DNA of 64,000 bases from Victivallis lenta (GTDB lineage Bacteria; Verrucomicrobiota; Lentisphaeria; Victivallales; Victivallaceae), in assembly GCF_009695545.1 (NCBI RefSeq), contig NZ_VUNS01000006.1, positions 1 to 64,000 of the forward strand, given 5' to 3'. A program made the position numbers and the translations under genes. Every line of letters starts with the position of its first letter. The stretch's first letter is position 1. The notes beneath the pieces were generated by a model, which saw nothing but the letters and a program-made list of their open reading frames with translations, had not been told where the DNA came from and made no database searches. Shown here piece by piece: positions 1 to 64,000 of this stretch.

Positions 1-539
1 TTCGCTTTTTAGGACAGCTGATTTACAACAAAGGGGGGCTACTTTTGAGAATTGGTGTGAAATAGATGAAAATGAGGGGGCGTAATCAGAAAATTACGCC
101 ATTTTGAAAATTGTTAGGACAGGTGTGTAGAAAAATATCAATATTTATGCTTTTTTTATATGATTTAAATTTAGTGAATATTTTCAAAACCAGAGAAATT
201 GTTTTTTGGGCGGAAATAACTAAAATAAAATTATGATGTATTGTAATCGTTTTATATAAAGTTTTTCAGGGGTACTGGTATTCCGATTTTTACTCTTGAT
301 GATATTACTGAATGCCCAAAAGGCTCAAAAGAAATTTTTAATTGTAATATTATGAAATAAATGAAGGGAAAAGTCAATATCCATTCTGAAAAATTTGCGA
401 TTTTCCGCGTGATGATCCGGCTGCGGGGCCGATGAACTGTTTTCATGCTGAAAAGTTCGAAAACTGCTTGCAAAAAACAGATTGCGGGGCAAATTATAAG
501 GATGGATTTTCAACGGCGGAACTGATTTTGAGGTGCAAG
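1..539. other. AT-rich intergenic region upstream of hisI
   Basis: No convincing coding sequence is visible in the first 539 bases. The stretch is much richer in A and T than the rest of the window. It holds a hairpin at 79-100 (listed separately) and a 9-base direct repeat, TTAGGACAG, at 9-17 and 114-122. No clear sigma-70 promoter stands out, although the hisI operon must be transcribed from somewhere here. An open frame continues upstream of the chosen hisI start as far as an ATG at 432, but its residues do not resemble the HisI family. Confidence 0.5.
79..106 (+). terminator. Probable rho-independent terminator
   Basis: An 8-bp perfect stem, GGCGTAAT (79-86) with ATTACGCC (93-100), has a 6-base loop and is followed by a short T stretch at 102-105. 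It probably ends transcription of a gene lying left of the window. The T-run is short, so the call is moderate. Confidence 0.5.
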
Positions 540-917
540 GTGATCGAACTTGATTTTGAAAAGTCCGGCGGACTGATTCCGGCAATTGCGCAGGATGCGG
601 ACGACGGCGCCATTCTGATGATGGCTTACATCAACCGCGAGGCGTGGGAGGAGACGCTCTCCACCGGCCGGGCGGTCTATTTTTCGCGCAGCCGCAACAG
701 ATTGTGGCGCAAGGGGGAGGAGTCCGGCAACGTCCAGCTCGTCCGGGAGATTCTGGTCGACTGTGACGGCGATACGGTCGTCTTCAAGGTCGAACAGATC
801 GGAGGGGCCGCCTGCCATACCGGCCACCGCAGCTGCTTTTTCCGCAAAGTCGATTCCGGCGCGCTCGTCGAGATCGCCCCGGTTCTCTTCGATCCCGCCA
901 AAGTGTATAAGAAGTGA
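540..917 (+). CDS. hisI: Phosphoribosyl-AMP cyclohydrolase
   Basis: Third step of histidine biosynthesis: hydrolytic opening of the adenine ring of phosphoribosyl-AMP in the cytoplasm, by a Zn/Mg-dependent dimer. Family hallmarks are visible: [11 protein letters not shown] near the N-terminus, [18 protein letters not shown] in the middle, the metal-binding DCDGD, and [12 protein letters not shown] with the zinc cysteines. I chose the GTG at 540 because GAGG at 530-533 sits 6 bases before it and it gives the usual length (125 aa) beginning VIELDF. An ATG at 432 would add 36 unlike residues. There is no HisE domain and no other his gene nearby. The stop overlaps the next gene, so the two are probably cotranscribed. 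Confidence 0.9.
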
Positions 918-919
918 TC

Positions 920-3040
920 ATGAAAGAGTGGATGGAACAACTCCGGAAGGAGTTTCCGGGCCTGAAAGTCCGGAGTGACGTGCCGTATGCCGAGCTGACC
1001 ACGCTCGGAGTCGGCTCCCGGCTGCCTTACCTCGCGGAAATCGCGGACGAAAAAGAACTGGCGGCGGTTTTGAAGTTCACCGCCTCCGCCGGGATTCCGG
1101 TATTCATCCTCGGCGGCGGCACGAACCTCGCCGGGATGGACGAGCCGTGCCCGAAACTCGGGCTCCGGCTCTCGAAAGCCGGGTTTTCGGGGGCGGAAAA
1201 GGAGGACGGGAAACTCCGGGCCGGTGCGTTCATCCGGCTGCCGGAGCTGGCCCGCAAAGCGGCGGAGGCCGGTTTCGCCGGGCTCGCGCCGCTGGCCGGA
1301 ATTCCCGGTACGCTCGGCGGGGCGCTTCGCATGAATGCCGGAGCTTCGGGCGCCGACATCGGCGGATTCACGGCTGAAGTGACCGGCTTCCGGCTTGACG
1401 GCTCCCCGTTCCGGCAGGAGGGGGCGCAGGTCGTCTGGGGGTATCGCAGCAGCTCGATTCCGGAGGATGTTTTCATCACCGGCGCGCTTCTGTCGCTGCC
1501 CGCCGGAGAGCCCGCTGCGGAGCTGGCGGCGATTGAGGCCGAAGTGCTCGAACGCCGCCGCCGGGAGCCCTCCGGCCGCAGCGCGGGGTGTGCGTTCCGG
1601 AACGTGTCGCCGATGGACCCCGCCGGGCGTCTCATCGACGAGTGCGGGTTGAAAGGCTGCCGGATCGGCGGCGTGAAGGTCGCTGCCGAACATGCGAATT
1701 ATGTGGTCAATACCGGCAATGCGAGCGAAGCGGAGTATGTCGAACTTCTCTCCGCCGTGCGCCGCGCCGTGGCCGAGCGGCACGGCTTCTATCTGCGGCC
1801 GGAGGTGAAATTCCTGAATCCGGAGTCGGAGAAGAAGGTGCTTGCCGCAGCGGAGCCGCCGAAGGTGAACGTCCTTTACGGCGGTTCGTCGAGCGAGCGG
1901 GAGATTTCACTCATGAGCGGCCGCGCCGTGGCCGACGCTTTGCGCAATGCCGGATTTTCCGTCGTTCTGACCGATGTGACGGAGTGCCGGCTTTACCCGG
2001 AGATGCTGGAGGCGGACGTGGTCTATCCCGTGCTGCATGGCGGCTACGGCGAGGACGGCCGGATTCAGAAGATTTTCGAGGAGAACAACCTGCGTTTTGT
2101 CGGTTCCGGCAGCGCCGCGAGCTTGCTCCTGATGGACAAAATCGCGAGCAAGCGGCTGATGGACCGCTTCGGCATCCCGACCGCGAAGTGGGCGGTGGTT
2201 TCCGGGCGGGAGCGGCAGTTTCCGGAGGAACTGAAACTGCCGGTGATCCTGAAGGCCCCGATGGAGGGATCGACGATCGGCATTGTGAAGGTCGAGACGG
2301 AGGCGGAGTGGGAGAAGGCGCTCGACGACGAACTCAGGCTCGCCCCCGAAATTCTGGTCGAGGAGTACGTCCGCGGGATTGAGATCACCGTGCCGATCGT
2401 GAACGGCCGGATTCTGCCGGCGATCGAAATCAAAAGTCCGCACGGCTTCTACAATTACGATGCGAAGTATGTTTACAAAGACGGACACACGGAGTATTTC
2501 TGCCCGGTCGTTTCCCTGTCCGGCGAGGTGGTGCGGAAGGCGTCGGAGTATGCGCAGCTGCTCTATCTCGGCGCCGGGAGCCGCGACATCCTGCGGGTCG
2601 ATTTCATCGTCGGGGCCGACGATATTCCGTATATGCTCGAAGGGAATTCGCTGCCCGGCTGCACGGCGACAAGCCTGGTGCCGAAGGCGTCGAAGGTCTC
2701 CGGCATCAGCTTTGAACGGATGACCTCGGGCCTGGTCTACGCTGCGATGAAGCGTCCGCTGGTCCGCTCCGGGGCCGGCCCGGCTGCGGAGCCGGCGGCG
2801 TTGCCGGCGCTGCGTCCGTCCCGGCCCGGCGCGGCGCCGAATCCGGCGCTGCTCAGGCTTTGCCGCTGGATGTTCCGGATCGCGCTTGTGCTCTGCGCGA
2901 TTCCGATTCTGGCCGTCGGTTTTCAGGGGCTGCTCGCCGGGATATCCGGCGCATGGGTCATGATTGTGAACGGACTTTTTCTGCTCTGTGCGGAGTTCAT
3001 TTTCAAATGGTTCAATTTACTGGAGAGAAAAACGAAATGA
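920..3040 (+). CDS. murB-ddl: MurB-Ddl fusion: UDP-MurNAc dehydrogenase joined to D-Ala-D-Ala ligase, with membrane tail
   Basis: A 706-residue protein covering two peptidoglycan precursor steps. Residues 1-300 are MurB (NADPH/FAD reduction of UDP-GlcNAc-enolpyruvate): GGGTN at 65-69, GIPGTLGG at 127-134, catalytic Tyr175 in YRSS, Cys224 in GCAFRN at the proton-donor position (Ser in E. coli), and Glu295 in LRPEV. Residues 316-612 are an ATP-grasp D-Ala-D-Ala ligase: EISLMSG, HGGYGEDG at 373-380, LKAPMEGSTIG, RVDF and EGNSLPG. A Pro/Ala linker (615-645) leads to two predicted membrane helices (651-672, 675-695), which would tether it to the inner membrane. A GTG at 914 overlaps the hisI stop, but the ATG at 920 is equally good. 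Neither has a strong ribosome site. The last four bases overlap the next start. Confidence 0.93.
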   Translation: MKEWMEQLRKEFPGLKVRSDVPYAELTTLGVGSRLPYLAEIADEKELAAVLKFTASAGIPVFILGGGTNLAGMDEPCPKLGLRLSKAGFSGAEKEDGKLRAGAFIRLPELARKAAEAGFAGLAPLAGIPGTLGGALRMNAGASGADIGGFTAEVTGFRLDGSPFRQEGAQVVWGYRSSSIPEDVFITGALLSLPAGEPAAELAAIEAEVLERRRREPSGRSAGCAFRNVSPMDPAGRLIDECGLKGCRIGGVKVAAEHANYVVNTGNASEAEYVELLSAVRRAVAERHGFYLRPEVKFLNPESEKKVLAAAEPPKVNVLYGGSSSEREISLMSGRAVADALRNAGFSVVLTDVTECRLYPEMLEADVVYPVLHGGYGEDGRIQKIFEENNLRFVGSGSAASLLLMDKIASKRLMDRFGIPTAKWAVVSGRERQFPEELKLPVILKAPMEGSTIGIVKVETEAEWEKALDDELRLAPEILVEEYVRGIEITVPIVNGRILPAIEIKSPHGFYNYDAKYVYKDGHTEYFCPVVSLSGEVVRKASEYAQLLYLGAGSRDILRVDFIVGADDIPYMLEGNSLPGCTATSLVPKASKVSGISFERMTSGLVYAAMKRPLVRSGAGPAAEPAALPALRPSRPGAAPNPALLRLCRWMFRIALVLCAIPILAVGFQGLLAGISGAWVMIVNGLFLLCAEFIFKWFNLLERKTK

Positions 3041-4191
3041 TGAAGTCGGGTAAATTCGCCGCGGTTTTCGCCGCGTTCGCTTTGGGTCTGGGTTCCGCCG
3101 TCCATGCGGCTCCGCCGCAGCAGCAGACGGTTGCGGCCGCGACCGGTTCCGTTGCCCCCGAACTCGACGTGGCGGCCTGGGCGCAGGGCGGGGAGGTCAG
3201 GCTTTCGGAGCTGAAAGGGAAGAAATATGCGGTCCTTTTCTTCTGGACGATCAGCAAGCAGGGAACCGAAAATTTCGCCGATGTCGCAAAGCTCGCGAAG
3301 GAGTATGAAAAGAAGGACGTCGTCTTTATCGGCATCGGCATCGATTCGGCCGATGCGGTGAAGAACTTCATCCGGCTCAAGGAGCTGCCGTTCTCCGTCG
3401 CGGCCGACGACAAGCTCGCCAGCGTGAATCTCTATATGCGCGAGCGCGACCGGGTTCCGATGGCCGCGGTGATCGGCCGGGACGGCCTGCTGTACTGGCG
3501 CGGGCAGCCGCAGGTGCTGAAACCGGTGCTCGACGAGGTGCTCTCGGGCAAATTCGATTTGAAGGGGAGGATCGAACGCGAAAACTTCTCGCAGTCGGTC
3601 ATGGACGCGATGAAGATCAAGGACTACCCGACCGTGCTGAAGCTGCTGGATGCGGAGCTCGGCATCTACCCGGACAACATGGAACTCGTTTCCCTGAAGG
3701 TCCGGCTGCTCGCGTCGCTGATGAACAAGCCGGAGGCGGCGACCGCCTTTCTCGACGAGGTCATCGCGCGGCAGCCGAAAAACCTGAAGTTCTACCAGAT
3801 GGCGGTCGCCGTGCTCAAAGAGGCGGACCGCTTCAACGAGCTCGGCGCCTGGTTCGACCGCATCATCGCGAATTTCGGCGACCAGCCGGTCACGCTGGTC
3901 AAGCTCGCGCAGGAGGAGATGAATCAGCCGGTCGGCGAGCTGCGGCTCGAGAACGCCTTCAAGCTCTGCCGCGCCGCTTATCAGGCTCCGAAATTCAAGG
4001 ACAACCGCGAAAAGGGTTTTATCTTCGGTGAATACGCGCGCAGCCTCTACTACTGCGGCCGCCCCGAAAAGGCGCTGGAAGTGTCGAAGGAGGCGATGGT
4101 CCTGCTGAAGGACACGCCGGAATTCGAGAAGGCGAAATCCTACGTCATCTTCTACAACACGGTTCTGTCGCTCGGCAGGCAGATCAAGTAG
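3037..4191 (+). CDS. Secreted thioredoxin-fold protein with helical-repeat C-terminus
   Basis: 384 aa. A signal peptide (1-26, cut around VHAAP) is followed by a TlpA/AhpC-TSA-like domain (about 45-170; APELDVAAW, LSELKGKKYAVLFFWTI, VFIGIGIDS, VPMAAVIGRDG). The redox CxxC expected after FFW is replaced by TISKQG, so disulfide chemistry of the usual kind is unlikely. The rest (180-384) is all-helical with TPR-like spacing (LKLLDAELGIYPDNMELVSLK). The start is the first of two adjacent ATGs, 9 bases after GGAGAG, and overlaps the murB-ddl stop by 4 bases. It may be a binding or scaffold protein of the cell envelope; its function is unknown. Confidence 0.75.
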   Translation: MMKSGKFAAVFAAFALGLGSAVHAAPPQQQTVAAATGSVAPELDVAAWAQGGEVRLSELKGKKYAVLFFWTISKQGTENFADVAKLAKEYEKKDVVFIGIGIDSADAVKNFIRLKELPFSVAADDKLASVNLYMRERDRVPMAAVIGRDGLLYWRGQPQVLKPVLDEVLSGKFDLKGRIERENFSQSVMDAMKIKDYPTVLKLLDAELGIYPDNMELVSLKVRLLASLMNKPEAATAFLDEVIARQPKNLKFYQMAVAVLKEADRFNELGAWFDRIIANFGDQPVTLVKLAQEEMNQPVGELRLENAFKLCRAAYQAPKFKDNREKGFIFGEYARSLYYCGRPEKALEVSKEAMVLLKDTPEFEKAKSYVIFYNTVLSLGRQIK

Positions 4192-4200
4192 CGGCGGAAT

Positions 4201-5079
4201 TCAGTAGCATTGCTGTTTCCGGCGGAATTCGCGCGGCGACATGCCGCAGTTCCGCCGGAATTCCGAAGAGAAATAGAGTGCGTTCGCATACCCCACCTGT
4301 TCTGCGATCTGCTTGACCGGCAGACGGTTTTCGAGCAGCAGCGTCCGGGCGTGCTTCATGCGCAGACGGATCACGGTGTCGATCGGCGACCGGCCGAGGT
4401 GCTCCCGGAACAGCCGGAAGAGCGTGGTCGTGCTGACGCCGCAGTGCGCGGCCAGTCCGGCTGCGGTCAGCGGCTGCGCGTAATGCTGTTCGATATGGCG
4501 GAGCGCCCGCGCGAGCAGCGGCGGCAGCCGGCGTTCCCGGCGGTTGGACGAGAGCTCGAGCAGAATCCGGTAGCAGAGAGCCGAGGATTCGAATTCCCAC
4601 CGTTCGGGCTGTCTGCGGAGCAGTTCGAACAGCCGGTCGAACAGCGGTTCGACCGTTTCACGCTTCACCCGGCGCAGTACGGTGGTGTCGCGCAGCCCGA
4701 AGGCGGTCAGGAGCGGAATGAGAGCGGTGCCCGCCATGCAGACCGTGCGTTTCAGCGTCCGCGGCGTCAGGCACTCCATCCGGCTGTCGGCGCCGGGCTG
4801 GATCAGGAAGAGGTCTCCCGGTCCGCACTCCTCGCGCCGTCCGAACTGCGTGATCGCAAAGGTTCCGGAGGTGACCAGTTCGAGGGAGAATATCTCGGAG
4901 TTCTCGCGTTCGCGCCAGCAGCCCGCGGTATTCTCGTCGTCTCCGCCGAAGACGGCCTGCAGCGCCCACTCTCCGGCCGGCGGATCGAGCGCCGCATACG
5001 TGAAGTGGTGGAGCGGATATTTTCCGATATTTTCCCCGAACAGCCTGCTGCCTTCGGCGGCGCTGAAAATTTTGATCAT
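4201..5079 (-). CDS. AraC-family transcriptional regulator
   Basis: 292 aa. Residues about 1-170 form a cupin-like sensor domain (GPGDLFLIQPGADSRME); the last ~100 residues are the AraC double helix-turn-helix: LTAAGLAAHCGVSTTTLFRLF then IAEQVGYANALYFSSEFRRNCGMSPREFR. I started at the ATG at 5079 because the sensor begins just after it. The frame stays open far upstream only because it runs antisense through the glycoside hydrolase gene. It is divergent from that gene (5200), with a 12-base direct repeat in the 120-base gap, so it most likely controls that gene and perhaps itself, in response to a sugar. Confidence 0.88.
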   Translation of the reverse strand: MIKIFSAAEGSRLFGENIGKYPLHHFTYAALDPPAGEWALQAVFGGDDENTAGCWRERENSEIFSLELVTSGTFAITQFGRREECGPGDLFLIQPGADSRMECLTPRTLKRTVCMAGTALIPLLTAFGLRDTTVLRRVKRETVEPLFDRLFELLRRQPERWEFESSALCYRILLELSSNRRERRLPPLLARALRHIEQHYAQPLTAAGLAAHCGVSTTTLFRLFREHLGRSPIDTVIRLRMKHARTLLLENRLPVKQIAEQVGYANALYFSSEFRRNCGMSPREFRRKQQCY

Positions 5080-5084
5080 GCCCT

Positions 5085-5125
5085 GATTCCTGATGTGTCC
5101 GGCAGGATTCCTGATGTTTTTGCAG
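5085..5125. promoter_or_regulatory. Tandem direct repeat, probable AraC-type operator
   Basis: GATTCCTGATGT occurs at 5085-5096 and again at 5106-5117, 21 bases apart (two helical turns, same face). Each copy is followed 4-5 bases later by GCAG. AraC-type regulators classically bind such direct repeats through two helix-turn-helix units. The repeat lies in the gap between the regulator and the hydrolase, upstream of a weak promoter. Confidence 0.6.
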
Positions 5126-5135
5126 GGTTCCGGAG

Positions 5136-5164
5136 TTGCCGGAGCCCTTCTGATGAAGTATACT
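5136..5164 (+). promoter_or_regulatory. Candidate sigma-70 promoter for the glycoside hydrolase
   Basis: TTGCCG (5136-5141), a 17-base spacer, TATACT (5159-5164). The good -10 and imperfect -35 suit an activator-dependent promoter just downstream of the repeated operator. The leader to the ATG at 5200 would be about 30 bases. Confidence 0.5.
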
Positions 5165-5199
5165 TTACTATGGAATTTCAGTAAAATCAAGGGGGCTTC

Positions 5200-6801
5200 A
5201 TGAAAATCGACGGTGCGCTGAATGTATGGGGCAAGGGGCAGCTTATCGCATATTCCGGGATTGACGGTGAAACCGATTATGACGACGGGCTTGTGCTGCG
5301 AAGCCGGGAGGAGGGCGGCTTCGACCTTTGTCTGCCGGAGCCGGGGAGGATTCTGCTGCCGGGCGGAGCGCCGCGGCGCTGCTTCCTCGCGTCGGACTGC
5401 TTCGAGCTCGACGGTATCCGCGGTGTGCTGCCGGAGTGCCGCCATCTGCTGATCGAGGGAGACGGCTGCTCTGCCGACGTCCCGGCCGGAAAACTGGCCG
5501 TCCTGCGGCGCGGGAACCGCCTGCTGGTCGGCGTTGCCGCGCACTTCCGTCCGGAGCTGATCGACGCCGACATCGATGCTCTGCTGGCGGAACGGAAAAG
5601 GTATTTCGAAACGCTGCCGGATTTCGGCGTTGCCGACCCGCTCCGGCTTCGGACGCTGGCCAAGGCGTATTCACAGCTGAAGGGGCAGGTCAACTCCGCC
5701 TGCGGAGGGATTCCGTGCCGGTGGACGACGCCGGACCGCTGGCCGCATCGCAAGATGTGGCTCTGGGACTCGGTCTTTCACGCGGTCGGACTGCGCCATT
5801 TCGATCCGGAGACGGCGCGGGAGAGCCTGCGCGCCGTGCTGTCGCAGCAGCTTCCGGACGGCCTGATTCCGCATATGATGTCGCCGCACGGCCATTCGGA
5901 GGTGACCCAGCCGCCGGTGCTGGCCTTCGGCATCGCGGCGGTCGATGAGACGGCGCCGGACCGTGTGTTCCTGGCCGAGGCGTTTCCGAAGCTCGAACGT
6001 TACCTCGACTGGATTTTCCGGAATCGCGACAGCGACGGCGCCGGGCTCGTCGAATGGGCGATCGAAGGGGACCCGCACTGCCGGAGCGGCGAGAGCGGCA
6101 TGGACAATTCGCCGCGCTTCGACTCCGCCGCCGAGCTGGACGCGCCCGACTTCAACAGCTACCTGTCGCTTGAGTGCGAGACGATGGCGGCCTTCGCGCG
6201 GAAGCTGGAATTGCCGGAACGCGCCGCATTCTGGCAGGAGCGGCATGAACGGCTCAACGGGCTTATGAACCGCCTGCTCTGGAGTGAAGGAGAGGGAATC
6301 TACATGGACCGCGACGTGCGCGGCGGCGGTCTGACCGGCGTCGCCGCGTCGGCCGGATTCCTGCCGCTGATCTGCGGCGCGCCGTCAGAAGAGCAGGCCG
6401 CGAAACTGCTGGCGAACCTGAGGGACCCGGAACGCTTCGGCACGCCGTTCCGCATTCCGTCGATCAGCCGCCGCAATGCGGAGGCGTATGCGAAGGATAT
6501 GTGGCGCGGTCCGGTCTGGATCAACATCAATTACCTGATCGGCCTCGGCCTTGAGCGCTACGGCTTCAAAGATGAGGCGGAGAAGCTGTTTGCGGATACC
6601 GTCAGGGAGGAGGAGCGGATGTACGCCCGGTACGGAACCTTCTTCGAGTTTTACGACGACCGCCGCGAATGCGACCCGCCCGAACTGCTGCGCAAAGGGA
6701 AATGCGCGCCGGGGGAGAGTCCGTATCATCAGGTGTTTTTCGATTACGGCTGGTCCGCGACGCTTTACATCGAGATGGTCCGTCGCCTCGCGGGCCGGTG
6801 A
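5200..6801 (+). CDS. GH63/trehalase-like (alpha/alpha)6-barrel glycoside hydrolase
   Basis: 533 aa with no signal peptide, so probably cytoplasmic. An N-terminal beta region (1-145) precedes a six-hairpin barrel typical of GH63, GH37 and mannosylglycerate-hydrolase-like enzymes: KMWLWDSVFHAVGLRHFDP at about 183-201, GLVEWAIEGDPHC, GMDNSPRFD, the trehalase-like MWRGPVWININYL and FFEFYDD near the end. The Asp in LWDS or EGD and the Glu in FFEFYD are the likely catalytic pair by family analogy. The ATG follows AAGGGGG at good spacing. The paired AraC regulator suggests sugar-induced expression. The exact substrate (an alpha-glucoside, trehalose or glucosylglycerate type) cannot be read from sequence alone. 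Confidence 0.83.
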   Translation: MKIDGALNVWGKGQLIAYSGIDGETDYDDGLVLRSREEGGFDLCLPEPGRILLPGGAPRRCFLASDCFELDGIRGVLPECRHLLIEGDGCSADVPAGKLAVLRRGNRLLVGVAAHFRPELIDADIDALLAERKRYFETLPDFGVADPLRLRTLAKAYSQLKGQVNSACGGIPCRWTTPDRWPHRKMWLWDSVFHAVGLRHFDPETARESLRAVLSQQLPDGLIPHMMSPHGHSEVTQPPVLAFGIAAVDETAPDRVFLAEAFPKLERYLDWIFRNRDSDGAGLVEWAIEGDPHCRSGESGMDNSPRFDSAAELDAPDFNSYLSLECETMAAFARKLELPERAAFWQERHERLNGLMNRLLWSEGEGIYMDRDVRGGGLTGVAASAGFLPLICGAPSEEQAAKLLANLRDPERFGTPFRIPSISRRNAEAYAKDMWRGPVWININYLIGLGLERYGFKDEAEKLFADTVREEERMYARYGTFFEFYDDRRECDPPELLRKGKCAPGESPYHQVFFDYGWSATLYIEMVRRLAGR

Positions 6802-7139
6802 CACGGAGTAAGCCGTTGCAGCCTGGTGTAAAAAAGTGCGGCAGGCTCCGCGCGGCGGATGTGAACGGTCGCCGATGTTTCATGGGTGAACCGTTCACTT
6901 CTGTTTCTGTTGTTTTCAGATTTATAATCTGTTGCAATGCTTCGCCCGCACTCATCGGAATGTTCCGGCTCTACCCCGCTCCCGTTGCCGGCGGCGTTTG
7001 GCCGGCTCCCGGCAGATCGTTTCGGCGCTCTGCTGCCTGGCTGCCTGAATCGTTATCATGTGATTGGCGGCGGAATGATTCAGTGAGAGGAAAAACATTG
7101 ACAACAGTGAAGAATGCCGTGTTTTTCGGGTCGCACATA
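6802..7139. other. Intergenic region between hydrolase and polysaccharide promoter
   Basis: No gene recognised. A good isolated -10 element, TATAAT, lies at 6923-6928 but lacks a matching -35. Composition shifts from GC-rich to AT-richer towards the promoter at 7140. No convincing terminator for the hydrolase gene is seen. Confidence 0.4.
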
Positions 7140-7167
7140 TTGACTTTACTGGAATTTACGCTATAAT
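7140..7167 (+). promoter_or_regulatory. Strong sigma-70 promoter of the polysaccharide operon
   Basis: TTGACT (7140-7145), a 16-base spacer, TATAAT (7162-7167). This predicts a transcript start near 7174 and a leader of about 570 bases before the first gene at 7742. No inverted repeats were seen flanking it, so there is no sign of the invertible promoters known from Bacteroides capsule loci. Confidence 0.75.
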
Positions 7168-7270
7168 ATTAATCTCGAAGAAAATTAACAGGGAACAAGG
7201 GAACGATCGAGTGATGATTTCTGCAGCGATGCCGTCCATGGTATTTTTGTGTTTCCGTTCCCGGGAAACG

Positions 7271-7314
7271 ATTGCGGATTCATCCGCAATACTTGATGAC
7301 GCCAGTCATCAAGT
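7271..7314 (+). repeat. Two tandem perfect hairpins in the leader
   Basis: ATTGCGGAT (7271-7279) pairs with ATCCGCAAT (7282-7290). Directly abutting it, ACTTGATGAC (7291-7300) pairs with GTCATCAAGT (7305-7314) across a 4-base loop. Neither is followed by a T-run, so they look like pause or recognition structures rather than simple terminators. Confidence 0.65.
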
Positions 7315-7322
7315 CGAATTTT

Positions 7323-7346
7323 CAAGCAAGCAAGCAAGCAAGCAAG
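7323..7346 (+). repeat. (CAAG)6 tetranucleotide tract
   Basis: Six perfect copies of CAAG directly after the two hairpins. Pure tetranucleotide tracts change copy number by slipped-strand mispairing, so leader length could vary between cells. Confidence 0.8.
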
Positions 7347-7514
7347 TTGCATGCCAATGCACAGCATCTCATTCTGATTTTCTGATTTCTTTTTCCGCGA
7401 TCTGGAGCGGGACTTTGTCCTGCCCGGATTTCCGGGACGAATATAAAAATTTCCGGTTTTGCGCCGAAGCAGGTTCTCTTGTGCCCGCTCCGGCGTTTTG
7501 CTATGCCAGGCACA

Positions 7515-7557
7515 GACAGCCGCGAATTTCAGCTTTGATCTGAAGTCCGCGGCTGTC
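7515..7557 (+). repeat. Nested hairpin in the leader
   Basis: Outer stem GACAGCCGCG (7515-7524) with CGCGGCTGTC (7548-7557), perfect over 10 bp. Inner stem TTCAG (7528-7532) with CTGAA (7540-7544). It lies about 185 bases before the antiterminator gene, and only a short GTTT follows. It is a candidate attenuator or pause site. Confidence 0.6.
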
Positions 7558-7741
7558 CGTGTTTAGCGAAATAGTTGATAAAGAAGGATCAATAGAGAAA
7601 AGTTGATTCCTTATGGGGCGGCTCTTTGGGCACGACCGGGATGGTCGGCACTGGTTCCGTTTCGGCCGAATATTTGAAGCAGGCCACTCTTTGAGAAAAA
7701 GGATATTTTTCTCGAGGAGTACCGGAGGTGTATCGATATCT

Positions 7742-8311
7742 ATGAGATTTGAACCCAGAAAGATCGTCATAACCGAGGATGAAAACTCTTTGTGGTATCC
7801 GCTGAGAACAGTTCCCCGGCATGAAATAAAGCTGTATCGCCAGCTTGAAGAAAAAGGGATTCCGGTTTATTTGCCGGTTATGCCGGCAGTAAAAGTTCAT
7901 CACGTCTGCTACAAAACAAATTCTTATCGTTACGAAGATGAAGTTTTGCGTCCTATGCTGCCGTCCTACGTTTTTGCGCGTCTTGATTGCACCCAACGGC
8001 AGTCTGTATGGAGAACCAACTCCGTCCGAGCGCTTTTGGATGTTCCCAAAGTTCAGCAGGCATCTTTTGCGGAGGAGCTGCGGGGCTTGCAAGTCATGGA
8101 AGAATTATCATTTCATACTAAAGTGGAATACAAAAAAGAGATCGCGGTCAATGACCGGTTTGTGATTGAAGAACCGCGTCAGTTTGAAGGTTCGTACGGT
8201 TATTTGGTTGAAAGGCGGAAACGTTTCCTGTGGGTTATCAAACTCGAGATTATTGGCGGCTGCGTCACTGCTGAAATTGATCCGAGACAATATAAGTTTA
8301 CCAAAGTATAG
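7742..8311 (+). CDS. NusG-paralogue transcription antiterminator (RfaH/UpxY/LoaP type)
   Basis: 189 aa. The N-terminal NGN domain starts WYPLRTVPRHEIKLYRQLEE and continues through LPSYVFARLD; the C-terminal half (about 130-189; VNDRFVIEEPRQFEGSYGYLVE) corresponds to the KOW domain. Specialised NusG paralogues of this size typically sit first in capsule or O-antigen operons. They ride with RNA polymerase to suppress termination, often after recruitment in the leader. The ATG at 7742 begins the domain directly; GGAGG at 7724-7728 is rather far (13 bases), so initiation may be weak. It is first gene of a very long unidirectional operon. Its lower GC than downstream genes may indicate separate ancestry. 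Confidence 0.85.
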   Translation: MRFEPRKIVITEDENSLWYPLRTVPRHEIKLYRQLEEKGIPVYLPVMPAVKVHHVCYKTNSYRYEDEVLRPMLPSYVFARLDCTQRQSVWRTNSVRALLDVPKVQQASFAEELRGLQVMEELSFHTKVEYKKEIAVNDRFVIEEPRQFEGSYGYLVERRKRFLWVIKLEIIGGCVTAEIDPRQYKFTKV

Positions 8312-8336
8312 GCTTCACGGTCGGGAGATGGCAACC

Positions 8337-9227
8337 ATGAAAAAAAACATCTATACGATCATCGGTACGGATACCTATTTCGGCGCTCATATGTTGAAGC
8401 ATTTGCAAGCCATGAAGCAAATCGTTATTGGCTGCACCCAGGGGGAACCCTTTCGGTATGAGGCGGAATCGATATGTGTTTCCGACCTCGGCAAATATGA
8501 AGATATGCCTGCTGTTGACGGAGAATGGATTGTCATCTGCCTTGATCCCGGCATGGGGTTTGAAGCATATGCCGCAAAACTGAAAGGTATTTTGGATCAT
8601 TTGCGCGCTCGTGAATTTATCGGGGATATTTGTTTCTTCTCTTCTGCGGCGATTTGCATGCCGGATGCGGATCAGCCGATATCCGAAACCTCCGCGATTT
8701 ACCCCCGTAACGAGCACGATCTTGCACTTGTTACCGGTGAAAATTTATTGAGTGTTTTTGGATGCAGTAACAAAGGCTATGCCGTTCCGCACATCATGCG
8801 AATCGGAGTTCCGTATGGCAATGAGGCTGACATGAAGGCGGTTGACGGATTCGTGAATAAAATGATTTCCGAAGCAGAAAACAATGTTTCCCTGAAAATT
8901 CCGATGGGGGGAGAGGCCAAACGCTCTTTAATTCATATTTCTGATATTTGCAGAGCCGTAACTCAATTGATGAATAGTGAGAATTGTCCGATGTTAGTCA
9001 ATATCCCGGGCGAGATCAAGACGATCAGCGAGGTCGGCCATGCAATATCCCGAAAATATCATGTCGATTTTATTGAACGCGGCTTAAACCTGTATGACGA
9101 ATTGGATTTCTTTGCCGGAGATCAATATTTGTCGGACGAGCTCTTTAATGAGAGTTTGAAGTATGAGCGTCAATATCTGTTTGACAGCTGGCTTAGCGAA
9201 AAGCCGATGCTTTATGCCGTAAATTGA
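8337..9227 (+). CDS. NAD-dependent epimerase/dehydratase-like (SDR) protein, divergent
   Basis: 296 aa. An extended-SDR layout is visible (IIGTDTYFGAHML at the nucleotide-binding end, ICFFSSAAIC, MRIGVPYGN, SLIHISDICRAVTQLM). The glycine-rich motif is degenerate, and the catalytic YxxxK is altered (YPRNEHD), so normal NDP-sugar chemistry is doubtful. It may have a non-catalytic or regulatory role. The start at 8337 is 9 bases after GGGAG; an in-frame ATG at 8328 lacks spacing. It follows the antiterminator by 25 bases. Base composition is lower in GC than that of the sugar genes beyond 9798. Confidence 0.7.
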   Translation: MKKNIYTIIGTDTYFGAHMLKHLQAMKQIVIGCTQGEPFRYEAESICVSDLGKYEDMPAVDGEWIVICLDPGMGFEAYAAKLKGILDHLRAREFIGDICFFSSAAICMPDADQPISETSAIYPRNEHDLALVTGENLLSVFGCSNKGYAVPHIMRIGVPYGNEADMKAVDGFVNKMISEAENNVSLKIPMGGEAKRSLIHISDICRAVTQLMNSENCPMLVNIPGEIKTISEVGHAISRKYHVDFIERGLNLYDELDFFAGDQYLSDELFNESLKYERQYLFDSWLSEKPMLYAVN

Positions 9228-9797
9228 TTGATATGTATTTTACAATGCGGCAACCGCGGCCGGGTGCGTGTCATCGCAGCGGAAAGCAAGTCCGTACGAG
9301 CATGGAACAAAATAGCTTGCCGTTTACCATCAGCAAGAAGAGTACGTTCCAAATATAAGACCATTTACGAACCGGTATATGGCGGCTGTGTCTGTGTTTA
9401 TGCGGCGCGGCGTAAAGAAGACAACTCCATCATATAGGCATTCCAACGTACTCCGCCTTGTTGATATTCATCCCCGGCTGTGACAGCGAAATCATAGCGC
9501 AGATGGAAGTCCGCCGCAAGCTAGAACAGCTTTCTGAAACGTGCGATGTGAATCGGAAAAATATCCTCCGGCTTCCGAGAGAGAAGCTTTGAACGGTCAG
9601 AACCGGTCCGTTTTTCGGATTTAGCGGATACCGGAAAAAACTGAACAGTGGAAAGATGTTCGTCGCAACCATGAATGTAAATGTAAAAATAAAATATGGC
9701 AGTGATATGTAATATCGAAATTGACGCCTGTACTGTCGGCCGCAGAGATTGAGCATGGATGGTGTTGTGTTGTATAAAACAAGGAAAGAATATTACA
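9228..9797. other. 570-base non-coding or decayed stretch inside the polysaccharide locus
   Basis: No credible intact gene. In one plus-strand frame about 50 codons ending at the TGA near 9591 read as plausible protein (CDSEIIAQMEVRRKLEQLSE, then NRKNILRLPREKL). They have no start or upstream continuation and could be the tail of a lost gene. The last 60 bases are AT-rich and lead into the wbpA ribosome site (AAGGAAAG at 9781-9788). An internal promoter is possible, but none is clear. Confidence 0.4.
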
Positions 9798-11081
9798 ATG
9801 TTATCAGAAATCAAAAACAAAGAGATCAAAATCGCCATCATTGGTTTGGGTTACGTTGGCTTGCCGCTGGCGGTCGAATTCGGCAGGAAGTATGACACCG
9901 TCGGTTTCGATGTGAAACCGGAACGCCTGGAAGCATTGCGCCGGGGGGAAGATACGACGCTCGAAACCTCATCGGAAGACTTGAAAGCCGCGATTCGCCT
10001 GAAATACTCCGGCGACCCGGCCGATCTGAAAGACCGGGACATTTTTATCGTGACCGTGCCGACGCCGGTGGATCAGTACAACCGCCCGGATTTGACGCCG
10101 TTGTATAAAGCGAGCGAAACCGTCGGCAAGGTGATGAAGCCGGGAGCGATCGTCGTTTATGAGAGTACGGTATATCCGGGCTGCACCGAAGAGGAGTGCG
10201 TGCCGGTTCTGGAAAAATTCAGCGGCCTGAAATTCAACACCGACTTCTTTTGCGGATACAGCCCGGAACGGATCAATCCCGGCGACAAGGAACATACTCT
10301 GACGAAGATCCTGAAGATCACCTCCGGCTCAACGCCGGAGACTGCCGATATCGTCGATGCGCTTTACGGCAGCATTCTGAAGAACGGGACGCACCGGGCC
10401 AGTTCAATGAAGGTCGCGGAAGCCGCGAAAGTGATTGAAAATTCGCAGCGGGATTTGAATATCGCTTTCGTGAACGAGCTGGCGAAGATCTTCCGCCTGA
10501 TCGGAATCGATACGAATGATGTGCTGGCCGCGGCGGGAACGAAATGGAATTTCCTGAAATTCAAACCGGGTTTGGTCGGGGGACACTGTATCGGCGTCGA
10601 TCCGTATTATCTGACCCATAAGGCGCAGGCGCTGGGCTACCTGCCCGAAGTGATTCTCGCCGGCCGCCGCATCAACGACGGCATGGGCAAATATATTGCG
10701 GCCGAAGTTGTGAAACTTATGATTAAAAAAGAGTTGAAAATTGTGAATGCCAAAGTGTTGCAGCTTGGCATCACATTCAAGGAAAACTGTACTGACATTC
10801 GGAATTCTCATGCGGCAGATGTTGTTTACGGATTGCAGGAATTCGGATGCCGGGTGGATATCTATGATCCGTGGGCAGATCCGGCGGCAGTCAGGACGGA
10901 ATATGGTTTGACAAGTTTTAAGGATCTGAAGGCTCTGGCTTCAAATTATGACGCGATCGTGGCTGCTGTGGCTCACCGGGAATTTTCTGATATGAGCTTA
11001 CGAAAATATACCTGCGCCGATGGAGTTATCTTTGACCTCAAAGGATTCGTCCCGCGTGACATCGTGGATGGCAGGCTGTAG
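9798..11081 (+). CDS. wbpA: UDP-N-acetylhexosamine 6-dehydrogenase (WbpA/TviB family)
   Basis: 427 aa. Oxidises C6 of UDP-GlcNAc (or UDP-GalNAc) to the uronate in two NAD-dependent steps. Visible: Rossmann motif IAIIGLGYVGLPLAVEFG at the N-terminus, the conserved VTVPTPVD, YESTVYPGCTEE, the catalytic cysteine in GGHCIGVDPYYL, and GITFKENCTDIRNS in the C-terminal domain. The ATG at 9798 is chosen because AAGGAAAG lies about 9 bases before it; an upstream frame to 9759 adds unlike residues. With wbpB, wbpI, wbpD and wbpE downstream it is the expected first step to UDP-ManNAc3NAcA. Confidence 0.9.
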   Translation: MLSEIKNKEIKIAIIGLGYVGLPLAVEFGRKYDTVGFDVKPERLEALRRGEDTTLETSSEDLKAAIRLKYSGDPADLKDRDIFIVTVPTPVDQYNRPDLTPLYKASETVGKVMKPGAIVVYESTVYPGCTEEECVPVLEKFSGLKFNTDFFCGYSPERINPGDKEHTLTKILKITSGSTPETADIVDALYGSILKNGTHRASSMKVAEAAKVIENSQRDLNIAFVNELAKIFRLIGIDTNDVLAAAGTKWNFLKFKPGLVGGHCIGVDPYYLTHKAQALGYLPEVILAGRRINDGMGKYIAAEVVKLMIKKELKIVNAKVLQLGITFKENCTDIRNSHAADVVYGLQEFGCRVDIYDPWADPAAVRTEYGLTSFKDLKALASNYDAIVAAVAHREFSDMSLRKYTCADGVIFDLKGFVPRDIVDGRL

Positions 11082-11087
11082 AAGCGG

Positions 11088-12110
11088 ATGAATATGATGA
11101 TGGAATGCTTTCCTCAAAAACTGTCTGGCATTCTTGGAAATATGACCGGCAAACGTATTGCGGTCATTGGGGACATCATACTGGATCGTTATATTCGCGG
11201 CAGCGTGGAACGAATTTCTCCGGAAGCACCGATCCCTATTGTTCAGGCCCAGGAGACTTTCGTTCGTCTTGGCGGTGCAGCCAATGTTATGCAAAACGTA
11301 ATTGCATTGGGGGGCGCCGCCTTCGCCTTCGGCATTGTCGGTGACGATGACGCCGGGCATGAAGTAATTTCGCAATTATGCCGGAACAAAATAGAATGTT
11401 CAGGGGTGATAACCGCCGTTACCCGGGAAACGACCGTCAAAACCCGGATATTATCCGGCAGCCAGCAGTTGCTGCGAATCGATAAGGAAAACACATCACC
11501 TATAAATGATGATCAGAAGGAATTGCTGATTGTACGGCTGACCCGGCTTCTGGCCGACAACCAGATTGATGCGGTTGTTCTGGAAGATTATGCCAAAGGA
11601 GTACTGGACCAGGAAATTTCACAGGCGATTGTCGATGCGGCCAACCATTATGGCGTGTTTTCGTTGCTGGACCCGAATCCACGCAATCACATGCGAGTTG
11701 AAAAACTTACGGTCCTGAAGCCTAACTGCCGTGAGTTATGGGCTTTAGGCGGCGTACTTCCGAGCAACAATCGGGCAGATTTAGTTAGGGCTGCTTCGAC
11801 AATCATGCAGGATTGGGAGATTGAGAACCTTGTTCTCACTTTAGCGCAAGACGGCATACTGCTATTTTCCCGGACCGGAGATCCGGCTGGCTCGGCCTTA
11901 CCGGCCGTCGCGCGAGAGGTATATGATGTTTCCGGCGCTGGAGATACCGTAATTGCGGTTATCGCAATGGCTTTGGCGGCACATGCAGAAATACGTGAGG
12001 CGGTGTTGCTGGGAAATCTTGCCGCCGGGATTGCCGTCGGCAAACTTGGAACGTCTACTGTTTCAAGTTTGGAAATACAGCAGGAACTGGCAAAGAATAA
12101 TTTATCCTGA
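11088..12110 (+). CDS. hldA: D-glycero-beta-D-manno-heptose-7-phosphate 1-kinase-like (PfkB family)
   Basis: 340 aa. Matches the kinase half of Hld[39 protein letters not shown], then the PfkB ATP/anion-hole motif [12 protein letters not shown] near the C-terminus. There is no nucleotidyltransferase domain. It would make heptose 1,7-bisphosphate for ADP- or GDP-heptose. GmhA, GmhB, HldC and HldD partners are not in the window. A GT9 heptosyltransferase-like gene at 26294 supports a heptose residue. Several in-frame ATGs (11088, 11094, 11097, 11100) compete, and the ribosome site is weak. Confidence 0.8.
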
Positions 12111-12124
12111 AAGATGAATTGAAT

Positions 12125-13177
12125 ATGAAACGCGCATTGATTACCGGCATAACGGGCCAGGACGGCTCGTATCTGACCGAGCTGCTGCTGGAGAAGGGCT
12201 ACGAGGTGCACGGCATCATCCGGCGTGCGAGCAGCTTCAACACGGGGCGGATCGACCACCTGTACCGCGATCCGCACCTGGACGGAGTACGGTTGTTCCT
12301 GCACTACGGAGACCTGACCGATTCGTCGAACCTGAGCCGCCTGATCGAGAAGATCCAACCCTCCGAAATTTACAACCTCGGCGCGCAGAGTCACGTGCAG
12401 GTGAGTTTCGAGGTTCCGGAGTACACGGCGGAGACCGATGCGATCGGGACTTTGCGGTTGCTGGACGCGATCAAGGAGACCGGGGTTCCGGCGCGGTTTT
12501 ACCAGGCATCGACCTCCGAACTCTACGGCAAGGTGCAGGAGGTTCCGCAGAGCGAGACGACGCCGTTCTATCCGCGCAGTCCGTACGCGGTTGCAAAGCA
12601 GTACGGCTTCTGGATCACGAAGAATTACCGGGAAGCGTACAACCTTCACGCCAGCAATGGGATATTGTTCAACCACGAGTCTCCGCGGCGGGGCGAGACC
12701 TTCGTGACGCGCAAGATCACGATGGCGGTGGCGCGGATTCACCGCGGATTGCAGGAGTGCTTCTACATGGGTAACATCGATGCGCGGCGCGACTGGGGGT
12801 ATGCGAAGGACTACGTGAAGATGATGTGGATGATGCTGCAGCAGGAAGTTCCTGACGACTATGTGGTTGCAACCGGAGAAATGCATACGGTTCGTGAGTT
12901 CATCGAAAGGAGCTTCGCCCGGGTCGGGCGCGGCATCGAATGGAAGGGGGCCGGCGTTGACGAAACCGGCATCGACACGACGACCGGAAAAACGGTGGTC
13001 CGGATCGATCCGCGCTATTTCCGGCCGGCCGAAGTCGAGCAGCTGCTCGGCAACCCGGCCAGGGCGAAGGAGAAGCTCGGCTGGGAGCCGGAAGTGAAGT
13101 TCGAAGAACTGGTGAAAATCATGGTTGACGGCGACCTGCGGCTGCTGGACAACCCGAATTACGAGATCGGGTTCTGA
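12125..13177 (+). CDS. gmd: GDP-mannose 4,6-dehydratase
   Basis: 350 aa. First step of GDP-L-fucose synthesis. N-terminal [23 protein letters not shown], the catalytic triad in STSELYGK and [12 protein letters not shown], and the family signature [19 protein letters not shown] are all present. The ATG at 12125 fits the family N-terminus; a TTG at 12119 is in frame. It ends 2 bases before fcl. Product: GDP-4-keto-6-deoxy-mannose. Confidence 0.95.
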
Positions 13178-13179
13178 AC

Positions 13180-14115
13180 ATGATCGACAAAAACGCGAAA
13201 ATTTTCATCTGCGGCCACCGCGGCATGGTCGGCAGCGCCTGCGTGCGGAAGTTTGAAAAAGAGGGCTACTCGAACATTCTGAAACGCACCCGAGCCGAAC
13301 TCGATCTGCGCAATCAGCTTGCGGTGAAGGAGTTCTTCGATGCCGAACAGCCGGACTACGTGATTCTGGCCGGAGCGAAGGTCGGCGGAATCATGGCGAA
13401 TAAGACGCATTGCGCGGAATTCCTGCTTGAGAACCTCGAGATCCAGAACAATGTGATCATGCAGAGTTACCTGCACGGAGTCAGGAAGTTCTGCTTTCTC
13501 GGCTCGAGCTGCATCTATCCGTGCCGTGCGCCGCAGCCGATCAGAGAGGAGTATCTGCTGACCGGGCCGCTGGAGCCGACCAACGAAGGTTACGCGCTGG
13601 CCAAGATCGCCGGGTACAAACTCTGCCTCTATTTGAGCCGGCAGTACGGCTGGAACACGGTGAGCCTGATGCCGTGCAACCTCTACGGAACCAACGACAA
13701 CTACGATCCGGAGAACAGCCATGTGTTTCCGGCCTTCGTGCGGCGTTTCGTGACGGCTGCGCGGGAGAACCGGGCCGTGGAAGTGGTCTGGGGAACCGGT
13801 GCTCCGCTGCGGGAGTTCCTGCACGTGGACGACGTGGCGAATGCGGTCTATTATTTCATGCAGAACCACAATGACCCGGAGGTCGTCAACATCGGCAGCG
13901 GCAGCGACATCACCATCAGGGAGCTGGCCGGAAAGATCGCCGCGGCGGCGGGATTCAGAGGAGAAATCAGGTGGGACGCCTCCAGACCCGACGGCATGTA
14001 CCGCAAACTTATGGATTCGAGCAAAGCGCGAAAGCTTGGCTGGAAACCGGAAATCACCATCGACGAAGGCATTAGAAGAACCATTCAAGAATATAAGGAC
14101 GGTATATCGAAATGA
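13180..14115 (+). CDS. fcl: GDP-L-fucose synthase
   Basis: 311 aa. 3,5-epimerase/4-reductase that turns the Gmd product into GDP-L-fucose. Motifs: ICGHRGMVGSA, AAKVGGI-like AGAKVGGIMAN, LGSSCIYP, the catalytic YALAKIAGYK, and NLYGTNDNYDPENSHV. Two bases separate it from gmd, and its stop overlaps the wbpB start by 4 bases, so the three are translationally linked. Confidence 0.95.
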   Translation: MIDKNAKIFICGHRGMVGSACVRKFEKEGYSNILKRTRAELDLRNQLAVKEFFDAEQPDYVILAGAKVGGIMANKTHCAEFLLENLEIQNNVIMQSYLHGVRKFCFLGSSCIYPCRAPQPIREEYLLTGPLEPTNEGYALAKIAGYKLCLYLSRQYGWNTVSLMPCNLYGTNDNYDPENSHVFPAFVRRFVTAARENRAVEVVWGTGAPLREFLHVDDVANAVYYFMQNHNDPEVVNIGSGSDITIRELAGKIAAAAGFRGEIRWDASRPDGMYRKLMDSSKARKLGWKPEITIDEGIRRTIQEYKDGISK

Positions 14116-15068
14116 AACGAATCGCATTGGTCGGCTGCGGCCGTATTTCCAAACGGCACATGGAAGCCATTACCGCCACTCCGGGCGTCGAAATTGCTTA
14201 TGTCTGCGACAAGAAGGAAGAGCGGGCGCGGGCGGCCGCTGAACAGCTTAAGATTCCATATGTGACCGATTACCGGGAATTAAAGGGAAAGGGGCTTGAT
14301 GTTATCAGTGTGCTGACTCCTTCGGGACTTCATCCTCGTCATGTTTCGAATATCGCCGAATTGACGGATGCGCCTTACATTGTCTGCGAAAAGCCGTTAT
14401 CGCTCACCCTGCGGGAAGCATACGAGGTTTACCGTCGTGTCGAAAAGGCCGGGAAAACGCTGCTGCCGGTTTTCCAGAATCGTTATAATCCGCTGGTAAG
14501 GGAAATCAAGAGCCTGATTGACTCCGGCCGCCTTGGAAAGCTGTACCAGTTCGTCTGCAACGTGCTTTGGAACCGCAACGACGATTATTACAGCATTGAC
14601 TGGCATGGAACGCGCGAGTTTGACGGCGGCGTCATGTATACGCAGGCGAGCCATTACGTGGATATGGTGCATTTCTTTTTCGGTGAGCTGGCTTTCAGTC
14701 GCGGTCTGGGCGGTTCGTTGCGGAATCTGGAGACGCAGGATACCGTGTCGGCTGTATTGCAGTTCAGGAATGGGACCGTTGGCACCATCAATGCGACGGT
14801 CAGCGTGTACCGGAGCAATTTTATGACGGAGTTTACGCTGATCGCCGAAAAAGGAACCATCCGGCTGTCCGGCACGAATTTGAATCAGATCGACTTCTGG
14901 GATGTGGAAGGAGTTGAAAAACCGGATATGGATTTCAAACTCGACCATCAGTACGGGAAGGGACACAACACGTTGTATGAATACATCGCTTCCGGTCGTT
15001 GGGAGATGTTTCCCTCCCGGGAGGATGTGCTCTCCGGCATTCGCCTGATGGAAATGATCTCTTACTGA
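14112..15068 (+). CDS. wbpB: UDP-GlcNAcA 3-dehydrogenase (WbpB-like, Gfo/Idh/MocA family)
   Basis: 318 aa. N-terminal Rossmann motif IALVGCGRISKRHMEAI, the family signature VCEKPLSLT with the catalytic lysine, then an alpha/beta C-terminal domain (GGVMYTQASHYVDMVHFF). In Pseudomonas aeruginosa WbpB oxidises C3 of UDP-GlcNAcA using tightly bound NAD recycled with 2-oxoglutarate, acting together with WbpE. Assignment here rests on the family plus the full surrounding WbpA/B/D/E/I set. The ATG overlaps the fcl stop by 4 bases. Confidence 0.88.
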   Translation: MKRIALVGCGRISKRHMEAITATPGVEIAYVCDKKEERARAAAEQLKIPYVTDYRELKGKGLDVISVLTPSGLHPRHVSNIAELTDAPYIVCEKPLSLTLREAYEVYRRVEKAGKTLLPVFQNRYNPLVREIKSLIDSGRLGKLYQFVCNVLWNRNDDYYSIDWHGTREFDGGVMYTQASHYVDMVHFFFGELAFSRGLGGSLRNLETQDTVSAVLQFRNGTVGTINATVSVYRSNFMTEFTLIAEKGTIRLSGTNLNQIDFWDVEGVEKPDMDFKLDHQYGKGHNTLYEYIASGRWEMFPSREDVLSGIRLMEMISY

Positions 15069-15077
15069 TCTGGCGCA

Positions 15078-16148
15078 ATGAGAATCATTACGATTGTCGG
15101 TGCCCGCCCGCAGTTTATCAAGGCGGCAATTCTGTCCCGTGCGCTGCGTGGATGCCATGAGGAGATTCTGATTCACACCGGACAGCACTTTGATGCGAAT
15201 ATGTCCACTGTATTTTTTGATGAGCTGGAAATTTCCGCTCCGAAATACAACCTCGGGATCTCCGGAGAGACACATGGCGTCATGACCGGTAAAATGCTGA
15301 TCGCCATTGAAGAGGTTCTGGTTCGGGAACGGCCCGATGCCGTGCTGCTGTACGGCGACACCAACTCCACCGTGGCCGGGGCGCTGGCAGCTGTGAAGCT
15401 GCGCATTCCGCTGATTCATGTTGAGGCCGGGAACAGGCTCGGGACGCTGGACAACCCGGAAGAGGTCAATCGGATTACTACCGATCATCTTTCGACGCTG
15501 TTGTTTTGCGCCTCGGATTCCGCAAAGTCGTTTCTGGACCGGGAGGGCCTGGGAGCCCGGGCCTATACCGTCGGCAATGTGATGTATGACGCTTTTCTCT
15601 ACTTCGGGAAGAGAGCGGCGGAGCAGAAAAGAACGCCGGTTGATTACAACAGCATGCCGATCACAATGCCGGATAGATACTGTTATTTGACCTGTCATCG
15701 GGCGGAAAATACCTCCGACGAAGCTTTGACTGAGATTTTCAGAGCGGTATCAAGCCTCGACTATCCGACGATTTATCCTGTGCATCCGCGCAATCGGGAG
15801 CGGGCGCTGCGAATCGGAAAGAGTTTCCCGAAGGTGATATTGATTCCGCCAGTCGGTTATCTGGAATCCGTACGGTTGACCGGGCAGGCAGAGCGGATTG
15901 TCACTGATTCCGGTGGCCTCCAATGCGAGGCGTTTTATGCCGGTGTGCCGTGTGTGACGGTGTTCCACCATGTGGTCTGGCCGGAAACGCTGGCCGGCAA
16001 TCGTAACCAGATGGCGCCTCCGGTGGCTGCGGAAATCATGAAGAAATTTACGGTCGTTCCGCATATCGATCCGGAATATCGCCCTTTCGGCGATGGCCAT
16101 GCCTGTCAGAAAATTGTAAAAATTCTAAATGAAAAATTGAATTTATGA
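15078..16148 (+). CDS. wbpI: UDP-diacetamido-uronate 2-epimerase (WbpI/WecB family)
   Basis: 356 aa. Non-hydrolysing UDP-sugar 2-epimerase: IVGARPQFIKAA, LIHTGQH, LYGDTNSTVAG, HVEAGNR, TCHRAEN and TDSGGLQCEAFYAGVP are all visible. By context it converts the gluco to the manno epimer of the 2,3-diacetamido uronate. A plain WecB (UDP-GlcNAc 2-epimerase) role is the alternative. It overlaps wbpD by 4 bases. Confidence 0.9.
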   Translation: MRIITIVGARPQFIKAAILSRALRGCHEEILIHTGQHFDANMSTVFFDELEISAPKYNLGISGETHGVMTGKMLIAIEEVLVRERPDAVLLYGDTNSTVAGALAAVKLRIPLIHVEAGNRLGTLDNPEEVNRITTDHLSTLLFCASDSAKSFLDREGLGARAYTVGNVMYDAFLYFGKRAAEQKRTPVDYNSMPITMPDRYCYLTCHRAENTSDEALTEIFRAVSSLDYPTIYPVHPRNRERALRIGKSFPKVILIPPVGYLESVRLTGQAERIVTDSGGLQCEAFYAGVPCVTVFHHVVWPETLAGNRNQMAPPVAAEIMKKFTVVPHIDPEYRPFGDGHACQKIVKILNEKLNL

Positions 16149-16798
16149 GTGATTTTTTTGTGCATGAATCCGCCTATGTCGATGAGGACGTCACTATCGG
16201 CAGCGGAACAAAAATCTGGCATTTCTGCCATGTTCAGAGCGGCGCGAGAATCGGGTGCGGGTGCATTCTCGGCCAGAATGTCAATATCGCCAATGACGTT
16301 GCAATCGGCAACAATGTCAAGATTCAGAACAATGTGGCAGTCTACACCGGGACCGTTGTGGAAGATGATGTGTTTCTCGGACCCAGTTGCGTGCTGACTA
16401 ATGTAACCAATCCCCGCAGTCAGGTGAAACGCCATTCGCTGTATGAAAGAATTCTGATTCGGCGTGGAGCGAGTATCGGCGCCAATGCCACGATTGTTTG
16501 CGGAATCAGCATCGGCCGCTACGCTTTCATCGCGGCGGGAGCGGTCGTGACCCGGGATGTTCCTGATTATGCGATGATCGTCGGCGTGCCGGGGCGGCAG
16601 ACCGCATGGGTCAGCCGTCATGGTCACTGTCTTAAAAATCCGGACGCAGACGGGATCATGATTTGCCCGGAAAGCGGTTTCCGGTACAGGGAAGTTGCTC
16701 AAGGGATCGTCCGCTGCCTCGATCTGGATGAGGAGGCTCCGCTCCCGCCTGAGCTGGCGGTCGGGAAATATACCTACGATGAGTTTAAGGAAAAATGA
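16145..16798 (+). CDS. wbpD: UDP-3-amino-uronate N-acetyltransferase (WbpD-like)
   Basis: 217 aa. Left-handed beta-helix of hexapeptide repeats (about 8-150: [60 protein letters not shown]), trimeric in this family, acetyl-CoA dependent. It would acetylate the 3-amino group made by WbpE. A C-terminal extension (GIMICPESGFRYREV, then VRCLDLDEEAPLP) follows the helix. The 4-base overlap with wbpI and the adjacent wbpE support the assignment. Confidence 0.88.
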   Translation: MSDFFVHESAYVDEDVTIGSGTKIWHFCHVQSGARIGCGCILGQNVNIANDVAIGNNVKIQNNVAVYTGTVVEDDVFLGPSCVLTNVTNPRSQVKRHSLYERILIRRGASIGANATIVCGISIGRYAFIAAGAVVTRDVPDYAMIVGVPGRQTAWVSRHGHCLKNPDADGIMICPESGFRYREVAQGIVRCLDLDEEAPLPPELAVGKYTYDEFKEK

Positions 16799-16801
16799 CA
16801 A

Positions 16802-17905
16802 ATGCAGTTCATCGATTTGCACACGCAGTATAAACGGCATGAGGAGACCATCGACAAAGCCGTGAAAAGAGTCCTGGAGGATGGGCATTATATCGGAGGA
16901 CGGGAAGTCGGGGAACTGGAAAGTACTTTGGCCGCTTTCGTTGGGCGCCGGCATGCAATCGCCTGTGCCAATGGGACCGATGCATTGAAAATCGTGCTGA
17001 TGGCAAAGGGAATCGGACCCGGTGATGCGGTGTTTACGACGCCATTCACTTTCTTCGCCACGGCGGAGGTGGTCGGTAATCTCGGAGCAACCCCGGTTTT
17101 TGTCGACATTGATGAGAAAACTTATAATATTGATCCGGCAAAGCTGGATGAGGCGATCGGAAAGGTAAAGAAGGCGGGAACGCTGGTCCCCCGGGCAGTC
17201 ATTCCCGTGGACCTCTTCGGGCAGATCGCTGCTTTTGAGGCGATTGTACCGGTTGCGGAAAAGCATGGTTTATGGCTCCTGGAGGATGCGGCGCAATCTT
17301 TCGGAGCGCAACGCGGCGGCAGGCGTTCCTGTTCCTTCGGCCTGGCTTCAACGACGAGCTTTTTCCCCGCGAAGCCGCTCGGCTGTTACGGAGACGGGGG
17401 CATGATATTCACGGATGACGATGAACTTGCCGTGCTCTGCCGGTCAGTCGCGGTTCATGGCAAGGGGCGTGACAAATATGACAATGTCCGGCTTGGACTC
17501 AATTCACGCCTCGATACGATCCAGGCGGCGATTCTGCTGGAGAAATTCAAAATTTTCCCGGCCGAGCTGGAGGCGCGCGACGAAGCGGCAAGGCGTTACA
17601 GCACATGGTTGTCCGGCAAAGTCACAACTCCCTTCATCGAGCCCGGCTGTTGTTCGGCATGGGCGCAGTATTGCGTGCGTTCTCCGCGTCGGGGGGAGAT
17701 GATGGCAGCCTTGAAGACGGAGAAGATTCCAACTGCGGTCTATTACCCGGTTCCATTGCATAAAGTAACCGCTTTCTCCTATTTGTCTCCGGTGACTTTG
17801 CCGGTGTCGGAAGCTGTGGCGCAGGACATTTTCGCATTGCCGATGCACCCGTACCTGGAGGTGTCGGAACAGAAGAAAATCGCCGATGTCATCACGTCTT
17901 GCTAA
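16802..17905 (+). CDS. wbpE: UDP-3-keto-uronate aminotransferase (WbpE-like, DegT/DnrJ/EryC1)
   Basis: 367 aa. PLP-dependent sugar aminotransferase: ANGTDALKIVLMA, TPFTFFATAEVV, PVDLFGQ, LLEDAAQSFGA, and the Schiff-base lysine in SFFPAKPLGCYGDGG. It would transfer an amino group from glutamate to C3, supplying 2-oxoglutarate back to WbpB. AAGGA lies at suitable spacing before the ATG. Its 3' end overlaps the wzx start by 20 bases in another frame. Confidence 0.9.
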   Translation: MQFIDLHTQYKRHEETIDKAVKRVLEDGHYIGGREVGELESTLAAFVGRRHAIACANGTDALKIVLMAKGIGPGDAVFTTPFTFFATAEVVGNLGATPVFVDIDEKTYNIDPAKLDEAIGKVKKAGTLVPRAVIPVDLFGQIAAFEAIVPVAEKHGLWLLEDAAQSFGAQRGGRRSCSFGLASTTSFFPAKPLGCYGDGGMIFTDDDELAVLCRSVAVHGKGRDKYDNVRLGLNSRLDTIQAAILLEKFKIFPAELEARDEAARRYSTWLSGKVTTPFIEPGCCSAWAQYCVRSPRRGEMMAALKTEKIPTAVYYPVPLHKVTAFSYLSPVTLPVSEAVAQDIFALPMHPYLEVSEQKKIADVITSC

Positions 17906-19358
17906 AGTCATAGCCCTGTCGCTGGGACAGGGGTTGTCCAGTGTGGCGCTGATTGCTTCCAGCATTGTCTGCAACCGTTTTTTGAGCATGGCCGATCTTG
18001 CCACCTATCGGCAGACGATGCTGGCGTATGAGTTTGCCGTTCCCTTCCTGACGCTGGGAATTCCGAGTTCCCTTTATTATTTTCTATCGGGAGCGAAAGA
18101 GCGTCGGCGCGGAATCATCATCGACAATATTGCCATTTCGCTGGTTATGGGCAGTATTTTCAGTGTATTTCTGCTTCTGGGCGGAAACCGGCTGCTGGCA
18201 CTGCGATTTGACAATCCCGCACTGGAAACGACCCTGCGCTGGTTCATCATTTACCCGCTGCTGACATTCCCTGTGCTCAGCTTGAATTCGGTGTTGATCA
18301 TCTGCGACCGGATCACTCTCTCCGCGGTTTTTCAGTTGTGCACAAAGTGTCTGCTGGTTGCCGGAGTGATTGTTACTTGTATCGCCACCCGCAGCTATGA
18401 GTGGCCGCTGCTGGTGAAAATCATGGTTGCCGGAATATCATTGCCGGCCATGCTGTATATCGTGTTTCGGACTGTCCGGGGGGGAGCGGACTGGCCCCGC
18501 CTGAAAAATATCAGACAAATCCTGATTTATTCCGTACCGCTGGGGCTGGCCTCAATTGCCGGATCGGTATCCATTTCCCTCGACAAGGTCATTGTCTCTT
18601 CCATGTGTACGCCGGAAAGTTTTGCCGTCTACTCCTCCGGAGCGATCCAACTGCCCTTCATCGGTATCATCACCGGTTCGATCACGACAGTGATTCTGGC
18701 GGAAATGACCCTGCTGTGCAAAGAGGGAAAGCTCGGAAACGCATTGGAACTGTTTCGCCGGATTCCTGCTCAGACCGCCTTGTTTCTGTTTCCGCTGATG
18801 GTATTTTGCATCCTGTTCAATAAAGATATTATTCTGCTGTTTTACGGGCAGCGCTATGAGGCCAGCCATATTGTTTTTCTGATTTACCTGTGCTCGATTC
18901 CGATTTCAATCGTCACTTACGGGTCGGCTTTCACGGCGTTGAACAGGACGGCGAAGTATATGCAGGTTTCCATCGAGGAACTGGCGGTGAACTTTGTGCT
19001 GAGCTGTGGACTGGTATACCTTTTCGGCGCTTGGGGGGCTGCCCTCGGCACGATTCTGGCGTGTTATTTCTGGGCGGTTCCTCGGCTTTTGTATATTCTG
19101 AGCAGAGAGTTCAAATGCAGTATTTTCCATATGCTGCCGTTTGTCCAACTGGGAAAGACTCTTTTGTGCGCGGCTGCGGCCGGAGCAATCAGCGCCGCAG
19201 CACATCTGATACCCGGTCCGTCCGCGGTCAAACTGCTTTGCGGCGGTATTGTTTTCGGTTGCTGCTATTTGGCTGCTGCATGGTTTTTCATGCCGCAGAG
19301 TTATGCTGCGCTGTTAGGGATTGTCAAAAGGAATTTTCTGCGGAGAACGGTATCATGA
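17886..19358 (+). CDS. wzx: Wzx-type lipid-linked oligosaccharide flippase
   Basis: 490 aa, about 12-14 predicted membrane helices, typical of the polysaccharide (PST) branch of the MOP flippase superfamily ([21 protein letters not shown] at the start, [20 protein letters not shown] in the middle). It would move undecaprenyl-PP-linked repeat units across the inner membrane. The start overlaps wbpE by 20 bases. The stop overlaps the next start by 4 bases. Confidence 0.85.
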
Positions 19359-19912
19359 GAGGAAAAAATACACTCCTGCATCCCTGGAGGATTCCCGGCA
19401 TTCTGCTGAACCGCCTTACCTGGCCGGTTCCGTTCGGGCTCTGGCTGGTCAATATGATCCATCAACGCGTCCTGCGGATTAACGCGGGAGTGCCGTTCAT
19501 GGTGCATTTTACCTCGCAGGTATGGGGGGACATCATACCGGGAAAAGATGTTTGGCGTTCATTCGCCTTTTCCGGAAATTGCTATATTCAGGGCTATAAC
19601 AGGATTGTAATCGGGGATGACACGATTTTTGCCCCGGGAGTCAGGATCATTTCCGCCAATCATGAATTGGACCGGGAAATTTCCGGGGATCGGGATGAGC
19701 TTGCCTCCGGACCGGGAATCGTGATCGGGAAGCGTGTATGGATCGGAGCCAATGCGGTTATTCTCCCGGGAGTTCGCATCGGAGATCATGCAATCATTGC
19801 CGCAGGAGCGGTCGTTACCAGAGACGTCCCGGCTTATGCCGTTGTCGGGGGCGTTCCGGCCGGAATTCTCCGTTACCGGGAGTTCATGCCGGAGAACAGC
19901 ATCGAAAACTGA
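19355..19912 (+). CDS. Hexapeptide-repeat acyltransferase
   Basis: 185 aa. A hydrophobic N-terminal segment (about 10-35) precedes a left-handed beta-helix of the serine/maltose acetyltransferase type ([57 protein letters not shown]). It probably O-acetylates a sugar of the polymer, perhaps at the membrane. The frame is open far upstream inside wzx, but the ATG at 19355 after CGGAG and overlapping the wzx stop is the natural start. Confidence 0.8.
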
Positions 19913-19991
19913 TTTATTCCGGGTGTCTGCCGCCGGCACGTCTTCCGGTTCGGAATCATTCAATTCTTAAGAAGCAAAAGAGAGGGATATC

Positions 19992-21155
19992 ATGAGTTCT
20001 GCCGAAATTTGCAGCCGATGTGTAATGGATACCAGCGAAAAAATCATCGATTTTGACGAGAACGGCCATTGCTGTTACTGTCGGGAGGCAATAAAACGGT
20101 TGGAGGCCGGCGAATGGAATCGTCATGGAGAAGCCGAGTTGAAAGCCGTGTTCGATCGAATGAAAGCGGAGTGTTCCGGCAGAAAGTACGACTGCATCAT
20201 CGGTATCTCCGGGGGCGTGGACAGTTCCTATGTCGCTTATATCGCCCACCGGTACGGGGTTCGAATGCTGGGGGTCCATGTGGATGCCGGGTGGAACACC
20301 CCGGTGTCTGAGAACAATATCCGGAAATTGTGCGAAAAGTATGGAGTCGATCTGGTTGTCGAGAAGGTTCCGCTCGACGAAATGATGGATCTGCAACGGG
20401 CTTATTTCATAAGCGGGGTTCCGAATCAGGATGTTCCCCAGGATCACGCTTTCTTCGCCGTTCTGTATCGCTATGCCATTGAACATGGAATCACCTGGAT
20501 TCTGGAGGGGAGAAACTTTTCCTCCGAGTCGATTCTCGGACGTGGATTGCGCTTCGACCCGAAAGACAGCGTGAATCTGCTGGACATTCATGCGAAATTC
20601 GGCAGAATCCCTTTGAAGAAATTCCCGATCATGGACGAGAAGACTTTTTATGAGGATATTCCGCGAAAAAAACAGTTTCAGGTGTTTTCACCTCTGGACC
20701 TGATTGATTACAATAAATTTGAGGCGATCAAAATCCTGCATGCGGATTGCGGGTTTGAATATTACGGCGGGAAACACCTGGAATCCCGTTTCACCAAGCT
20801 TTACCAGAATTACATCCTTCCACAGAAATTCCATTGCGACAAGCGCCGGGCGCATCTCTCCAGCCTGATCGTTGCCGGACAGCTTTCGCGGGAGGACGCA
20901 CTGGCCGAGCTGGCCCGGCCGCCTTATGGGGACCCTGCCGAGCTGGAAATGGATATCCGGTACTTTATCGACAAGGTTGGCCTGACTCGGGAGGAATTTG
21001 ACCGGATCATGCAGGAAGAGCCTCGCGAACACACCGATTTCAAAGTGAACAAGTATTATCGTCGAAGCAAGCTGTTGAAAAATCCGTGGGTGCGGTTTGT
21101 GTTGTCTGTACCGGGTATCGGCTGGGGAAAACGCATCCTGAAACGCTGGTTCTGA
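19992..21155 (+). CDS. wbpG: N-acetyl sugar amidotransferase (WbpG family)
   Basis: 387 aa. N-terminal zinc cysteines (CSRCVMD, CCYC) and the PP-loop IGISGGVDSSYVAY, then the conserved VHVDAGWNTPVSENNI. In P. aeruginosa O5, WbpG works with the HisH/HisF-like ammonia-channelling pair to turn the 3-acetamido group of ManNAc3NAcA into an acetamidino group. This fits the WbpA/B/D/E/I set just upstream. No HisH or HisF homologue is in the window. A GAGAGGGA ribosome site lies directly before the start. A 79-base gap separates it from the acyltransferase. Confidence 0.87.
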   Translation: MSSAEICSRCVMDTSEKIIDFDENGHCCYCREAIKRLEAGEWNRHGEAELKAVFDRMKAECSGRKYDCIIGISGGVDSSYVAYIAHRYGVRMLGVHVDAGWNTPVSENNIRKLCEKYGVDLVVEKVPLDEMMDLQRAYFISGVPNQDVPQDHAFFAVLYRYAIEHGITWILEGRNFSSESILGRGLRFDPKDSVNLLDIHAKFGRIPLKKFPIMDEKTFYEDIPRKKQFQVFSPLDLIDYNKFEAIKILHADCGFEYYGGKHLESRFTKLYQNYILPQKFHCDKRRAHLSSLIVAGQLSREDALAELARPPYGDPAELEMDIRYFIDKVGLTREEFDRIMQEEPREHTDFKVNKYYRRSKLLKNPWVRFVLSVPGIGWGKRILKRWF

Positions 21156-21162
21156 GCAGACA

Positions 21163-22404
21163 ATGCGGAAGAATATCCTCATTGTTTGCGACGCCTTCCC
21201 ACCCGATTTTGCACCGAGGATGGGATATATGTGCAAATACTTGTCTGCGGCCGGGTGGCATTTTCATGTATTGCTTTCGGAACACGATGAATCCGGCAAA
21301 CGGGATTATGGACATCTGGCGGGATTTGCCGAAGTTCACCGGATTCCGCGTCGGAAGCACGGTCGGTTTCGTCTTTTTCTGAATCGCATCTGTTCGCGTT
21401 TTGTGCCGCCTGCCGTGCCGTTTGCCGATCGGCAGGCCATGCTCGATACCGGCCGCAGAGTGATTCGGGAGCGGGATATCGAATTGGTTGTGGCCTCCTC
21501 CTATACCACCTGGCCTCTGCCGCTGGCCGGTCAGCTCGCACGAGAATCGGGTCTGCCCCTGCTGGTCGATCTCCGTGATATTCAGGAACAGTGGCCGGAT
21601 AAGGGAGTGTGGTATCGACTTCAGCGCGGCATGCACCTCCGACATCTGTTGAAATGTCGGAACCGGGTTTTGCGGGAAGCTGCTGCCGTGACGACCGTCT
21701 CTGAATGGCATCAGAAAACGCTGTCGGCATTCAATTCGCGTACGGAATTGATATTCAACGGGTTTGATCCGGAGCTTTTTCGCCCGGAACCTCCCCGCGC
21801 CTCGCGTGTTTTTAAAATCGTTTATGCCGGAACGATCGGTGCGCTCTCCTTCCGCGATCCGGAATTGCTGTTTGCTGCCTGCGCCCGTCTGGTAAAAGCG
21901 GGAATCATTTCGCCGGATAAATTTAAAATCCAGTTTTACAGCGAAAACGGTGCAGAACGGCTGCTGGAAGAGCTTTTGCTGCGCTATCCGATCCGTGAAT
22001 ATCTGGATTTCCCCGGCTATGTCTCTCCTCAAGAGGTGCCGGGGGTGGTGGGGGACGCCCAGATCCTGCTGCTGCTCGCCAATCGCGGCAAGGGAGGAAA
22101 TCCGACGGGAATCATGTCGACAAAACTGTTCGAATATCTCGCCGTCAATCGTCCTTTGCTGCTGGTCCGCAGTGACGAAGATTGCCTGGAACTCGAGATT
22201 CGCAGGACCCGGGCCGGAGCCGCCTGCCGCACAGTGGAAGAGGTTCAGGAGTTTCTGGAGAAACATTATCGTTATTGGCAGGAAAACGGCTGCACGGTAG
22301 GCTCTACCGATCTCGCCGCTTGTGACAAATACTCCCGGCGTACCCAGGCAGATCAGTTTGCGGTGCTGTTTGAAGCATTGATTGCCGGACGGAGTTTGAA
22401 ATGA
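21163..22404 (+). CDS. GT4-family (GT-B) glycosyltransferase
   Basis: 413 aa. N-terminal ILIVCDAFPPDFAPRMGYMCKYL is the usual GT4 opening; the C-terminal nucleotide-sugar half carries VYAGTIGALSFRDPELLF and the donor-site region STKLFEYLAVNRPLLLV, where the E of LFEYL matches the GT4 glutamate. Likely adds one sugar to the repeat unit at the cytoplasmic face. Donor and linkage are unknown. Confidence 0.8.
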   Translation: MRKNILIVCDAFPPDFAPRMGYMCKYLSAAGWHFHVLLSEHDESGKRDYGHLAGFAEVHRIPRRKHGRFRLFLNRICSRFVPPAVPFADRQAMLDTGRRVIRERDIELVVASSYTTWPLPLAGQLARESGLPLLVDLRDIQEQWPDKGVWYRLQRGMHLRHLLKCRNRVLREAAAVTTVSEWHQKTLSAFNSRTELIFNGFDPELFRPEPPRASRVFKIVYAGTIGALSFRDPELLFAACARLVKAGIISPDKFKIQFYSENGAERLLEELLLRYPIREYLDFPGYVSPQEVPGVVGDAQILLLLANRGKGGNPTGIMSTKLFEYLAVNRPLLLVRSDEDCLELEIRRTRAGAACRTVEEVQEFLEKHYRYWQENGCTVGSTDLAACDKYSRRTQADQFAVLFEALIAGRSLK

Positions 22405-23204
22405 ACATTCAATTCTTTTCCCGTTCCATGAATTACCCGCTTTATGTCCGCTCTCGCGGCAGCATACGGTTGCCGTGGCCCTGCAATCGTTACTTGTATA
22501 CGACGGCCGACGGTTATTTTTACCGGATGCTGCGGAGCGATGCGGACATCGCCATCAATATTGATGAGGACGCCTTCGTCTATGACAACAAGCGCCTGCG
22601 CGAGCTCCTGGAGTTTTTTCTGGATCATCATTATGTGAACTGCGGGATGCCGGACGGCGGAGTTGTGGAGACTAAACAGGACAACCCGCTTGTAACCAAT
22701 GCTTTCTTCAATATTCTGGACTTGAGGATCATTCGCCGGAATTTCAGCATGAAGCTTCTTGCCGATTACCGGGTCTGGAAGCCGGAATGGGAAACCCTGA
22801 TTCCGGCACACATGATGAGGACTCCTTACCGTTTCTGGATGTATGAGCCCTATTACCCATTTTTCTGTTATCTGGCCGTCAATTTCAAGACGCTCTATTT
22901 GGATGCCAGGCCTCATCCGGATGGGATCAGCACTTGTCTGCTGGATCATCGCGGCGAGGTTTTTCTGCTTCACTCCTGGTTTTCGCGAGAGTACGGAGTT
23001 TCACCGGAGCATACGGCGAGGATCAATGCGCTTTTTGCGGAATGCGGCGGAGAATTACGGATTCCCGAATGGCGGCTGCAGGGAACCCGCCTTCTGGAGA
23101 GAATCGGGTTCAAATGTCTGTACCGTCCATATTTCAAGGGACGGTTGATGGCCGGTGCGGTCCGCCGGCGCCTGGACCGTTTCGCGAAGAAGGCGTGCCG
23201 GTGA
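22401..23204 (+). CDS. Unknown protein, possible GT-A-like glycosyltransferase
   Basis: 267 aa with no family I can name. A DxD-like run (INIDEDAFVYDN, about residues 52-63) and its position among glycosyltransferases suggest a GT-A fold. A histidine motif HSWFSREYG lies near 197-205, where some GT-A enzymes coordinate metal. There is no signal peptide or membrane segment; the C-terminus is basic (RRRLDRFAKKACR). It overlaps both neighbours by 4 bases, so it is a firm member of the operon. Function inferred only from context. Confidence 0.55.
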   Translation: MNIQFFSRSMNYPLYVRSRGSIRLPWPCNRYLYTTADGYFYRMLRSDADIAINIDEDAFVYDNKRLRELLEFFLDHHYVNCGMPDGGVVETKQDNPLVTNAFFNILDLRIIRRNFSMKLLADYRVWKPEWETLIPAHMMRTPYRFWMYEPYYPFFCYLAVNFKTLYLDARPHPDGISTCLLDHRGEVFLLHSWFSREYGVSPEHTARINALFAECGGELRIPEWRLQGTRLLERIGFKCLYRPYFKGRLMAGAVRRRLDRFAKKACR

Positions 23205-23986
23205 GTGCTTCCGTTGCTTTCGGCCGGGAGCCGGCCCTTTCATTCCGGAACCGTTCGGCCTTCCGCCGGCGGCTGCTGGTGCTGGCGGCGCTCCTGCTGG
23301 CGGCGCTGATTCCGCGGCTGGTCTGTTTGCATTTTGCCGGTGTTCCACGGGATACCGTCAAATATCTGGCCTGTGCCGAAACCATCCGCAGCGGGGATAA
23401 AGAGAAACTGGACGCTTTCCCGGCGCACATCTGGTCTTACTGCCGGCTTCTGGCATTTTTCGAACCGCAGCATATGATGGCAGCCGGACGGATGCTGAAT
23501 CTGCTGTGCGGTCTTCTCTTGATCGTGGTCTGCCGGCAGATGGGGGAGGAGATATCAGGCAGTGGAAAGGTCGCTGCCGCCGCTGCTCTGCTGGCAGCAG
23601 GAAATCCGTTTCTTGTGGAAAATTCCACGGTCGTTCTCCGCGATACGCCGGGGCTGCTGCTGTTCGCTGCAGCCCTGCTTTGCCTGCTTCGCGGCAGCCG
23701 GACGGAATTGCTGCGGTATTACGTGCTGGCCGGCATTGCCGGTGCGGCGGCCGTCGCAATCCGGCTCGAGGAGGCGGAGCTGCTGCTTTGCGGCGCTTTG
23801 ATAGCCGGTTATCAGAAAATGGAATGCGGCAGGATACAGTGGCGCGGGTGGTTCTGCTTTGCCGCCGTATTGCTGGTGACCTTTTTCGTCATTCTGCTCA
23901 GCCTGGTTCCGCTCTCCGCTTCCGGATGGGGACTCATTCTGGATTTCTGGATGAAAATCCGGTTTCATCTTTGGGGGAGTGCCTGA
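23201..23986 (+). CDS. Polytopic membrane glycosyltransferase-like protein, N-terminal part
   Basis: 261 aa from a GTG overlapping the previous stop, with AAGAAGG upstream. It begins with a membrane helix (LLVLAALLLAALIPRLVCLHF), then VPRDTVKYLACAETIRSGD, the acidic first-loop pattern seen in GT39/GT83/ArnT-like (GT-C) transferases, and four to six more helices. The frame stops at 23984 while the next frame continues with further membrane helices from 23992. The break sits beside a run of five G (23973-23977). One missing or extra base there would give a single protein of about 690 residues. It is either a real frameshift, a phase-variable tract, a sequencing error or two coupled genes. Confidence 0.65.
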   Translation: MSASVAFGREPALSFRNRSAFRRRLLVLAALLLAALIPRLVCLHFAGVPRDTVKYLACAETIRSGDKEKLDAFPAHIWSYCRLLAFFEPQHMMAAGRMLNLLCGLLLIVVCRQMGEEISGSGKVAAAAALLAAGNPFLVENSTVVLRDTPGLLLFAAALLCLLRGSRTELLRYYVLAGIAGAAAVAIRLEEAELLLCGALIAGYQKMECGRIQWRGWFCFAAVLLVTFFVILLSLVPLSASGWGLILDFWMKIRFHLWGSA

Positions 23987-23991
23987 GAGAT

Positions 23992-25281
23992 ATGCATTAC
24001 TGGGACAGCCTGAACAGTATCATCCGCTGTTCGTTCGAACCGGTTTTCGTCATTGGATGTGCGGTGTTCGCTATGGCGTTCTGGCTGCCTGGCCGACAGC
24101 CGCGGATAAGGATGTTGCGGCTGCTGGCGTGTCTGGCCGGAGCAATGGTGCTCTGGCGGGTCGTAGTCGGTCTGGCGTCAAGCCGTTACGCGGCAAATCC
24201 GGCTCTGCTGTTTTTTCTCGGTTGCGCGGTGCTTGTCGAACCGGAATGGTGGCCGGGACGTCTGGGGAGGTGGAGGAGGCGGTGCGGGATTCTGCTTATC
24301 GGTATCGTGGTGCTCGCCGGAATGGGCAGGAGTATGAAGGTTGCTTGCAACATCAAAGATTTTACCGCGATATCTTCGGCCCTCGAACGGCTGACGGCAA
24401 AGAGTATTCGGCCGAAGATCATTGTGCTGAATCGGGAAGCTGCGCGGATTGGCTATTTTTTCCGGGGTTGTCCTGTATTCGATGGTACTGTTTCCGAAAA
24501 GGCTCGGGTCGAATTGCAGTATTCGGATTGGGAAAACGATATCGTCTTGTTCGTCGGGGATCCGGAAAGAATGAAAGTGTTTTCGGAGGAGTTTCCGGGG
24601 GGGCTGCAGGCGGATGAGGTATTTCTTGATTCCGGCACCGGTTTTCGGATCTACCGCCGGATAAATCAGGCGTTTTCGTCGCACCGGGCGCTGGTCGCCG
24701 GAGAGGCAGCCGCCCGTCTGGCACCGGATGAATGCGGGGAGGACTTCGAGAATCCGGTTCCGACAGATGCGGTTCGCCGCCCCGAATTCGGGGAATTGCA
24801 GAAGCGCGGCTTGGAACTGCCGGCTTCACCGTTTCCGTTTTCGGCGAAACTGATTCCGAATCCGGGACACCGCTTCAATCATATCCGCGACGGCGTGATC
24901 CGGCTGATCGGTCCGGAGTCGCCTGAACATATTGCCGGCCGTTATTCTCTGTTGGCGGATCTGAAAACGGATTCCGGCGGTTTCAATCTGGAAGCTGTGC
25001 CGCTGACGAAAGGGGAACTGCGCGGAGAACTGCTTTTCCGCGGAGGGGCTGGAGCGCGCATCGAGGTTCTCGGCATTGAAATTCCGGACGGCAGCCAGCC
25101 GAGACGCACGGTGTCGATCGCCCGGGCCGGATGTCCGGCTCCCGGCAAAATCTACAAGCTGGAATGGAGTTACCGGGCGGAACCGGAACGGAACATTCGT
25201 CAGGTGATTCCCGTACTGCTGCTCAATGGCCGGATTGTCATCGACAATATCCGCGTGGTTTCAGGAAAGAGACAGGAATGA
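23992..25281 (+). CDS. Polytopic membrane protein, C-terminal part (same broken gene)
   Basis: 429 aa from ATG 23992. Three or so membrane helices (PVFVIGCAVFAMAFWLPG, LLACLAGAMVLWRVVVGLA, ILLIGIVVLAGMG) are followed by a soluble part: a small alpha/beta region (about 120-190) and a beta-rich domain of about 230 residues resembling a carbohydrate-binding sandwich (GRYSLLADLKTDSGGFNLE). GT-C transferases commonly end in such a periplasmic domain. The frame is open upstream from 23506, and residues before 23992 also look GT-C-like (ENPVSSLGECLRDMHYWD), supporting a frameshift. Confidence 0.6.
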   Translation: MHYWDSLNSIIRCSFEPVFVIGCAVFAMAFWLPGRQPRIRMLRLLACLAGAMVLWRVVVGLASSRYAANPALLFFLGCAVLVEPEWWPGRLGRWRRRCGILLIGIVVLAGMGRSMKVACNIKDFTAISSALERLTAKSIRPKIIVLNREAARIGYFFRGCPVFDGTVSEKARVELQYSDWENDIVLFVGDPERMKVFSEEFPGGLQADEVFLDSGTGFRIYRRINQAFSSHRALVAGEAAARLAPDECGEDFENPVPTDAVRRPEFGELQKRGLELPASPFPFSAKLIPNPGHRFNHIRDGVIRLIGPESPEHIAGRYSLLADLKTDSGGFNLEAVPLTKGELRGELLFRGGAGARIEVLGIEIPDGSQPRRTVSIARAGCPAPGKIYKLEWSYRAEPERNIRQVIPVLLLNGRIVIDNIRVVSGKRQE

Positions 25282-26300
25282 AAATCACTTATATCGCACC
25301 ATTCAGTCCCGGATGCACCGGCAGAATGAGGGGTGAGTGCCTGCTGCGGAATTTCCCATCGGCTGAGTTCACCGTGATTGATACGGCGGTTCCTCTGCAG
25401 GACACGTCGCGTCTGTGGCGAAGCATCGGCTGGCGATTTCAGGTCGGTCCGATGATTTCCGGTCTGAATGAATATATTCGTCGAAGGATTCCGGCAAAGA
25501 CACAGGAACTGATCTGGGTGGACAAGGCAGTATTTCTTACGCCGGAACTCACCCGGTTGCTGCGGGATCGGGCAAAGTTGCTGGTTCATTACACGCCGGA
25601 TATGGCATTTTGCGCCAATCGATCCGCTCTGTTCTACAGGAGTGCACATTATTATGATTATCTGATCACGACCAAAACCTGCGAAGCGAACGATTACCGG
25701 CGGCTGGTGGACGCCGGTAAAACGCAAATCATCATGACGACCCAGGGGTTTCAGGCTCAGCTTCATCGGCCGGTCGTTCCGTTTGAACGGAAAAAGGGGG
25801 TCGTGTTCATCGGACTGCATGAGCCGTCGCGGGAGCTGGTTCTCGATCGCCTGCTTGCCGGCGGTGTGCCGCTTCTTCTGGCGGGAGTCGGCTGGGAGTC
25901 GTTCGTCCGCAGGCATCGGCTGCCGCATCTGGATTATCGTGGGAGATCGCTTTTCGGTGATTCGTATGTAGAGGCCGTCTCCGGCGGCATGTTCGCCTGG
26001 GGGGCGCTCTCCAAGCGTTTCCCGGAGCGGCACACGACCAGAACCTTTGAAATTCCCGCCTGCGGAACTGCGCTGATCACGGAGCGGAATGAGGAAATTT
26101 CCGTTTTTTTTGGGGAGAAAGAAGCAATATTTTACTCTTCTGTCGGGGAAATGATTGAAAAAATTTTTTACTATCAGGCGCATCCGGATGAATTACGGCA
26201 GTTGACTGTTCGCGGAAACGCAGCCGTACATGCCCGGGCTCTGGATTATGACAGCATCATTTCCGGGCTTCTCCGTTCCATGGGGGTGGAGAAATGCTGA
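25278..26300 (+). CDS. CgeB-like glycosyltransferase (GT-B)
   Basis: 340 aa. Layout of the CgeB/YkvP-type glycosyl transferase group: KITYIAPFSPGCTGRMRGE at the start, LVHYTPDMAF, then a C-terminal half with GVVFIGLHEPSRELVLDRLL and HTTRTFEIPACGTALIT, the usual donor-binding motif (RxFEIPACG). It starts inside the preceding stop (ATGA) after a good AGGA. Sugar unknown. Confidence 0.75.
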   Translation: MKITYIAPFSPGCTGRMRGECLLRNFPSAEFTVIDTAVPLQDTSRLWRSIGWRFQVGPMISGLNEYIRRRIPAKTQELIWVDKAVFLTPELTRLLRDRAKLLVHYTPDMAFCANRSALFYRSAHYYDYLITTKTCEANDYRRLVDAGKTQIIMTTQGFQAQLHRPVVPFERKKGVVFIGLHEPSRELVLDRLLAGGVPLLLAGVGWESFVRRHRLPHLDYRGRSLFGDSYVEAVSGGMFAWGALSKRFPERHTTRTFEIPACGTALITERNEEISVFFGEKEAIFYSSVGEMIEKIFYYQAHPDELRQLTVRGNAAVHARALDYDSIISGLLRSMGVEKC

Positions 26301-27358
26301 TCTTCTTTTCCGGTTCGATCGGAGACACGCTGATCTGTCTGCCGTTCCTGCGGGAACTGAGGCGGCGGAATCCGGGTGAAACGATCGCCCTCCTTCATGA
26401 TGATGCCCAGACCGGCTGCCGTGAACTGCTGGAAAACTCCGGTTATATCGACGTGTTTCTGACTTATCACGCCGAATCCGGCCCGGCGGGGAAAATCCGA
26501 CTCTTTTTCCGGCTTTTCCGGCTTTTGCGCCCGTACCGTTTCCGAAAGCTGGTTTATCTGCTGCGGACCCAACGGGGGCTGTCGTTCCGGCTTCGTCGCG
26601 ACATGGCGTTTTTTGGGTTGCTGGGTATTCGGGAATTCGTCGGGATACATCGCTTGTTCGAATTGCCGGAACCGTCCGAAAACGGTGCCCTGCCGATGGT
26701 TCCTCATCATTATGATTTGCTTGCGGAACGTCTGAAAGCGGATGGAATCATTCCGATGGCGGACAGCGATGCCGTTTTCCCTCTCAGTTTCACTCCGGAG
26801 GAACAGGAGAAAGCAGCCGGCTGGAGCCGGAGGCTCCGGAAGGCAGCCGGACATCGGCGTCCCATTGCGGTCGGCATAGGGGGAAACAAGGCGGTCTGCC
26901 GCTGGCCGCTGGAATATTATGCGGAAGTGCTTCGGAGCCTGATTGCCGAAGACAATATTTTTCCTGTTTTCTTCGGAGGGAAAGCGGATGGCGAGAGGAT
27001 CGCTTCCCTGTGTTCGGAATTGCTCTGCGGCGCTTCGGCCTCCAGTTTCGGCAGCCTGAGCTTGCGTGAATGTGTCGGTGCAATGCGCAGCTGTGCCTGG
27101 TATCTCGGCAATGACACCGGCACGCTGCATATGGCGGTGGCGGCCGAATTGAAATGTGTCGCCGTCTATTCGGCACATAACTACCGCGGTCTGTGGTACC
27201 CGTACGGAGACGGTCACCGGGTGCTCCGCTCGTCGGTTCCCTGTGAAGTATGTTTTCGGCAGGAGTGCGGATTCGGGAATCCGCCGCCGTGCTTGCTGGA
27301 TATCAAGCCTGCGGCTGTACTGAAGGAGTGTCGTGCATTGAATGGTGAAATCAGATGA
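26294..27358 (+). CDS. GT9-family glycosyltransferase (heptosyltransferase type)
   Basis: 354 aa. N-terminal FFSGSIGDTLICLPFLREL and C-terminal YLGNDTGTLHMAVAA are the GT9 hallmarks (GDxxxxxP and the (D/N)TGxxH donor site). This family transfers heptose from ADP-heptose to lipopolysaccharide core. With the heptose kinase at 11088 it suggests a heptose in the polymer or its core attachment. Overlaps the previous gene by 7 bases. Confidence 0.82.
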   Translation: MLIFFSGSIGDTLICLPFLRELRRRNPGETIALLHDDAQTGCRELLENSGYIDVFLTYHAESGPAGKIRLFFRLFRLLRPYRFRKLVYLLRTQRGLSFRLRRDMAFFGLLGIREFVGIHRLFELPEPSENGALPMVPHHYDLLAERLKADGIIPMADSDAVFPLSFTPEEQEKAAGWSRRLRKAAGHRRPIAVGIGGNKAVCRWPLEYYAEVLRSLIAEDNIFPVFFGGKADGERIASLCSELLCGASASSFGSLSLRECVGAMRSCAWYLGNDTGTLHMAVAAELKCVAVYSAHNYRGLWYPYGDGHRVLRSSVPCEVCFRQECGFGNPPPCLLDIKPAAVLKECRALNGEIR

Positions 27359-28473
27359 GGAAAATCGCTGTCATCAGCGCCAACCCGGTTGAGTTCTATC
27401 CGCCGCTTCGGAATCTGCTGCGGGACCCCCGCTGGAAGGGGCACCGGGTAACGCTTTACTCCATGCTTTCCCGGAAACGTTCCGGGCTTCAATTTCAAGC
27501 TGACGGTATTCGGTGCGTCCGCACGGTGCAGCGGCGTTCGCGCTTCTCGTGCCTGAATCTTCTGGATCGGTTGTGGTTTTCCTTTCGGGTGTTGGGCGGG
27601 CTGATCATTTCCCGGCCGGATCGGATATTGTACATCGAATCCAATTCGGCGCTGCCGGTATACTGGTACCGGCGGTATTTCAACCGGAAAGTCGGAATCT
27701 TTATCCACTATTATGAATATGCGGAGCCGGAGCAATATGCCCGCGAGCCGTGGAACGGTTACTGCCACGGGAAGGAGTTATATCTCTATGGTTTGCTGAA
27801 CTGGTGTTCGCATTGCAACAGCAGGCGGCTGGAATTTTTCTGCCGGGACTGGGGAGTGCCGCCGGAACTGTCTCACGTCGTGCCGAACTATCCGCCGCGG
27901 GAGTGGCAGGCACACTTCCGGGAGCGCCGGAGCTTTTCCGCTCCCCTGAAGGCCGTCTACATCGGGAGTCTCTCCAATGATACGATGTATGTTCGTGAAT
28001 TCGCGGCATTCGTGATGGCGCAGGGGGGCCGGATTCACTGGGATATTTTCGCATTCAATCACGATGGCGAAACCCGCCGTGAACTTGAAGAACTCGGCTG
28101 CCCCTGGATCCGCTTTTTTCCGGAAGGTGTCGAATACGACAGAATTCCGGCGCTGCTGGACGGATATGATGTCGGTATTCTGCTGTACCGTGGACATTCC
28201 ATGAATTACCGTTACAACGAGACCAATAAATTCTACGAATACCTGATCTGCGGCCTGGATGTGTGGTTCCCCTCCTCCATGTTGTTGCTGCACGGTTATC
28301 AGAAGAGGGGGACTTTCCCCTGTGTAACCATGGCGGATTTCGGAGAGTTGAAGTCGTTCGACTGGGAATGTGCGGCATCGCACGAGGGTGTGCCGTGCCG
28401 GAAGCCGTTGTTTGCGGCGGAGGACGCGAACAGTCAGTTGATTGCCGCACTTACGGCAGGGAGGGGCAGATGA
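27355..28473 (+). CDS. Putative GT-B glycosyltransferase
   Basis: 372 aa. Rossmann-like opening (KIAVISANPVEFYPPLRNLL), YIESNSALPVYWYRR, then a C-terminal half with KAVYIGSLSNDTMYVREF and YNETNKFYEYLICGLDVW, where the FYEYL glutamate matches GT4-type donor sites. Overlaps both neighbours by 4 bases. Specificity unknown. Confidence 0.7.
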   Translation: MRKIAVISANPVEFYPPLRNLLRDPRWKGHRVTLYSMLSRKRSGLQFQADGIRCVRTVQRRSRFSCLNLLDRLWFSFRVLGGLIISRPDRILYIESNSALPVYWYRRYFNRKVGIFIHYYEYAEPEQYAREPWNGYCHGKELYLYGLLNWCSHCNSRRLEFFCRDWGVPPELSHVVPNYPPREWQAHFRERRSFSAPLKAVYIGSLSNDTMYVREFAAFVMAQGGRIHWDIFAFNHDGETRRELEELGCPWIRFFPEGVEYDRIPALLDGYDVGILLYRGHSMNYRYNETNKFYEYLICGLDVWFPSSMLLLHGYQKRGTFPCVTMADFGELKSFDWECAASHEGVPCRKPLFAAEDANSQLIAALTAGRGR

Positions 28474-29516
28474 GGAAGCGGCGTCCGATTATCGTGAGCC
28501 CGTCCGGAAATCTCTACGGCAGTGAGAAGGTTCTGCTGGATTTTCTCGCCACGGCGGAAGAGGATTATGAAATATATCTGCCGGAAGGACGGCTTCGAAG
28601 GAGAATCGCCGGGCAGTTGCCGCAGGTCCGGCTCCGGGTTTTCAGCCGTGTACAGCTATTGTATCCGGAATTGTTCCTCCGGATGATTTTTTCGAGCCGG
28701 AGGTTTCTCTACTGTAATGAGGGCGGGCATATCCGCCGTATCGGACTGCTCGCCCGGCTGCTGCCGCACAAGCGCTTCTTCGTGCATCTGCGCATTGCAG
28801 AGGACTGCGGCCCGGCCCGGCTGCGGAATCTTCCGGACAATGTCACTTTGATCGTCGTGTCTGATTATCTCATGGGACTCCTGCCTGAAATGGTCCGGGC
28901 GAAAAGCGTCCGGCTTCACGATCCGTATCTGGCGTCCGGCCGAAAAGGGGATTCGGGCCGGTTTCGGATGTCGCCGCTGCCGAAAATCGGCGTTGTCGGC
29001 AGAGTGACCCGCACAAAAGGACTGCAGGAACTGGCTGGCTTGACGGACTACGCGGAGGCGCACGGAACTGAATTGGAAATCCATCTCTTCGGCAGTTTCG
29101 ATCCGACGGAAGAGGCGGTTTGTGCTTTTCGGCGGAAGATGGAGTGTTACCGCTTTGTCCGCATCGTCTTTGAAGGTTTCGTCGAACACATGGAGGCGGC
29201 TTACGATTCGATGGATGTCATCTGGCATTTCAGTCTGACCGAGCCACTGGGCAGGATTTTCTTTGAGGCGCTGGATTCCGGAACATTTTTTACCGGTTTC
29301 GATTCCGGCGGAATCGGCGAGATCGGGCATGAACTCGGATTATCCGGTTTTCTGGTGGAATACGGAGAGGGCTGGGAGAAGCGTTTCCTCGCTTCCCTGA
29401 AACGGCTGCACGGGCAGGATGCGCACAAGGCATTCTGCCGTGCCGCGAAAAAAATGCAGGAGGCGTTTTCTCCTTCGGGATATGCCCGTGCATTGGAGAC
29501 TCTGTTCAAAAAATGA
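28470..29516 (+). CDS. GT4-like glycosyltransferase
   Basis: 348 aa. IVSPSGNLYGSEKVLLDFL at the N-terminus (glycine-rich acceptor loop), IGVVGRVTRTKGLQELAGL in the donor domain and TEPLGRIFFEALDSGTFF near the end, the E-x7-E motif of GT4. The ATG at 28470 follows GGAGGGG and overlaps the previous stop; upstream frame is spurious. The stop overlaps the wzy-like start by 4 bases. Confidence 0.75.
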   Translation: MRKRRPIIVSPSGNLYGSEKVLLDFLATAEEDYEIYLPEGRLRRRIAGQLPQVRLRVFSRVQLLYPELFLRMIFSSRRFLYCNEGGHIRRIGLLARLLPHKRFFVHLRIAEDCGPARLRNLPDNVTLIVVSDYLMGLLPEMVRAKSVRLHDPYLASGRKGDSGRFRMSPLPKIGVVGRVTRTKGLQELAGLTDYAEAHGTELEIHLFGSFDPTEEAVCAFRRKMECYRFVRIVFEGFVEHMEAAYDSMDVIWHFSLTEPLGRIFFEALDSGTFFTGFDSGGIGEIGHELGLSGFLVEYGEGWEKRFLASLKRLHGQDAHKAFCRAAKKMQEAFSPSGYARALETLFKK

Positions 29517-30865
29517 ACGAGAAGAAATACACCCTGATTTTGCTCGCCTCGTCCCTGCTTGCGGGAGGAGTGACGGAAAGCTGGGCCGTTCTCGGAATCG
29601 GCTGGGCTGTGTGGGCTGCGGTGGTATTCAGCATACGGTGGGGAGAGAGAATTCCAGTGCTGGAGCTGGCGCAAATGCTCGCCGGGCTGCAATGGATCAT
29701 TGCGCCGATTCTGATCTACCATTTGCCGGATGTGGAAAAATATCCGATGGAGATCCCTCAGGCATATTATCTGTCGATTGTGGTGCCGGCTTACCTCTGT
29801 TTCTGCTTCGGGATCACGCTCTTCAATGTACCGGTCCGCTATTTGCCCGCGCTTCAGGAGAAACCGGAGTTTTTGAAGGTGCTGCTGGCGGCGGCTGCAA
29901 TCGGTTACGGGCTGGGGCTGACACCGCTTGCAGGCAGTACGTTTCCGCATATGCTGAGTGAATTGCTGGGCTGCTCCGTTATTTTCGCCATGTACCGGTG
30001 TTCGAAGCGGACGGCGTGGATTCTGTTTGGTATATTCGTTTTCCTGCTTCTGCTGGAAAGCCTTTCCTGGGGTGGCTTTCATGCGCTGCTGATCTGGTTT
30101 TTCTGGCTTGGCAGCTTTCTGCTGCACAGGATCGGAGCTTCCCGCAAAACCGTTCTGGCCTCTCTTGTCTTGGCCGTGCTGGCCGTTTCCGTGTTTCAGG
30201 GAGTCAAATGGCAGTACCGGGATGCCGAGCGCTCCGGTTCCCTGAGGGACTGGATTTTGTTTGCCGGCATGAGCGAGGACTGGCTGACTGACGGGAAACT
30301 CCGATCGACTCTTCAGGATGAAGACTTTCTTCTCCGCTTTAATCAGGGATGGCATATCAGCCAGGTGATCATTTATATGGATGTTACCGGGAATTATCTG
30401 CGGGGTTCGAGCATTGCGGATTCAGTTGGTGCAATTCTTTTACCGCGTTATCTGTTTCCGGACAAGCGCCGGGGCGGCGGGGCTGAGAATTTCAGAACGA
30501 TGACCTTCCACGAGCTGGTCGGTGGAACGAGCATGAATGTCTCCTATGTCGGAGAAGGTTACGGCAACTGGGGGAAATCCGGCTGCAGTTTGTTTCTCCT
30601 CGGTGTCGGTTGCCTGTTGGGGCTGGCGCTGAGGCTTGTCAAGTGGATGAATGAAAAAGACGGCTTCTATTTTTACTTCATCCCGGTTTTGTTCTTTTTC
30701 GGTGTCAAGGCGGAGGGGGATTTCATGATGACGTTCGGCCAGTTCTTCAAGCTGTTCCTGATTGCATGGGTTCTGATCCGGTTATTTGGACGGCGCTTCG
30801 TAAATTGCGGAGACGGCGGGGGGAGGCGGCGACATGTGCCGGAGAGCCTTCGGCTGAAGGGGTGA
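29513..30865 (+). CDS. wzy: Candidate O-antigen/capsule polymerase (Wzy-like)
   Basis: 450 aa with about 10 predicted membrane helices and a large non-membrane loop (about residues 235-345) between late helices, the topology expected for Wzy polymerases, which share little sequence. Short clusters such as GLTPLAGSTFPHML and GTSMNVSYVGEGYGNWG lie in or near loops. It is the only polytopic protein of this kind in the locus besides Wzx and the broken GT-C, which supports the assignment. Confidence 0.65.
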   Translation: MNEKKYTLILLASSLLAGGVTESWAVLGIGWAVWAAVVFSIRWGERIPVLELAQMLAGLQWIIAPILIYHLPDVEKYPMEIPQAYYLSIVVPAYLCFCFGITLFNVPVRYLPALQEKPEFLKVLLAAAAIGYGLGLTPLAGSTFPHMLSELLGCSVIFAMYRCSKRTAWILFGIFVFLLLLESLSWGGFHALLIWFFWLGSFLLHRIGASRKTVLASLVLAVLAVSVFQGVKWQYRDAERSGSLRDWILFAGMSEDWLTDGKLRSTLQDEDFLLRFNQGWHISQVIIYMDVTGNYLRGSSIADSVGAILLPRYLFPDKRRGGGAENFRTMTFHELVGGTSMNVSYVGEGYGNWGKSGCSLFLLGVGCLLGLALRLVKWMNEKDGFYFYFIPVLFFFGVKAEGDFMMTFGQFFKLFLIAWVLIRLFGRRFVNCGDGGGRRRHVPESLRLKG

Positions 30866-30904
30866 AGTGAATCGGGAAGACCGGCAGAAGAGGGAGATAC
30901 ATTC

Positions 30905-32035
30905 ATGCGAGTTATTGAATTGGTTGCCAGCATCCGGAGCGAATACGGCGGTCCGGCCTATACGGTACCGGCGCTCGCTTCCGCATTGAGGCGGGCGGGC
31001 GTGGAGGTGGAACTGCACACACTGGCTGCCCCGGAAAAGATCGACTGCGGTGTTCCGGTAACGGTACATCCGCTGATACGGGGGATTCCTGCATTTGCGG
31101 GATACTCTGCCGGTTTGTACGGGCAGTTGCAGATGCTTAGCCGGGACTCGAATATCATTCACAGTCATCTGCTGTGGACGGCATTGAATATCCTGCCGGA
31201 ATTTGCCCGCCGTGGCCGGAATTGCCGCCATGTGATTTCTCCGAGGGGAACTTTAAGCCGGACCGCCATGGGGATGAAGTCCTGGCGGAAGGCTGCCAGT
31301 CTGCGGCTCGGTCAGTGGAGCGCGCTGGAGCATGCGGATCTGTTCCATGCCACAAGCGATATGGAATACGAGGATATCCGCCGGATGGGACTTCGTCAGC
31401 CTGTTGCCGTCCTTCCGAACGGTATCGAATTGCCGCAGTTTTCGGAGGCGAAACGGCGGCCGGCTTGCCGGACTTTGCTCTATTTCGGGCGGTATCATCC
31501 GATCAAGGGGATCGAGATGCTGCTTTCCGCCTGGAAGAAGCTTTCTCTGCGTCATCCGGAGTGGCGGCTGCGTTTGGTCGGCCCCTGCAATGCCTATGCG
31601 GAGGAACTGAAAAAAGCGGCTGAAAAATGCCGATTGCCGCGGGTCGAATTCTGTGGCGAATTGAAAGGTGCCCGGAAAATCGAGGCTTACCGGGAGGCTT
31701 CTCTGTTCGTTCTGCCGAGTTTTTCCGAGAATTTCGGCGTTACAGTGGCGGAGGCGCTTGCCTGCGGCACGCCGGCGGTCACTACGACCGGGACTCCGTG
31801 GAAACAACTGGAGGAGCACGGCTGCGGCCGCTGCGTCCCCGCCGGCGAGGAGCCGCTGACCGGGGCATTGGATTGGCTTATGTCGTGCGGGGACGACGAG
31901 CTGGCGGCAATGGGCGAACGTGGCCGAAGCTGGATGGAGGAATTTAACTGGACGCATATCGGGGAACGCATGAAAACTATTTACGGCTGGCTCTGCTGCG
32001 GCGGAGACAGGCCGGATGAGGTTCGTCCCGATTGA
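30905..32035 (+). CDS. GT4-family glycosyltransferase
   Basis: 376 aa. Classic GT4: VIELVASIRSEYGGPAYTVPALASAL, HSHLLWT, ISPRGTLS, TLLYFGRYHPIKGIEMLL and the donor-site SENFGVTVAEALACGTPAV with both E-x7-E glutamates. A GGGAG site precedes the ATG. It follows the polymerase after a 39-base gap. Confidence 0.88.
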   Translation: MRVIELVASIRSEYGGPAYTVPALASALRRAGVEVELHTLAAPEKIDCGVPVTVHPLIRGIPAFAGYSAGLYGQLQMLSRDSNIIHSHLLWTALNILPEFARRGRNCRHVISPRGTLSRTAMGMKSWRKAASLRLGQWSALEHADLFHATSDMEYEDIRRMGLRQPVAVLPNGIELPQFSEAKRRPACRTLLYFGRYHPIKGIEMLLSAWKKLSLRHPEWRLRLVGPCNAYAEELKKAAEKCRLPRVEFCGELKGARKIEAYREASLFVLPSFSENFGVTVAEALACGTPAVTTTGTPWKQLEEHGCGRCVPAGEEPLTGALDWLMSCGDDELAAMGERGRSWMEEFNWTHIGERMKTIYGWLCCGGDRPDEVRPD

Positions 32036-32052
32036 CGGCAAGAGATGGATGA

Positions 32053-32667
32053 ATGATGCTTAAACATATCAGCTACAGATTATTCTGGTTCAAGAAAGCA
32101 TTGGTTACCGTGAGTGGTACCCTTCTGGGCACTTTGCGGCTCTATCTCTGGGGCGCGAAGCTGAAGGGGCTGGTGAAATGCGTCGGCCTGCCGTATGTGG
32201 AGTTCTCTCCTGCCGGGTGTGTCCGGATAGGCCGGGCGTGTTGTCTGCGCTCCGCCCGTTGTTCGAATATTGCCGGAATTGACCTGCCGGTTACGCTGGG
32301 GGTATTGCAGAAAGGGAAGCTGGAGATTGGCGATCAGTGCGGAATCAGCGCTTCCGTGATCGTGGCAGAGGAGTCCGTCATAATCGGTGACCGGGTTATG
32401 ATCGGCGTAAACTGCCGTATTGCGGATACGGATTTTCATCCGCTGGATCTGAAATCGCGCGCCGTTCCGCATTCCCGCGGAAAAACGGCTCCGGTTGTGA
32501 TCGGCAGCGATGTTTTCATCGGTATGAACTGTATCGTCCTGAAGGGAGTTTCCATCGGCTGCGGGAGCGTGATCGCAGCCGGCAGTGTGGTGACGAAATC
32601 AATTCCTCCTCATGTCATGGCAGGGGGCAATCCTGCCAGAGTTTTACGGAGTTTGGGGCCGGAATAA
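32053..32667 (+). CDS. Hexapeptide acyltransferase (WcaF/colanic-acid type)
   Basis: 204 aa. A short hydrophobic N-terminal stretch (about 8-35) precedes beta-helix repeats (LEIGDQCGISASVIVAEESVIIGDRVMIGVNCRIADTDFHP split by a loop; VVIGSDVFIGMNCIVLKGVSIGCGSVIAAGSVVTK). The TDFHP/HPLD loop histidine is typical of the catalytic histidine in this family. Likely O-acetylates the glycan. The stop shares one base with the next start. Confidence 0.82.
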   Translation: MMLKHISYRLFWFKKALVTVSGTLLGTLRLYLWGAKLKGLVKCVGLPYVEFSPAGCVRIGRACCLRSARCSNIAGIDLPVTLGVLQKGKLEIGDQCGISASVIVAEESVIIGDRVMIGVNCRIADTDFHPLDLKSRAVPHSRGKTAPVVIGSDVFIGMNCIVLKGVSIGCGSVIAAGSVVTKSIPPHVMAGGNPARVLRSLGPE

Positions 32668-33863
32668 TGCGTATTCTTCTGATTTATCACTTCTTCCAGC
32701 CTGACCCGGTAATTTCGGCGCGGCTGTTTGCGGAGCTGGCGGAGGAGCTGGAGCATGCGGGGCACCGGGTGACGGTGTTCACGGGCAATCGGCTGATCCG
32801 GTCGGATGAGAAGCTGCCGCCGCGGGAGGAGTGGAACGGTGTGGAGATCCGGCGCTTCTCCCGGCCGAACTTTTCGCAGGGGAGCAATGTCGGACGGCTG
32901 TTCAACTCCGGAATCCTCCAGCTGAAATGGCTGTGCGGATTCTTCCGGCGGAGAAGAGAGTTTGACGCGGTACTCGTCGGGACCGATCCGCAGTTCGCAT
33001 ATCTGATGTTTCCGCTTCTGCGGCTGATGAATCGGCGCATCCGGTTGATCCACTGGGCGTTCGATCTGTATCCGGAGGCGATTCTGGTGAACTCCCCGGC
33101 ATGGATGAAACGGCTGGCCGCCCTGACGAAACCGTTCGTGCCGTGGGCTTACCGCCGGGTTGACGCGATGGTTGACATCGGGGAATGCATGCGGAAGCGG
33201 CTTCAGACGTACGGTCACGGGGCCGAATGTGCGACGTTGACGCCGTGGGCGCTGGCGGAACCGTCGGAGGTTCCGGAATCCGATCCGGACGTGCGGCGCG
33301 AGTTGTTCGGTGAGGCGAAGATCGGACTGCTCTATTCCGGCACGGTCGGTTATGCCCACGATCTTGGCCCGTTCATCGGGCTGGCGCGGGAGTGCCGCCG
33401 CCGTGGAATCGACGCGGCCTTCTGTTTCGCCGGTTACGGCAATCAGTACAAGGTGCAGCTTGCGCAGCTCACAAAGGAGGATACGAATATCCGCCTGGCC
33501 GGATTTGCTTCCGAAGCGGAACTCGAAAGACGGCTGGCCGCGGCGGACATCCATCTGATCAGCCTGCGCCGGGGATGGGAGGGCATCGTGGTTCCGTCGA
33601 AGTTTTTCGGCGCCCTGGCCATCGGCCGCCCGGTGTTGTTTTCGGGGCCGGAAGAAAGCTGCATCGCCCGCTGGATCGCCGATGAGAAGCTGGGGTGTGT
33701 CCTGGACGATGCTTCGGAGGCGGCGCTGCACTTCATCCGGGAGCTGGGGAACAAGCCGGAAGTGCTGGAACAGGCGCGGAATCACGCCTGGCGCATCTAT
33801 CGCGAGAAATTCAGCCGAACCGCCGTCTGTTCCCGCTGGCTCCGCTTATTGGCGGAGAGGTGA
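32667..33863 (+). CDS. GT4-family glycosyltransferase (WbuB-like)
   Basis: 398 aa. ILLIYHFFQPDPVISARLFAEL is the WbuB/WcaI-type opening (usually YFxP), followed by GVEIRRF, WAFDLYPEAI and GLLYSGTVGYAHDLGPFI, and the late FAGYGNQ and VPSKFFGALAIGRPVLF. WbuB-type enzymes often add fucose or FucNAc derivatives, which would suit the gmd/fcl pair, but this is inference. Confidence 0.83.
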   Translation: MRILLIYHFFQPDPVISARLFAELAEELEHAGHRVTVFTGNRLIRSDEKLPPREEWNGVEIRRFSRPNFSQGSNVGRLFNSGILQLKWLCGFFRRRREFDAVLVGTDPQFAYLMFPLLRLMNRRIRLIHWAFDLYPEAILVNSPAWMKRLAALTKPFVPWAYRRVDAMVDIGECMRKRLQTYGHGAECATLTPWALAEPSEVPESDPDVRRELFGEAKIGLLYSGTVGYAHDLGPFIGLARECRRRGIDAAFCFAGYGNQYKVQLAQLTKEDTNIRLAGFASEAELERRLAAADIHLISLRRGWEGIVVPSKFFGALAIGRPVLFSGPEESCIARWIADEKLGCVLDDASEAALHFIRELGNKPEVLEQARNHAWRIYREKFSRTAVCSRWLRLLAER

Positions 33864-33869
33864 AGCGCA

Positions 33870-34370
33870 ATGATTGATTTTCTCTCCCCTGGCTGGGGAT
33901 TCGTGTTGTATCCGCTGTTCGGCTGCTGCCTGTCGGTGCTGCTGACGCGGGTCTGTATTCGTGTGCTGCCGCGCCTGGCTATGTGGACAAGCCGGCCGGC
34001 ACATGTTTCGGTTTCCTGCGCTGCAACTTCCTGCCTGCGCAGATTTTCTTCGGGGATTCCGTCAGCACGCTCCTCGGGCTGATCTTCGTGATTATCGGGC
34101 TTTCGACCGTCGACCGTGCGGTAATCGCCGCTTCGCTGCTGCTGCGGCTTTCCTGTGTTCGGCGGCAGCCGGCAGCTCGGGGAGGTCTATGAGAAGCAGC
34201 CGTTCGACAAGCTGCTGGTCACCACCCGCGGCGACGATCCGGAGAAGATGCGGCAGCTTGCGGAATTCTGCCGCCGCCGCCGCGTCATCCTGAGCAAACT
34301 GGTCATCGGCGAAGAAACGGTATCGGAGAGCGATCGGCAAATCGCCGGAAAATTTCCCGGAAGGTGTTGA
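33870..34370 (+). pseudogene. Decayed WecA/MraY-like initiating sugar-phosphate transferase
   Basis: Three pieces of one family are spread over two frames. 33870-33970 encodes a first membrane helix (VLYPLFGCCLSVLLTRVCIRVLP). After a frameshift, 33980-34130 encodes GYVDKPAG fused directly to FLRCNFLPAQIFFGDSVSTLLGL, which matches the WecA pattern NFxPAxIFMGDSGS and means that most of the central domain is deleted. 34155-34370 then encodes a soluble tail (FDKLLVTTRGDDPEKMRQLAEFCRRR). A ribosome site (GAGAGGTGAAG) still precedes the original ATG. It was probably the last gene of the operon and the enzyme that started each repeat unit on undecaprenyl phosphate. Confidence 0.7.
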
Positions 34371-34395
34371 CAGTCCGGGAGGCGACAGCTATATT
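34367..34395 (+). promoter_or_regulatory. Strong sigma-70 promoter
   Basis: TTGACA (34367-34372), 17-base spacer, TATATT (34390-34395), followed by AGGAGGG and an ATG at 34420. The leader would be under 20 bases. This promoter separates the next two genes from the polysaccharide operon; it lies at the end of the decayed wecA. Confidence 0.75.
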
Positions 34396-34419
34396 CCTGA
34401 CGGTTCAGGAGGGAATATC

Positions 34420-35391
34420 ATGAGATGGATCAAACTGATTGTTTTACTGGTCCTTTCTGCGGTCGGCGCGCGTGCGGCGGAGTTGTTCGACTGCATTCCG
34501 GAGCAGGCGGCGCTGGCGGTGCGGATGCGCACGGCGCGGTTTTTCGCGGCGGAGCCGCTGCGCGCCCTGACCGAGTCCGGGGATGTGAGCCGCATCCGCG
34601 AGGAGCTGGCGCTGATTCCGTGGAATGGCGGCCTGCCTGATGCGGTATTGCTCTATTTCGGCGCGACGCAGAGTTATGCTGTGCTGGTCGAATGCCGGAC
34701 GGAACCGGAGGAGCTGAAACGGAAAATCCTCCGGAAATATGAGAAAAATCCGAATGTTTCCCTCCGGCAGTTGACGGAGCGCGGTTTCCCTGTCTTGCGC
34801 CTGAGTTTCACCCGTCCCGACAAACCGGGCCGGATCAAGAACTACGATCTGGTCCGGCTCGCCGATGACGTCGTGCTGATGGCGGGCAACCGGAATCCGA
34901 CGCCGTGGGAGACGCTCGACCGCCGTTACTCCTCCGCGATGGGCCGGCAGCTGCGGCAGGCGCCGGAGGCTCTGCTGCTGTTCGGAGTCTGCGACGATCC
35001 GGGCAAGCTTGGAATCGACCCGCTGGGTATGACCCGTCGGATGCGCTCGTTCTCATTCTCCGTCTTCGCCGATGCGGGGCGCGGCATTGAGCTGGCGGCC
35101 GAAGTTCAAGGCACGGATTCCGCTGCCGCGCAGGGGCTGAACACACAGTTCACGCTCTTTTCGCGGCTGCTGTTCGGCGCTTTTTTCGGCGCATACCCGG
35201 ATCTGATGCGGCGCTGCAGTTCCGCCGTGAAGCTGACGGTGCAGCAGGAGACGCTGCATCTCTCCGCAAATTTCTCCCCGGAGACGCTCGCCGAAATCCG
35301 CACATGTTACGTGAATGATTCCGACCGTTTCAACCGGACGCTCGAAAGCAGCCTGATTTCCGGAGGCAGTGGAAAAAATGGAAAAAAATGA
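34420..35391 (+). CDS. Exported protein of unknown function
   Basis: 323 aa. Signal peptide 1-19 (IKLIVLLVLSAVGARA, cleavage before AELFD). The mature part has no family I recognise; it alternates strands and helices (LRALTESGDVSRIREELALI, VLLYFGATQSYAVLVECRTE) and resembles the large exported proteins that PVC bacteria make in which two similar halves are compared against thresholds. No cysteine pairs or catalytic motif are evident. It overlaps the next gene by 14 bases and has its own strong promoter, so the pair is probably expressed constitutively. Confidence 0.7.
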   Translation: MRWIKLIVLLVLSAVGARAAELFDCIPEQAALAVRMRTARFFAAEPLRALTESGDVSRIREELALIPWNGGLPDAVLLYFGATQSYAVLVECRTEPEELKRKILRKYEKNPNVSLRQLTERGFPVLRLSFTRPDKPGRIKNYDLVRLADDVVLMAGNRNPTPWETLDRRYSSAMGRQLRQAPEALLLFGVCDDPGKLGIDPLGMTRRMRSFSFSVFADAGRGIELAAEVQGTDSAAAQGLNTQFTLFSRLLFGAFFGAYPDLMRRCSSAVKLTVQQETLHLSANFSPETLAEIRTCYVNDSDRFNRTLESSLISGGSGKNGKK

Positions 35392-36064
35392 AAGACGCAG
35401 CGGCCTCCCTCTTCCGGCCGGAAAACGGCGGAAGGTTCGGGTGTGGCTGATCGTTCCGGCGGCAGTCGCCGGAGTCGTCGCGATAACGGCTTTCCTGATA
35501 CTGGGGATGCCGCGCGATTACCGGAAAGAGGTGATGAACGAAACTCCCGATCCCGGGCTTTTTCTCTCCATACAGCAAAAGCTGGCGGATGCGATGCTGA
35601 CGCCGGACGGCGTGGCGGAACAGGCCGAAATCGCTCTCACCGCGGAGGAGTTGAACGCCTGTCTGAATGCCGGTTTGAAAATGGCGCAGCTGAAACCGAA
35701 GGCGGGGGACCCCTCTTTCAACGGCAGCTGGCGGGACGGCTTGCTGGAGCTCCGGGTGAGCCAGCCGCTCGGTTTTCTGGCCGTGAACGCCGAACTCCGG
35801 GCCACGCCGGGGGTGAGGGACGGGAAGCCGGAGTTGACCGTACACTCCGCACGCGCCGGCTGGCTTCCGCTGCCGGCCTTCGCGCTGGAAGGGGCCGCCG
35901 ACAGGGTGCTTGCCGAGCTTGCAGAAACAGAGGATTTCAAAATCGTGCTCGCGGCGGTCGAATCCGTCAGCCCGTCGCCTTCCGGCGGCCTGAAGCTCGT
36001 CGTCAATCCTCCGCAGATCAGCCGCGCAATCCTCTATTTCCTCTCGCGTTCTTCGAAGCGGTGA
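35378..36064 (+). CDS. Single-pass membrane-anchored protein of unknown function
   Basis: 228 aa. A basic cytoplasmic N-terminus (RRSGLPLPAGKRRKVR) precedes one membrane helix (about 24-46, VWLIVPAAVAGVVAITAFLIL); the remaining 180 residues would be periplasmic and begin after RDYRKEVMNE. The start is decided by CGGAGG at 35361-35366: the ATG at 35378 is 11 bases away, whereas the GTG at 35369 is too close. It overlaps the upstream gene, so the two products may work together. No known domain is recognised. Confidence 0.7.
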   Translation: MEKNERRSGLPLPAGKRRKVRVWLIVPAAVAGVVAITAFLILGMPRDYRKEVMNETPDPGLFLSIQQKLADAMLTPDGVAEQAEIALTAEELNACLNAGLKMAQLKPKAGDPSFNGSWRDGLLELRVSQPLGFLAVNAELRATPGVRDGKPELTVHSARAGWLPLPAFALEGAADRVLAELAETEDFKIVLAAVESVSPSPSGGLKLVVNPPQISRAILYFLSRSSKR

Positions 36065-36117
36065 ATCCGTCTGGGGGGGTATCAAGCATTGTTTACAAAA
36101 AAATTCAAGTATTTTTT

Positions 36118-36146
36118 TTGATATACTGCAACAATGCAGTTATAGT
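36118..36146 (+). promoter_or_regulatory. Candidate promoter of the repeat-protein gene
   Basis: TTGATA (36118-36123), 17 bases, TATAGT (36141-36146). The spacer itself contains a small inverted repeat, CTGCA (36126-36130) and TGCAG (36135-36139), which could be a repressor site. The surrounding 240 bases are AT-rich. Confidence 0.5.
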
Positions 36147-36303
36147 ATGGACAAAGATTTATGGCGCGAAAACTTTTTGAAATCATAAAAAGATTCGAAC
36201 GCCGGAAATGCGCAGTAAGATGCATACGGTTAGCTTAACCGGAAAACAACTGCCGCAGGGGATTGAAATATTGCAACGATAAATGATTGACAGGGAGATA
36301 TGA

Positions 36304-36915
36304 ATGCGGTTCGTGCAAGTCAGACACTGGAAACCGGAGGAGATTATACAGCACATCATGGCGCGGAATGGGGTGGAACCGCTGAATTCTTACTATTATG
36401 CAACAAAATACCCCAGCGTATACGCCGCAGCCACTCGTCTTTTCGGTTCATGGGAAGATACCATCACTGCGTGCGGGCTTGATTACAACCTGATCCGCAA
36501 ATACAAACGCTGGAGCAAAACGGCTGTGATCAATCAGATTCGCAAGCTGCATCAGGAGAATCAGCCGATTTCATCGCAAGCGGTTCAGCACAATCATAAA
36601 AGTCTCTATATGGCGGCGATCAAACGGTTCCGCTGCTGGAGACGTGCCGTCGAAGCCGCCGGGATCGATTATCGGCAGATTAAGCTTCGCCGCAATCTGA
36701 ACGAAACGGAAATCCGCCGGCTGATTTCTGAACTTCATCAGCGGCAGGTGAATCTTTCCTACACCAGTATGCGCCGTGATTATCAGTATCTGCTTGCGGC
36801 AGCAAGCAAAAAAATCGGTGATGGGAGCTGGGCATGCGCTCGTCTCCGGTGCGGAATCATGACCAATTACCGGCTTAAAAAGCCGCACACGGAAGATGGG
36901 AAAAAACGTAGTTGA
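36304..36915 (+). CDS. Homing-endonuclease-associated helical-repeat protein without nuclease domain
   Basis: 203 aa built from about three copies of a 55-60 residue helical unit with the pattern W-x-I-x-L-x(10-20)-Y-x(3)-A-x(2)-FGSW-x(2)-A-x(3)-AGIDY. Copies: residues 9-60 (LFGSWEDTITACGLDY), 68-122 (RFRCWRRAVEAAGIDY) and a degenerate third copy. This matches the homing endonuclease associated (HNH_repeat) family, thought to bind DNA. No HNH, GIY-YIG or other catalytic motif is present. AGGGAG precedes the ATG. Composition is AT-richer than the neighbours, consistent with transfer. Confidence 0.7.
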   Translation: MRFVQVRHWKPEEIIQHIMARNGVEPLNSYYYATKYPSVYAAATRLFGSWEDTITACGLDYNLIRKYKRWSKTAVINQIRKLHQENQPISSQAVQHNHKSLYMAAIKRFRCWRRAVEAAGIDYRQIKLRRNLNETEIRRLISELHQRQVNLSYTSMRRDYQYLLAAASKKIGDGSWACARLRCGIMTNYRLKKPHTEDGKKRS

Positions 36916-37209
36916 GGATTTTTCCGCAAAAATGGGGTACACCGGCATCCGCCGAAATTTGAGCTTTGGCGTCGCTGCTGTCTACATCTTTTCAATCCCT
37001 CAACCGGCAAGTTGACGTCCGGCGGCATCGAAATAGGTTCCCATAAAAGCGATGTCCGGGGTGTTTGGCATGATTGGCAAACGCACTTCGTGATGCATGG
37101 AAAGGTTCAAAAATGCCGGAAATAAGCTGAGGGAATGATTTATGTGAGTGGAGGGAAGAAAAACGATGCCGTCGGGCGGTCATGGCTGCCTGACGGCATT
37201 TCTCTTTTC

Positions 37210-37249
37210 GTGCCGGTGCCGGGTGCGGCTCCGCCGCCTTGACGCGCAT
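37210..37249. repeat. 40-base direct repeat, copy 1
   Basis: Identical to 37500-37539, 290 bases away. Composition is very rich in GC (it ends CCGCCTTGACGCGCAT). The pair may bound a small mobile or duplicated segment. Confidence 0.8.
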
Positions 37250-37455
37250 GCGGACAGGCCTGACCCTCTCCGCACAATTTTGCATCCGGGGAACGCTTTC
37301 CGTGTTGGAATGCGCCCCGGCAGCGCCATGGCTTAGGGGAAGCGCGCCCCTTGCGGGGCGCGGTCTTTCTGCGCATTCGCGCAGCAGACCGTGTACGCTG
37401 CGCGGCAAAATTTCATTTTGCTGATGCAGCTGTTTCGCTTCGCGTACAGATCGCC

Positions 37456-37491
37456 TCCGGGGTCCGGGGCGCGTCGCCCCCGGACCCCGGA
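37456..37491. repeat. Perfect 14-bp GC-rich palindrome
   Basis: TCCGGGGTCCGGGG (37456-37469) pairs with its exact complement at 37478-37491 across an 8-base loop. There is no adjacent T-run on either strand. It lies 83 bases past the stop of the minus-strand GH5 gene and could protect that transcript 3' end or be a REP-like genome repeat. Confidence 0.75.
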
Positions 37492-37499
37492 CCGGCAGG

Positions 37500-37539
37500 G
37501 TGCCGGTGCCGGGTGCGGCTCCGCCGCCTTGACGCGCAT
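37500..37539. repeat. 40-base direct repeat, copy 2
   Basis: Identical to 37210-37249. It lies just after the palindrome and just before the 3' end of the GH5 gene. Confidence 0.8.
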
Positions 37540-37573
37540 ACAGGCCGGCAGGGCCCGGCGGCTTGCACTGTCT

Positions 37574-39106
37574 TTATTGGTTCCGCTTCATGTATTTGAG
37601 CAGGACCCGGCGGCGCGGGGTGTCGCCGATCCGGCGGGTGTCGGACTTTACCGGGCCGATTTCCGCATCCCAGCCGTCGTATTCCCGGAACGCATGGTAG
37701 GTCCAATCCCATCCGTGTTCCTCGAAGATCGAAATGACGTCGTCAAGCCACTGTTCGGCTCCGGGCGCCCAGCGGGCCACTCCGAACTCCCCGACGTAGA
37801 TTGGAACCCGGTACTTTTTCTGGAACTCGATGACCGGCGCCATCTCCTTCTCCAGCATCGCCTTGTTCCACATTTTTCCGGCGATCATGCCCGGGTAGAC
37901 AATGCCTGCCGGACGGTTGTGGACTCCCTGGTGCGTGAATTCGCCGGGGCTGTAGATGTGAAAGCTGTAAATGACGTTCGGCACATCGACCGGAATCAGA
38001 TTTTCAAAACCGGCTGCCCCGCCCCATTGGGCGGGCTCGATGATGATCGGCGTATCGGGATCGACCTCGCGGATCGCTTTGGCGATCTTCTCCGCCAGCC
38101 GGTTCCAGTCGAGTCCGCCGTCCGGCGTATAGATGTAATTTTCTTCGCGCGGCTCGTTCAGCAGGTCGTAACCCCAGATGGCGGGTTCATCCTTGTATTT
38201 CTCCGCGATTTCGCGCCAGATGTCGGCCAGCAGCTGCTGCATGGCCGGCTCCCAGCTGAGCTTGTTGCTCAACAGCTCGTTGAGACTGGTTCCGGGGCCG
38301 ACGTGCATGTCGATCAGGATTTTGATCCCGTTCGCCCGGGCGGCGGGCAGGATAGCGTCGAGCTCGCTCAGGCCGCGTGCGATGATCTTGCGGAATCCCT
38401 CCTCCGTCGTGTGATCCTCGTTGCGGCGCCGGCTGAGCTGGAAGCGGATCAGATTCGCGTTCCAGACCTCGTTCAGCTCCCTGAAGGCGGCCGGCGAAAG
38501 GTCGCCGCCCGACATGACGCCGCGGAATTTCGTCTCCTTCTGGACCGGCAGTTGCTGTTTGAGCCCGTCCTTCGGAATGGCCGGAGCCGGGAGCAGGACG
38601 ACTTTCAGATTGTCGATGCTGATTTTTCCGGCGCAGCCCTGAAGGCCGATGCAGAGGTCCACGCTTTTGGCGGAGTGCGGAATCCGGGCGAAAACGGTGA
38701 ATTTCCTCCAGTCGTAACTGCCGATCACCTTCTCCTGGTCGGGATGGTCTTTCCGGCCGTCGTTGTAGGCGATGCCGAGCATGAGCTTCGGCCCGAGATA
38801 CGAGAGTTTCGGCCTGGTGACGTTCTCGGCCTTCATCCACCCCTCGGCCATGATGGCGCGTCCCCGGAGTTTTTCGACATCGAGCGGAATGCCGGCGAGG
38901 CTGCTGTCTTCCTCCTTCGAGTTGGTCACGACGATGCAGCCGGAATTGTCGATGCCCCCCTTCGCGTCGAAACGCATGTTCGGGCCGAAGTTCCACTCTC
39001 CGGTCGAGGCCGGGGAGTTGAAATCATTCCGGTAGACCACCTCTTCGGCGGCGGGGAGCAGCATTGCCGCTCCGCAGAAAAGTGCGAGAATCAGTGATTT
39101 CATCAT
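37574..39106 (-). CDS. Secreted GH5-family glycoside hydrolase
   Basis: 510 aa. Signal peptide 1-19 (SLILALFCGAAMLLPAAEE). Residues about 22-165 form a carbohydrate-binding-like jelly roll (VVYRNDFNSPASTGEWNF, KISIDNLKVVLLPAP). The TIM barrel carries IKILIDMHVGPG, the acid/base glutamate in IWGYDLLNEP, VIYSFHIYSPGEFTHQG and the nucleophile glutamate in VPIYVGEFGV, as in GH5 cellulases and mannanases. Start at 39106, with AAGGA 8 bases before it. It follows the pseudopilin gene by 11 bases and would be induced with it through the GntR regulator. Substrate probably a plant or host beta-glycan; exact specificity unknown. Confidence 0.9.
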   Translation of the reverse strand: MMKSLILALFCGAAMLLPAAEEVVYRNDFNSPASTGEWNFGPNMRFDAKGGIDNSGCIVVTNSKEEDSSLAGIPLDVEKLRGRAIMAEGWMKAENVTRPKLSYLGPKLMLGIAYNDGRKDHPDQEKVIGSYDWRKFTVFARIPHSAKSVDLCIGLQGCAGKISIDNLKVVLLPAPAIPKDGLKQQLPVQKETKFRGVMSGGDLSPAAFRELNEVWNANLIRFQLSRRRNEDHTTEEGFRKIIARGLSELDAILPAARANGIKILIDMHVGPGTSLNELLSNKLSWEPAMQQLLADIWREIAEKYKDEPAIWGYDLLNEPREENYIYTPDGGLDWNRLAEKIAKAIREVDPDTPIIIEPAQWGGAAGFENLIPVDVPNVIYSFHIYSPGEFTHQGVHNRPAGIVYPGMIAGKMWNKAMLEKEMAPVIEFQKKYRVPIYVGEFGVARWAPGAEQWLDDVISIFEEHGWDWTYHAFREYDGWDAEIGPVKSDTRRIGDTPRRRVLLKYMKRNQ

Positions 39107-39117
39107 GATGCCGTTCC

Positions 39118-39819
39118 TTACCGTTCGTACAGTTTGCTCCATCTGGTCTGCCAGCGGAGCGGGTGCCAGTATCTGGTTTCGGCGTGTCCGTCGAAGAAGA
39201 CGCCGTTCGCATACGAGTTGCCGCCGTGGCGGAAGGCGACCGGGGAGCCGTTCGGGTCGGTCTCCGTCTCGCCCTGATAGCAGCCGAATTCGGCGGTCCA
39301 CTGCGCGACGCGCCAGTCGAGGCCGTCCGTGAAGGCGACCGAATTGGTCGGCTGGGCGATCCGGGCGATCTTCAGCGGCACGGTCTGGCTGGAGCTGAGG
39401 GTGGTGTGCGCGTCCGAATTGAGTCCGTAACTGGCTTCGAGGTGCTGCCACTTGTTGCTGTCGCCGATTCTGAGGAAGGCGCGCGACATCGGGCAGAGCA
39501 TGCCGGGGGCGATCCGCTCATCGCTGTGGTTGGTTGCCGGGTCCTCCCACACCATGCCGCCGAGCAGGGTGCGGAAGGCGAGGTTCTGATACCACGCCTT
39601 GGGATTTGCTCCCTCGTACCGCATCGGAACCCAGTAGCCGTCGTAGCCGTCCGCATAGAAGGCGCCGGCCATGCCCATCTGCTTGAGGTTCCCCGTGCAT
39701 TTGATCTTCTTCGCCTGGTTGCGGGACTGGTTCAGCGCCGGCAGCAGCATGCTGGCCAGAATGGTGATGATCGCAATGACCACCAATAGTTCGATGAGGG
39801 TGAAAGGGTGCCTTTTCAT
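39118..39819 (-). CDS. Type II-secretion-like pseudopilin (DUF1559-like)
   Basis: 233 aa. A short basic leader, then the prepilin signature [20 protein letters not shown] with Glu5 of the mature protein. The globular part has [18 protein letters not shown], a CPMS motif and, near the end, [19 protein letters not shown], a variant of the H-x9-DG motif of these large PVC families (spacing here 11). Many copies per genome are usual in Lentisphaerota; a role in cell-surface fibres or substrate contact is inferred. The ATG overlaps the regulator stop by 4 bases. Confidence 0.88.
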
Positions 39820-40859
39820 GATTCCGTCTCCTGTTGGTTTCCTTGATAAGTGGTGTTTCCGGTGACGATTTCGCGGGTGACCGGCAGTCTGCGTGCTAGG
39901 CGCGGCATGGCGTTCGCGCCCGTTTCGAGCAGGTCGATGATCTCCCCGGCGATTTTCTCGTAGTGCGTGCGGAGCCGGAGCCCGTCGTACTGCCATTTCC
40001 GGTCCACCCAGAGCGCGTCGCTGGCGATCCGGCAATGTTCCAGCTCCGGATGGCGGCGGATCGTCTCCGGGAAACCGATCGCCCGGCAGTTGAAGATGAT
40101 GCCGTCCGGCGCGCAGCCGAGGGAGACCATCTTCTCCAGCTCGAGCTCCGATTCGCGTTCGGGAGTGAGCACATATCCGGACGGAAATGCGAGCCCCGCC
40201 TCGGCGCAGGCGCGTTCGACGCCGCGGACCGCTTCCGGATGCGGGCCGTCCTTCACCAGGCAGAGCCGGCGGCAGCCGCCGGAGATCAACTGCCGGGCGG
40301 TTTCGTAGTTTTCCTGCTCGAAGTCGAAATAGTAGCAGTCGATTCCCGGAATCCGCCTGCTTACCGCAACGACCGGAACGAGTTCGGCGATATGGAGCAG
40401 ATTCGGGATCAGCTTCTCGTCCGGACACCACCAGCAGATGCCGGAGAGCGTGGAGAGTTCCGGGAACGACTCCTGCCCGGTTTCTCCCATCGTGATCATT
40501 TTGAGCAGGTTGTGGCTGTCCCGCTCCAGCAGCTCCCCGCCGATGCAGCCGGCCGTGTGGAAGGCGTCCCGGCTCAGGTATGCCCAGCGCCCGTCCCCGA
40601 AGACGAAGCCCCAGATCCGGCTTTCGCGCGTTCCGATCCGGTCCGGGTTGCTGAACAGCCCGACGCCGCGCCGGTTGGTCAGATAGCCCTCCCGGACCAG
40701 CTCCTGAAGCGCGCGGACCACGGTCGGCTGGCTGACGCCGAACTTCTCCGCCAGTTCCCGGTTGGACGGCAGCCGCGTGACTGATCCCTCGCGGCTCGCC
40801 AGCCAGTCGAACACATAGTGCCGGATCCGCATGTACGATGACTGCGTCTGGTTCCTCAT
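39816..40859 (-). CDS. GntR-family regulator with LacI-like sugar-binding domain
   Basis: 347 aa. N-terminal winged helix (about 8-75: [40 protein letters not shown] then [15 protein letters not shown]) followed by a periplasmic-binding-protein-like effector domain ([29 protein letters not shown]), the AraR-type arrangement. AAGGAGG lies just before the ATG at 40859, which is why the longer frame to 41030 is rejected. First gene of the operon with the pseudopilin and GH5; likely represses it until a sugar binds. Confidence 0.88.
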
Positions 40860-40884
40860 CGCGCCCCCCTCCTTCCGATAGCAG

Positions 40885-40915
40885 GTGATATGAATTGCGA
40901 ATAACCAGTTATCAC
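40885..40915. promoter_or_regulatory. Possible GntR operator
   Basis: Two nested inverted repeats just upstream of the GntR gene: GTGATA (40885-40890) with TATCAC (40910-40915), and ATAAC (40901-40905) with GTTAT (40908-40912). The stretch is AT-rich and suitable for autoregulation. Weak without binding data. Confidence 0.35.
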
Positions 40916-41025
40916 TTATATTATGAGCGAAAATATCTGAAATGTCAAGTGATGACCGGAAAAAATCAGAAAGAATCGCCGTTTTCGGTCCAGTCCCGGA
41001 AAATCGGCTCATCAGCTCTGATCCT

Positions 41026-41100
41026 GTCACGCCGCAGACGCCGCGGGAGCCGGAGGGGCATTTCGTCCTTCTCCGGCTCCCGCGGCGTCTGCGGCGTGAC
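41026..41100. repeat. Perfect 30-bp inverted repeat
   Basis: The 30 bases at 41026-41055 are exactly complementary to 41071-41100; the 15-base loop is 41056-41070. No T-run follows on either strand. It begins 11 bases past the stop of the large exported protein (minus strand) and lies about 170 bases upstream of the GntR start. It would form an extremely stable RNA hairpin at the 3' end of the motor-like operon. Confidence 0.85.
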
Positions 41101-41110
41101 GGTACTGAGG

Positions 41111-43060
41111 TTAATCGGCTTTTCCGGTACGGAGTCCGTCTTCGACGGAGGCGCCGGTCTGTTTCAGCGCATTCTTCAGCGCTTCCCGCAGCTCCGCCAC
41201 AAACCGGTAGTAGATCCGGCCGCCGACGACTTCGAGCCGGACGGTGAGCTTCTGCGGCGCGGAGGTGTTCTGGACTGCTTCATCGCAGAGCTCTTCGAGG
41301 GCGCGGACGACTTCGGCGGTCAGCCGCTTCTCCGTCGCTTCGGCTTCGGACGGCTTCAGGGAACCGCTGAAGGCGCGCTCCTTCAGGCGGATGGTCAGCA
41401 CTTCAGCCTCTGCGTCGATGCGGATTCGCCAGACCCGGGTTTTGACCGTTTCCGGCGGCGGGATGGACGGCTCTGACGCTTCGGGCGGGGTGTTCAGCCG
41501 CTGCAGGATCGCGCGGGAGCGCAGCTCGATCTCCGCCGCTGCTTTCGGGAACAGCTCCGGATAGCGCCGTTCCGTTCCCGCATGGAAGGCGGCCAGGACG
41601 CGCCTGCCGTAACTGCCGCGGATCGTTTCGAGGTCGACCGCGCCGTTTTTCGAGCCGAACCAGCGGGCGAGCCAGGATGAGGAGGCGCTGCTTTGCATCT
41701 TCTCCATCTCCGCGACGACGGCGTCGTATTCGGCGTCGACGGCGGCGAGCTGGGCGGAGAGTTCCGCATTTCCGGCGGCGAGAAGTCCGGTCAGCTTCTG
41801 CTTCAGCAGCGTCCGGCTTTCGGCCAGCAGACCCGGGGCGGCTTCGCCGGGGAGCTCCGGGAGCTTCGCCGGATCTGCCCGGAACGCTTCGATCGCTTCG
41901 GGGGAGGGGCGGTAACTGCCGCCGGCGACGGCGGGAAAGCGTTCCTGCAGCTGCCTGGCCGCGAATTCGTTGCGGTGCTTCTGCAACTCCGGTTTCAGGG
42001 TTTCGAACCGCCGGGCGAGCGCGCGTTTGACCTCCGCATCGGTTTCGAGCGTTTTCCGGTATTGTTCCGGCATGGCAAGCTGCTCTGCCGCCGCCGCGAG
42101 GGCGGCCCGGCCGGAAAGAGCTTCGTACTGCCGGAAGCTCTCCGCCGGATCGGCGTGGGCGGCCGGGTCACGGGCGAGCAGCGCGGCGTAATCCGCCGCC
42201 GCCGCCGGTTTTTGCAGCGCGCGGATCGCGCGCTCCTGCGGCAGACGGCCGGCGCGGCTGCGGATCAGCTGCCGGGTGCGGGGGAAGAGCGCATAGCGTT
42301 TCTCCTCCTTCCAGCCGGCGATTTCGGCATTCAGTTTCTGCTCAAGTTCCGCTTCGGCCGCGGCCGGGTCCCAGAGCCGCGTGTCCGGTTCGAGCCGGGC
42401 GGCGAGGTCGAGCTGGCGCTTCTGCTGGGCGCGGGCCGACCGGAGGACGGGGGCGACCAGTTCGGTTCCGAGCCGCGGAAGCAGCTCCTCCCAGAGCGGG
42501 GTCTTGCGGCGCGCCGTGAAGCGTTCCAGAAGTTTGCGGGTCAGCGCGGCATCGTCGTCGGCTTCGAGCTCGGTTTCGGTCGGATAGATCCTGTCCGTCA
42601 GTTCGGCGCGCTGCTCGTCCACGAGGCGTTTGCGTGCCGCCTCGAACGTGGCCGGGAACTCCTTTTTCTGCTTCTCCGCGATGAGTTGTGCGGACTTCTG
42701 GCCGAAGGCCGCCGCCTGTTCGGCGGAGAATTTCTCCCGGAAGGGCGCGAGCACATGTTCGGCCATGTCGCGGTAGCTCTCCGCCAGCAGTTCCGCGAAA
42801 CGCGGCTCCATGCGTTTGAGCGCCGCGGCCCGCGACGCGCATTCGGCCGGTTTCCGCTTCATTTCGGAGTAGAGGGTTTCGGCCGCTTCCGGCATCAGTT
42901 CGGCAAGCCAGCGCTTTTCGGCTTCGCCGTAGAGCAGCCGCGCCGAGAGCAGTCCGGTCTGGCGTTCGAGCAGCCTGCGGCTTTCGCCCTCCGGCACGGC
43001 GGCGGCGAAAAGCTGCGGCAGGAGCAGGGCGGCGAGAATGGACGGAATCAGGCGTTTCAT
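41111..43060 (-). CDS. Large exported coiled-coil protein of unknown function
   Basis: 649 aa. Signal peptide 1-20 (IPSILAALLLPQLFAAA). The mature protein is almost wholly helical and rich in Ala, Glu, Arg and Leu, with long charged segments likely to form coiled coils (ARRKTPLWEELLPRLG, QLDLAARLEPDTRLWD). The last 120 residues are beta-rich (VWRIRIDAEAEVLTIRLKER, KLTVRLEVVGGRIYYRFV). No catalytic motif and few cysteines. It overlaps the preceding membrane gene by 4 bases, suggesting that it meets that protein in the periplasm. Family unknown to me. Confidence 0.72.
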   Translation of the reverse strand: MKRLIPSILAALLLPQLFAAAVPEGESRRLLERQTGLLSARLLYGEAEKRWLAELMPEAAETLYSEMKRKPAECASRAAALKRMEPRFAELLAESYRDMAEHVLAPFREKFSAEQAAAFGQKSAQLIAEKQKKEFPATFEAARKRLVDEQRAELTDRIYPTETELEADDDAALTRKLLERFTARRKTPLWEELLPRLGTELVAPVLRSARAQQKRQLDLAARLEPDTRLWDPAAAEAELEQKLNAEIAGWKEEKRYALFPRTRQLIRSRAGRLPQERAIRALQKPAAAADYAALLARDPAAHADPAESFRQYEALSGRAALAAAAEQLAMPEQYRKTLETDAEVKRALARRFETLKPELQKHRNEFAARQLQERFPAVAGGSYRPSPEAIEAFRADPAKLPELPGEAAPGLLAESRTLLKQKLTGLLAAGNAELSAQLAAVDAEYDAVVAEMEKMQSSASSSWLARWFGSKNGAVDLETIRGSYGRRVLAAFHAGTERRYPELFPKAAAEIELRSRAILQRLNTPPEASEPSIPPPETVKTRVWRIRIDAEAEVLTIRLKERAFSGSLKPSEAEATEKRLTAEVVRALEELCDEAVQNTSAPQKLTVRLEVVGGRIYYRFVAELREALKNALKQTGASVEDGLRTGKAD

Positions 43061-43854
43061 GGCAGTTCCTCCAGCATCGGCGCTCCGCTGATCCGCTTGA
43101 GTTCGCTGCGGACGAAGGCGTTCAGCCGCCCGGCCAGTTCGGTCAGCAGATACCGTCTCGTTTCGCCGTCCGGTTCGGCATTGATGCGGGCGAGCAGTTT
43201 TCGCAGTTCCGGGTCGGTGACGGTTTCGGGATGCTGCGCGATATGCTCCTGCAGTGTGGCGGCGGCGAGCGTCTGAACTTCGGAAACTTCATTTCTGAGC
43301 TGTCCGATCCGGAGTTTCAGCTGCTCTTTCAGCCAGAGCCGGTCGGCATCCCCGAGATCGGAGGCGGCGATTCCGGCCTGTCCGAGCGTCTGCTTCTCCC
43401 ATTCGGCCTGGAGGACGTCGGGGGCGGAGTAATCGAGGCAGGCGTTTTGTCCGCCCTGCCGGAACGACAATCTCGGATTTTCCTCGCCGCTCAGCGCTCC
43501 GTCGCGGATGATTCCGGCCAGGTCGTAGCTTTTCCGGCCGCTGTCGGGATCGATCCGCAGGAACGGAGTAAGGCCGTAGCGGACCCGGTAGCGTTCGGCC
43601 GTGCGGTCGACCGCATTGGCGAGTTTCTCGCGCCGGGCGAGATCGAGCTGCTCGCGGAGTTCGTCGAGCCGGTTGATTTCGCCGCCGGTTTTCTCCATGA
43701 AGAGAAAGAAGGTGATCATGAAAATCAGCATGATCGCCAGCGTGATCTGCAGAAAGACCGCGTTCAGTTCGTGCTCTTCGCTGTTCGCGGCGGATTCGCC
43801 GTGCAGGAGCTTCAGCAGCTTCGAACGCGTCCGGTAAGAGAGTCGGGAAGCCAT
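43057..43854 (-). CDS. ExbD/MotB-like single-pass membrane protein (atypical)
   Basis: 265 aa. A cytoplasmic N-terminus of about 28 residues, one membrane helix (NAVFLQITLAIMLIFMITFF, about 31-50), then a periplasmic coiled coil (NRLDELREQLDLARREKLAN) and a helical domain. The helix resembles the ExbD/TolR/MotB pattern NxxPLIDVxFxLLIFFM, but the ion-carrying Asp is replaced by Thr. There is no OmpA peptidoglycan-binding motif. GAGGTGA precedes the ATG; 4 bases separate it from the channel-like gene upstream. Confidence 0.65.
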   Translation of the reverse strand: MASRLSYRTRSKLLKLLHGESAANSEEHELNAVFLQITLAIMLIFMITFFLFMEKTGGEINRLDELREQLDLARREKLANAVDRTAERYRVRYGLTPFLRIDPDSGRKSYDLAGIIRDGALSGEENPRLSFRQGGQNACLDYSAPDVLQAEWEKQTLGQAGIAASDLGDADRLWLKEQLKLRIGQLRNEVSEVQTLAAATLQEHIAQHPETVTDPELRKLLARINAEPDGETRRYLLTELAGRLNAFVRSELKRISGAPMLEELP

Positions 43855-43858
43855 GACG

Positions 43859-44731
43859 TCACCTCAATGCGCTGCGGATTTGTTCGATGGTCTGCCGGAG
43901 CTCCCGGATCGTGTCTTCGCTGACGGTCAGCTGGCGGTTCAGCTCGGCGTTCTCGGCGGAGAGCCGGCCGTTTTCCTCCCGGAGCCGCTGCTGGTGGAGG
44001 TCGAGCCTGCGGATTGCCTCCGCCAGCGCGTTCAGCGTTTCGGCGGCGCTCTTCTGCCAGGCGGTTTCGGCCTCGCGCCCGGCGGCGGCATTCTGCCGCA
44101 GTTCGCGGAGCGCGCCGGCGGTTTCGGCCAGTCCGGCGCGGAAGCGCGCCGATTCCGCCGTGCTGCTGCGCAGCTCCTCCGTCGCGGCGGCGAGCCCGGC
44201 GGAGATCCGGCCGATGAGCCGGTCGAGCTCGGGTTCGTCCTCCGGCCCGCTTCCGCGGCAGCTTCGCAGCAGCGGCAGCACCGCCGCCGGCATCAGGACC
44301 ATGACCCAGGCTACCGCCACCAGTGTCGAGAACATGGCCGTGTGCAGGCAGCGCATCAGCGCCGCGATCGTGATCTGCTCCGCCGGATAGTAACCGACCA
44401 GGATGATGCCCCAGATCGTGCCGAGCAGCCCGAGCGCGAGGTTGAACCGGTCGTATCCGGGGAAGAACGGACACCCCGGGTCCTCCGCCGGCCGGAAAAT
44501 CCGGTACAGGATCAGGACGAAACCGAAGAACGGGATGAAGGTGGTCACGGTCGAAACGTCAACCGTGCTCCAGTCGAGCAGCGGAGCGAAGCCCGGCGGA
44601 AAGCGGTCCGTGTATTCTCCCCGGAACAGCAGCGCATAATAGCGCCGGGCACTGATCAGGTTGTTGAGCCAGAGGATTCCGAAGCATACGGTTCCGGACA
44701 GCGCCGCGGCGGCGGCGAAGGTTCTTTTCAT
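43859..44731 (-). CDS. MotA/TolQ/ExbB-like membrane protein with coiled-coil tail
   Basis: 290 aa. Four predicted membrane helices (about 4-24, 60-80, 95-118, 125-155). Helices 3 and 4 carry the family pattern: LALGLLGTIWGIILVGYY and MRCLHTAMFSTLVAVAWVMV. The last 120 residues form a cytoplasmic coiled coil (LNALAEAIRRLDLHQQRLRE, LNRQLTVSEDTIRELRQTIE). Architecture recalls ZorA of Zorya defence systems and MotA relatives, but no Zorya effector is nearby. Start at 44731 has AAGGGA 7 bases upstream; a TTG at 44752 is less likely. First gene of a three-gene operon with a near-consensus promoter. Confidence 0.7.
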   Translation of the reverse strand: MKRTFAAAAALSGTVCFGILWLNNLISARRYYALLFRGEYTDRFPPGFAPLLDWSTVDVSTVTTFIPFFGFVLILYRIFRPAEDPGCPFFPGYDRFNLALGLLGTIWGIILVGYYPAEQITIAALMRCLHTAMFSTLVAVAWVMVLMPAAVLPLLRSCRGSGPEDEPELDRLIGRISAGLAAATEELRSSTAESARFRAGLAETAGALRELRQNAAAGREAETAWQKSAAETLNALAEAIRRLDLHQQRLREENGRLSAENAELNRQLTVSEDTIRELRQTIEQIRSALR

Positions 44732-44772
44732 GAATGGGTCCCTTGTTTTCAAACTGTATGGTCGATGCAGAA

Positions 44773-44801
44773 AGTATAGCCGCGGAATCCGGCGCTGTCA
44801 A
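44773..44801 (-). promoter_or_regulatory. Near-consensus sigma-70 promoter of the motor-like operon
   Basis: Reading the minus strand: TTGACA (44801-44796), 17-base spacer, TATACT (44778-44773). Transcript start near 44766, about 35 bases before the ATG at 44731. No operator-like repeat was seen, so expression may be constitutive. Confidence 0.78.
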
Positions 44802-44899
44802 TGGAAGATTGCAGGATTGTAATGAAACCGCACGGATTTCCGTCCGGCCGGGGAGCGCGGGTCGGTCCGGATTTCAGCCTGAAATCTCAGATCCCCGGC

Positions 44900-44927
44900 T
44901 TGAAAATCCGGGAGTTTATGGTATATG
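44900..44927 (+). promoter_or_regulatory. Candidate promoter of gluQ
   Basis: TTGAAA (44900-44905), 16-base spacer, TATATG (44922-44927), about 30 bases before the gluQ ATG at 44957. A 7-bp hairpin at 44870-44886 lies just upstream. A similar TTGAAA/TATATG pair (45983-46009, 15-base spacer) precedes the zinc-ribbon gene. Confidence 0.45.
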
Positions 44928-44956
44928 TACCCGGCGGGAGCGATAAATCTGCAATC

Positions 44957-45949
44957 ATGAATAAGGAACGGGAAATACGCGGGCGGTTCGCCCCGAGTCC
45001 GACCGGGCCGCTCCATCTCGGCAATGCGATGACCTTTCTCGTCGCGTGGCTGTCGGTGCGGAGCCGGGGCGGCCGGATCGTCATGCGCATCGAGGATATC
45101 GAAGGACACGGGCGTGATCCGGCCGTCATCGAAGGCAACTGCCGCGATCTGCTCCGGCTCGGGCTCGAGTGGGACGAAGGCTATCGGGCGGGCGGTCCGC
45201 ACGGGCCGTACCGGCAGAGCGAACGCGCGGAGCTTTACCGCCGCGCGCTCGACCGGCTGCTCGAACAGGAGCTGGTCTATCCCTGCGTCTGTTCCCGGCG
45301 AGATGCGCGGCAGGCCGGGGCGGCGCCGCATGCGGGCGACTGCCGCATGTATGACGGCCGCTGCCGGGGGCGTTTCGCCGATTACGCCGAGGCCGCCCGC
45401 GCGCTGGCCAGCAGCGGAAGATTGCCCGCCTGGCGCTTCCGGGTTCCGGACCGGGAGGTTGTGTTTCGCGACCGCCTGTGCGGCGGGCAGCGGGTCAATC
45501 CGGCTCTGACCTACGGCGATTTCCCGATTGCGCGCCATCCGGACGGAATCGGCTACCAGCTCGCGGTCGTGACCGACGACATCGATATGCGGATCACCGA
45601 GGTGGTCCGCGGCGGCGACCTGCTCGAATGCACGCCGTGGCAGATTCTGCTTTACCGCGCGCTCGCGCCGGAGTTTCCGCTGCCGGAATTCTGCCACCTG
45701 CCGGTCGTGACCGGCGCGGACGGAAAACGGCTGGCGAAACGGACCGGAAGCCTGACGCTGGAGTCGCTCTTTGAGCGCGGCGTACGTCCCGGAACCGTGC
45801 TCGGATTGCTCGCCTTCTGGGGCGGCTGGGCCGAGTTCGGGGAGGAGCTGACGCTTCCGGAGCTGCTGGAGCGGTTCGATCTCTCCGCGCTGCGCGGCCG
45901 CAAACCTTGTCTGGACGGCGCCGCCCTGCGGCTGCTGGGGGCGGAATGA
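44957..45949 (+). CDS. gluQ: Glutamyl-Q tRNA(Asp) synthetase
   Basis: 330 aa. A truncated glutamyl-tRNA synthetase paralogue that charges queuosine of tRNA(Asp) with glutamate. GRFAPSPTGPLHLGNAM holds the HIGH-like motif, KRLAKRTG is the KMSK equivalent, and zinc ligands are seen in CVCSRRDARQ and CRMYDGRCRG. The anticodon-binding domain of true GltX is absent, as expected. The ATG at 44957 gives the family N-terminus; the ribosome site is poor, and an ATG at 44918 would add unlike residues. Confidence 0.92.
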   Translation: MNKEREIRGRFAPSPTGPLHLGNAMTFLVAWLSVRSRGGRIVMRIEDIEGHGRDPAVIEGNCRDLLRLGLEWDEGYRAGGPHGPYRQSERAELYRRALDRLLEQELVYPCVCSRRDARQAGAAPHAGDCRMYDGRCRGRFADYAEAARALASSGRLPAWRFRVPDREVVFRDRLCGGQRVNPALTYGDFPIARHPDGIGYQLAVVTDDIDMRITEVVRGGDLLECTPWQILLYRALAPEFPLPEFCHLPVVTGADGKRLAKRTGSLTLESLFERGVRPGTVLGLLAFWGGWAEFGEELTLPELLERFDLSALRGRKPCLDGAALRLLGAE

Positions 45950-46041
45950 GACGGAAATCCCCGGCCTTTTTCGCCGGGACGCTTGAAAAATGCGCCGGCC
46001 GGGTATATGCTTAGACGAGATGACGCAAGGAGATCAGACGA

Positions 46042-46332
46042 ATGTCCACGTTTAAATTCAGGTGTGTGTTCTGCCGGCAGAAGATCGAGGCGGAGGAGTC
46101 ATGGATCGGCATGTTTGCGGAGTGCCCGAGCTGCGGCCGCCGGATCGAAGTCCGGCGCGAGGATGAATATGCGGTGATCGCCCCGCTTTCGCCGGAGCCG
46201 GAGCCGGAGCAATTCTCCGCCCCCCGGACTGCGGAGCCGCCCAGGACCGGGATGCCCGAACCGTTCCCGAAACCGTTCAAAATCGACCTGCCGAAGTGGG
46301 AGCTTCCCGGCCGGGAAAAGTCGGGGAAATGA
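46042..46332 (+). CDS. Small zinc-ribbon protein
   Basis: 96 aa. FKFRCVFCRQKIEAEESW and AECPSCGRRIEV form a CxxC-x(n)-CxxC zinc ribbon in the first 40 residues; the rest is a Pro/Glu-rich tail ending KIDLPKWELPG. AAGGAGA precedes the ATG. Such FxCxxC...CPxC proteins are common in PVC genomes, with no proven role. Overlaps the next gene by 4 bases. Confidence 0.75.
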   Translation: MSTFKFRCVFCRQKIEAEESWIGMFAECPSCGRRIEVRREDEYAVIAPLSPEPEPEQFSAPRTAEPPRTGMPEPFPKPFKIDLPKWELPGREKSGK

Positions 46333-46769
46333 AGCGCCGGCTCATCTGCTGCGCCGCTTTTCTTCTGCTGGGAGCCGGGGCTTTCTGTGCCGGATGGTTT
46401 TTTCGGGAGGTTTCCGCTTTTCTTGAAGTGGAGCGTGAAGCCTCTTACGCGGAGGCGCGCCGTCTGCTGCTTCGCTGCCGTTTGGAGATTCCCGGCGATC
46501 TTCGTGCTTTGAATGTCTTTTCTTATGATGCCGGTCCGGATACGGCGTGCTGGTTTTCCTGTCGGATTGCACCGGACGAATACGAACAGTTGTCGAAGCT
46601 CTGGGAAGTGAAAGCGGCTGCGGGAAAGTTGCCGTCTCCCGGCGAACCGCCCCGACCCCTGGTCTGGTGGAATCCGCCGGAGAAGCTGGAGGAAACCGGG
46701 ACCGGCCGGCTCTGGATTGGCTACGACCGGGCGTCCGGCGTGCTCTACGGCTATGTTTTTACAATTTAA
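46329..46769 (+). CDS. Membrane-anchored protein of unknown function
   Basis: 146 aa. N-terminal hydrophobic helix (RRLICCAAFLLLGAGAFCAGWFF), probably an uncleaved anchor, then a short soluble domain with LVWWNPPEKLEETGTGRLWI. No family recognised. Its ATGA overlap with the zinc-ribbon gene implies joint expression. Confidence 0.65.
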   Translation: MKRRLICCAAFLLLGAGAFCAGWFFREVSAFLEVEREASYAEARRLLLRCRLEIPGDLRALNVFSYDAGPDTACWFSCRIAPDEYEQLSKLWEVKAAAGKLPSPGEPPRPLVWWNPPEKLEETGTGRLWIGYDRASGVLYGYVFTI

Positions 46770-46793
46770 TGCGCCGTTCCGGGCGGCCGGGAC

Positions 46794-46822
46794 TTGCCAA
46801 AACGGCCAATCGGGAATAGATT
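46794..46822 (+). promoter_or_regulatory. Candidate promoter of the lipoprotein-murF group
   Basis: TTGCCA (46794-46799), 17 bases, TAGATT (46817-46822), about 50 bases before the lipoprotein start at 46874. Both hexamers are imperfect. Confidence 0.35.
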
Positions 46823-46873
46823 ATGCAGGTGTGTGCCTGTTATGGAATTTCAAAACTTTTACGGAGTGATTTC

Positions 46874-47467
46874 ATGCGTCGATTGATGCTTGCCATGTTC
46901 GCGGTCTGCGCCGCGCTGTTCTTCGGCGGCTGCGCCGATCCGGTTGTGATGTCCGAGGTGCTTCAGCAGCGGCAGGACCAGAAAATCTACACCCGCTACA
47001 ACCTCTGGTATCTGAATCCGGCCGAAATCAGCAGCCTGAACATCCAGCAGGGGACCTTCCTGCCGCTCGGCAGCGAGATCGAGCCGGTCGGCACGAGTTA
47101 CAGCTATATCACGGGCAGGAGCAAGCTGACGTTCCGCGACCTTTCGGGGCGCGAGTACACCATCGACTTCGATCCGGGCTACCGGCTCTGTTCGCTGCGC
47201 GACTTCATCGCCCAGACCTTCACGACCGAACTGCCGGAGGAGCTGACAAAAGATATTCCTGCCGCCACGCTTGAACGGATCAGGGCCGGGCAGGTCGTTG
47301 CCGGGATGAACCGGCGCGAAGTCATGCTCGCCTACGGGCCGCCGCCTGCCGTGCGCACGCCGAATCTGCGCAACGAAACCTGGATTTACTGGATCAGTCC
47401 GACCGCAACGGTTCGGGTCATCTTCCGCGGCGATACCGTCCGCAACGTTCTGAACATCAATGAGTGA
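46874..47467 (+). CDS. Lipoprotein with BamE/SmpA-like C-terminus
   Basis: 197 aa. Signal peptide with a lipobox (ALFFGGCAD, Cys at about 19), so probably outer-membrane or periplasm anchored. The C-terminal 60 residues (IRAGQVVAGMNRREVMLAYGPP, WIYWISPTATVRVIF) follow the BamE/SmpA fold pattern (GMxxxxVxxxxGxP, then W.Y). A role in envelope assembly is plausible but unproven. The ATG at 46874 is 8-9 bases after CGGAG. Overlaps murF by 8 bases. Confidence 0.75.
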   Translation: MRRLMLAMFAVCAALFFGGCADPVVMSEVLQQRQDQKIYTRYNLWYLNPAEISSLNIQQGTFLPLGSEIEPVGTSYSYITGRSKLTFRDLSGREYTIDFDPGYRLCSLRDFIAQTFTTELPEELTKDIPAATLERIRAGQVVAGMNRREVMLAYGPPPAVRTPNLRNETWIYWISPTATVRVIFRGDTVRNVLNINE

Positions 47468-48836
47468 TTCTGCCGTGACATTTTCCGCGGAGGAGCTGGC
47501 GCGGGGCGCCGGCGGCCGCTGGACGGACGGGCGCGGGACTGCTGTCTCCGGCGTATTCACCGATACGCGGCAGGATGGTTCCGGGCGGCTTTTCATCGCG
47601 CTTTCGGGCGAAAATTTCGATGCGCACGACTTTCTTCCGGCGGCGGTCTCCGCCGGGGCCGCCGCGCTCTGCGTCGCGGAGTCGAAGCTCGGCCGGCTGC
47701 CGGAGCCGTGCCCGGTTCCGGTGCTCGCTGTGGCCGATCCGCTGCGGAGCTATCAGGGAATCGCGCGGCTGCACCGGCGGCGGTTCCCGGAGCTGACGGT
47801 TGCGGCGGTCACCGGCAGCGTCGGCAAAACCAGCGTCAAGGAGATGCTGCGCGCGATTTTCACCGCCGCCGCCGGCGCGGAGCGGGTGCTCTACACGGTC
47901 GGAAATACGAACAATCAGGTCGGCGTGCCGCAGAATCTGCTGCGGCTGCAGCCGCAGCACCGGTTCGCGGTCATCGAGATGGGGACCAACCATCACGGGG
48001 AGATTGAACCCCTGAGCTGCTGCGCGCTGCCGCAGGTGGCGCTGGTCAATTCGATTGCGCCGTGCCACCTTGAGTTTCTCGGCTCCCTAGAGGGGATCGC
48101 CCGCGAGAAGAGCCGGATTTTCAGCGGTTTGCCGGCGGACGGAACGGCGGTGATTCCGCGAAGCTGCCCGGCCGTCGAAGTGCTGGCGGAGGCGGCGGCG
48201 CCGTTCCGGCTGCTGCGTTTCGGGGAAGGAAGCGGCTGCGCCGTCGAAGCGCACTACTGCGGCGGCCGGCTCGAGGGCAGTTCGTTCGAGCTCCGTTTCG
48301 CGGACGGCGAACGGTTCGAAATTTCGTGGAGTTTGACCGGGCGGCACCAGGCCGTGAACGCGGCTGCCGCCGCGGCGGCGGCGCTGGCCGCCGGAATCGC
48401 GCCCGCCGTCATTGCGGAGGGGCTGGAACGGACCGTCCTGCCCGGCATGCGCGGCAAACTTGTGCGGAGCGGCGGAGTGACCTATCTGAATGATGCGTAC
48501 AATGCGAACCCGGGCAGCATGCGCGCCGCATTCGAGCATCTGGCCGAGTTTGCCGACCCCGGGAAGCTGATTCTTCTGCTGGGGGAAATGCGCGAACTCG
48601 GGCCTGAATCCGAAGCGGCGCACCGGGAGATTTACGGGCTTGCCGCCAGGCTGTTTCCGGGCGCGCGGATCGTGACGGTCGGCGACGGTTTCCGCAATGC
48701 GGGCGGCGGCGAGCATTTCGCCTCCGCCGCCGATGCGCGGCGGGTGACGGCGGAAGCGAAGCCGGGCGACCTCGTTTTTGCCAAGGGGTCGCGCGGGATC
48801 GGCGTCGAAGCGGCGCTGCCGGAAGAGGCGCGCTGA
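47460..48836 (+). CDS. murF: UDP-MurNAc-tripeptide:D-Ala-D-Ala ligase
   Basis: 458 aa. Adds D-Ala-D-Ala to the peptidoglycan precursor. Mur ligase motifs: FTDTRQDGSGRLFIALSGEN (N-terminal domain), the ATP site AVTGSVGKTSVKEML, VIEMGTNHHGEI, and LNDAYNANPGSMRAA, the MurF-specific adenine-binding signature. It receives its dipeptide from Ddl (the fusion at 920). It starts inside the lipoprotein gene and lies 99 bases before murE, the reverse of the usual murE-murF order. Confidence 0.95.
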   Translation: MSDSAVTFSAEELARGAGGRWTDGRGTAVSGVFTDTRQDGSGRLFIALSGENFDAHDFLPAAVSAGAAALCVAESKLGRLPEPCPVPVLAVADPLRSYQGIARLHRRRFPELTVAAVTGSVGKTSVKEMLRAIFTAAAGAERVLYTVGNTNNQVGVPQNLLRLQPQHRFAVIEMGTNHHGEIEPLSCCALPQVALVNSIAPCHLEFLGSLEGIAREKSRIFSGLPADGTAVIPRSCPAVEVLAEAAAPFRLLRFGEGSGCAVEAHYCGGRLEGSSFELRFADGERFEISWSLTGRHQAVNAAAAAAAALAAGIAPAVIAEGLERTVLPGMRGKLVRSGGVTYLNDAYNANPGSMRAAFEHLAEFADPGKLILLLGEMRELGPESEAAHREIYGLAARLFPGARIVTVGDGFRNAGGGEHFASAADARRVTAEAKPGDLVFAKGSRGIGVEAALPEEAR

Positions 48837-48935
48837 ACATCGAAGTGACTATGGAGAAAGCGGAAAACGGCGGCCGGTTTCCGGCAATGCGGCCCGAAGG
48901 CCGCCCGCCGCTCCGCTGCGAAGGGAGGTATGCCG

Positions 48936-50432
48936 GTGATTTTATCTTTTGAACGGGTATTGGGCGAGCTTCTGATCGCCCGGCGCGGTTTCCACGGCGA
49001 TTCCGCGCGCGGGAGAGTGGTCAACGATTCGCGTAAGGTGTTGCCGGGCGATATTTTCGTCGCAATTCCCGGCACGGTCAGCGACGGACACAATTATATC
49101 GACGCGGCGATCAAGGCACGGGCCCAGGTGGTGATCCATCAGCATCCGCTTTCGCATTACGCGCCGCATACGACCTATCTGATGGTGACCAGCACGCGGC
49201 TGGCCTATGCGCGCTGCTGCCGGGAATTCAACGGCTGCCCGGACCGGGAGCTGCCGCTTTTCGGCGTTACCGGCACCAACGGCAAAACGACGACCGTCTA
49301 TATGATCGAGCATCTGCTGCGCGCGGGCGGCCGTTCGTGCGGACTTATTTCGACCGTGGAGACGCGGGACGGCAAAATCGTGCGTCCGGCCGACTGCACC
49401 ACGCCGGAGGCGGGCGTGCTGTTTCCGCTGCTGGCCGAGATGCGTCGGAACCGGCTGGCCGCCGCCGCGATGGAGCTTTCGAGCCATGCGCTCGATCAGG
49501 GCAGGGTGGCCGGAACCGTGTTCCGGGTGGCGGTCTTTACGAATCTTTCGGGCGATCATCTCGACTATCACCGCGACATGGAGCACTATTATCATGCGAA
49601 GAAGCGTCTGTTCACGGAGCAGCTTTCCCCGAAGGGGGCGGCGGTCATCAACGTCGACGACCGTTACGGCCGGCGGCTGGCCGACGAGCTGGCCGACACG
49701 ACCCGGGTCATCACCTTCGGCAGTGCCGATGCCGAGGCGAAATGGCGTATCACGAACGTCGAATTGCCGGAAGACGGGGTCCGGTTCCGGCTCGAAGGGC
49801 GCGATGAGGCGTTCGACGTCGGTTCGAACCTGATCGGCAGCCACAATATCCACAACCTCACCGGCGCGATACTGGCCGTGCGCGAATTCGGCCTGACGCC
49901 GGAGGAGATCAACCGCGCGCTCGCGGTGAAAATCCGCGTTCCGGGCCGTCTTGAACGGATCAACAGCCGGAAGGGATATGCCGTGTACGTCGATTACGCG
50001 CACACCGACGACGCATTGAGCAATGTGCTCGAAATCCTGCGTAAGATCACGCCGCGCCGCCTGATTGCGGTGTTCGGGGCCGGCGGGGACCGCGACCACC
50101 TGAAGCGCCCCCGCATGGGACTTGCGGCGGCGGAGAAGGCGGATCTTGTGATCCTGACCAGCGACAATCCGCGCAGCGAAGAGCCGGAGGCGATCATCCG
50201 GGAGATTGCGGCCGGGATTCCGGAAGGTGCCGCGTATGAGATCGAGCCGGACCGTTTTCTGGCCATCCGGCGGGCGCTGGAGCTGGCGGAACCCGGCGAC
50301 GCCGTCCTGATCGCCGGCAAGGGGCATGAGACTTATCAGGAGATCAAAGGCGTGCGCCATCCGTTCGACGACCGGAAAGTGGTCAAGACGGTGCTTTCCT
50401 CTCTCGGAGAACGCGGGGAGCCGCAGCCGTAA
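48936..50432 (+). CDS. murE: UDP-MurNAc-L-Ala-D-Glu:meso-diaminopimelate ligase
   Basis: 498 aa. FGVTGTNGKTTTVYMIEHLL is the ATP site; FTNLSGDHLDYH and the carbamoyl-lysine region YYHAKKRLF follow; LTSDNPRSEEPEAI contains DNPR, which selects meso-diaminopimelate rather than lysine. The organism therefore makes DAP-type peptidoglycan. The ribosome site GGGAGG (48923-48928) is 7 bases from the GTG at 48936 but touches the ATG at 48930, so the GTG is the better start. Confidence 0.94.
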   Translation: MILSFERVLGELLIARRGFHGDSARGRVVNDSRKVLPGDIFVAIPGTVSDGHNYIDAAIKARAQVVIHQHPLSHYAPHTTYLMVTSTRLAYARCCREFNGCPDRELPLFGVTGTNGKTTTVYMIEHLLRAGGRSCGLISTVETRDGKIVRPADCTTPEAGVLFPLLAEMRRNRLAAAAMELSSHALDQGRVAGTVFRVAVFTNLSGDHLDYHRDMEHYYHAKKRLFTEQLSPKGAAVINVDDRYGRRLADELADTTRVITFGSADAEAKWRITNVELPEDGVRFRLEGRDEAFDVGSNLIGSHNIHNLTGAILAVREFGLTPEEINRALAVKIRVPGRLERINSRKGYAVYVDYAHTDDALSNVLEILRKITPRRLIAVFGAGGDRDHLKRPRMGLAAAEKADLVILTSDNPRSEEPEAIIREIAAGIPEGAAYEIEPDRFLAIRRALELAEPGDAVLIAGKGHETYQEIKGVRHPFDDRKVVKTVLSSLGERGEPQP

Positions 50433-50527
50433 GCCGGCGGGAGCATATGCGAAGCGGCTGTTCCGGAAAGCCCCGGGCGGCCGCTTCCGGCTATCCGGCG
50501 GGCGTGAATGTTCCGCGGCTTTCCGGG

Positions 50528-50567
50528 GAGTCCGGAATCGCGTTTTTTTATTTCGGACTTCTTTTTT
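50528..50567 (+). terminator. Rho-independent terminator after murE
   Basis: A 9-bp stem with one wobble pair (50529-50537 with 50551-50559), a 13-base loop and a following T-rich run TTCTTTTTT. It separates the mur genes from the small regulator gene. Confidence 0.65.
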
Positions 50568-50588
50568 GATTTTTTGTGCGAAATGCGT

Positions 50589-50616
50589 TTGCATTCCGGT
50601 CGGAGCCGATTATAGT
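50589..50616 (+). promoter_or_regulatory. Promoter of the RAM-domain gene
   Basis: TTGCAT (50589-50594), 16-base spacer, TATAGT (50611-50616), just after the murE terminator and 60 bases before the ATG at 50676. Confidence 0.6.
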
Positions 50617-50675
50617 TAGGAGTGAAGGGGAGCCGCTCCGGGGTCCCCGGGATCAACCAAAAGGAGATTGGGCAA

Positions 50676-50951
50676 ATGGTTACAGGCATCGTTCTGGTCA
50701 ATGTCGAGCGGGCTATGATTCGCAGCGTCATCGAAGATCTCATGAGGATTGAAGGAGTCTCCGAAGTTTACAGCGTCGCCGGCGAATACGACCTTGTCGT
50801 CATGATCCGCGTCAAAAGCAACGCCGAACTGGCGGAAATCATCGCTACCCGTATGACTCACGATATCAACGGCATCATCCATACGAAGACCCTGGTTACC
50901 CTCAACGCTTACAGCAAGCACGAACTGGAGAAGATTTTTCTGGCCGAATAG
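50676..50951 (+). CDS. Stand-alone Lrp/AsnC ligand-binding (RAM) domain protein
   Basis: 91 aa. Matches only the effector half of Lrp/AsnC regulators: GIVLVNVERAMIRSVIEDL, then GVSEVYSVAGEYDLVVMIRV and GIIHTKTLVTL. No DNA-binding helix-turn-helix. Such proteins form ring-shaped oligomers that bind amino acids; target here unknown. AAAGGAG 9 bases upstream sets the start. Own promoter and terminator, so monocistronic. Confidence 0.87.
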   Translation: MVTGIVLVNVERAMIRSVIEDLMRIEGVSEVYSVAGEYDLVVMIRVKSNAELAEIIATRMTHDINGIIHTKTLVTLNAYSKHELEKIFLAE

Positions 50952-50989
50952 CCATCATGATAGAGGGCGGCTCCGCCGCCCGATGTACC

Positions 50990-51021
50990 GGGGCCTTCCT
51001 GCGGGGAGAGCCCTTTTTTTT
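50990..51021 (+). terminator. Terminator after the RAM-domain gene
   Basis: A GGGC/GCCC-based stem with an interior TTCC/GGGA pairing (50991-51013) is followed by eight T (51014-51021). Another GC hairpin (50965-50981) lies just before it. It sits at the convergent border with the minus-strand lipoprotein gene, whose stop codon overlaps the T-run. Confidence 0.6.
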
Positions 51022-51835
51022 ACCGGTCGCGGATCAGCCGCCGCAGGTAGCGGACCGCTTCGGCCGGATCGACCCCCTCAAGCACGCGGGTGCGTTCCAC
51101 CCGGTGAATCCGTCCGTAGCGGACGGCCGGCAGCGCCGCGAAGCCGGGGCGGCCGGCGATGGTTTCAGCCGACTCCGTCTCCGCCAGGAACAGGATCACT
51201 TCGGGAGAGCTCTGCACGAGATACTCAGGGCTGACCGGTCCGGTCGGAAGCGCTTCGCCGATGTTTTCGGCCCCGGCGAGCTTGAGCAGGTCGCCGAAAT
51301 AGGAGTCGCCGCCGGCGCATTTGTAAGGCGAATAAAGCTCGAAATAAACCCGCCTCCGTTCTCCGCCCGCCGGAGGCGTCGCATCGAGCTGCGTCTGGAA
51401 TTCCGCGATCAGCGCTTCTCCTTCCGCATTTTTCCCCGCCGCGGAAGCCACGGTGCGGACAAGCCCGGGGTAATCGGCGAGCCGGACGGCCGGAAGCACG
51501 GTCACCGCGATGCCGTGCTGCTCAAGCAGCTGTTTCAGGTTCGTCTGGTAATACCAGACGAACGCGCGGCTGACGCCGAGTTCCGCCAGCTTTTCGATGG
51601 AGACGGCGGAGCCGCTTCCGGCAACCGGAATCCGTTCCGCGCCGGGAACCGCTCTGCCGTATCGATCGACCGCGGCCAGAGCATCGGCCGCCCCGAGCTT
51701 CAGCAGCAGGTGCGACGCCGCCGACGAGGCGGAATAGAAGCGCACCGCCGGTTCCGGCCCGGCGGTTTTCTCTTCCCCGCAGCCCGCCGCCCAGAAGAGG
51801 AGAAGGCAGACGAAAAAATAAAAGAGTTTTCTCAT
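51020..51835 (-). CDS. BtuF/FepB-like metal-chelate ABC-transporter binding lipoprotein
   Basis: 271 aa. Lipoprotein signal (LLLFWAAGCGEE). The mature part is the helical-backbone binding protein fold: SIEKLAELGVSRAFVWYYQTN, EVILFLAETESAETIAGRPG and RYGRIHRVERTRVLEGVDP. Binds vitamin B12 or an iron chelate in the periplasm. No permease or ATPase gene adjoins it, so its transporter must lie elsewhere. The ATG at 51835 starts the signal peptide; the longer frame to 51874 would spoil it. Confidence 0.8.
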   Translation of the reverse strand: MRKLFYFFVCLLLFWAAGCGEEKTAGPEPAVRFYSASSAASHLLLKLGAADALAAVDRYGRAVPGAERIPVAGSGSAVSIEKLAELGVSRAFVWYYQTNLKQLLEQHGIAVTVLPAVRLADYPGLVRTVASAAGKNAEGEALIAEFQTQLDATPPAGGERRRVYFELYSPYKCAGGDSYFGDLLKLAGAENIGEALPTGPVSPEYLVQSSPEVILFLAETESAETIAGRPGFAALPAVRYGRIHRVERTRVLEGVDPAEAVRYLRRLIRDR

Positions 51836-51909
51836 GATGCGGGATAATGTATCATGGGAAAACTCCGGGTGCAAGCGGATGCCCGCGAAAACGGGCCTCC
51901 GGGAAGCTC

Positions 51910-53178
51910 TTATTTCTTCGGGGGCAGGTTCGCATTCATGAAATCGACGAACGCCGCCCAGTCGAAACTGTGCACACTGTGTTCTCCGGCGCGGATGTGA
52001 TAGCCGATGCCTTCGCCGACCGGTTCGTGCAGCTTCGGCATGGGAGCCTCCTCCGGAATGCCGGCGCGGCCGAAGAGCCGGTAGACCTTCGACGCTTCGC
52101 GCGCGGCGAGGAATTCGCCTTCGGGGTCGGCCCAGACGTCGCTCTCCGCGCTCGCCACATAGACCGGGCGCGGCGCCACCAGCGCCAGCAGCTCATGCTG
52201 GTCGACCGGGAGCGCCTCTTCGCGGTCGATGTAGTCCGACAAATTCAGGGCGAACCAGTGCGGGAACACCTCGATGATCTTCCGGAGCGTTTCGCTCTTG
52301 CCGTCCCTGACGATGTGGCGGGTCAGCGATGCGCCGCCGCAGCCGGAATCGTTCGAGACGGCCGCCGCGAAGCGCGGATCGGTCGCCGCCGCCCAGAGCG
52401 AGGTCTTGCCGAGACGGGAGTGTCCCCAGACGATGACGCGGTCCGGATCGACCTCCGGGATGGTCAGCAGTGCGTCGAGTCCGCGCGAGAGCCCCCACGC
52501 CCAGGTCGAGATCGTGCCCGGATCGTCCTTTTTCTGCACGCCGTCGGCAAGGTAGGCGCGGCGGACGCCGGTTTTCCACGAATCGGGCCGGTCCGGTTCG
52601 ATATCGGCGGTGTGGATCGTCGCCAGGCCGTACCCGGCGTCGAGCAGCAGATCGAGGTCGTACCGGTCGGCCCGGTTGCCGCGCGGGCGCGGTTTCGGGT
52701 TCCACTCCGGAATCAGGACGGCCGGATCGAAGGTCGTCGAATGATTTCCCTGAAAATTGAGTCCGAGAAAGACCGGAACCGGCCCTCCGGCGTTCTTCGG
52801 AAGATAGAGCAGCAGCCGGAACGGGTTCGGCTGGTCGATCCCCTTGCAGAGAATGTCGCCCTGAATGCGGATCGCCTTGCCTCCGAGGGCGTTGTCGTCG
52901 CGCTCGAGCACTCTGAATTCGATACCCTCCGGCACCGGCAGCGGCTTGCCGTAGACAGTGGTCGAAAAGAGGTGCAGGAGTTCGGGGCGGCGAATTTCCA
53001 TCCATGCGGCGGCGGAGTCGATTTTCCGGCCGTTGCGGCTGACCAGCGCATCGGGCGGTTCCCCTTTCCAGAAAGCCGGTTCGAGATGGGCGGGCGACTG
53101 GCTCAGCCCCGCGCACCCGGCCAGCAGCATGGCCGGGACGAGCGGAAGCGCCTGGCGGATGATTTTGTTCTTCTGCAT
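51910..53178 (-). CDS. CE15-type glucuronoyl esterase (lipoprotein)
   Basis: 422 aa. Signal peptide with lipobox (AMLLAGCAG). Alpha/beta hydrolase of the CE15 family: nucleophile serine in IVWGHSRLGKTSLWAAA, oxyanion arginine next to it, NDSGCGGASL, acidic region SAESDVWADPEGEF and catalytic histidine candidate in GYHIRAGEHSVHSFDW. CE15 enzymes cleave ester links between lignin or other groups and glucuronoxylan. Start at 53178 preferred for the compact signal peptide; an ATG at 53199 is also in frame. Confidence 0.87.
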   Translation of the reverse strand: MQKNKIIRQALPLVPAMLLAGCAGLSQSPAHLEPAFWKGEPPDALVSRNGRKIDSAAAWMEIRRPELLHLFSTTVYGKPLPVPEGIEFRVLERDDNALGGKAIRIQGDILCKGIDQPNPFRLLLYLPKNAGGPVPVFLGLNFQGNHSTTFDPAVLIPEWNPKPRPRGNRADRYDLDLLLDAGYGLATIHTADIEPDRPDSWKTGVRRAYLADGVQKKDDPGTISTWAWGLSRGLDALLTIPEVDPDRVIVWGHSRLGKTSLWAAATDPRFAAAVSNDSGCGGASLTRHIVRDGKSETLRKIIEVFPHWFALNLSDYIDREEALPVDQHELLALVAPRPVYVASAESDVWADPEGEFLAAREASKVYRLFGRAGIPEEAPMPKLHEPVGEGIGYHIRAGEHSVHSFDWAAFVDFMNANLPPKK

Positions 53179-53295
53179 GATGTTGACTGCTCTTTCCATA
53201 GGTTTCGGTTGATCGCCTTCATCGAATGAATCCGGAAATAGTATATCCGGCGAAGGTGCAAAACGCAAACCGTTCCGGCCGGATTTTTGCGGAAA

Positions 53296-55134
53296 TCAGG
53301 ATTCGCACAGCCGGTCGGCCAGCCCGGACTGGCGGACGGTCCTGTTTTGCAGCGCCGCGGTGATGACCTCTTCGCTTCCCCAGAGTTCGACCCGCTCTTC
53401 CGCCCGGGTGACGGCGGTGTAGAGCAGTTCGCGGGTCAGGAGCGGTCCCGGCTCGTCCGGCAGCACGAAGAGCACGTTGCGGAAACCGGACCCCTGCGAC
53501 TTGTGCACGGTCATGGCGTAAACCGCCTCGTGTTCCGGCAGCTCTGCCGGAATGAAGCTCCGCGCCCGGTTCGGGAAACGGACGCGGACCGCTCCCGGCG
53601 CGGACGGGTCCGCGACGACGAGCCCGATGTCGCCGTTGTACAGTTCCGTCCTCGGGTCGTTCCGGGTGACCAGCAGCGGAACGCCGGGAGAGTGAAGCCC
53701 GTGATGACCCAGCAGCTTCATCATCGCGGCATTCAGCGCCTCGACGCCGCGTTTTCCGCTCCGCATTGCGCCGAGGAGCCGGAAGGAGTTCAGGATTCCG
53801 AACGCGTGTTCGATATTGGTTTCTTCCCCGCTCTCCGCGAGACGGCGCAGATCGTTCATGGCGAATTCGTTGTATACGGGGATCCGCAGCAGCTCCTTCA
53901 GGCGGGCTTCGATTTCGCCGGTCGGGATATCGCGGGTCAGGAAGTCCGGCGCATCGCACCGGGCGATCCGCCCGGCCAGTTGGGGAGCGTCCTCCGGCCG
54001 GAGCTCTTTGATCGCCCGGCTGAATTCTCCGATATGGACCGCCGTGGCGAAACGGTGATTTTCGGTGAGCTCCGCGACGGCCCCCGAGAGCGGCCGCGCA
54101 TCGGCGGACGCGACGCGCCAGCCGGTCTGGCGCCGGAACGCCTCCGCCGCGTCGGGCCGGAGCGCATTCAGTTCCGCCGCATCGCAGAGGTCCGAGAGGA
54201 CCGCGCCGGCTTCCACCGACGCGAGCTGGTCTTTGTCGCCGAGCAGGACGAGACGGCACTCCGGCCGCAGCGCATCGAGCAGTTTCCCCATCAGCAGCAG
54301 CGGAACCATCGAGCACTCGTCGACGACGACCAGGTCCCACGGCAGCGGGTTCCGGCGGTCGTGCCGGCAGTTGCCGCGCGGATCGATGCCGAGCAGCCGG
54401 TGCAGGGTCGAACTCGGCAGCGAAAGCAGCCGCGATTTGACCGTATCGGAGACGTTCAGCCGGCCGACGCCGCTTGCGAGCGACTCCGCAAGACGCGCCT
54501 GCGCCTTGCCGGTCGGCGCGGCGAGCGCCACGGCGAGCTCCGGATTGCGTTCGAGTTCAAGCGCGAGCAGCGCCGCCACCACGGTGGTCTTGCCGGTTCC
54601 GGGACCGCCCGATATGATCGAGAACGAGTTTGACATGGCGGTGTAGACGGCGAGCTGCTGGTGATCGACCCAGAGCCGGTCCGCCGCGGCTGCGAAGTAG
54701 GGGAGGAGCCCGGCCAGCGCGCCGGCGGGCAGTTCCGGCGGCGGGACGCTCCTGTCGAGTTTGCGGAGGATTTCACCGGCGATACGTTTTTCGCAGTCGT
54801 AATAACGCCTGAGATAAAGCCTTCCCGCCTCGTCGAGCATGAGCGGCGCGGTCGGTTCCGCGACGAGCGGCCGGAACTCCGGGCGGCGGAGCACGGCGAG
54901 CCAGCCGTCAAGCCCGGGGAGCGTGAGCCGGTTCTCCCCTTCGCCGAGCTGCTGCCCGGCCCAGAGTTCGAGGCGGCAGCAGCTGTGTCCTTCGCGCACC
55001 GCGCGCGAGACGAGTGCGGCGGCGGCGGCAAGCTCGGCAGCCAGCGGTCTGCCGGAGAGCCGTTCGAGGAAGTCCGCGAATACGGCGTCGATCGCTTCGA
55101 AGCCTTCGATTGCGGCGAAATGAATCCTGCTCAT
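53296..55134 (-). CDS. recD: RecBCD helicase subunit RecD
   Basis: 612 aa. SF1B helicase moving 5'-3'. Walker A IISGGPGTGKTTVVAALL, DEAD-like VVVDECSMVPLLLM, LLGDKDQLASVEAGAVL, and C-terminal VYAMTVHKSQGSGF and LLYTAVTRAEERVELWG. Completes the double-strand-break repair nuclease with RecB and RecC. The ATG overlaps the recB stop by 4 bases; the frame upstream runs antisense into recB and is discarded. Confidence 0.94.
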   Translation of the reverse strand: MSRIHFAAIEGFEAIDAVFADFLERLSGRPLAAELAAAAALVSRAVREGHSCCRLELWAGQQLGEGENRLTLPGLDGWLAVLRRPEFRPLVAEPTAPLMLDEAGRLYLRRYYDCEKRIAGEILRKLDRSVPPPELPAGALAGLLPYFAAAADRLWVDHQQLAVYTAMSNSFSIISGGPGTGKTTVVAALLALELERNPELAVALAAPTGKAQARLAESLASGVGRLNVSDTVKSRLLSLPSSTLHRLLGIDPRGNCRHDRRNPLPWDLVVVDECSMVPLLLMGKLLDALRPECRLVLLGDKDQLASVEAGAVLSDLCDAAELNALRPDAAEAFRRQTGWRVASADARPLSGAVAELTENHRFATAVHIGEFSRAIKELRPEDAPQLAGRIARCDAPDFLTRDIPTGEIEARLKELLRIPVYNEFAMNDLRRLAESGEETNIEHAFGILNSFRLLGAMRSGKRGVEALNAAMMKLLGHHGLHSPGVPLLVTRNDPRTELYNGDIGLVVADPSAPGAVRVRFPNRARSFIPAELPEHEAVYAMTVHKSQGSGFRNVLFVLPDEPGPLLTRELLYTAVTRAEERVELWGSEEVITAALQNRTVRQSGLADRLCES

Positions 55135-58100
55135 CCGATCAGCTCCTCGAGTTGGCGCACAAGTTCGTACGGCGGTTTGTCGTGAAAGACGCCGCGGCCC
55201 GGATGGTCCGGCGACACGCCGCGGACGAAGAGATAGAAAACTCCTCCGAACAGCGACTCGTATTCGGCCTCGTCGAAGCGGCCGAGGCGCATGCGCAGAT
55301 ATTTGACCGCGGCGACCGTATAGATCAGGTACTGAAGAAAATAGAAGCTCCCGGCCATTGCGGCGGGCAGCCGCTCCGGCAGGAAGTTCGCACTCCTGCC
55401 GCCCAGCCGGTTCGACTTCCAGTCGAGAATGAAATAACGTCCGTGGTGGCGGAAGAAGAGGTCGATGAATCCGTTCAGGCAGCCGCCCGAGACGGTACGG
55501 TTCCAGACCGGCCACTCGCAGAGGCCGAACCGCTCGGCCGCATAGCACTCAAGCAGTCTCCGGAGCTGCTTCGTTGTGAAACCGGAGCGGAAGCGGTAGG
55601 CGAACTCCAGCTCGGAGAGCCGTTCGCGCCGCGGCACTTCCGCGAGGCGGAACGCGACGCCGTCCGCGCCGCGGAGCGGGGAACGGAACACATCCTGCGC
55701 CATTCGGACCGTAAGCTTGAGCTTTTCCTCCGGATCTTCGCCGCCGCGCAGCAGCCCGAAATCGGTCAGCTGCGGCAGCGCGAGCGCGCGGAGCTCCTCC
55801 TCCCCGGCGCTGAAGTCGGCGAGTTCGAAGATCCGGTGCCAGGCGTTGCCCGCCGCCGCTCCGCCGCGGACGGCGAAGATGCCGCCGTCGGGCAGTTCTC
55901 CGGGTGTGCCGGGTTCCTGTTCCTTTTCGTCATAATCATATGGAGTGTCGGCGCCTCCCTGCGGACTCAGGCTCGAGTAGCTGACGAACTGCCAGCCGGA
56001 GTCGATGCCGAGCCGGACCGGCGGCAGCTCAAGCTCAAGCGTCGCGCCCGGGTCCTGCCGGTAAAACGGCGGCGGTTCGGGCGCCGTCTCCGGGTCGAGG
56101 AGTTCGGCCGGGATCTGCGGCTCGGGCGGGTCGGCGAGGAGCGCCTGGACCGGGGAAGTTCCCCGGGCCCCCGCTTCGCGCATGCGGAACAGCCAGTCGG
56201 GCGCTGTCGCCTTCGGCCCTTTCCCCCAGAAAATGCGGCAGTGGTGTTTCGCCCGGGTCACGGCGACGTAGGCGAGGCGCAGAAGCTCCTGCAGCCGTTC
56301 GTCCTGCGCTTTCCGCTTTCCCTCCGGCGAATCGGTGAGATCGTATTCTAGCTTTCCGCCGGCGTTGTGGAACAGCTCCGCGCGCTTCTCCGCATCGCCG
56401 AGATGGAGCCCGGGCAGGAGGACGATCGGAAATTCGAGTCCCTTGCTGCCGTGGATCGTCATCAGCGTAACCGCTTCGCGGTCGGTTTCGAGAAGCTGCT
56501 GATACTCCTCGCCGTCGCCTTTGTCCGGATCGGCGATCCGTTCAGCCAGAAAGTCGGCGACTCCGGCCGGGGAGAGCCCGCGCCGGGCCGACTCCTGCTC
56601 GAGCAGGTCGCCGAGCTGCAGGAGGTTGGTCAGCTTCCGTTCGCCGCGCGGCAGGGCCGGATAACGCTTGCGCACCTGCCGCGCCGTGAGGAGCGCATTG
56701 AAAAATTCGATGAAGCTGCCGTTCTCCCAGATCGTCTGCAGTTCGCGCAGCTTCGTCTGTTCCTCCGCGAGCTCCCGCTCGCCGCGTTCGGTCTGGAGCT
56801 CCGCGATCGCCGCGACCGGCATGCCGCCGATCGGGGTGGCCAGCAGGTTCGGCAGCCGGCGCACGTCGTTCGACGCTACGGCGCGGAGGACGGTCAGGAG
56901 TTCGCGCGCGTCTTCCGAGTCGAAGATGTTCCCGGTCCGGGTGAACACGGCCGGAATATGCAGCGCGTGCAGCTCCGCCGCAAGCAGCTCCGCTTCGTAG
57001 CCGCGAAGGACGAGAATCGCGATGTCGCGCGGACGGATGCCGGATTCGCCGCGCCCCGGCAGAGCGAGCGAGGGGTCGCTGAGCAGCTCGAGCACGGCGC
57101 GGGCGGTCCGGCTGCGGCACTCCGCCTCGTTTGCATCGGGAAGGCGGATGATCCGCAGCGGGTGCGCTTCGGGCACTCCGTTCCGGAGCAGCGCCGGGGC
57201 CGGTTCCGGCGCGCGAACCTCCGGGAACGTGATGGACGGATCGGCGAACGGATCGGCGTGCCGGTGGAACAGCGTGTTGACGTCGGCGATCATGGCCGCG
57301 GCGGAACGGTAGTTGGCCGTCAGCGTATATTTTCTCCCTCCGGCGGCCTCGAGCTCGCGGACGGCGCGGCGGTAGACCGCGATGTCGCCGCCGCGGAACG
57401 CATAAATCGCCTGCCTCGGGTCGCCGACCATATAAAGCGTTCCCTCCGGCGGGCGGAAGATCGAGGTGAAGATTTCATACTGAACCGGATCGGTGTCCTG
57501 AAACTCGTCGACGATTCCGACCGGATAGCGTTGCCGCAGCACGGCGGGAAGCGGACTTGAAGCAGCGTGGAGCGCATGGTGCACTTCTTGAAGCAAGTCG
57601 TTGAAAGTCTGGAGGTTTTCCCGTTTGCGGCGCTGCTCGAAGCCGTGGCGGATGAAGGCGGCCGCCGCGAGTTTCAGCGCGTTGCCGTAGTCGCGGACCA
57701 GCTCCGCCAGCCGGTCCGCCAGCCGGAACGGTCCGGCGGCGAGGCGCGCTTTCACCTCCTCCGGCGTCGTTCCCTTCAGCCGTTTCTTCACTTTGGTTTC
57801 GAGAACCGACAGTCCGAGACCGGACAGGCATTTGAGGGCCTCCGCCGTATCGGGTTTCCGCAGCGCCGCCTCCGCCGCGGCGGGTGCGTCGGCCGCTGCA
57901 AAATTGCCGAGTTTGTTCAGATAAGGAGCCGCTTCGGCCAGTGCGCCCGCCAGATCGGCGTTTTGCAGCTCGGAAATGATCGATTCCGCCTCCCGCAGAA
58001 TGAGTTCCGCTTCCTCTTCCGTTCCGGCGAGCGGGGTCCGGATCACGAGCTCCGGGTGTGCGGCTTTCAGTTTTGCCGGCCCGGTCAGGCTTTCCGGCGT

Positions 58101-58646
58101 GATCCCGGCCGCTTCGGCCATTGCGTTCCGGAGCTTCGGGCCGGGCGCGTAGAAGATGCGGCGGTAGAAGTCCATGCCGAGTTCCGCGATCATGCCGGAA
58201 GTGTCTTTCACGAGTTCGCTGCGGAAGAGGACGCCGCTCTCGAATGCGTTCTCGCCGAGCACCCGGGCGCAGAAGCCGTGGATGGTCGAGATCGCTGCAT
58301 CGTCGAAGCTGCTCAGGGCGTTTTTCAGCAGCCCGGCGCACGCTTCGCGCGGCACGCCTGCTTCGGCCGCCCGCTCCAGAAGCAGCCGTTCGCGCTCCGA
58401 GGCCGGCTCCGCTCCGGTCGCGGCGTCGAGCATCGTGCCGAGCACCGCGCGGATGCGTTCCTTCAATTCGGCGGCGGCGGCCTCGGTGAAGGTCACGACC
58501 AGCAGCGAGCGGATCGGCAGCCGCCGCTCGAGCAGGAAACGGACCGCAAGATTCTGGATCGTATAGGTTTTTCCGGTTCCCGCGGCGGCTTCGATGAGGT
58601 TCCAGCCGTCGAGACGGTAATCGAGGTAATCGGGGCGCTCGTTCAC
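55131..58646 (-). CDS. recB: RecBCD helicase-nuclease subunit RecB
   Basis: 1171 aa. 3'-5' SF1A helicase with C-terminal nuclease. Walker A LIEAAAGTGKTYTIQNLAVR, VTFTEAAAAELKERI, GIVDEFQDTDPVQYEIF, YMVGDPRQAIYAFRGGDI, TIHGSKGLEFPIVLLPG, and nuclease motif LNGFIDLFFRHHGRYFILDWKSN with the metal-binding Asp-Asp-Lys. GTG start at 58646 with AAGGAGG 7 bases upstream, overlapping the recC stop. Confidence 0.95.
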   Translation of the reverse strand: MNERPDYLDYRLDGWNLIEAAAGTGKTYTIQNLAVRFLLERRLPIRSLLVVTFTEAAAAELKERIRAVLGTMLDAATGAEPASERERLLLERAAEAGVPREACAGLLKNALSSFDDAAISTIHGFCARVLGENAFESGVLFRSELVKDTSGMIAELGMDFYRRIFYAPGPKLRNAMAEAAGITPESLTGPAKLKAAHPELVIRTPLAGTEEEAELILREAESIISELQNADLAGALAEAAPYLNKLGNFAAADAPAAAEAALRKPDTAEALKCLSGLGLSVLETKVKKRLKGTTPEEVKARLAAGPFRLADRLAELVRDYGNALKLAAAAFIRHGFEQRRKRENLQTFNDLLQEVHHALHAASSPLPAVLRQRYPVGIVDEFQDTDPVQYEIFTSIFRPPEGTLYMVGDPRQAIYAFRGGDIAVYRRAVRELEAAGGRKYTLTANYRSAAAMIADVNTLFHRHADPFADPSITFPEVRAPEPAPALLRNGVPEAHPLRIIRLPDANEAECRSRTARAVLELLSDPSLALPGRGESGIRPRDIAILVLRGYEAELLAAELHALHIPAVFTRTGNIFDSEDARELLTVLRAVASNDVRRLPNLLATPIGGMPVAAIAELQTERGERELAEEQTKLRELQTIWENGSFIEFFNALLTARQVRKRYPALPRGERKLTNLLQLGDLLEQESARRGLSPAGVADFLAERIADPDKGDGEEYQQLLETDREAVTLMTIHGSKGLEFPIVLLPGLHLGDAEKRAELFHNAGGKLEYDLTDSPEGKRKAQDERLQELLRLAYVAVTRAKHHCRIFWGKGPKATAPDWLFRMREAGARGTSPVQALLADPPEPQIPAELLDPETAPEPPPFYRQDPGATLELELPPVRLGIDSGWQFVSYSSLSPQGGADTPYDYDEKEQEPGTPGELPDGGIFAVRGGAAAGNAWHRIFELADFSAGEEELRALALPQLTDFGLLRGGEDPEEKLKLTVRMAQDVFRSPLRGADGVAFRLAEVPRRERLSELEFAYRFRSGFTTKQLRRLLECYAAERFGLCEWPVWNRTVSGGCLNGFIDLFFRHHGRYFILDWKSNRLGGRSANFLPERLPAAMAGSFYFLQYLIYTVAAVKYLRMRLGRFDEAEYESLFGGVFYLFVRGVSPDHPGRGVFHDKPPYELVRQLEELIG

Positions 58647-61600
58647 GGTTCGACCTCCTTCAGTTCAAGCGAGCCGAGCAGAATCCGGGCGCACCGTTCG
58701 AGCGCCTCCGTGAAGCCGGGGTCGTCGAAGGAGTCGGGGCCGTAGCAGCGGCGGACGGCCGGGTCGTCGAGGTCGCCGGTGATGCCGCCGGCCTTGCAGG
58801 AGGAGGTGAACGCGCGCCGGGCAGCCTCGAGCCCGCGCTCGAAACAGGCCTGCGAGGCCTTTTCGAAAAACGGCAGCGGAGTCTGCTGCCCCTCCAGGAA
58901 AAGCGCAAGATAGGTATTCAGGACCGACTGCGCCTCTTCGCGGCTGACGGCATCCAGCCGATGTTCTTTCGGTTCTCCGCGTTCGAAGGTCAGAAGCCGG
59001 GTGGTCACCGGCTCCCGCTGCATCAGCGACAACAGCAGATGGCGGAGCCCGGCGCGGACCGTGTATTTGGGTTTGAGCCCCGAATAGAACAGCAGGTGCT
59101 GGCTGAGGCCGTCGGGCGCGGTTTCGATGGTTCCGGCAATGCGCAGCTGCCCCGATTCGAGGCTGACGGTCATCGGAACCCGGTTCCGCAGGGCGTCGCG
59201 CCACGATTGCGGCAGTTTCTGCACGGTCCCGTAAATTTCGTCGAACAGCAGCTCGCCGCCGTGACCGACCGGCAGGCGGTTGCCGCGCCGCAGCAGCCGG
59301 TACTGGGTGTCGCGGTCGAGTTCGTCGAGCGTAAAGGCGCCGATTTCGGTCTTGAGCAGGTACTGCTGCAGACGGTCGACGCTTTCCGGCGTCGGCTCGA
59401 CGTCTCCCGAGTCCTCTTCGTCGTTGAACAGGAATATGTTGGCGCGGTTGTTCAGGAACCAGCGGCACGGATTGGTGAAAAAGCGTTCGAGCTCCTGCGG
59501 TGAAATCGCCGCAATTCCGGCCGGTTCGAGGTGCGGCACCGCCTCCGGTTCCGGCGGCCGGCCGCGACGCAGCGAGGCGAGCAGCGTCTCGGCCGCCTCA
59601 AAGTTCTCGCGGGAGCGGGAGCGCGCGTCGGGGTTCGGATTGTTGCGGTCGAAGTAGCTGAATTCGAACGGCTGCAGGCGGTGGCGCGTCTCCTCGAACG
59701 GAGCGCTTTTCTTCAGGTAGGCGATGAGTTCGCCGAGCGGGATCGCGGGCGGAAACTCGTCGTTCCCGCGCGCGGTCTGCCCCTGATAGAAGAGCAGCAG
59801 ATTCCGGCGGGCCGACAGGATCGCCTCGAGGAACAGATAGCGGTCCTCGGCCTGGCGGGAACGGTCGCACGGGGCGATCTTCCGGCTGATCAGGTTGAAA
59901 CCGAGCTTGAGGTCGCGGCGCGGGAACTCACCGTCGTTGAGACCGACGATCGCCACGACCTTCATCGGAATGCTCCGCATCGGCACGAGCGAGCAGAAGG
60001 TGATTTTTCCGCGCAGGAACGGGTCGTTCCGTCCCGCCGGGGAGAGCGCCGCGTCGACGGCGTCTTCGATGACGTCGACCGGTACGGGAGAATCGTAGGC
60101 GGCCGCCGCAGCCTGCCGCCCCGGTAGCTGCACGGCGCGGCGGAGTGCGGAGAATTCGTCGAACTCCTCGTCGGCGGGGAGAAAGAGCTCGTCGAGCGCC
60201 TTCAGCAGCAGCTCGCTCCACTCCTGCGGCGGCCGGCTCCCGGCGCAGTCGCGGCGGAGCGCGGAGATCCGCTCGACGGCAGAGACGAGCCTGCCGAGCA
60301 GGACGGAACTGCTTCCCTCCACCGCTTCGAGCGGCAGGAGCCCGTCCGAGTGAAGGTCCCCCGGCACCGTTTCGCGGGCGAAACCGAGCAGCAGCCGGTC
60401 GAGTCCCTGCCGCCATGAATACTCCTCGAAACCGACCGTGCAGTTTGCGAGCCGGTCGTTGCGGTCGACTCCCCAGCGGATGCCGGCGCGTTCGATCCAG
60501 TCGGCGACCGGGTCAAGGTCGGCCGCTTCGATTCCGAACCGGCTGCGGATGGCCGGAACATGGAGCAGGTCAAGCACTTTCGATGCTTCGAACCGGCTGT
60601 GGCGAAGCTTCAGCAGCTCGAAGAACGCGTCGGCGATCCGGCTCGTCCGGCGCAGGCTGCGGTCGGAGACGGCGTAGACGTTTTTGAGCGGTCCCTGGCC
60701 GAAGATCGAACGGATGTACGGCACGTAGGTGTTGATGTCGGGCGCCATGACGATGATGTCGCGCGGCTGAAGCTCCGGATCTTCCAGCAGTTCGAGCAGC
60801 TGGTCGTGAAGCACTTCGATTTCCCGGCGCGCGCTGTGGCAGTTGTGTACGCGGATGGTGCGGTCCTGCGGGGGGAAGTCGAAGCGGCGTCCGGTGATCT
60901 CGCCGTCCGGTTCCGGGCCGCGGCGGAACATGGCGTGGATGTCCTGCTGCAGCGCCGTGAGACGGGTCGGGTTCACATAATCGTCCGGACCGTCGCCGGA
61001 AGTTTCGAGGAACGGTTCGAAGAGTTCGCCGTCCTCCGGGTGGATCACCTCCGGCATTCCGGCCATATGGCGGAAGAATTCGCGCCCCTGCGCGCCGAAG
61101 GAGGCCAGCAGCGGGTTGCCGTCGTGGAACTGCTCGAGCGTCCCGCCGTCCCGCGCGACGAGGCGGGCCGCTTCGAAGTCGGAATATTGTTCGCTCCAAT
61201 ACTCCCGGCTCGGATTCAGGTAGAAGAAGTTGACGACGGTGAACTCCGAGAGTTTCAGGAAGAAGTCCAGGAAAAGCGGCGGCATCGTGCCTACCCCGAA
61301 CACCGTGACCCGTTCCGGCAGCGCGCCGGGCGGAACCGCCCGCAGCCGGAAGAATTCGGAGAAATAGTGTTCCCGCCCCTTATGTCCGCCGCGCAGCTCC
61401 AGGTACAGCCGTTTCTGCCAGTCGGCATCATTCCATTCCGGCCGGTTTCCGGCGCGCCACTCCTCGAGCATTTTCGGGCGGTAGATCTGGTACTGGTCGA
61501 AGAGGTCGGCGATCCGGCAGCCGAGCTGCCAGCGCTTCAGTTCCGCCTGCGGTCCCGACAGGTAGGCGGCGAGCTCGGGGTAGCGCTCCGGCTCCCGTTC

Positions 61601-61903
61601 GAGAATCCGGCAGATTTTCCACGGCAGGAGTTCGGTCGAGAACCGCTCGAAGTCGGCCCGGAACTGAGGAAAGACCGCTTCGAGCGTCCGGTTGATGAAG
61701 TTGACCAGGAACGGCGTGTCGAAATTCGCGGCGATCCGGCCGGAGTCCCCGATGCGCAGCTTCAGCCACGCCGCCATGCCCTGCGTCTGCACCACCACTG
61801 TTTCGGGAGTGAAAACGTCGGCGGGCAGCGAGCCGCAGACGAGCGAGATGAACTTCTCCGCCAGCCGCTCGAGCTTGTTGCCCGTATAAAGGTAAAATTT
61901 CAC
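58643..61903 (-). CDS. recC: RecBCD subunit RecC
   Basis: 1086 aa. Chi-recognition and pin subunit; a dead SF1 helicase fold without Walker motifs. Starts VKFYLYTGNKLERLAEKF, with VVVQTQGMAAWLKLRI, VHNCHSARREIEVLHDQLLE, PRDIIVMAPDINTYVPYI and MRSIPMKVVAIVGLNDGEFP, all typical of RecC. GTG at 61903 with GAGGGAG 5 bases before it; a longer frame to 62089 is antisense-like noise. 52 bases after the glycosylase gene. Confidence 0.93.
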   Translation of the reverse strand: MKFYLYTGNKLERLAEKFISLVCGSLPADVFTPETVVVQTQGMAAWLKLRIGDSGRIAANFDTPFLVNFINRTLEAVFPQFRADFERFSTELLPWKICRILEREPERYPELAAYLSGPQAELKRWQLGCRIADLFDQYQIYRPKMLEEWRAGNRPEWNDADWQKRLYLELRGGHKGREHYFSEFFRLRAVPPGALPERVTVFGVGTMPPLFLDFFLKLSEFTVVNFFYLNPSREYWSEQYSDFEAARLVARDGGTLEQFHDGNPLLASFGAQGREFFRHMAGMPEVIHPEDGELFEPFLETSGDGPDDYVNPTRLTALQQDIHAMFRRGPEPDGEITGRRFDFPPQDRTIRVHNCHSARREIEVLHDQLLELLEDPELQPRDIIVMAPDINTYVPYIRSIFGQGPLKNVYAVSDRSLRRTSRIADAFFELLKLRHSRFEASKVLDLLHVPAIRSRFGIEAADLDPVADWIERAGIRWGVDRNDRLANCTVGFEEYSWRQGLDRLLLGFARETVPGDLHSDGLLPLEAVEGSSSVLLGRLVSAVERISALRRDCAGSRPPQEWSELLLKALDELFLPADEEFDEFSALRRAVQLPGRQAAAAAYDSPVPVDVIEDAVDAALSPAGRNDPFLRGKITFCSLVPMRSIPMKVVAIVGLNDGEFPRRDLKLGFNLISRKIAPCDRSRQAEDRYLFLEAILSARRNLLLFYQGQTARGNDEFPPAIPLGELIAYLKKSAPFEETRHRLQPFEFSYFDRNNPNPDARSRSRENFEAAETLLASLRRGRPPEPEAVPHLEPAGIAAISPQELERFFTNPCRWFLNNRANIFLFNDEEDSGDVEPTPESVDRLQQYLLKTEIGAFTLDELDRDTQYRLLRRGNRLPVGHGGELLFDEIYGTVQKLPQSWRDALRNRVPMTVSLESGQLRIAGTIETAPDGLSQHLLFYSGLKPKYTVRAGLRHLLLSLMQREPVTTRLLTFERGEPKEHRLDAVSREEAQSVLNTYLALFLEGQQTPLPFFEKASQACFERGLEAARRAFTSSCKAGGITGDLDDPAVRRCYGPDSFDDPGFTEALERCARILLGSLELKEVEP

Positions 61904-61955
61904 AAAAACTCCCTCGCTGTTACCGGTGGGAATATACCGGAGCGCGGGCTCTTTT

Positions 61956-62483
61956 TCAATCCGGGTCGCCGGATTTTTGCAGAAAATCCCCGACGGCCCG
62001 CCATGCCGCGAGCTTCTCCTCGAACCGCAGCGCCGCCGCCGCCGGGCTGGTCGAGGGGAGCTGCACGATGGTGAGGCGCGCTTCCGCAAACAGCTCCGGC
62101 GCGCTGCGTTTGAGCTGCGCGTGGGATTTGGTGCCGTTGCAGCCGATGAAGCCGATGCTTGGGTGCTCGGCGAGCAGCCGGGCGACCGGATTCGGCTCGA
62201 TGTCCCGGATATGGACGTCGAGGCTCCCCTTCCGCCGCCCGGCCCCGATCGTGTCCCAGAGCGCCACCCCGGCGGCCTTCAGGCATTCGAGCCGGTCGTC
62301 ATAGGGGAGGGACGGATCGAAATCAAGCAGCTTCCCCATGATCGGCCAGAAGGCGTTGTGTTTGTAGGCGTAATACTGCTGCTGCCGCAGCGACTCCTCC
62401 CCCGGCAGCGAGCCGAGGATCAGCACCCGCGGTTTCTCGCCGACCATCGGCGGGAACGACCGTTTGAGCTCTTCCGCATTCAT
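61956..62483 (-). CDS. DNA-deoxyinosine (hypoxanthine) glycosylase family protein
   Basis: 175 aa. Uracil-DNA-glycosylase superfamily, hypoxanthine branch: RVLILGSLPGEESLRQQQYY, AYKHNAFWPIMGKLLDF, ALWDTIGAGRRKGSLD, IGFIGCNGTKSH and VQLPSTSPAA, the closing motif near the C-terminus. Removes deaminated bases from DNA to start base-excision repair. AAGGAG precedes the ATG. Heads the operon with recC, recB and recD. Confidence 0.88.
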   Translation of the reverse strand: MNAEELKRSFPPMVGEKPRVLILGSLPGEESLRQQQYYAYKHNAFWPIMGKLLDFDPSLPYDDRLECLKAAGVALWDTIGAGRRKGSLDVHIRDIEPNPVARLLAEHPSIGFIGCNGTKSHAQLKRSAPELFAEARLTIVQLPSTSPAAAALRFEEKLAAWRAVGDFLQKSGDPD

Positions 62484-62578
62484 CGGAGCAGCTCCTTCGG
62501 CCGGGCGGCCGGTTGAGCGGTTCCGGCTTTTCCGCCGGGCTGCGGGGCGCGGACGAACTGTCTGGCGAAGGCGAACAT
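62480..62578 (-). CDS. Possible 32-residue leader ORF before the repair operon
   Basis: ATG at 62578 with GGGAG about 8 bases upstream; ends in a TGA that overlaps the glycosylase start (ATGA). Translation begins MFAFARQFVRAPQPGGKAG and ends RPKELLR. The arrangement is that of translational coupling, but the peptide is Pro/Ala-rich and resembles nothing known, so it may be chance. Confidence 0.35.
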   Translation of the reverse strand: MFAFARQFVRAPQPGGKAGTAQPAARPKELLR

Positions 62579-62619
62579 CACAATTCTCCCGGATTCCGTT
62601 TGGATTTCTTTCTGTATTT

Positions 62620-62648
62620 AACATACATCGAACCGGATTTTTATGCAA
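62620..62648 (-). promoter_or_regulatory. Promoter of the glycosylase-recCBD operon
   Basis: Minus strand: TTGCAT (62648-62643), 17 bases, TATGTT (62625-62620). Back to back with the plus-strand promoter starting 9 bases away at 62657. Confidence 0.5.
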
Positions 62649-62656
62649 ATCCACAC

Positions 62657-62684
62657 TTGTATCGCCGCGAGATCCGGTTATATT
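62657..62684 (+). promoter_or_regulatory. Promoter of the polytopic membrane protein gene
   Basis: TTGTAT (62657-62662), 16-base spacer, TATATT (62679-62684), about 45 bases before the ATG at 62729. Confidence 0.5.
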
Positions 62685-62728
62685 GCGGATGGGGCGTTTT
62701 TGCAAAAACACGATGAAAGGGGGACGGT

Positions 62729-63499
62729 ATGGCTGCGTTTCTTCTGCGTTCACCGGGAGTCCTGACCGGCGGCGTGCTGTTCGGTGCGTTTGCCGCCGCC
62801 GCGATCGCGCCGCAGACCCGGCTCTTTTCCGGCGGTGCGTTTGCCGGGAAGTTCGGAGAACCGCTCTCCTTTGTGCCGGCGGGCGGGGCGGCGGGCCTGG
62901 CGGCCGCGCTGCTTCTCCGGACGGGGAAGGGAAGACGTTTTCCGCTTTCCTGGCTGGCGGCAGCCGTGTTTCCGGCCGTGACCGGCGGATGGTTCCTCGG
63001 CGGTCTGGCCGGATGGAGCCTGGTTTTCTGGAATCCGGGCCTTCTGTCTTTCGATTACCGTTCCAGTGAAGCCGTCTATGCCGGATGGGTGGCCGGGAGT
63101 CTTGCCGGTCAGCTTTGCGGCTGGGCTTTCGCCGTGTTCGGCACTCTCCTTTCGCCGGAGCCGGAGCCGGGACGTTCGTTCCTGTCGCTGGCGTTCCCGG
63201 CCCGGAGCTTCTGGACCGATCTGGCATGGGCGGCGGTTATCGGAGAAGGGCTCCTGCTGCTGACTTGTTTTCTGAGTCCCTGCTCTTCCGGGGCGCTCTG
63301 GCGTTTTCCGCACTGGCTTGTCGCCGGGCTCGGCATTCTGGCCGGTGTCTGGATATCAGCCGGCTGGATTGCCGCTTTGGTGTTTGCCTGGTTCGGGGTG
63401 ACACGCGGCGAGGATGAGAAGCGATGCGGGCAAGTCAGGACTGTCGCGCTCATCCTGGGGATCGTTCTGATTCCGGGGGGGCTTCTGCCCGCCTTCTGA
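62729..63499 (+). CDS. Polytopic membrane protein of unknown function
   Basis: 256 aa with six or so predicted membrane helices (VLTGGVLFGAFAAAAIA, WLAAAVFPAVTGGWFLGGLA, GWVAGSLAGQLCGWAFAVFG, LAWAAVIGEGLLLLTCFL, WLVAGLGILAGVWISAGWIA, TVALILGIVLIPGGLLPAF). AAGGGGG sets the start. No family recognised; no conserved charged residues inside helices stand out. Confidence 0.7.
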   Translation: MAAFLLRSPGVLTGGVLFGAFAAAAIAPQTRLFSGGAFAGKFGEPLSFVPAGGAAGLAAALLLRTGKGRRFPLSWLAAAVFPAVTGGWFLGGLAGWSLVFWNPGLLSFDYRSSEAVYAGWVAGSLAGQLCGWAFAVFGTLLSPEPEPGRSFLSLAFPARSFWTDLAWAAVIGEGLLLLTCFLSPCSSGALWRFPHWLVAGLGILAGVWISAGWIAALVFAWFGVTRGEDEKRCGQVRTVALILGIVLIPGGLLPAF

Positions 63500-63524
63500 A
63501 TATCCGGAATCTCGGGAGGCTGCC

Positions 63525-63791
63525 GTGAAGGATACCGGAATTCGTCTTATCGGCGGAGCCGCCTTGTTCGGAGCGGCGCTCGGGCAGGCGGCGGTCGGCG
63601 CGAATGTTTTGCCCGGGACATTGCCGGAAACCGGCTGGCCGTTGCTCCGCTTTGGTTTTTCCGGTTGTCGTCCTGCGCTTGTCTGCGTTTCTCCCGCTGT
63701 TGCTGCGTTAACCCCGATACGGCTCATTCAAGAGGTCGCGGCCAGGGTTAATGGCGCAGGCGGCGGAAGACGGCGGGGGCGCTGTGCATGA
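63525..63791 (+). CDS. Small hydrophobic ORF, possibly the remnant of a membrane protein
   Basis: 88 aa from a GTG 6 bases after GGGAGG. The first 50 residues look like a real protein with one membrane helix (LIGGAALFGAALGQAAVGAN); the last 30 become arginine/glycine-rich and run 44 bases into the 3' end of the convergent AraC gene, suggesting that the true reading frame was lost by frameshift. Confidence 0.4.
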   Translation: MKDTGIRLIGGAALFGAALGQAAVGANVLPGTLPETGWPLLRFGFSGCRPALVCVSPAVAALTPIRLIQEVAARVNGAGGGRRRGRCA

Positions 63792-64000
63792 GGCGGGAAA
63801 AGACCCGGGAGAAGTGGTAACGGTCGGCAAAGCCGCAGAGTTCCGCGATCTCCTCGATCGAGCGGTTGCTGTAATGCAGCAGCCGGCAGGCGCGTTCGAT
63901 GCGGAGCCGCCGGGAAAACTGCTGCGGGGATTCGCCGCACTCGTGGCGGAACAGCCGGACGAAACTCTCGCGGTTCAGCCCGGCGATTCGGGCGAGTTCG
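63748..64000 (-). CDS. AraC-family regulator, C-terminal part (cut by window end)
   Basis: The last 83 residues are visible, reading from the window edge: ELARIAGLNRESFVRLFRHE, then CGESPQQFSRRLRIERACRL, then IEEIAELCGFADRYHFSRVF and a stop at 63748-63750. These are both helix-turn-helix units of an AraC-type DNA-binding domain. The start and the sensor domain lie beyond the window. Confidence 0.88.
   Translation of the reverse strand, partial: ELARIAGLNRESFVRLFRHECGESPQQFSRRLRIERACRLLHYSNRSIEEIAELCGFADRYHFSRVFSRLMHSAPAVFRRLRH

Follow-up and report, generated by a model that had tools for sequence, protein, structure and literature searches.

The closest described systems to the locus reported here are UpxY in Bacteroides, RfaH with its ops element in E. 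coli and LoaP with the dfn leader hairpin in Bacillus. In the account of Saba et al. 2024, UpxY is said to read the non-template strand and the DNA upstream while the polymerase pauses, with help from hairpins in the nascent RNA. The T6 base of ops is the one flipped out by RfaH, and in the E. coli O-antigen JUMPStart a hairpin (CTCTGG...CCAGGG) stands directly before GCGGTAGCGTG, the same layout as the one found here. RfaH also requires a C3:G8 hairpin in the non-template strand (PMC5995543), while LoaP reads a UNCG-type hairpin and is not known to use a DNA word (PMC12691694). A 2020 survey described the recruitment modes of operon-internal NusG paralogues as unknown (PMC7593976), and our literature search found no paper combining Lentisphaerae, NusG and RfaH.

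Here we analyse the leader of such a paralogue in the gut bacterium Victivallis lenta, contained in a 64,000-nt stretch of DNA that we refer to as the window. We propose, with a probability of roughly two in three, that the 3' end of this leader is a cis loading site for the NusG paralogue whose gene follows, where a nascent hairpin and an ops-like pause recruit the factor to its own operon.

A structured leader before a NusG paralogue and a glycan locus

An earlier note on this DNA had described a strong promoter and a structured leader of about 570 nt with two abutting hairpins, a tetranucleotide tract and a nested hairpin, all before a NusG-paralogue gene at the head of a long locus. We confirm this observation. 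The promoter is also kept in both close relatives (L033 and L034), with transcription expected to start near 7174, and the 568-nt leader folds more stably than dinucleotide shuffles (z = -6.8; 0/100 as good). The abutting hairpins are perfect inverted repeats of 9 bp (7271-7279/7282-7290) and 10 bp (7291-7300/7305-7314), and the CAAG tract consists of five units. This tract could be a slippage-prone spot in the Victivallis lenta strain.

Table 1. Features of the leader and of the locus behind it (positions in the window)
Feature	Position	Strand	Remarks
Sigma-70-type promoter TTGACT-16-TATAAT	7140-7167	+	11/12 letters; identity 71-86% across three species
Two abutting perfect hairpins	7271-7314	+	Identity 61-77% across three species
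CAAG tetranucleotide tract	7323-7342	+	Not conserved; identity 41-66% across three species
Long nested hairpin	7511-7561	+	Arms 7511-7532/7540-7561, 86% complementary
Conserved leader block, non-coding by codon-position test	7577-7741	+	Last 165 nt of leader; three-species comparison
P1 stem-loop AAGGAUCAAU/GUUGAUUCCUU	7584-7612	+	Same predicted fold in three species
P2 stem-loop GGGGCGG.../CCGUUUC, inner CGACC/GGUCG	7615-7663	+	Same predicted fold in three species
P3 GGCC/GGCC, weak	7664-7685	+	Predicted fold
P4 hairpin with 3' arm UUUUUCUCGAGGAGU (15 bp in the window), proposed to act in pausing/recruitment	7686-7720	+	Folding z -5.3
Ops-like word ACC-GGA-GGT-G with a GGA-loop mini-hairpin; pause predicted at T7729/G7730	7721-7730	+	Abuts P4
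Shine-Dalgarno GGAGGTG, inside the ops-like word	7724-7730	+	11 nt before ATG
NusG-family paralogue (UpxY/RfaH-like), 189 aa, NGN + KOW	7742-8311	+	PF02357, 40.1 bits
Polysaccharide/glycan cluster, presumed regulated operon	8312-33863	+	Sugar-nucleotide enzymes, glycosyltransferases, flippase, polymerase

The regulator matches the UpxY model NF033644 over its full length (53.9 bits, E 2e-14), below the cut-off of 100, and reaches 22.7 bits with the curated RfaH model TIGR01955, far short of its cut-off of 144.5 bits. An AlphaFold2 model (pLDDT about 80) predicts an NGN domain and a beta-barrel KOW, with fold switching possible, and Foldseek matches the regulator to NusG and to RfaH in an ops-paused complex; a sequence search of the PDB with the protein gave no match. 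It is the one NusG paralogue besides core nusG in the genome (5.5 Mb, 78 contigs), so the within-genome comparison of such leaders suggested by the earlier note has no second leader to draw on. The gene after it resembles an epimerase, the scanned neighbours include no match to a regulator family and nothing that looks like UpxZ, and the glycan cluster continues for about 26 kb, to ~33.9 kb. Elsewhere in the window, 914-3040 holds a single 708-aa frame joining a MurB C-terminal domain to D-Ala-D-Ala ligase domains, a MurB-Ddl fusion, and just behind the glycan cluster 36304-36915 encodes a protein matching a homing-endonuclease-associated HNH repeat.

Selection on the 3' block of the leader

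A close-relative search of genome contigs returned two loci only, and the three-way comparison accordingly comprises the window, L033 and L034, whose regulators are 87% and 83% identical to that of the window. Across the three species identity is 55-60% at 7347-7510, rises to 87-93% at 7577-7683 and is 81-82% at 7684-7720 and 82-86% at 7721-7741. The regulator's coding DNA is 83-86% identical and its third codon positions 68-73%, so that neighbouring synonymous sites show three to four times the divergence of the leader block. Because the identity of the block is high relative to the rest of the leader and to these third positions, we place the strong selection in the final 165 nt (7577-7741), and not in the hairpin pair.

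The constraint on 7577-7683 does not serve a peptide, since differences in the only open frame of the block are spread evenly over the codon positions (3/3/2 and 4/3/3). We likewise rejected ORF 7613-8311 as an N-terminal extension of the regulator: its frame is broken in L033, and its changes are even over the codon positions. In all three species the predicted fold runs P1, P2, P3 and the long hairpin P4, followed directly by ACCGGAGGTG. No covariation was found in P1-P3 within the three-sequence alignment, and Rfam scans at gathering thresholds and at E 10 gave nothing credible, only chance matches. The stretch 7577-7683 is thus a 107-nt structured block that evolves more slowly than coding DNA and has no Rfam match; P1-P3 are not accounted for by loading alone.

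A covarying hairpin followed by an ops-like word

A covariance model trained on the three leaders (R1) was run against 120 genomes. Besides the training leaders and a self-complementary echo, its single further match (L057) lies directly 5' of a NusG paralogue of 52% identity from a different family, and R1 matches occur only before this NusG paralogue. With L057, L058 and L059, whose regulators are 52%, 48% and 39-42% identical to that of the window, the Victivallales set comprises six leaders. In these, 65/66 cells of P4 are paired (98.5%), and 4 pairs have both partners changed. Neither the pairing nor the covariation score was attained in any of 500 shuffles, and slid versions paired at 53-74%. 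The P4 loop is GGATA in the window and variable among relatives.

The words that follow P4, placed by eye in Victivallales, read in order ACCGGAGGTG, GCCGGAGGTG, ACCGGAGGTG, GGGCGGCGCGTG, GGCGGGAGCGTG and GGCGGAGCGTG. The fifth (L058) is one letter off E. coli ops, GGCGGTAGCGTG, and the sixth differs from it by one deletion; in ops letters matched, L058 and L059 reach 11/12 and L057 10/12. The word of the window is the most diverged from the 12-nt ops, matching 8/12 with two single-base deletions and no T6, and the ACC/GGT pairing of its mini-hairpin is a prediction. When the earlier note saw no clear ops sequence here, it was right for the window taken by itself, but three relatives carry clearer forms.

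The element has a single strong match in every one of the six Victivallales genomes, located in the leader of that genome's regulator, and searches with the element models found no strong trans targets in the genome. We infer that the regulator acts in cis on the operon it heads. Together with the predicted beta-barrel KOW, this cis element agrees with a preprint that links RfaH-like proteins of the beta-only type to target operons in their vicinity (PMC13015549).

Recurrence across the class

A class-wide search brought in about 19-20 more homologues, 30-38% identical, from a second, independent family of the class (f21). Among these, 17 have an upstream hairpin with a 3' arm mostly ending in TCGAGGGG, followed by GC-GRYA-GC and then T and G. 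Read in the register of a four-base loop, the inner pair of the word is present in 16/17 and the outer pair in 14/17. The outer mini-stem pairing was reached in 23/10000 column shuffles, and it includes G-C to A-T changes in two members, which the tree places as sisters. Over the Victivallales and f21 elements together, the hairpin ends 0-5 nt before the word in 23/23 (summed-energy z -7.7 against dinucleotide shuffles). The elements are mostly 5-30 nt from the start codon, and ~60-400 nt in L050, L051, L054 and L065. In L065 the element stands ~360-440 nt before its gene, unlike most members.

In a leave-one-out profile search with the 17 f21 elements, the true site ranked first in 16/17, with L056 not recovered. 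Over 18 genomes, 17/18 best matches of the sequence-only model R2 precede such genes. These are mostly training members, and therefore what informs is the scarcity of other matches. R2 also picked up the left-out L065 and, weakly (E 0.017), L058, which belongs to Victivallales. R2 gave no match to the window, and R3 none to the f21 loci, so we draw the link between the Victivallales and f21 elements from their layout, the regulator clade and the L058 bridge (E 0.017). Weak R3 matches in G053, G120, G149 and G195 and the R2 match L083 do not lie beside such genes and were taken as chance.

Regulators with a hairpin-word leader form one clade (SH-aLRT 99), apart from another Victivallales clade, and the glycan loci that they head differ in gene content. 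Two or three paralogues are present in several f21 genomes, and most of these have their own element. L070, basal in the clade, has no convincing element and no hairpin-word leader; it carries an ops-like TTGCGTTAGCA within its own first codons. The second Victivallales clade of NusG paralogues (L006-L032, L042 and L044) lacks the hairpin-ops leader, and its members often stand directly behind another gene, judged by eye to encode the C-terminus of a DciA/DUF721-like protein. We discarded the more distant paralogues (L006-L032 and others) as a leader comparison: they belong mostly to a separate clade, and their upstream sequence is not comparable because the end of a directly preceding gene often runs into the leader region.

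Proposed mechanism and alternatives

Most likely, the paralogue recognises a site at 7686-7730 that acts in cis and combines an RNA hairpin with an ops-like word. During transcription of the leader, P4 would form inside the RNA exit channel or immediately beyond it. The polymerase would meanwhile stand at the ops-like word ~9-10 nt further on, pausing near T7729. The exposed non-template strand could then make the small hairpin ACC-GGA-GGT, and the paralogue may read this mini-hairpin together with P4, and perhaps also the conserved P1-P3 RNA. Once bound, the factor would stay on the polymerase and lend it processivity over the 26 kb of the glycan operon. The overlap of the word with the Shine-Dalgarno sequence and with the beginning of the gene for the factor itself probably ties loading to ribosome recruitment and to autogenous control. 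We infer pausing, protein binding, antitermination and ribosome coupling from the comparative record. The interpretation in the earlier note is therefore partly supported: the leader very likely carries the loading signal, and a hairpin is part of it, but the signal appears to be an ops variant joined to an RNA hairpin and not a wholly new one.

The overlap of the word with the ribosome site makes translational control the main rival, in which P4 and the ACC-GGA-GGT mini-hairpin would gate the regulator's Shine-Dalgarno sequence, with no polymerase pause or loading. The mini-hairpin does include GGAGGTG, and the element usually lies close to the start codon; yet the distant elements of L050, L051, L054 and L065, the lack of a Shine-Dalgarno sequence in several f21 words and the recurrence of letters that belong to the ops pause signal, not to a ribosome site, make translational autoregulation unlikely. 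It is improbable that a ligand-sensing, riboswitch-like RNA (P1-P3) controls the operon and that the paralogue is incidental to the conservation of its leader. Such an RNA would fit a block at 7577-7683 that surpasses coding DNA in conservation across three species and has no Rfam family beyond chance even at E 10, but P1-P3 show no compensatory changes, the block is found only before this paralogue, and it is unrecognisable in L058 and L059, where the P4-word pair persists.

The earlier note had looked further upstream, to the hairpin pair at 7271-7314 as a possible signal, and had also pointed out the tetranucleotide tract. The low identities of both (Table 1) speak against either as the signal, as do the disruption of hairpin 2 in L033 and the absence of the CAAG tract from L033 and L034. 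A wider version, in which the pair and the hairpin at 7511-7561 serve for recognition or form an attenuator overridden by the paralogue, can point to perfect stems and to the persistence of 7511-7561 as a hairpin in two relatives although its sequence identity is 55-71%. We nevertheless hold it to be very improbable, given that the pair is poorly conserved, that the T tract 3' of 7511-7561 is weak and makes no good terminator tract, and that homologues beyond the trio have only the 3' element in common. The conservation might, finally, mean no more than that a cassette of leader and gene has recently spread horizontally, a view that draws on regulators 83-87% identical between two different genera with differing downstream genes. 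The third-position comparison contradicts it: recent transfer alone is insufficient because within one and the same cassette the divergence of adjacent synonymous sites is three to four times higher (68-73% identical against 87-93% for the leader block), and the layout recurs in a distant family. We regard mere recent spread as highly improbable.

Beyond the cis loading site itself, we entertain as possible, though doubtful, that Lentisphaeria use a distinct two-part loading signal of a nascent RNA hairpin and a non-template DNA mini-hairpin without a flipped T, set on the regulator's own ribosome site, so that one pause would load both the elongation factor and the first ribosome, and that in Victivallis the P1-P3 RNA, 107 nt of a new type evolving more slowly than coding DNA, would gate loading.

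Comparison with known systems

The comparative data provide a concrete candidate site for a whole clade of operon-encoded NusG paralogues, in which hairpin and word stay together while the sequences of both drift, and they suggest that ops-type recruitment extends beyond the proteobacterial RfaH lineage. The best reading of the site is as a variant of RfaH/ops and UpxY recruitment that is new in Lentisphaeria.

With E. coli RfaH/ops, the locus has in common a NusG paralogue, long glycan operons, a pause-type word with a mini-hairpin (GC-GGTA-GC) and an RNA hairpin right before that word. RfaH differs in acting in trans on unlinked operons, whereas Victivallales have one strong cis site per genome, and in its autoinhibitory alpha-helical C-terminal domain, where a beta-barrel KOW is predicted here. 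Moreover, the word here lies at the regulator's own start codon, and the Victivallis loop is GGA, without T6. Bacillus LoaP is similar as a NusG paralogue that uses a leader RNA hairpin, but the P4 loop, GGATA in the window and variable, is not of the UNCG type, and a pause-type word follows P4.

Bacteroides UpxY provides the closest NCBIfam model and resembles the present regulators in its cis, autogenous setting: as with UpxY, the regulator is the first gene of a polysaccharide operon in the window and its relatives, and presumably serves that operon. In contrast to UpxY, we saw no invertible promoter at this locus and no UpxZ-like gene among the scanned neighbours, the phylum is a different one, and word and hairpin are conserved across a class. 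The layout of hairpin, then word, agrees with the reported recruitment of UpxY by a paused polymerase together with a nascent hairpin, and we treat this comparison as a lead.
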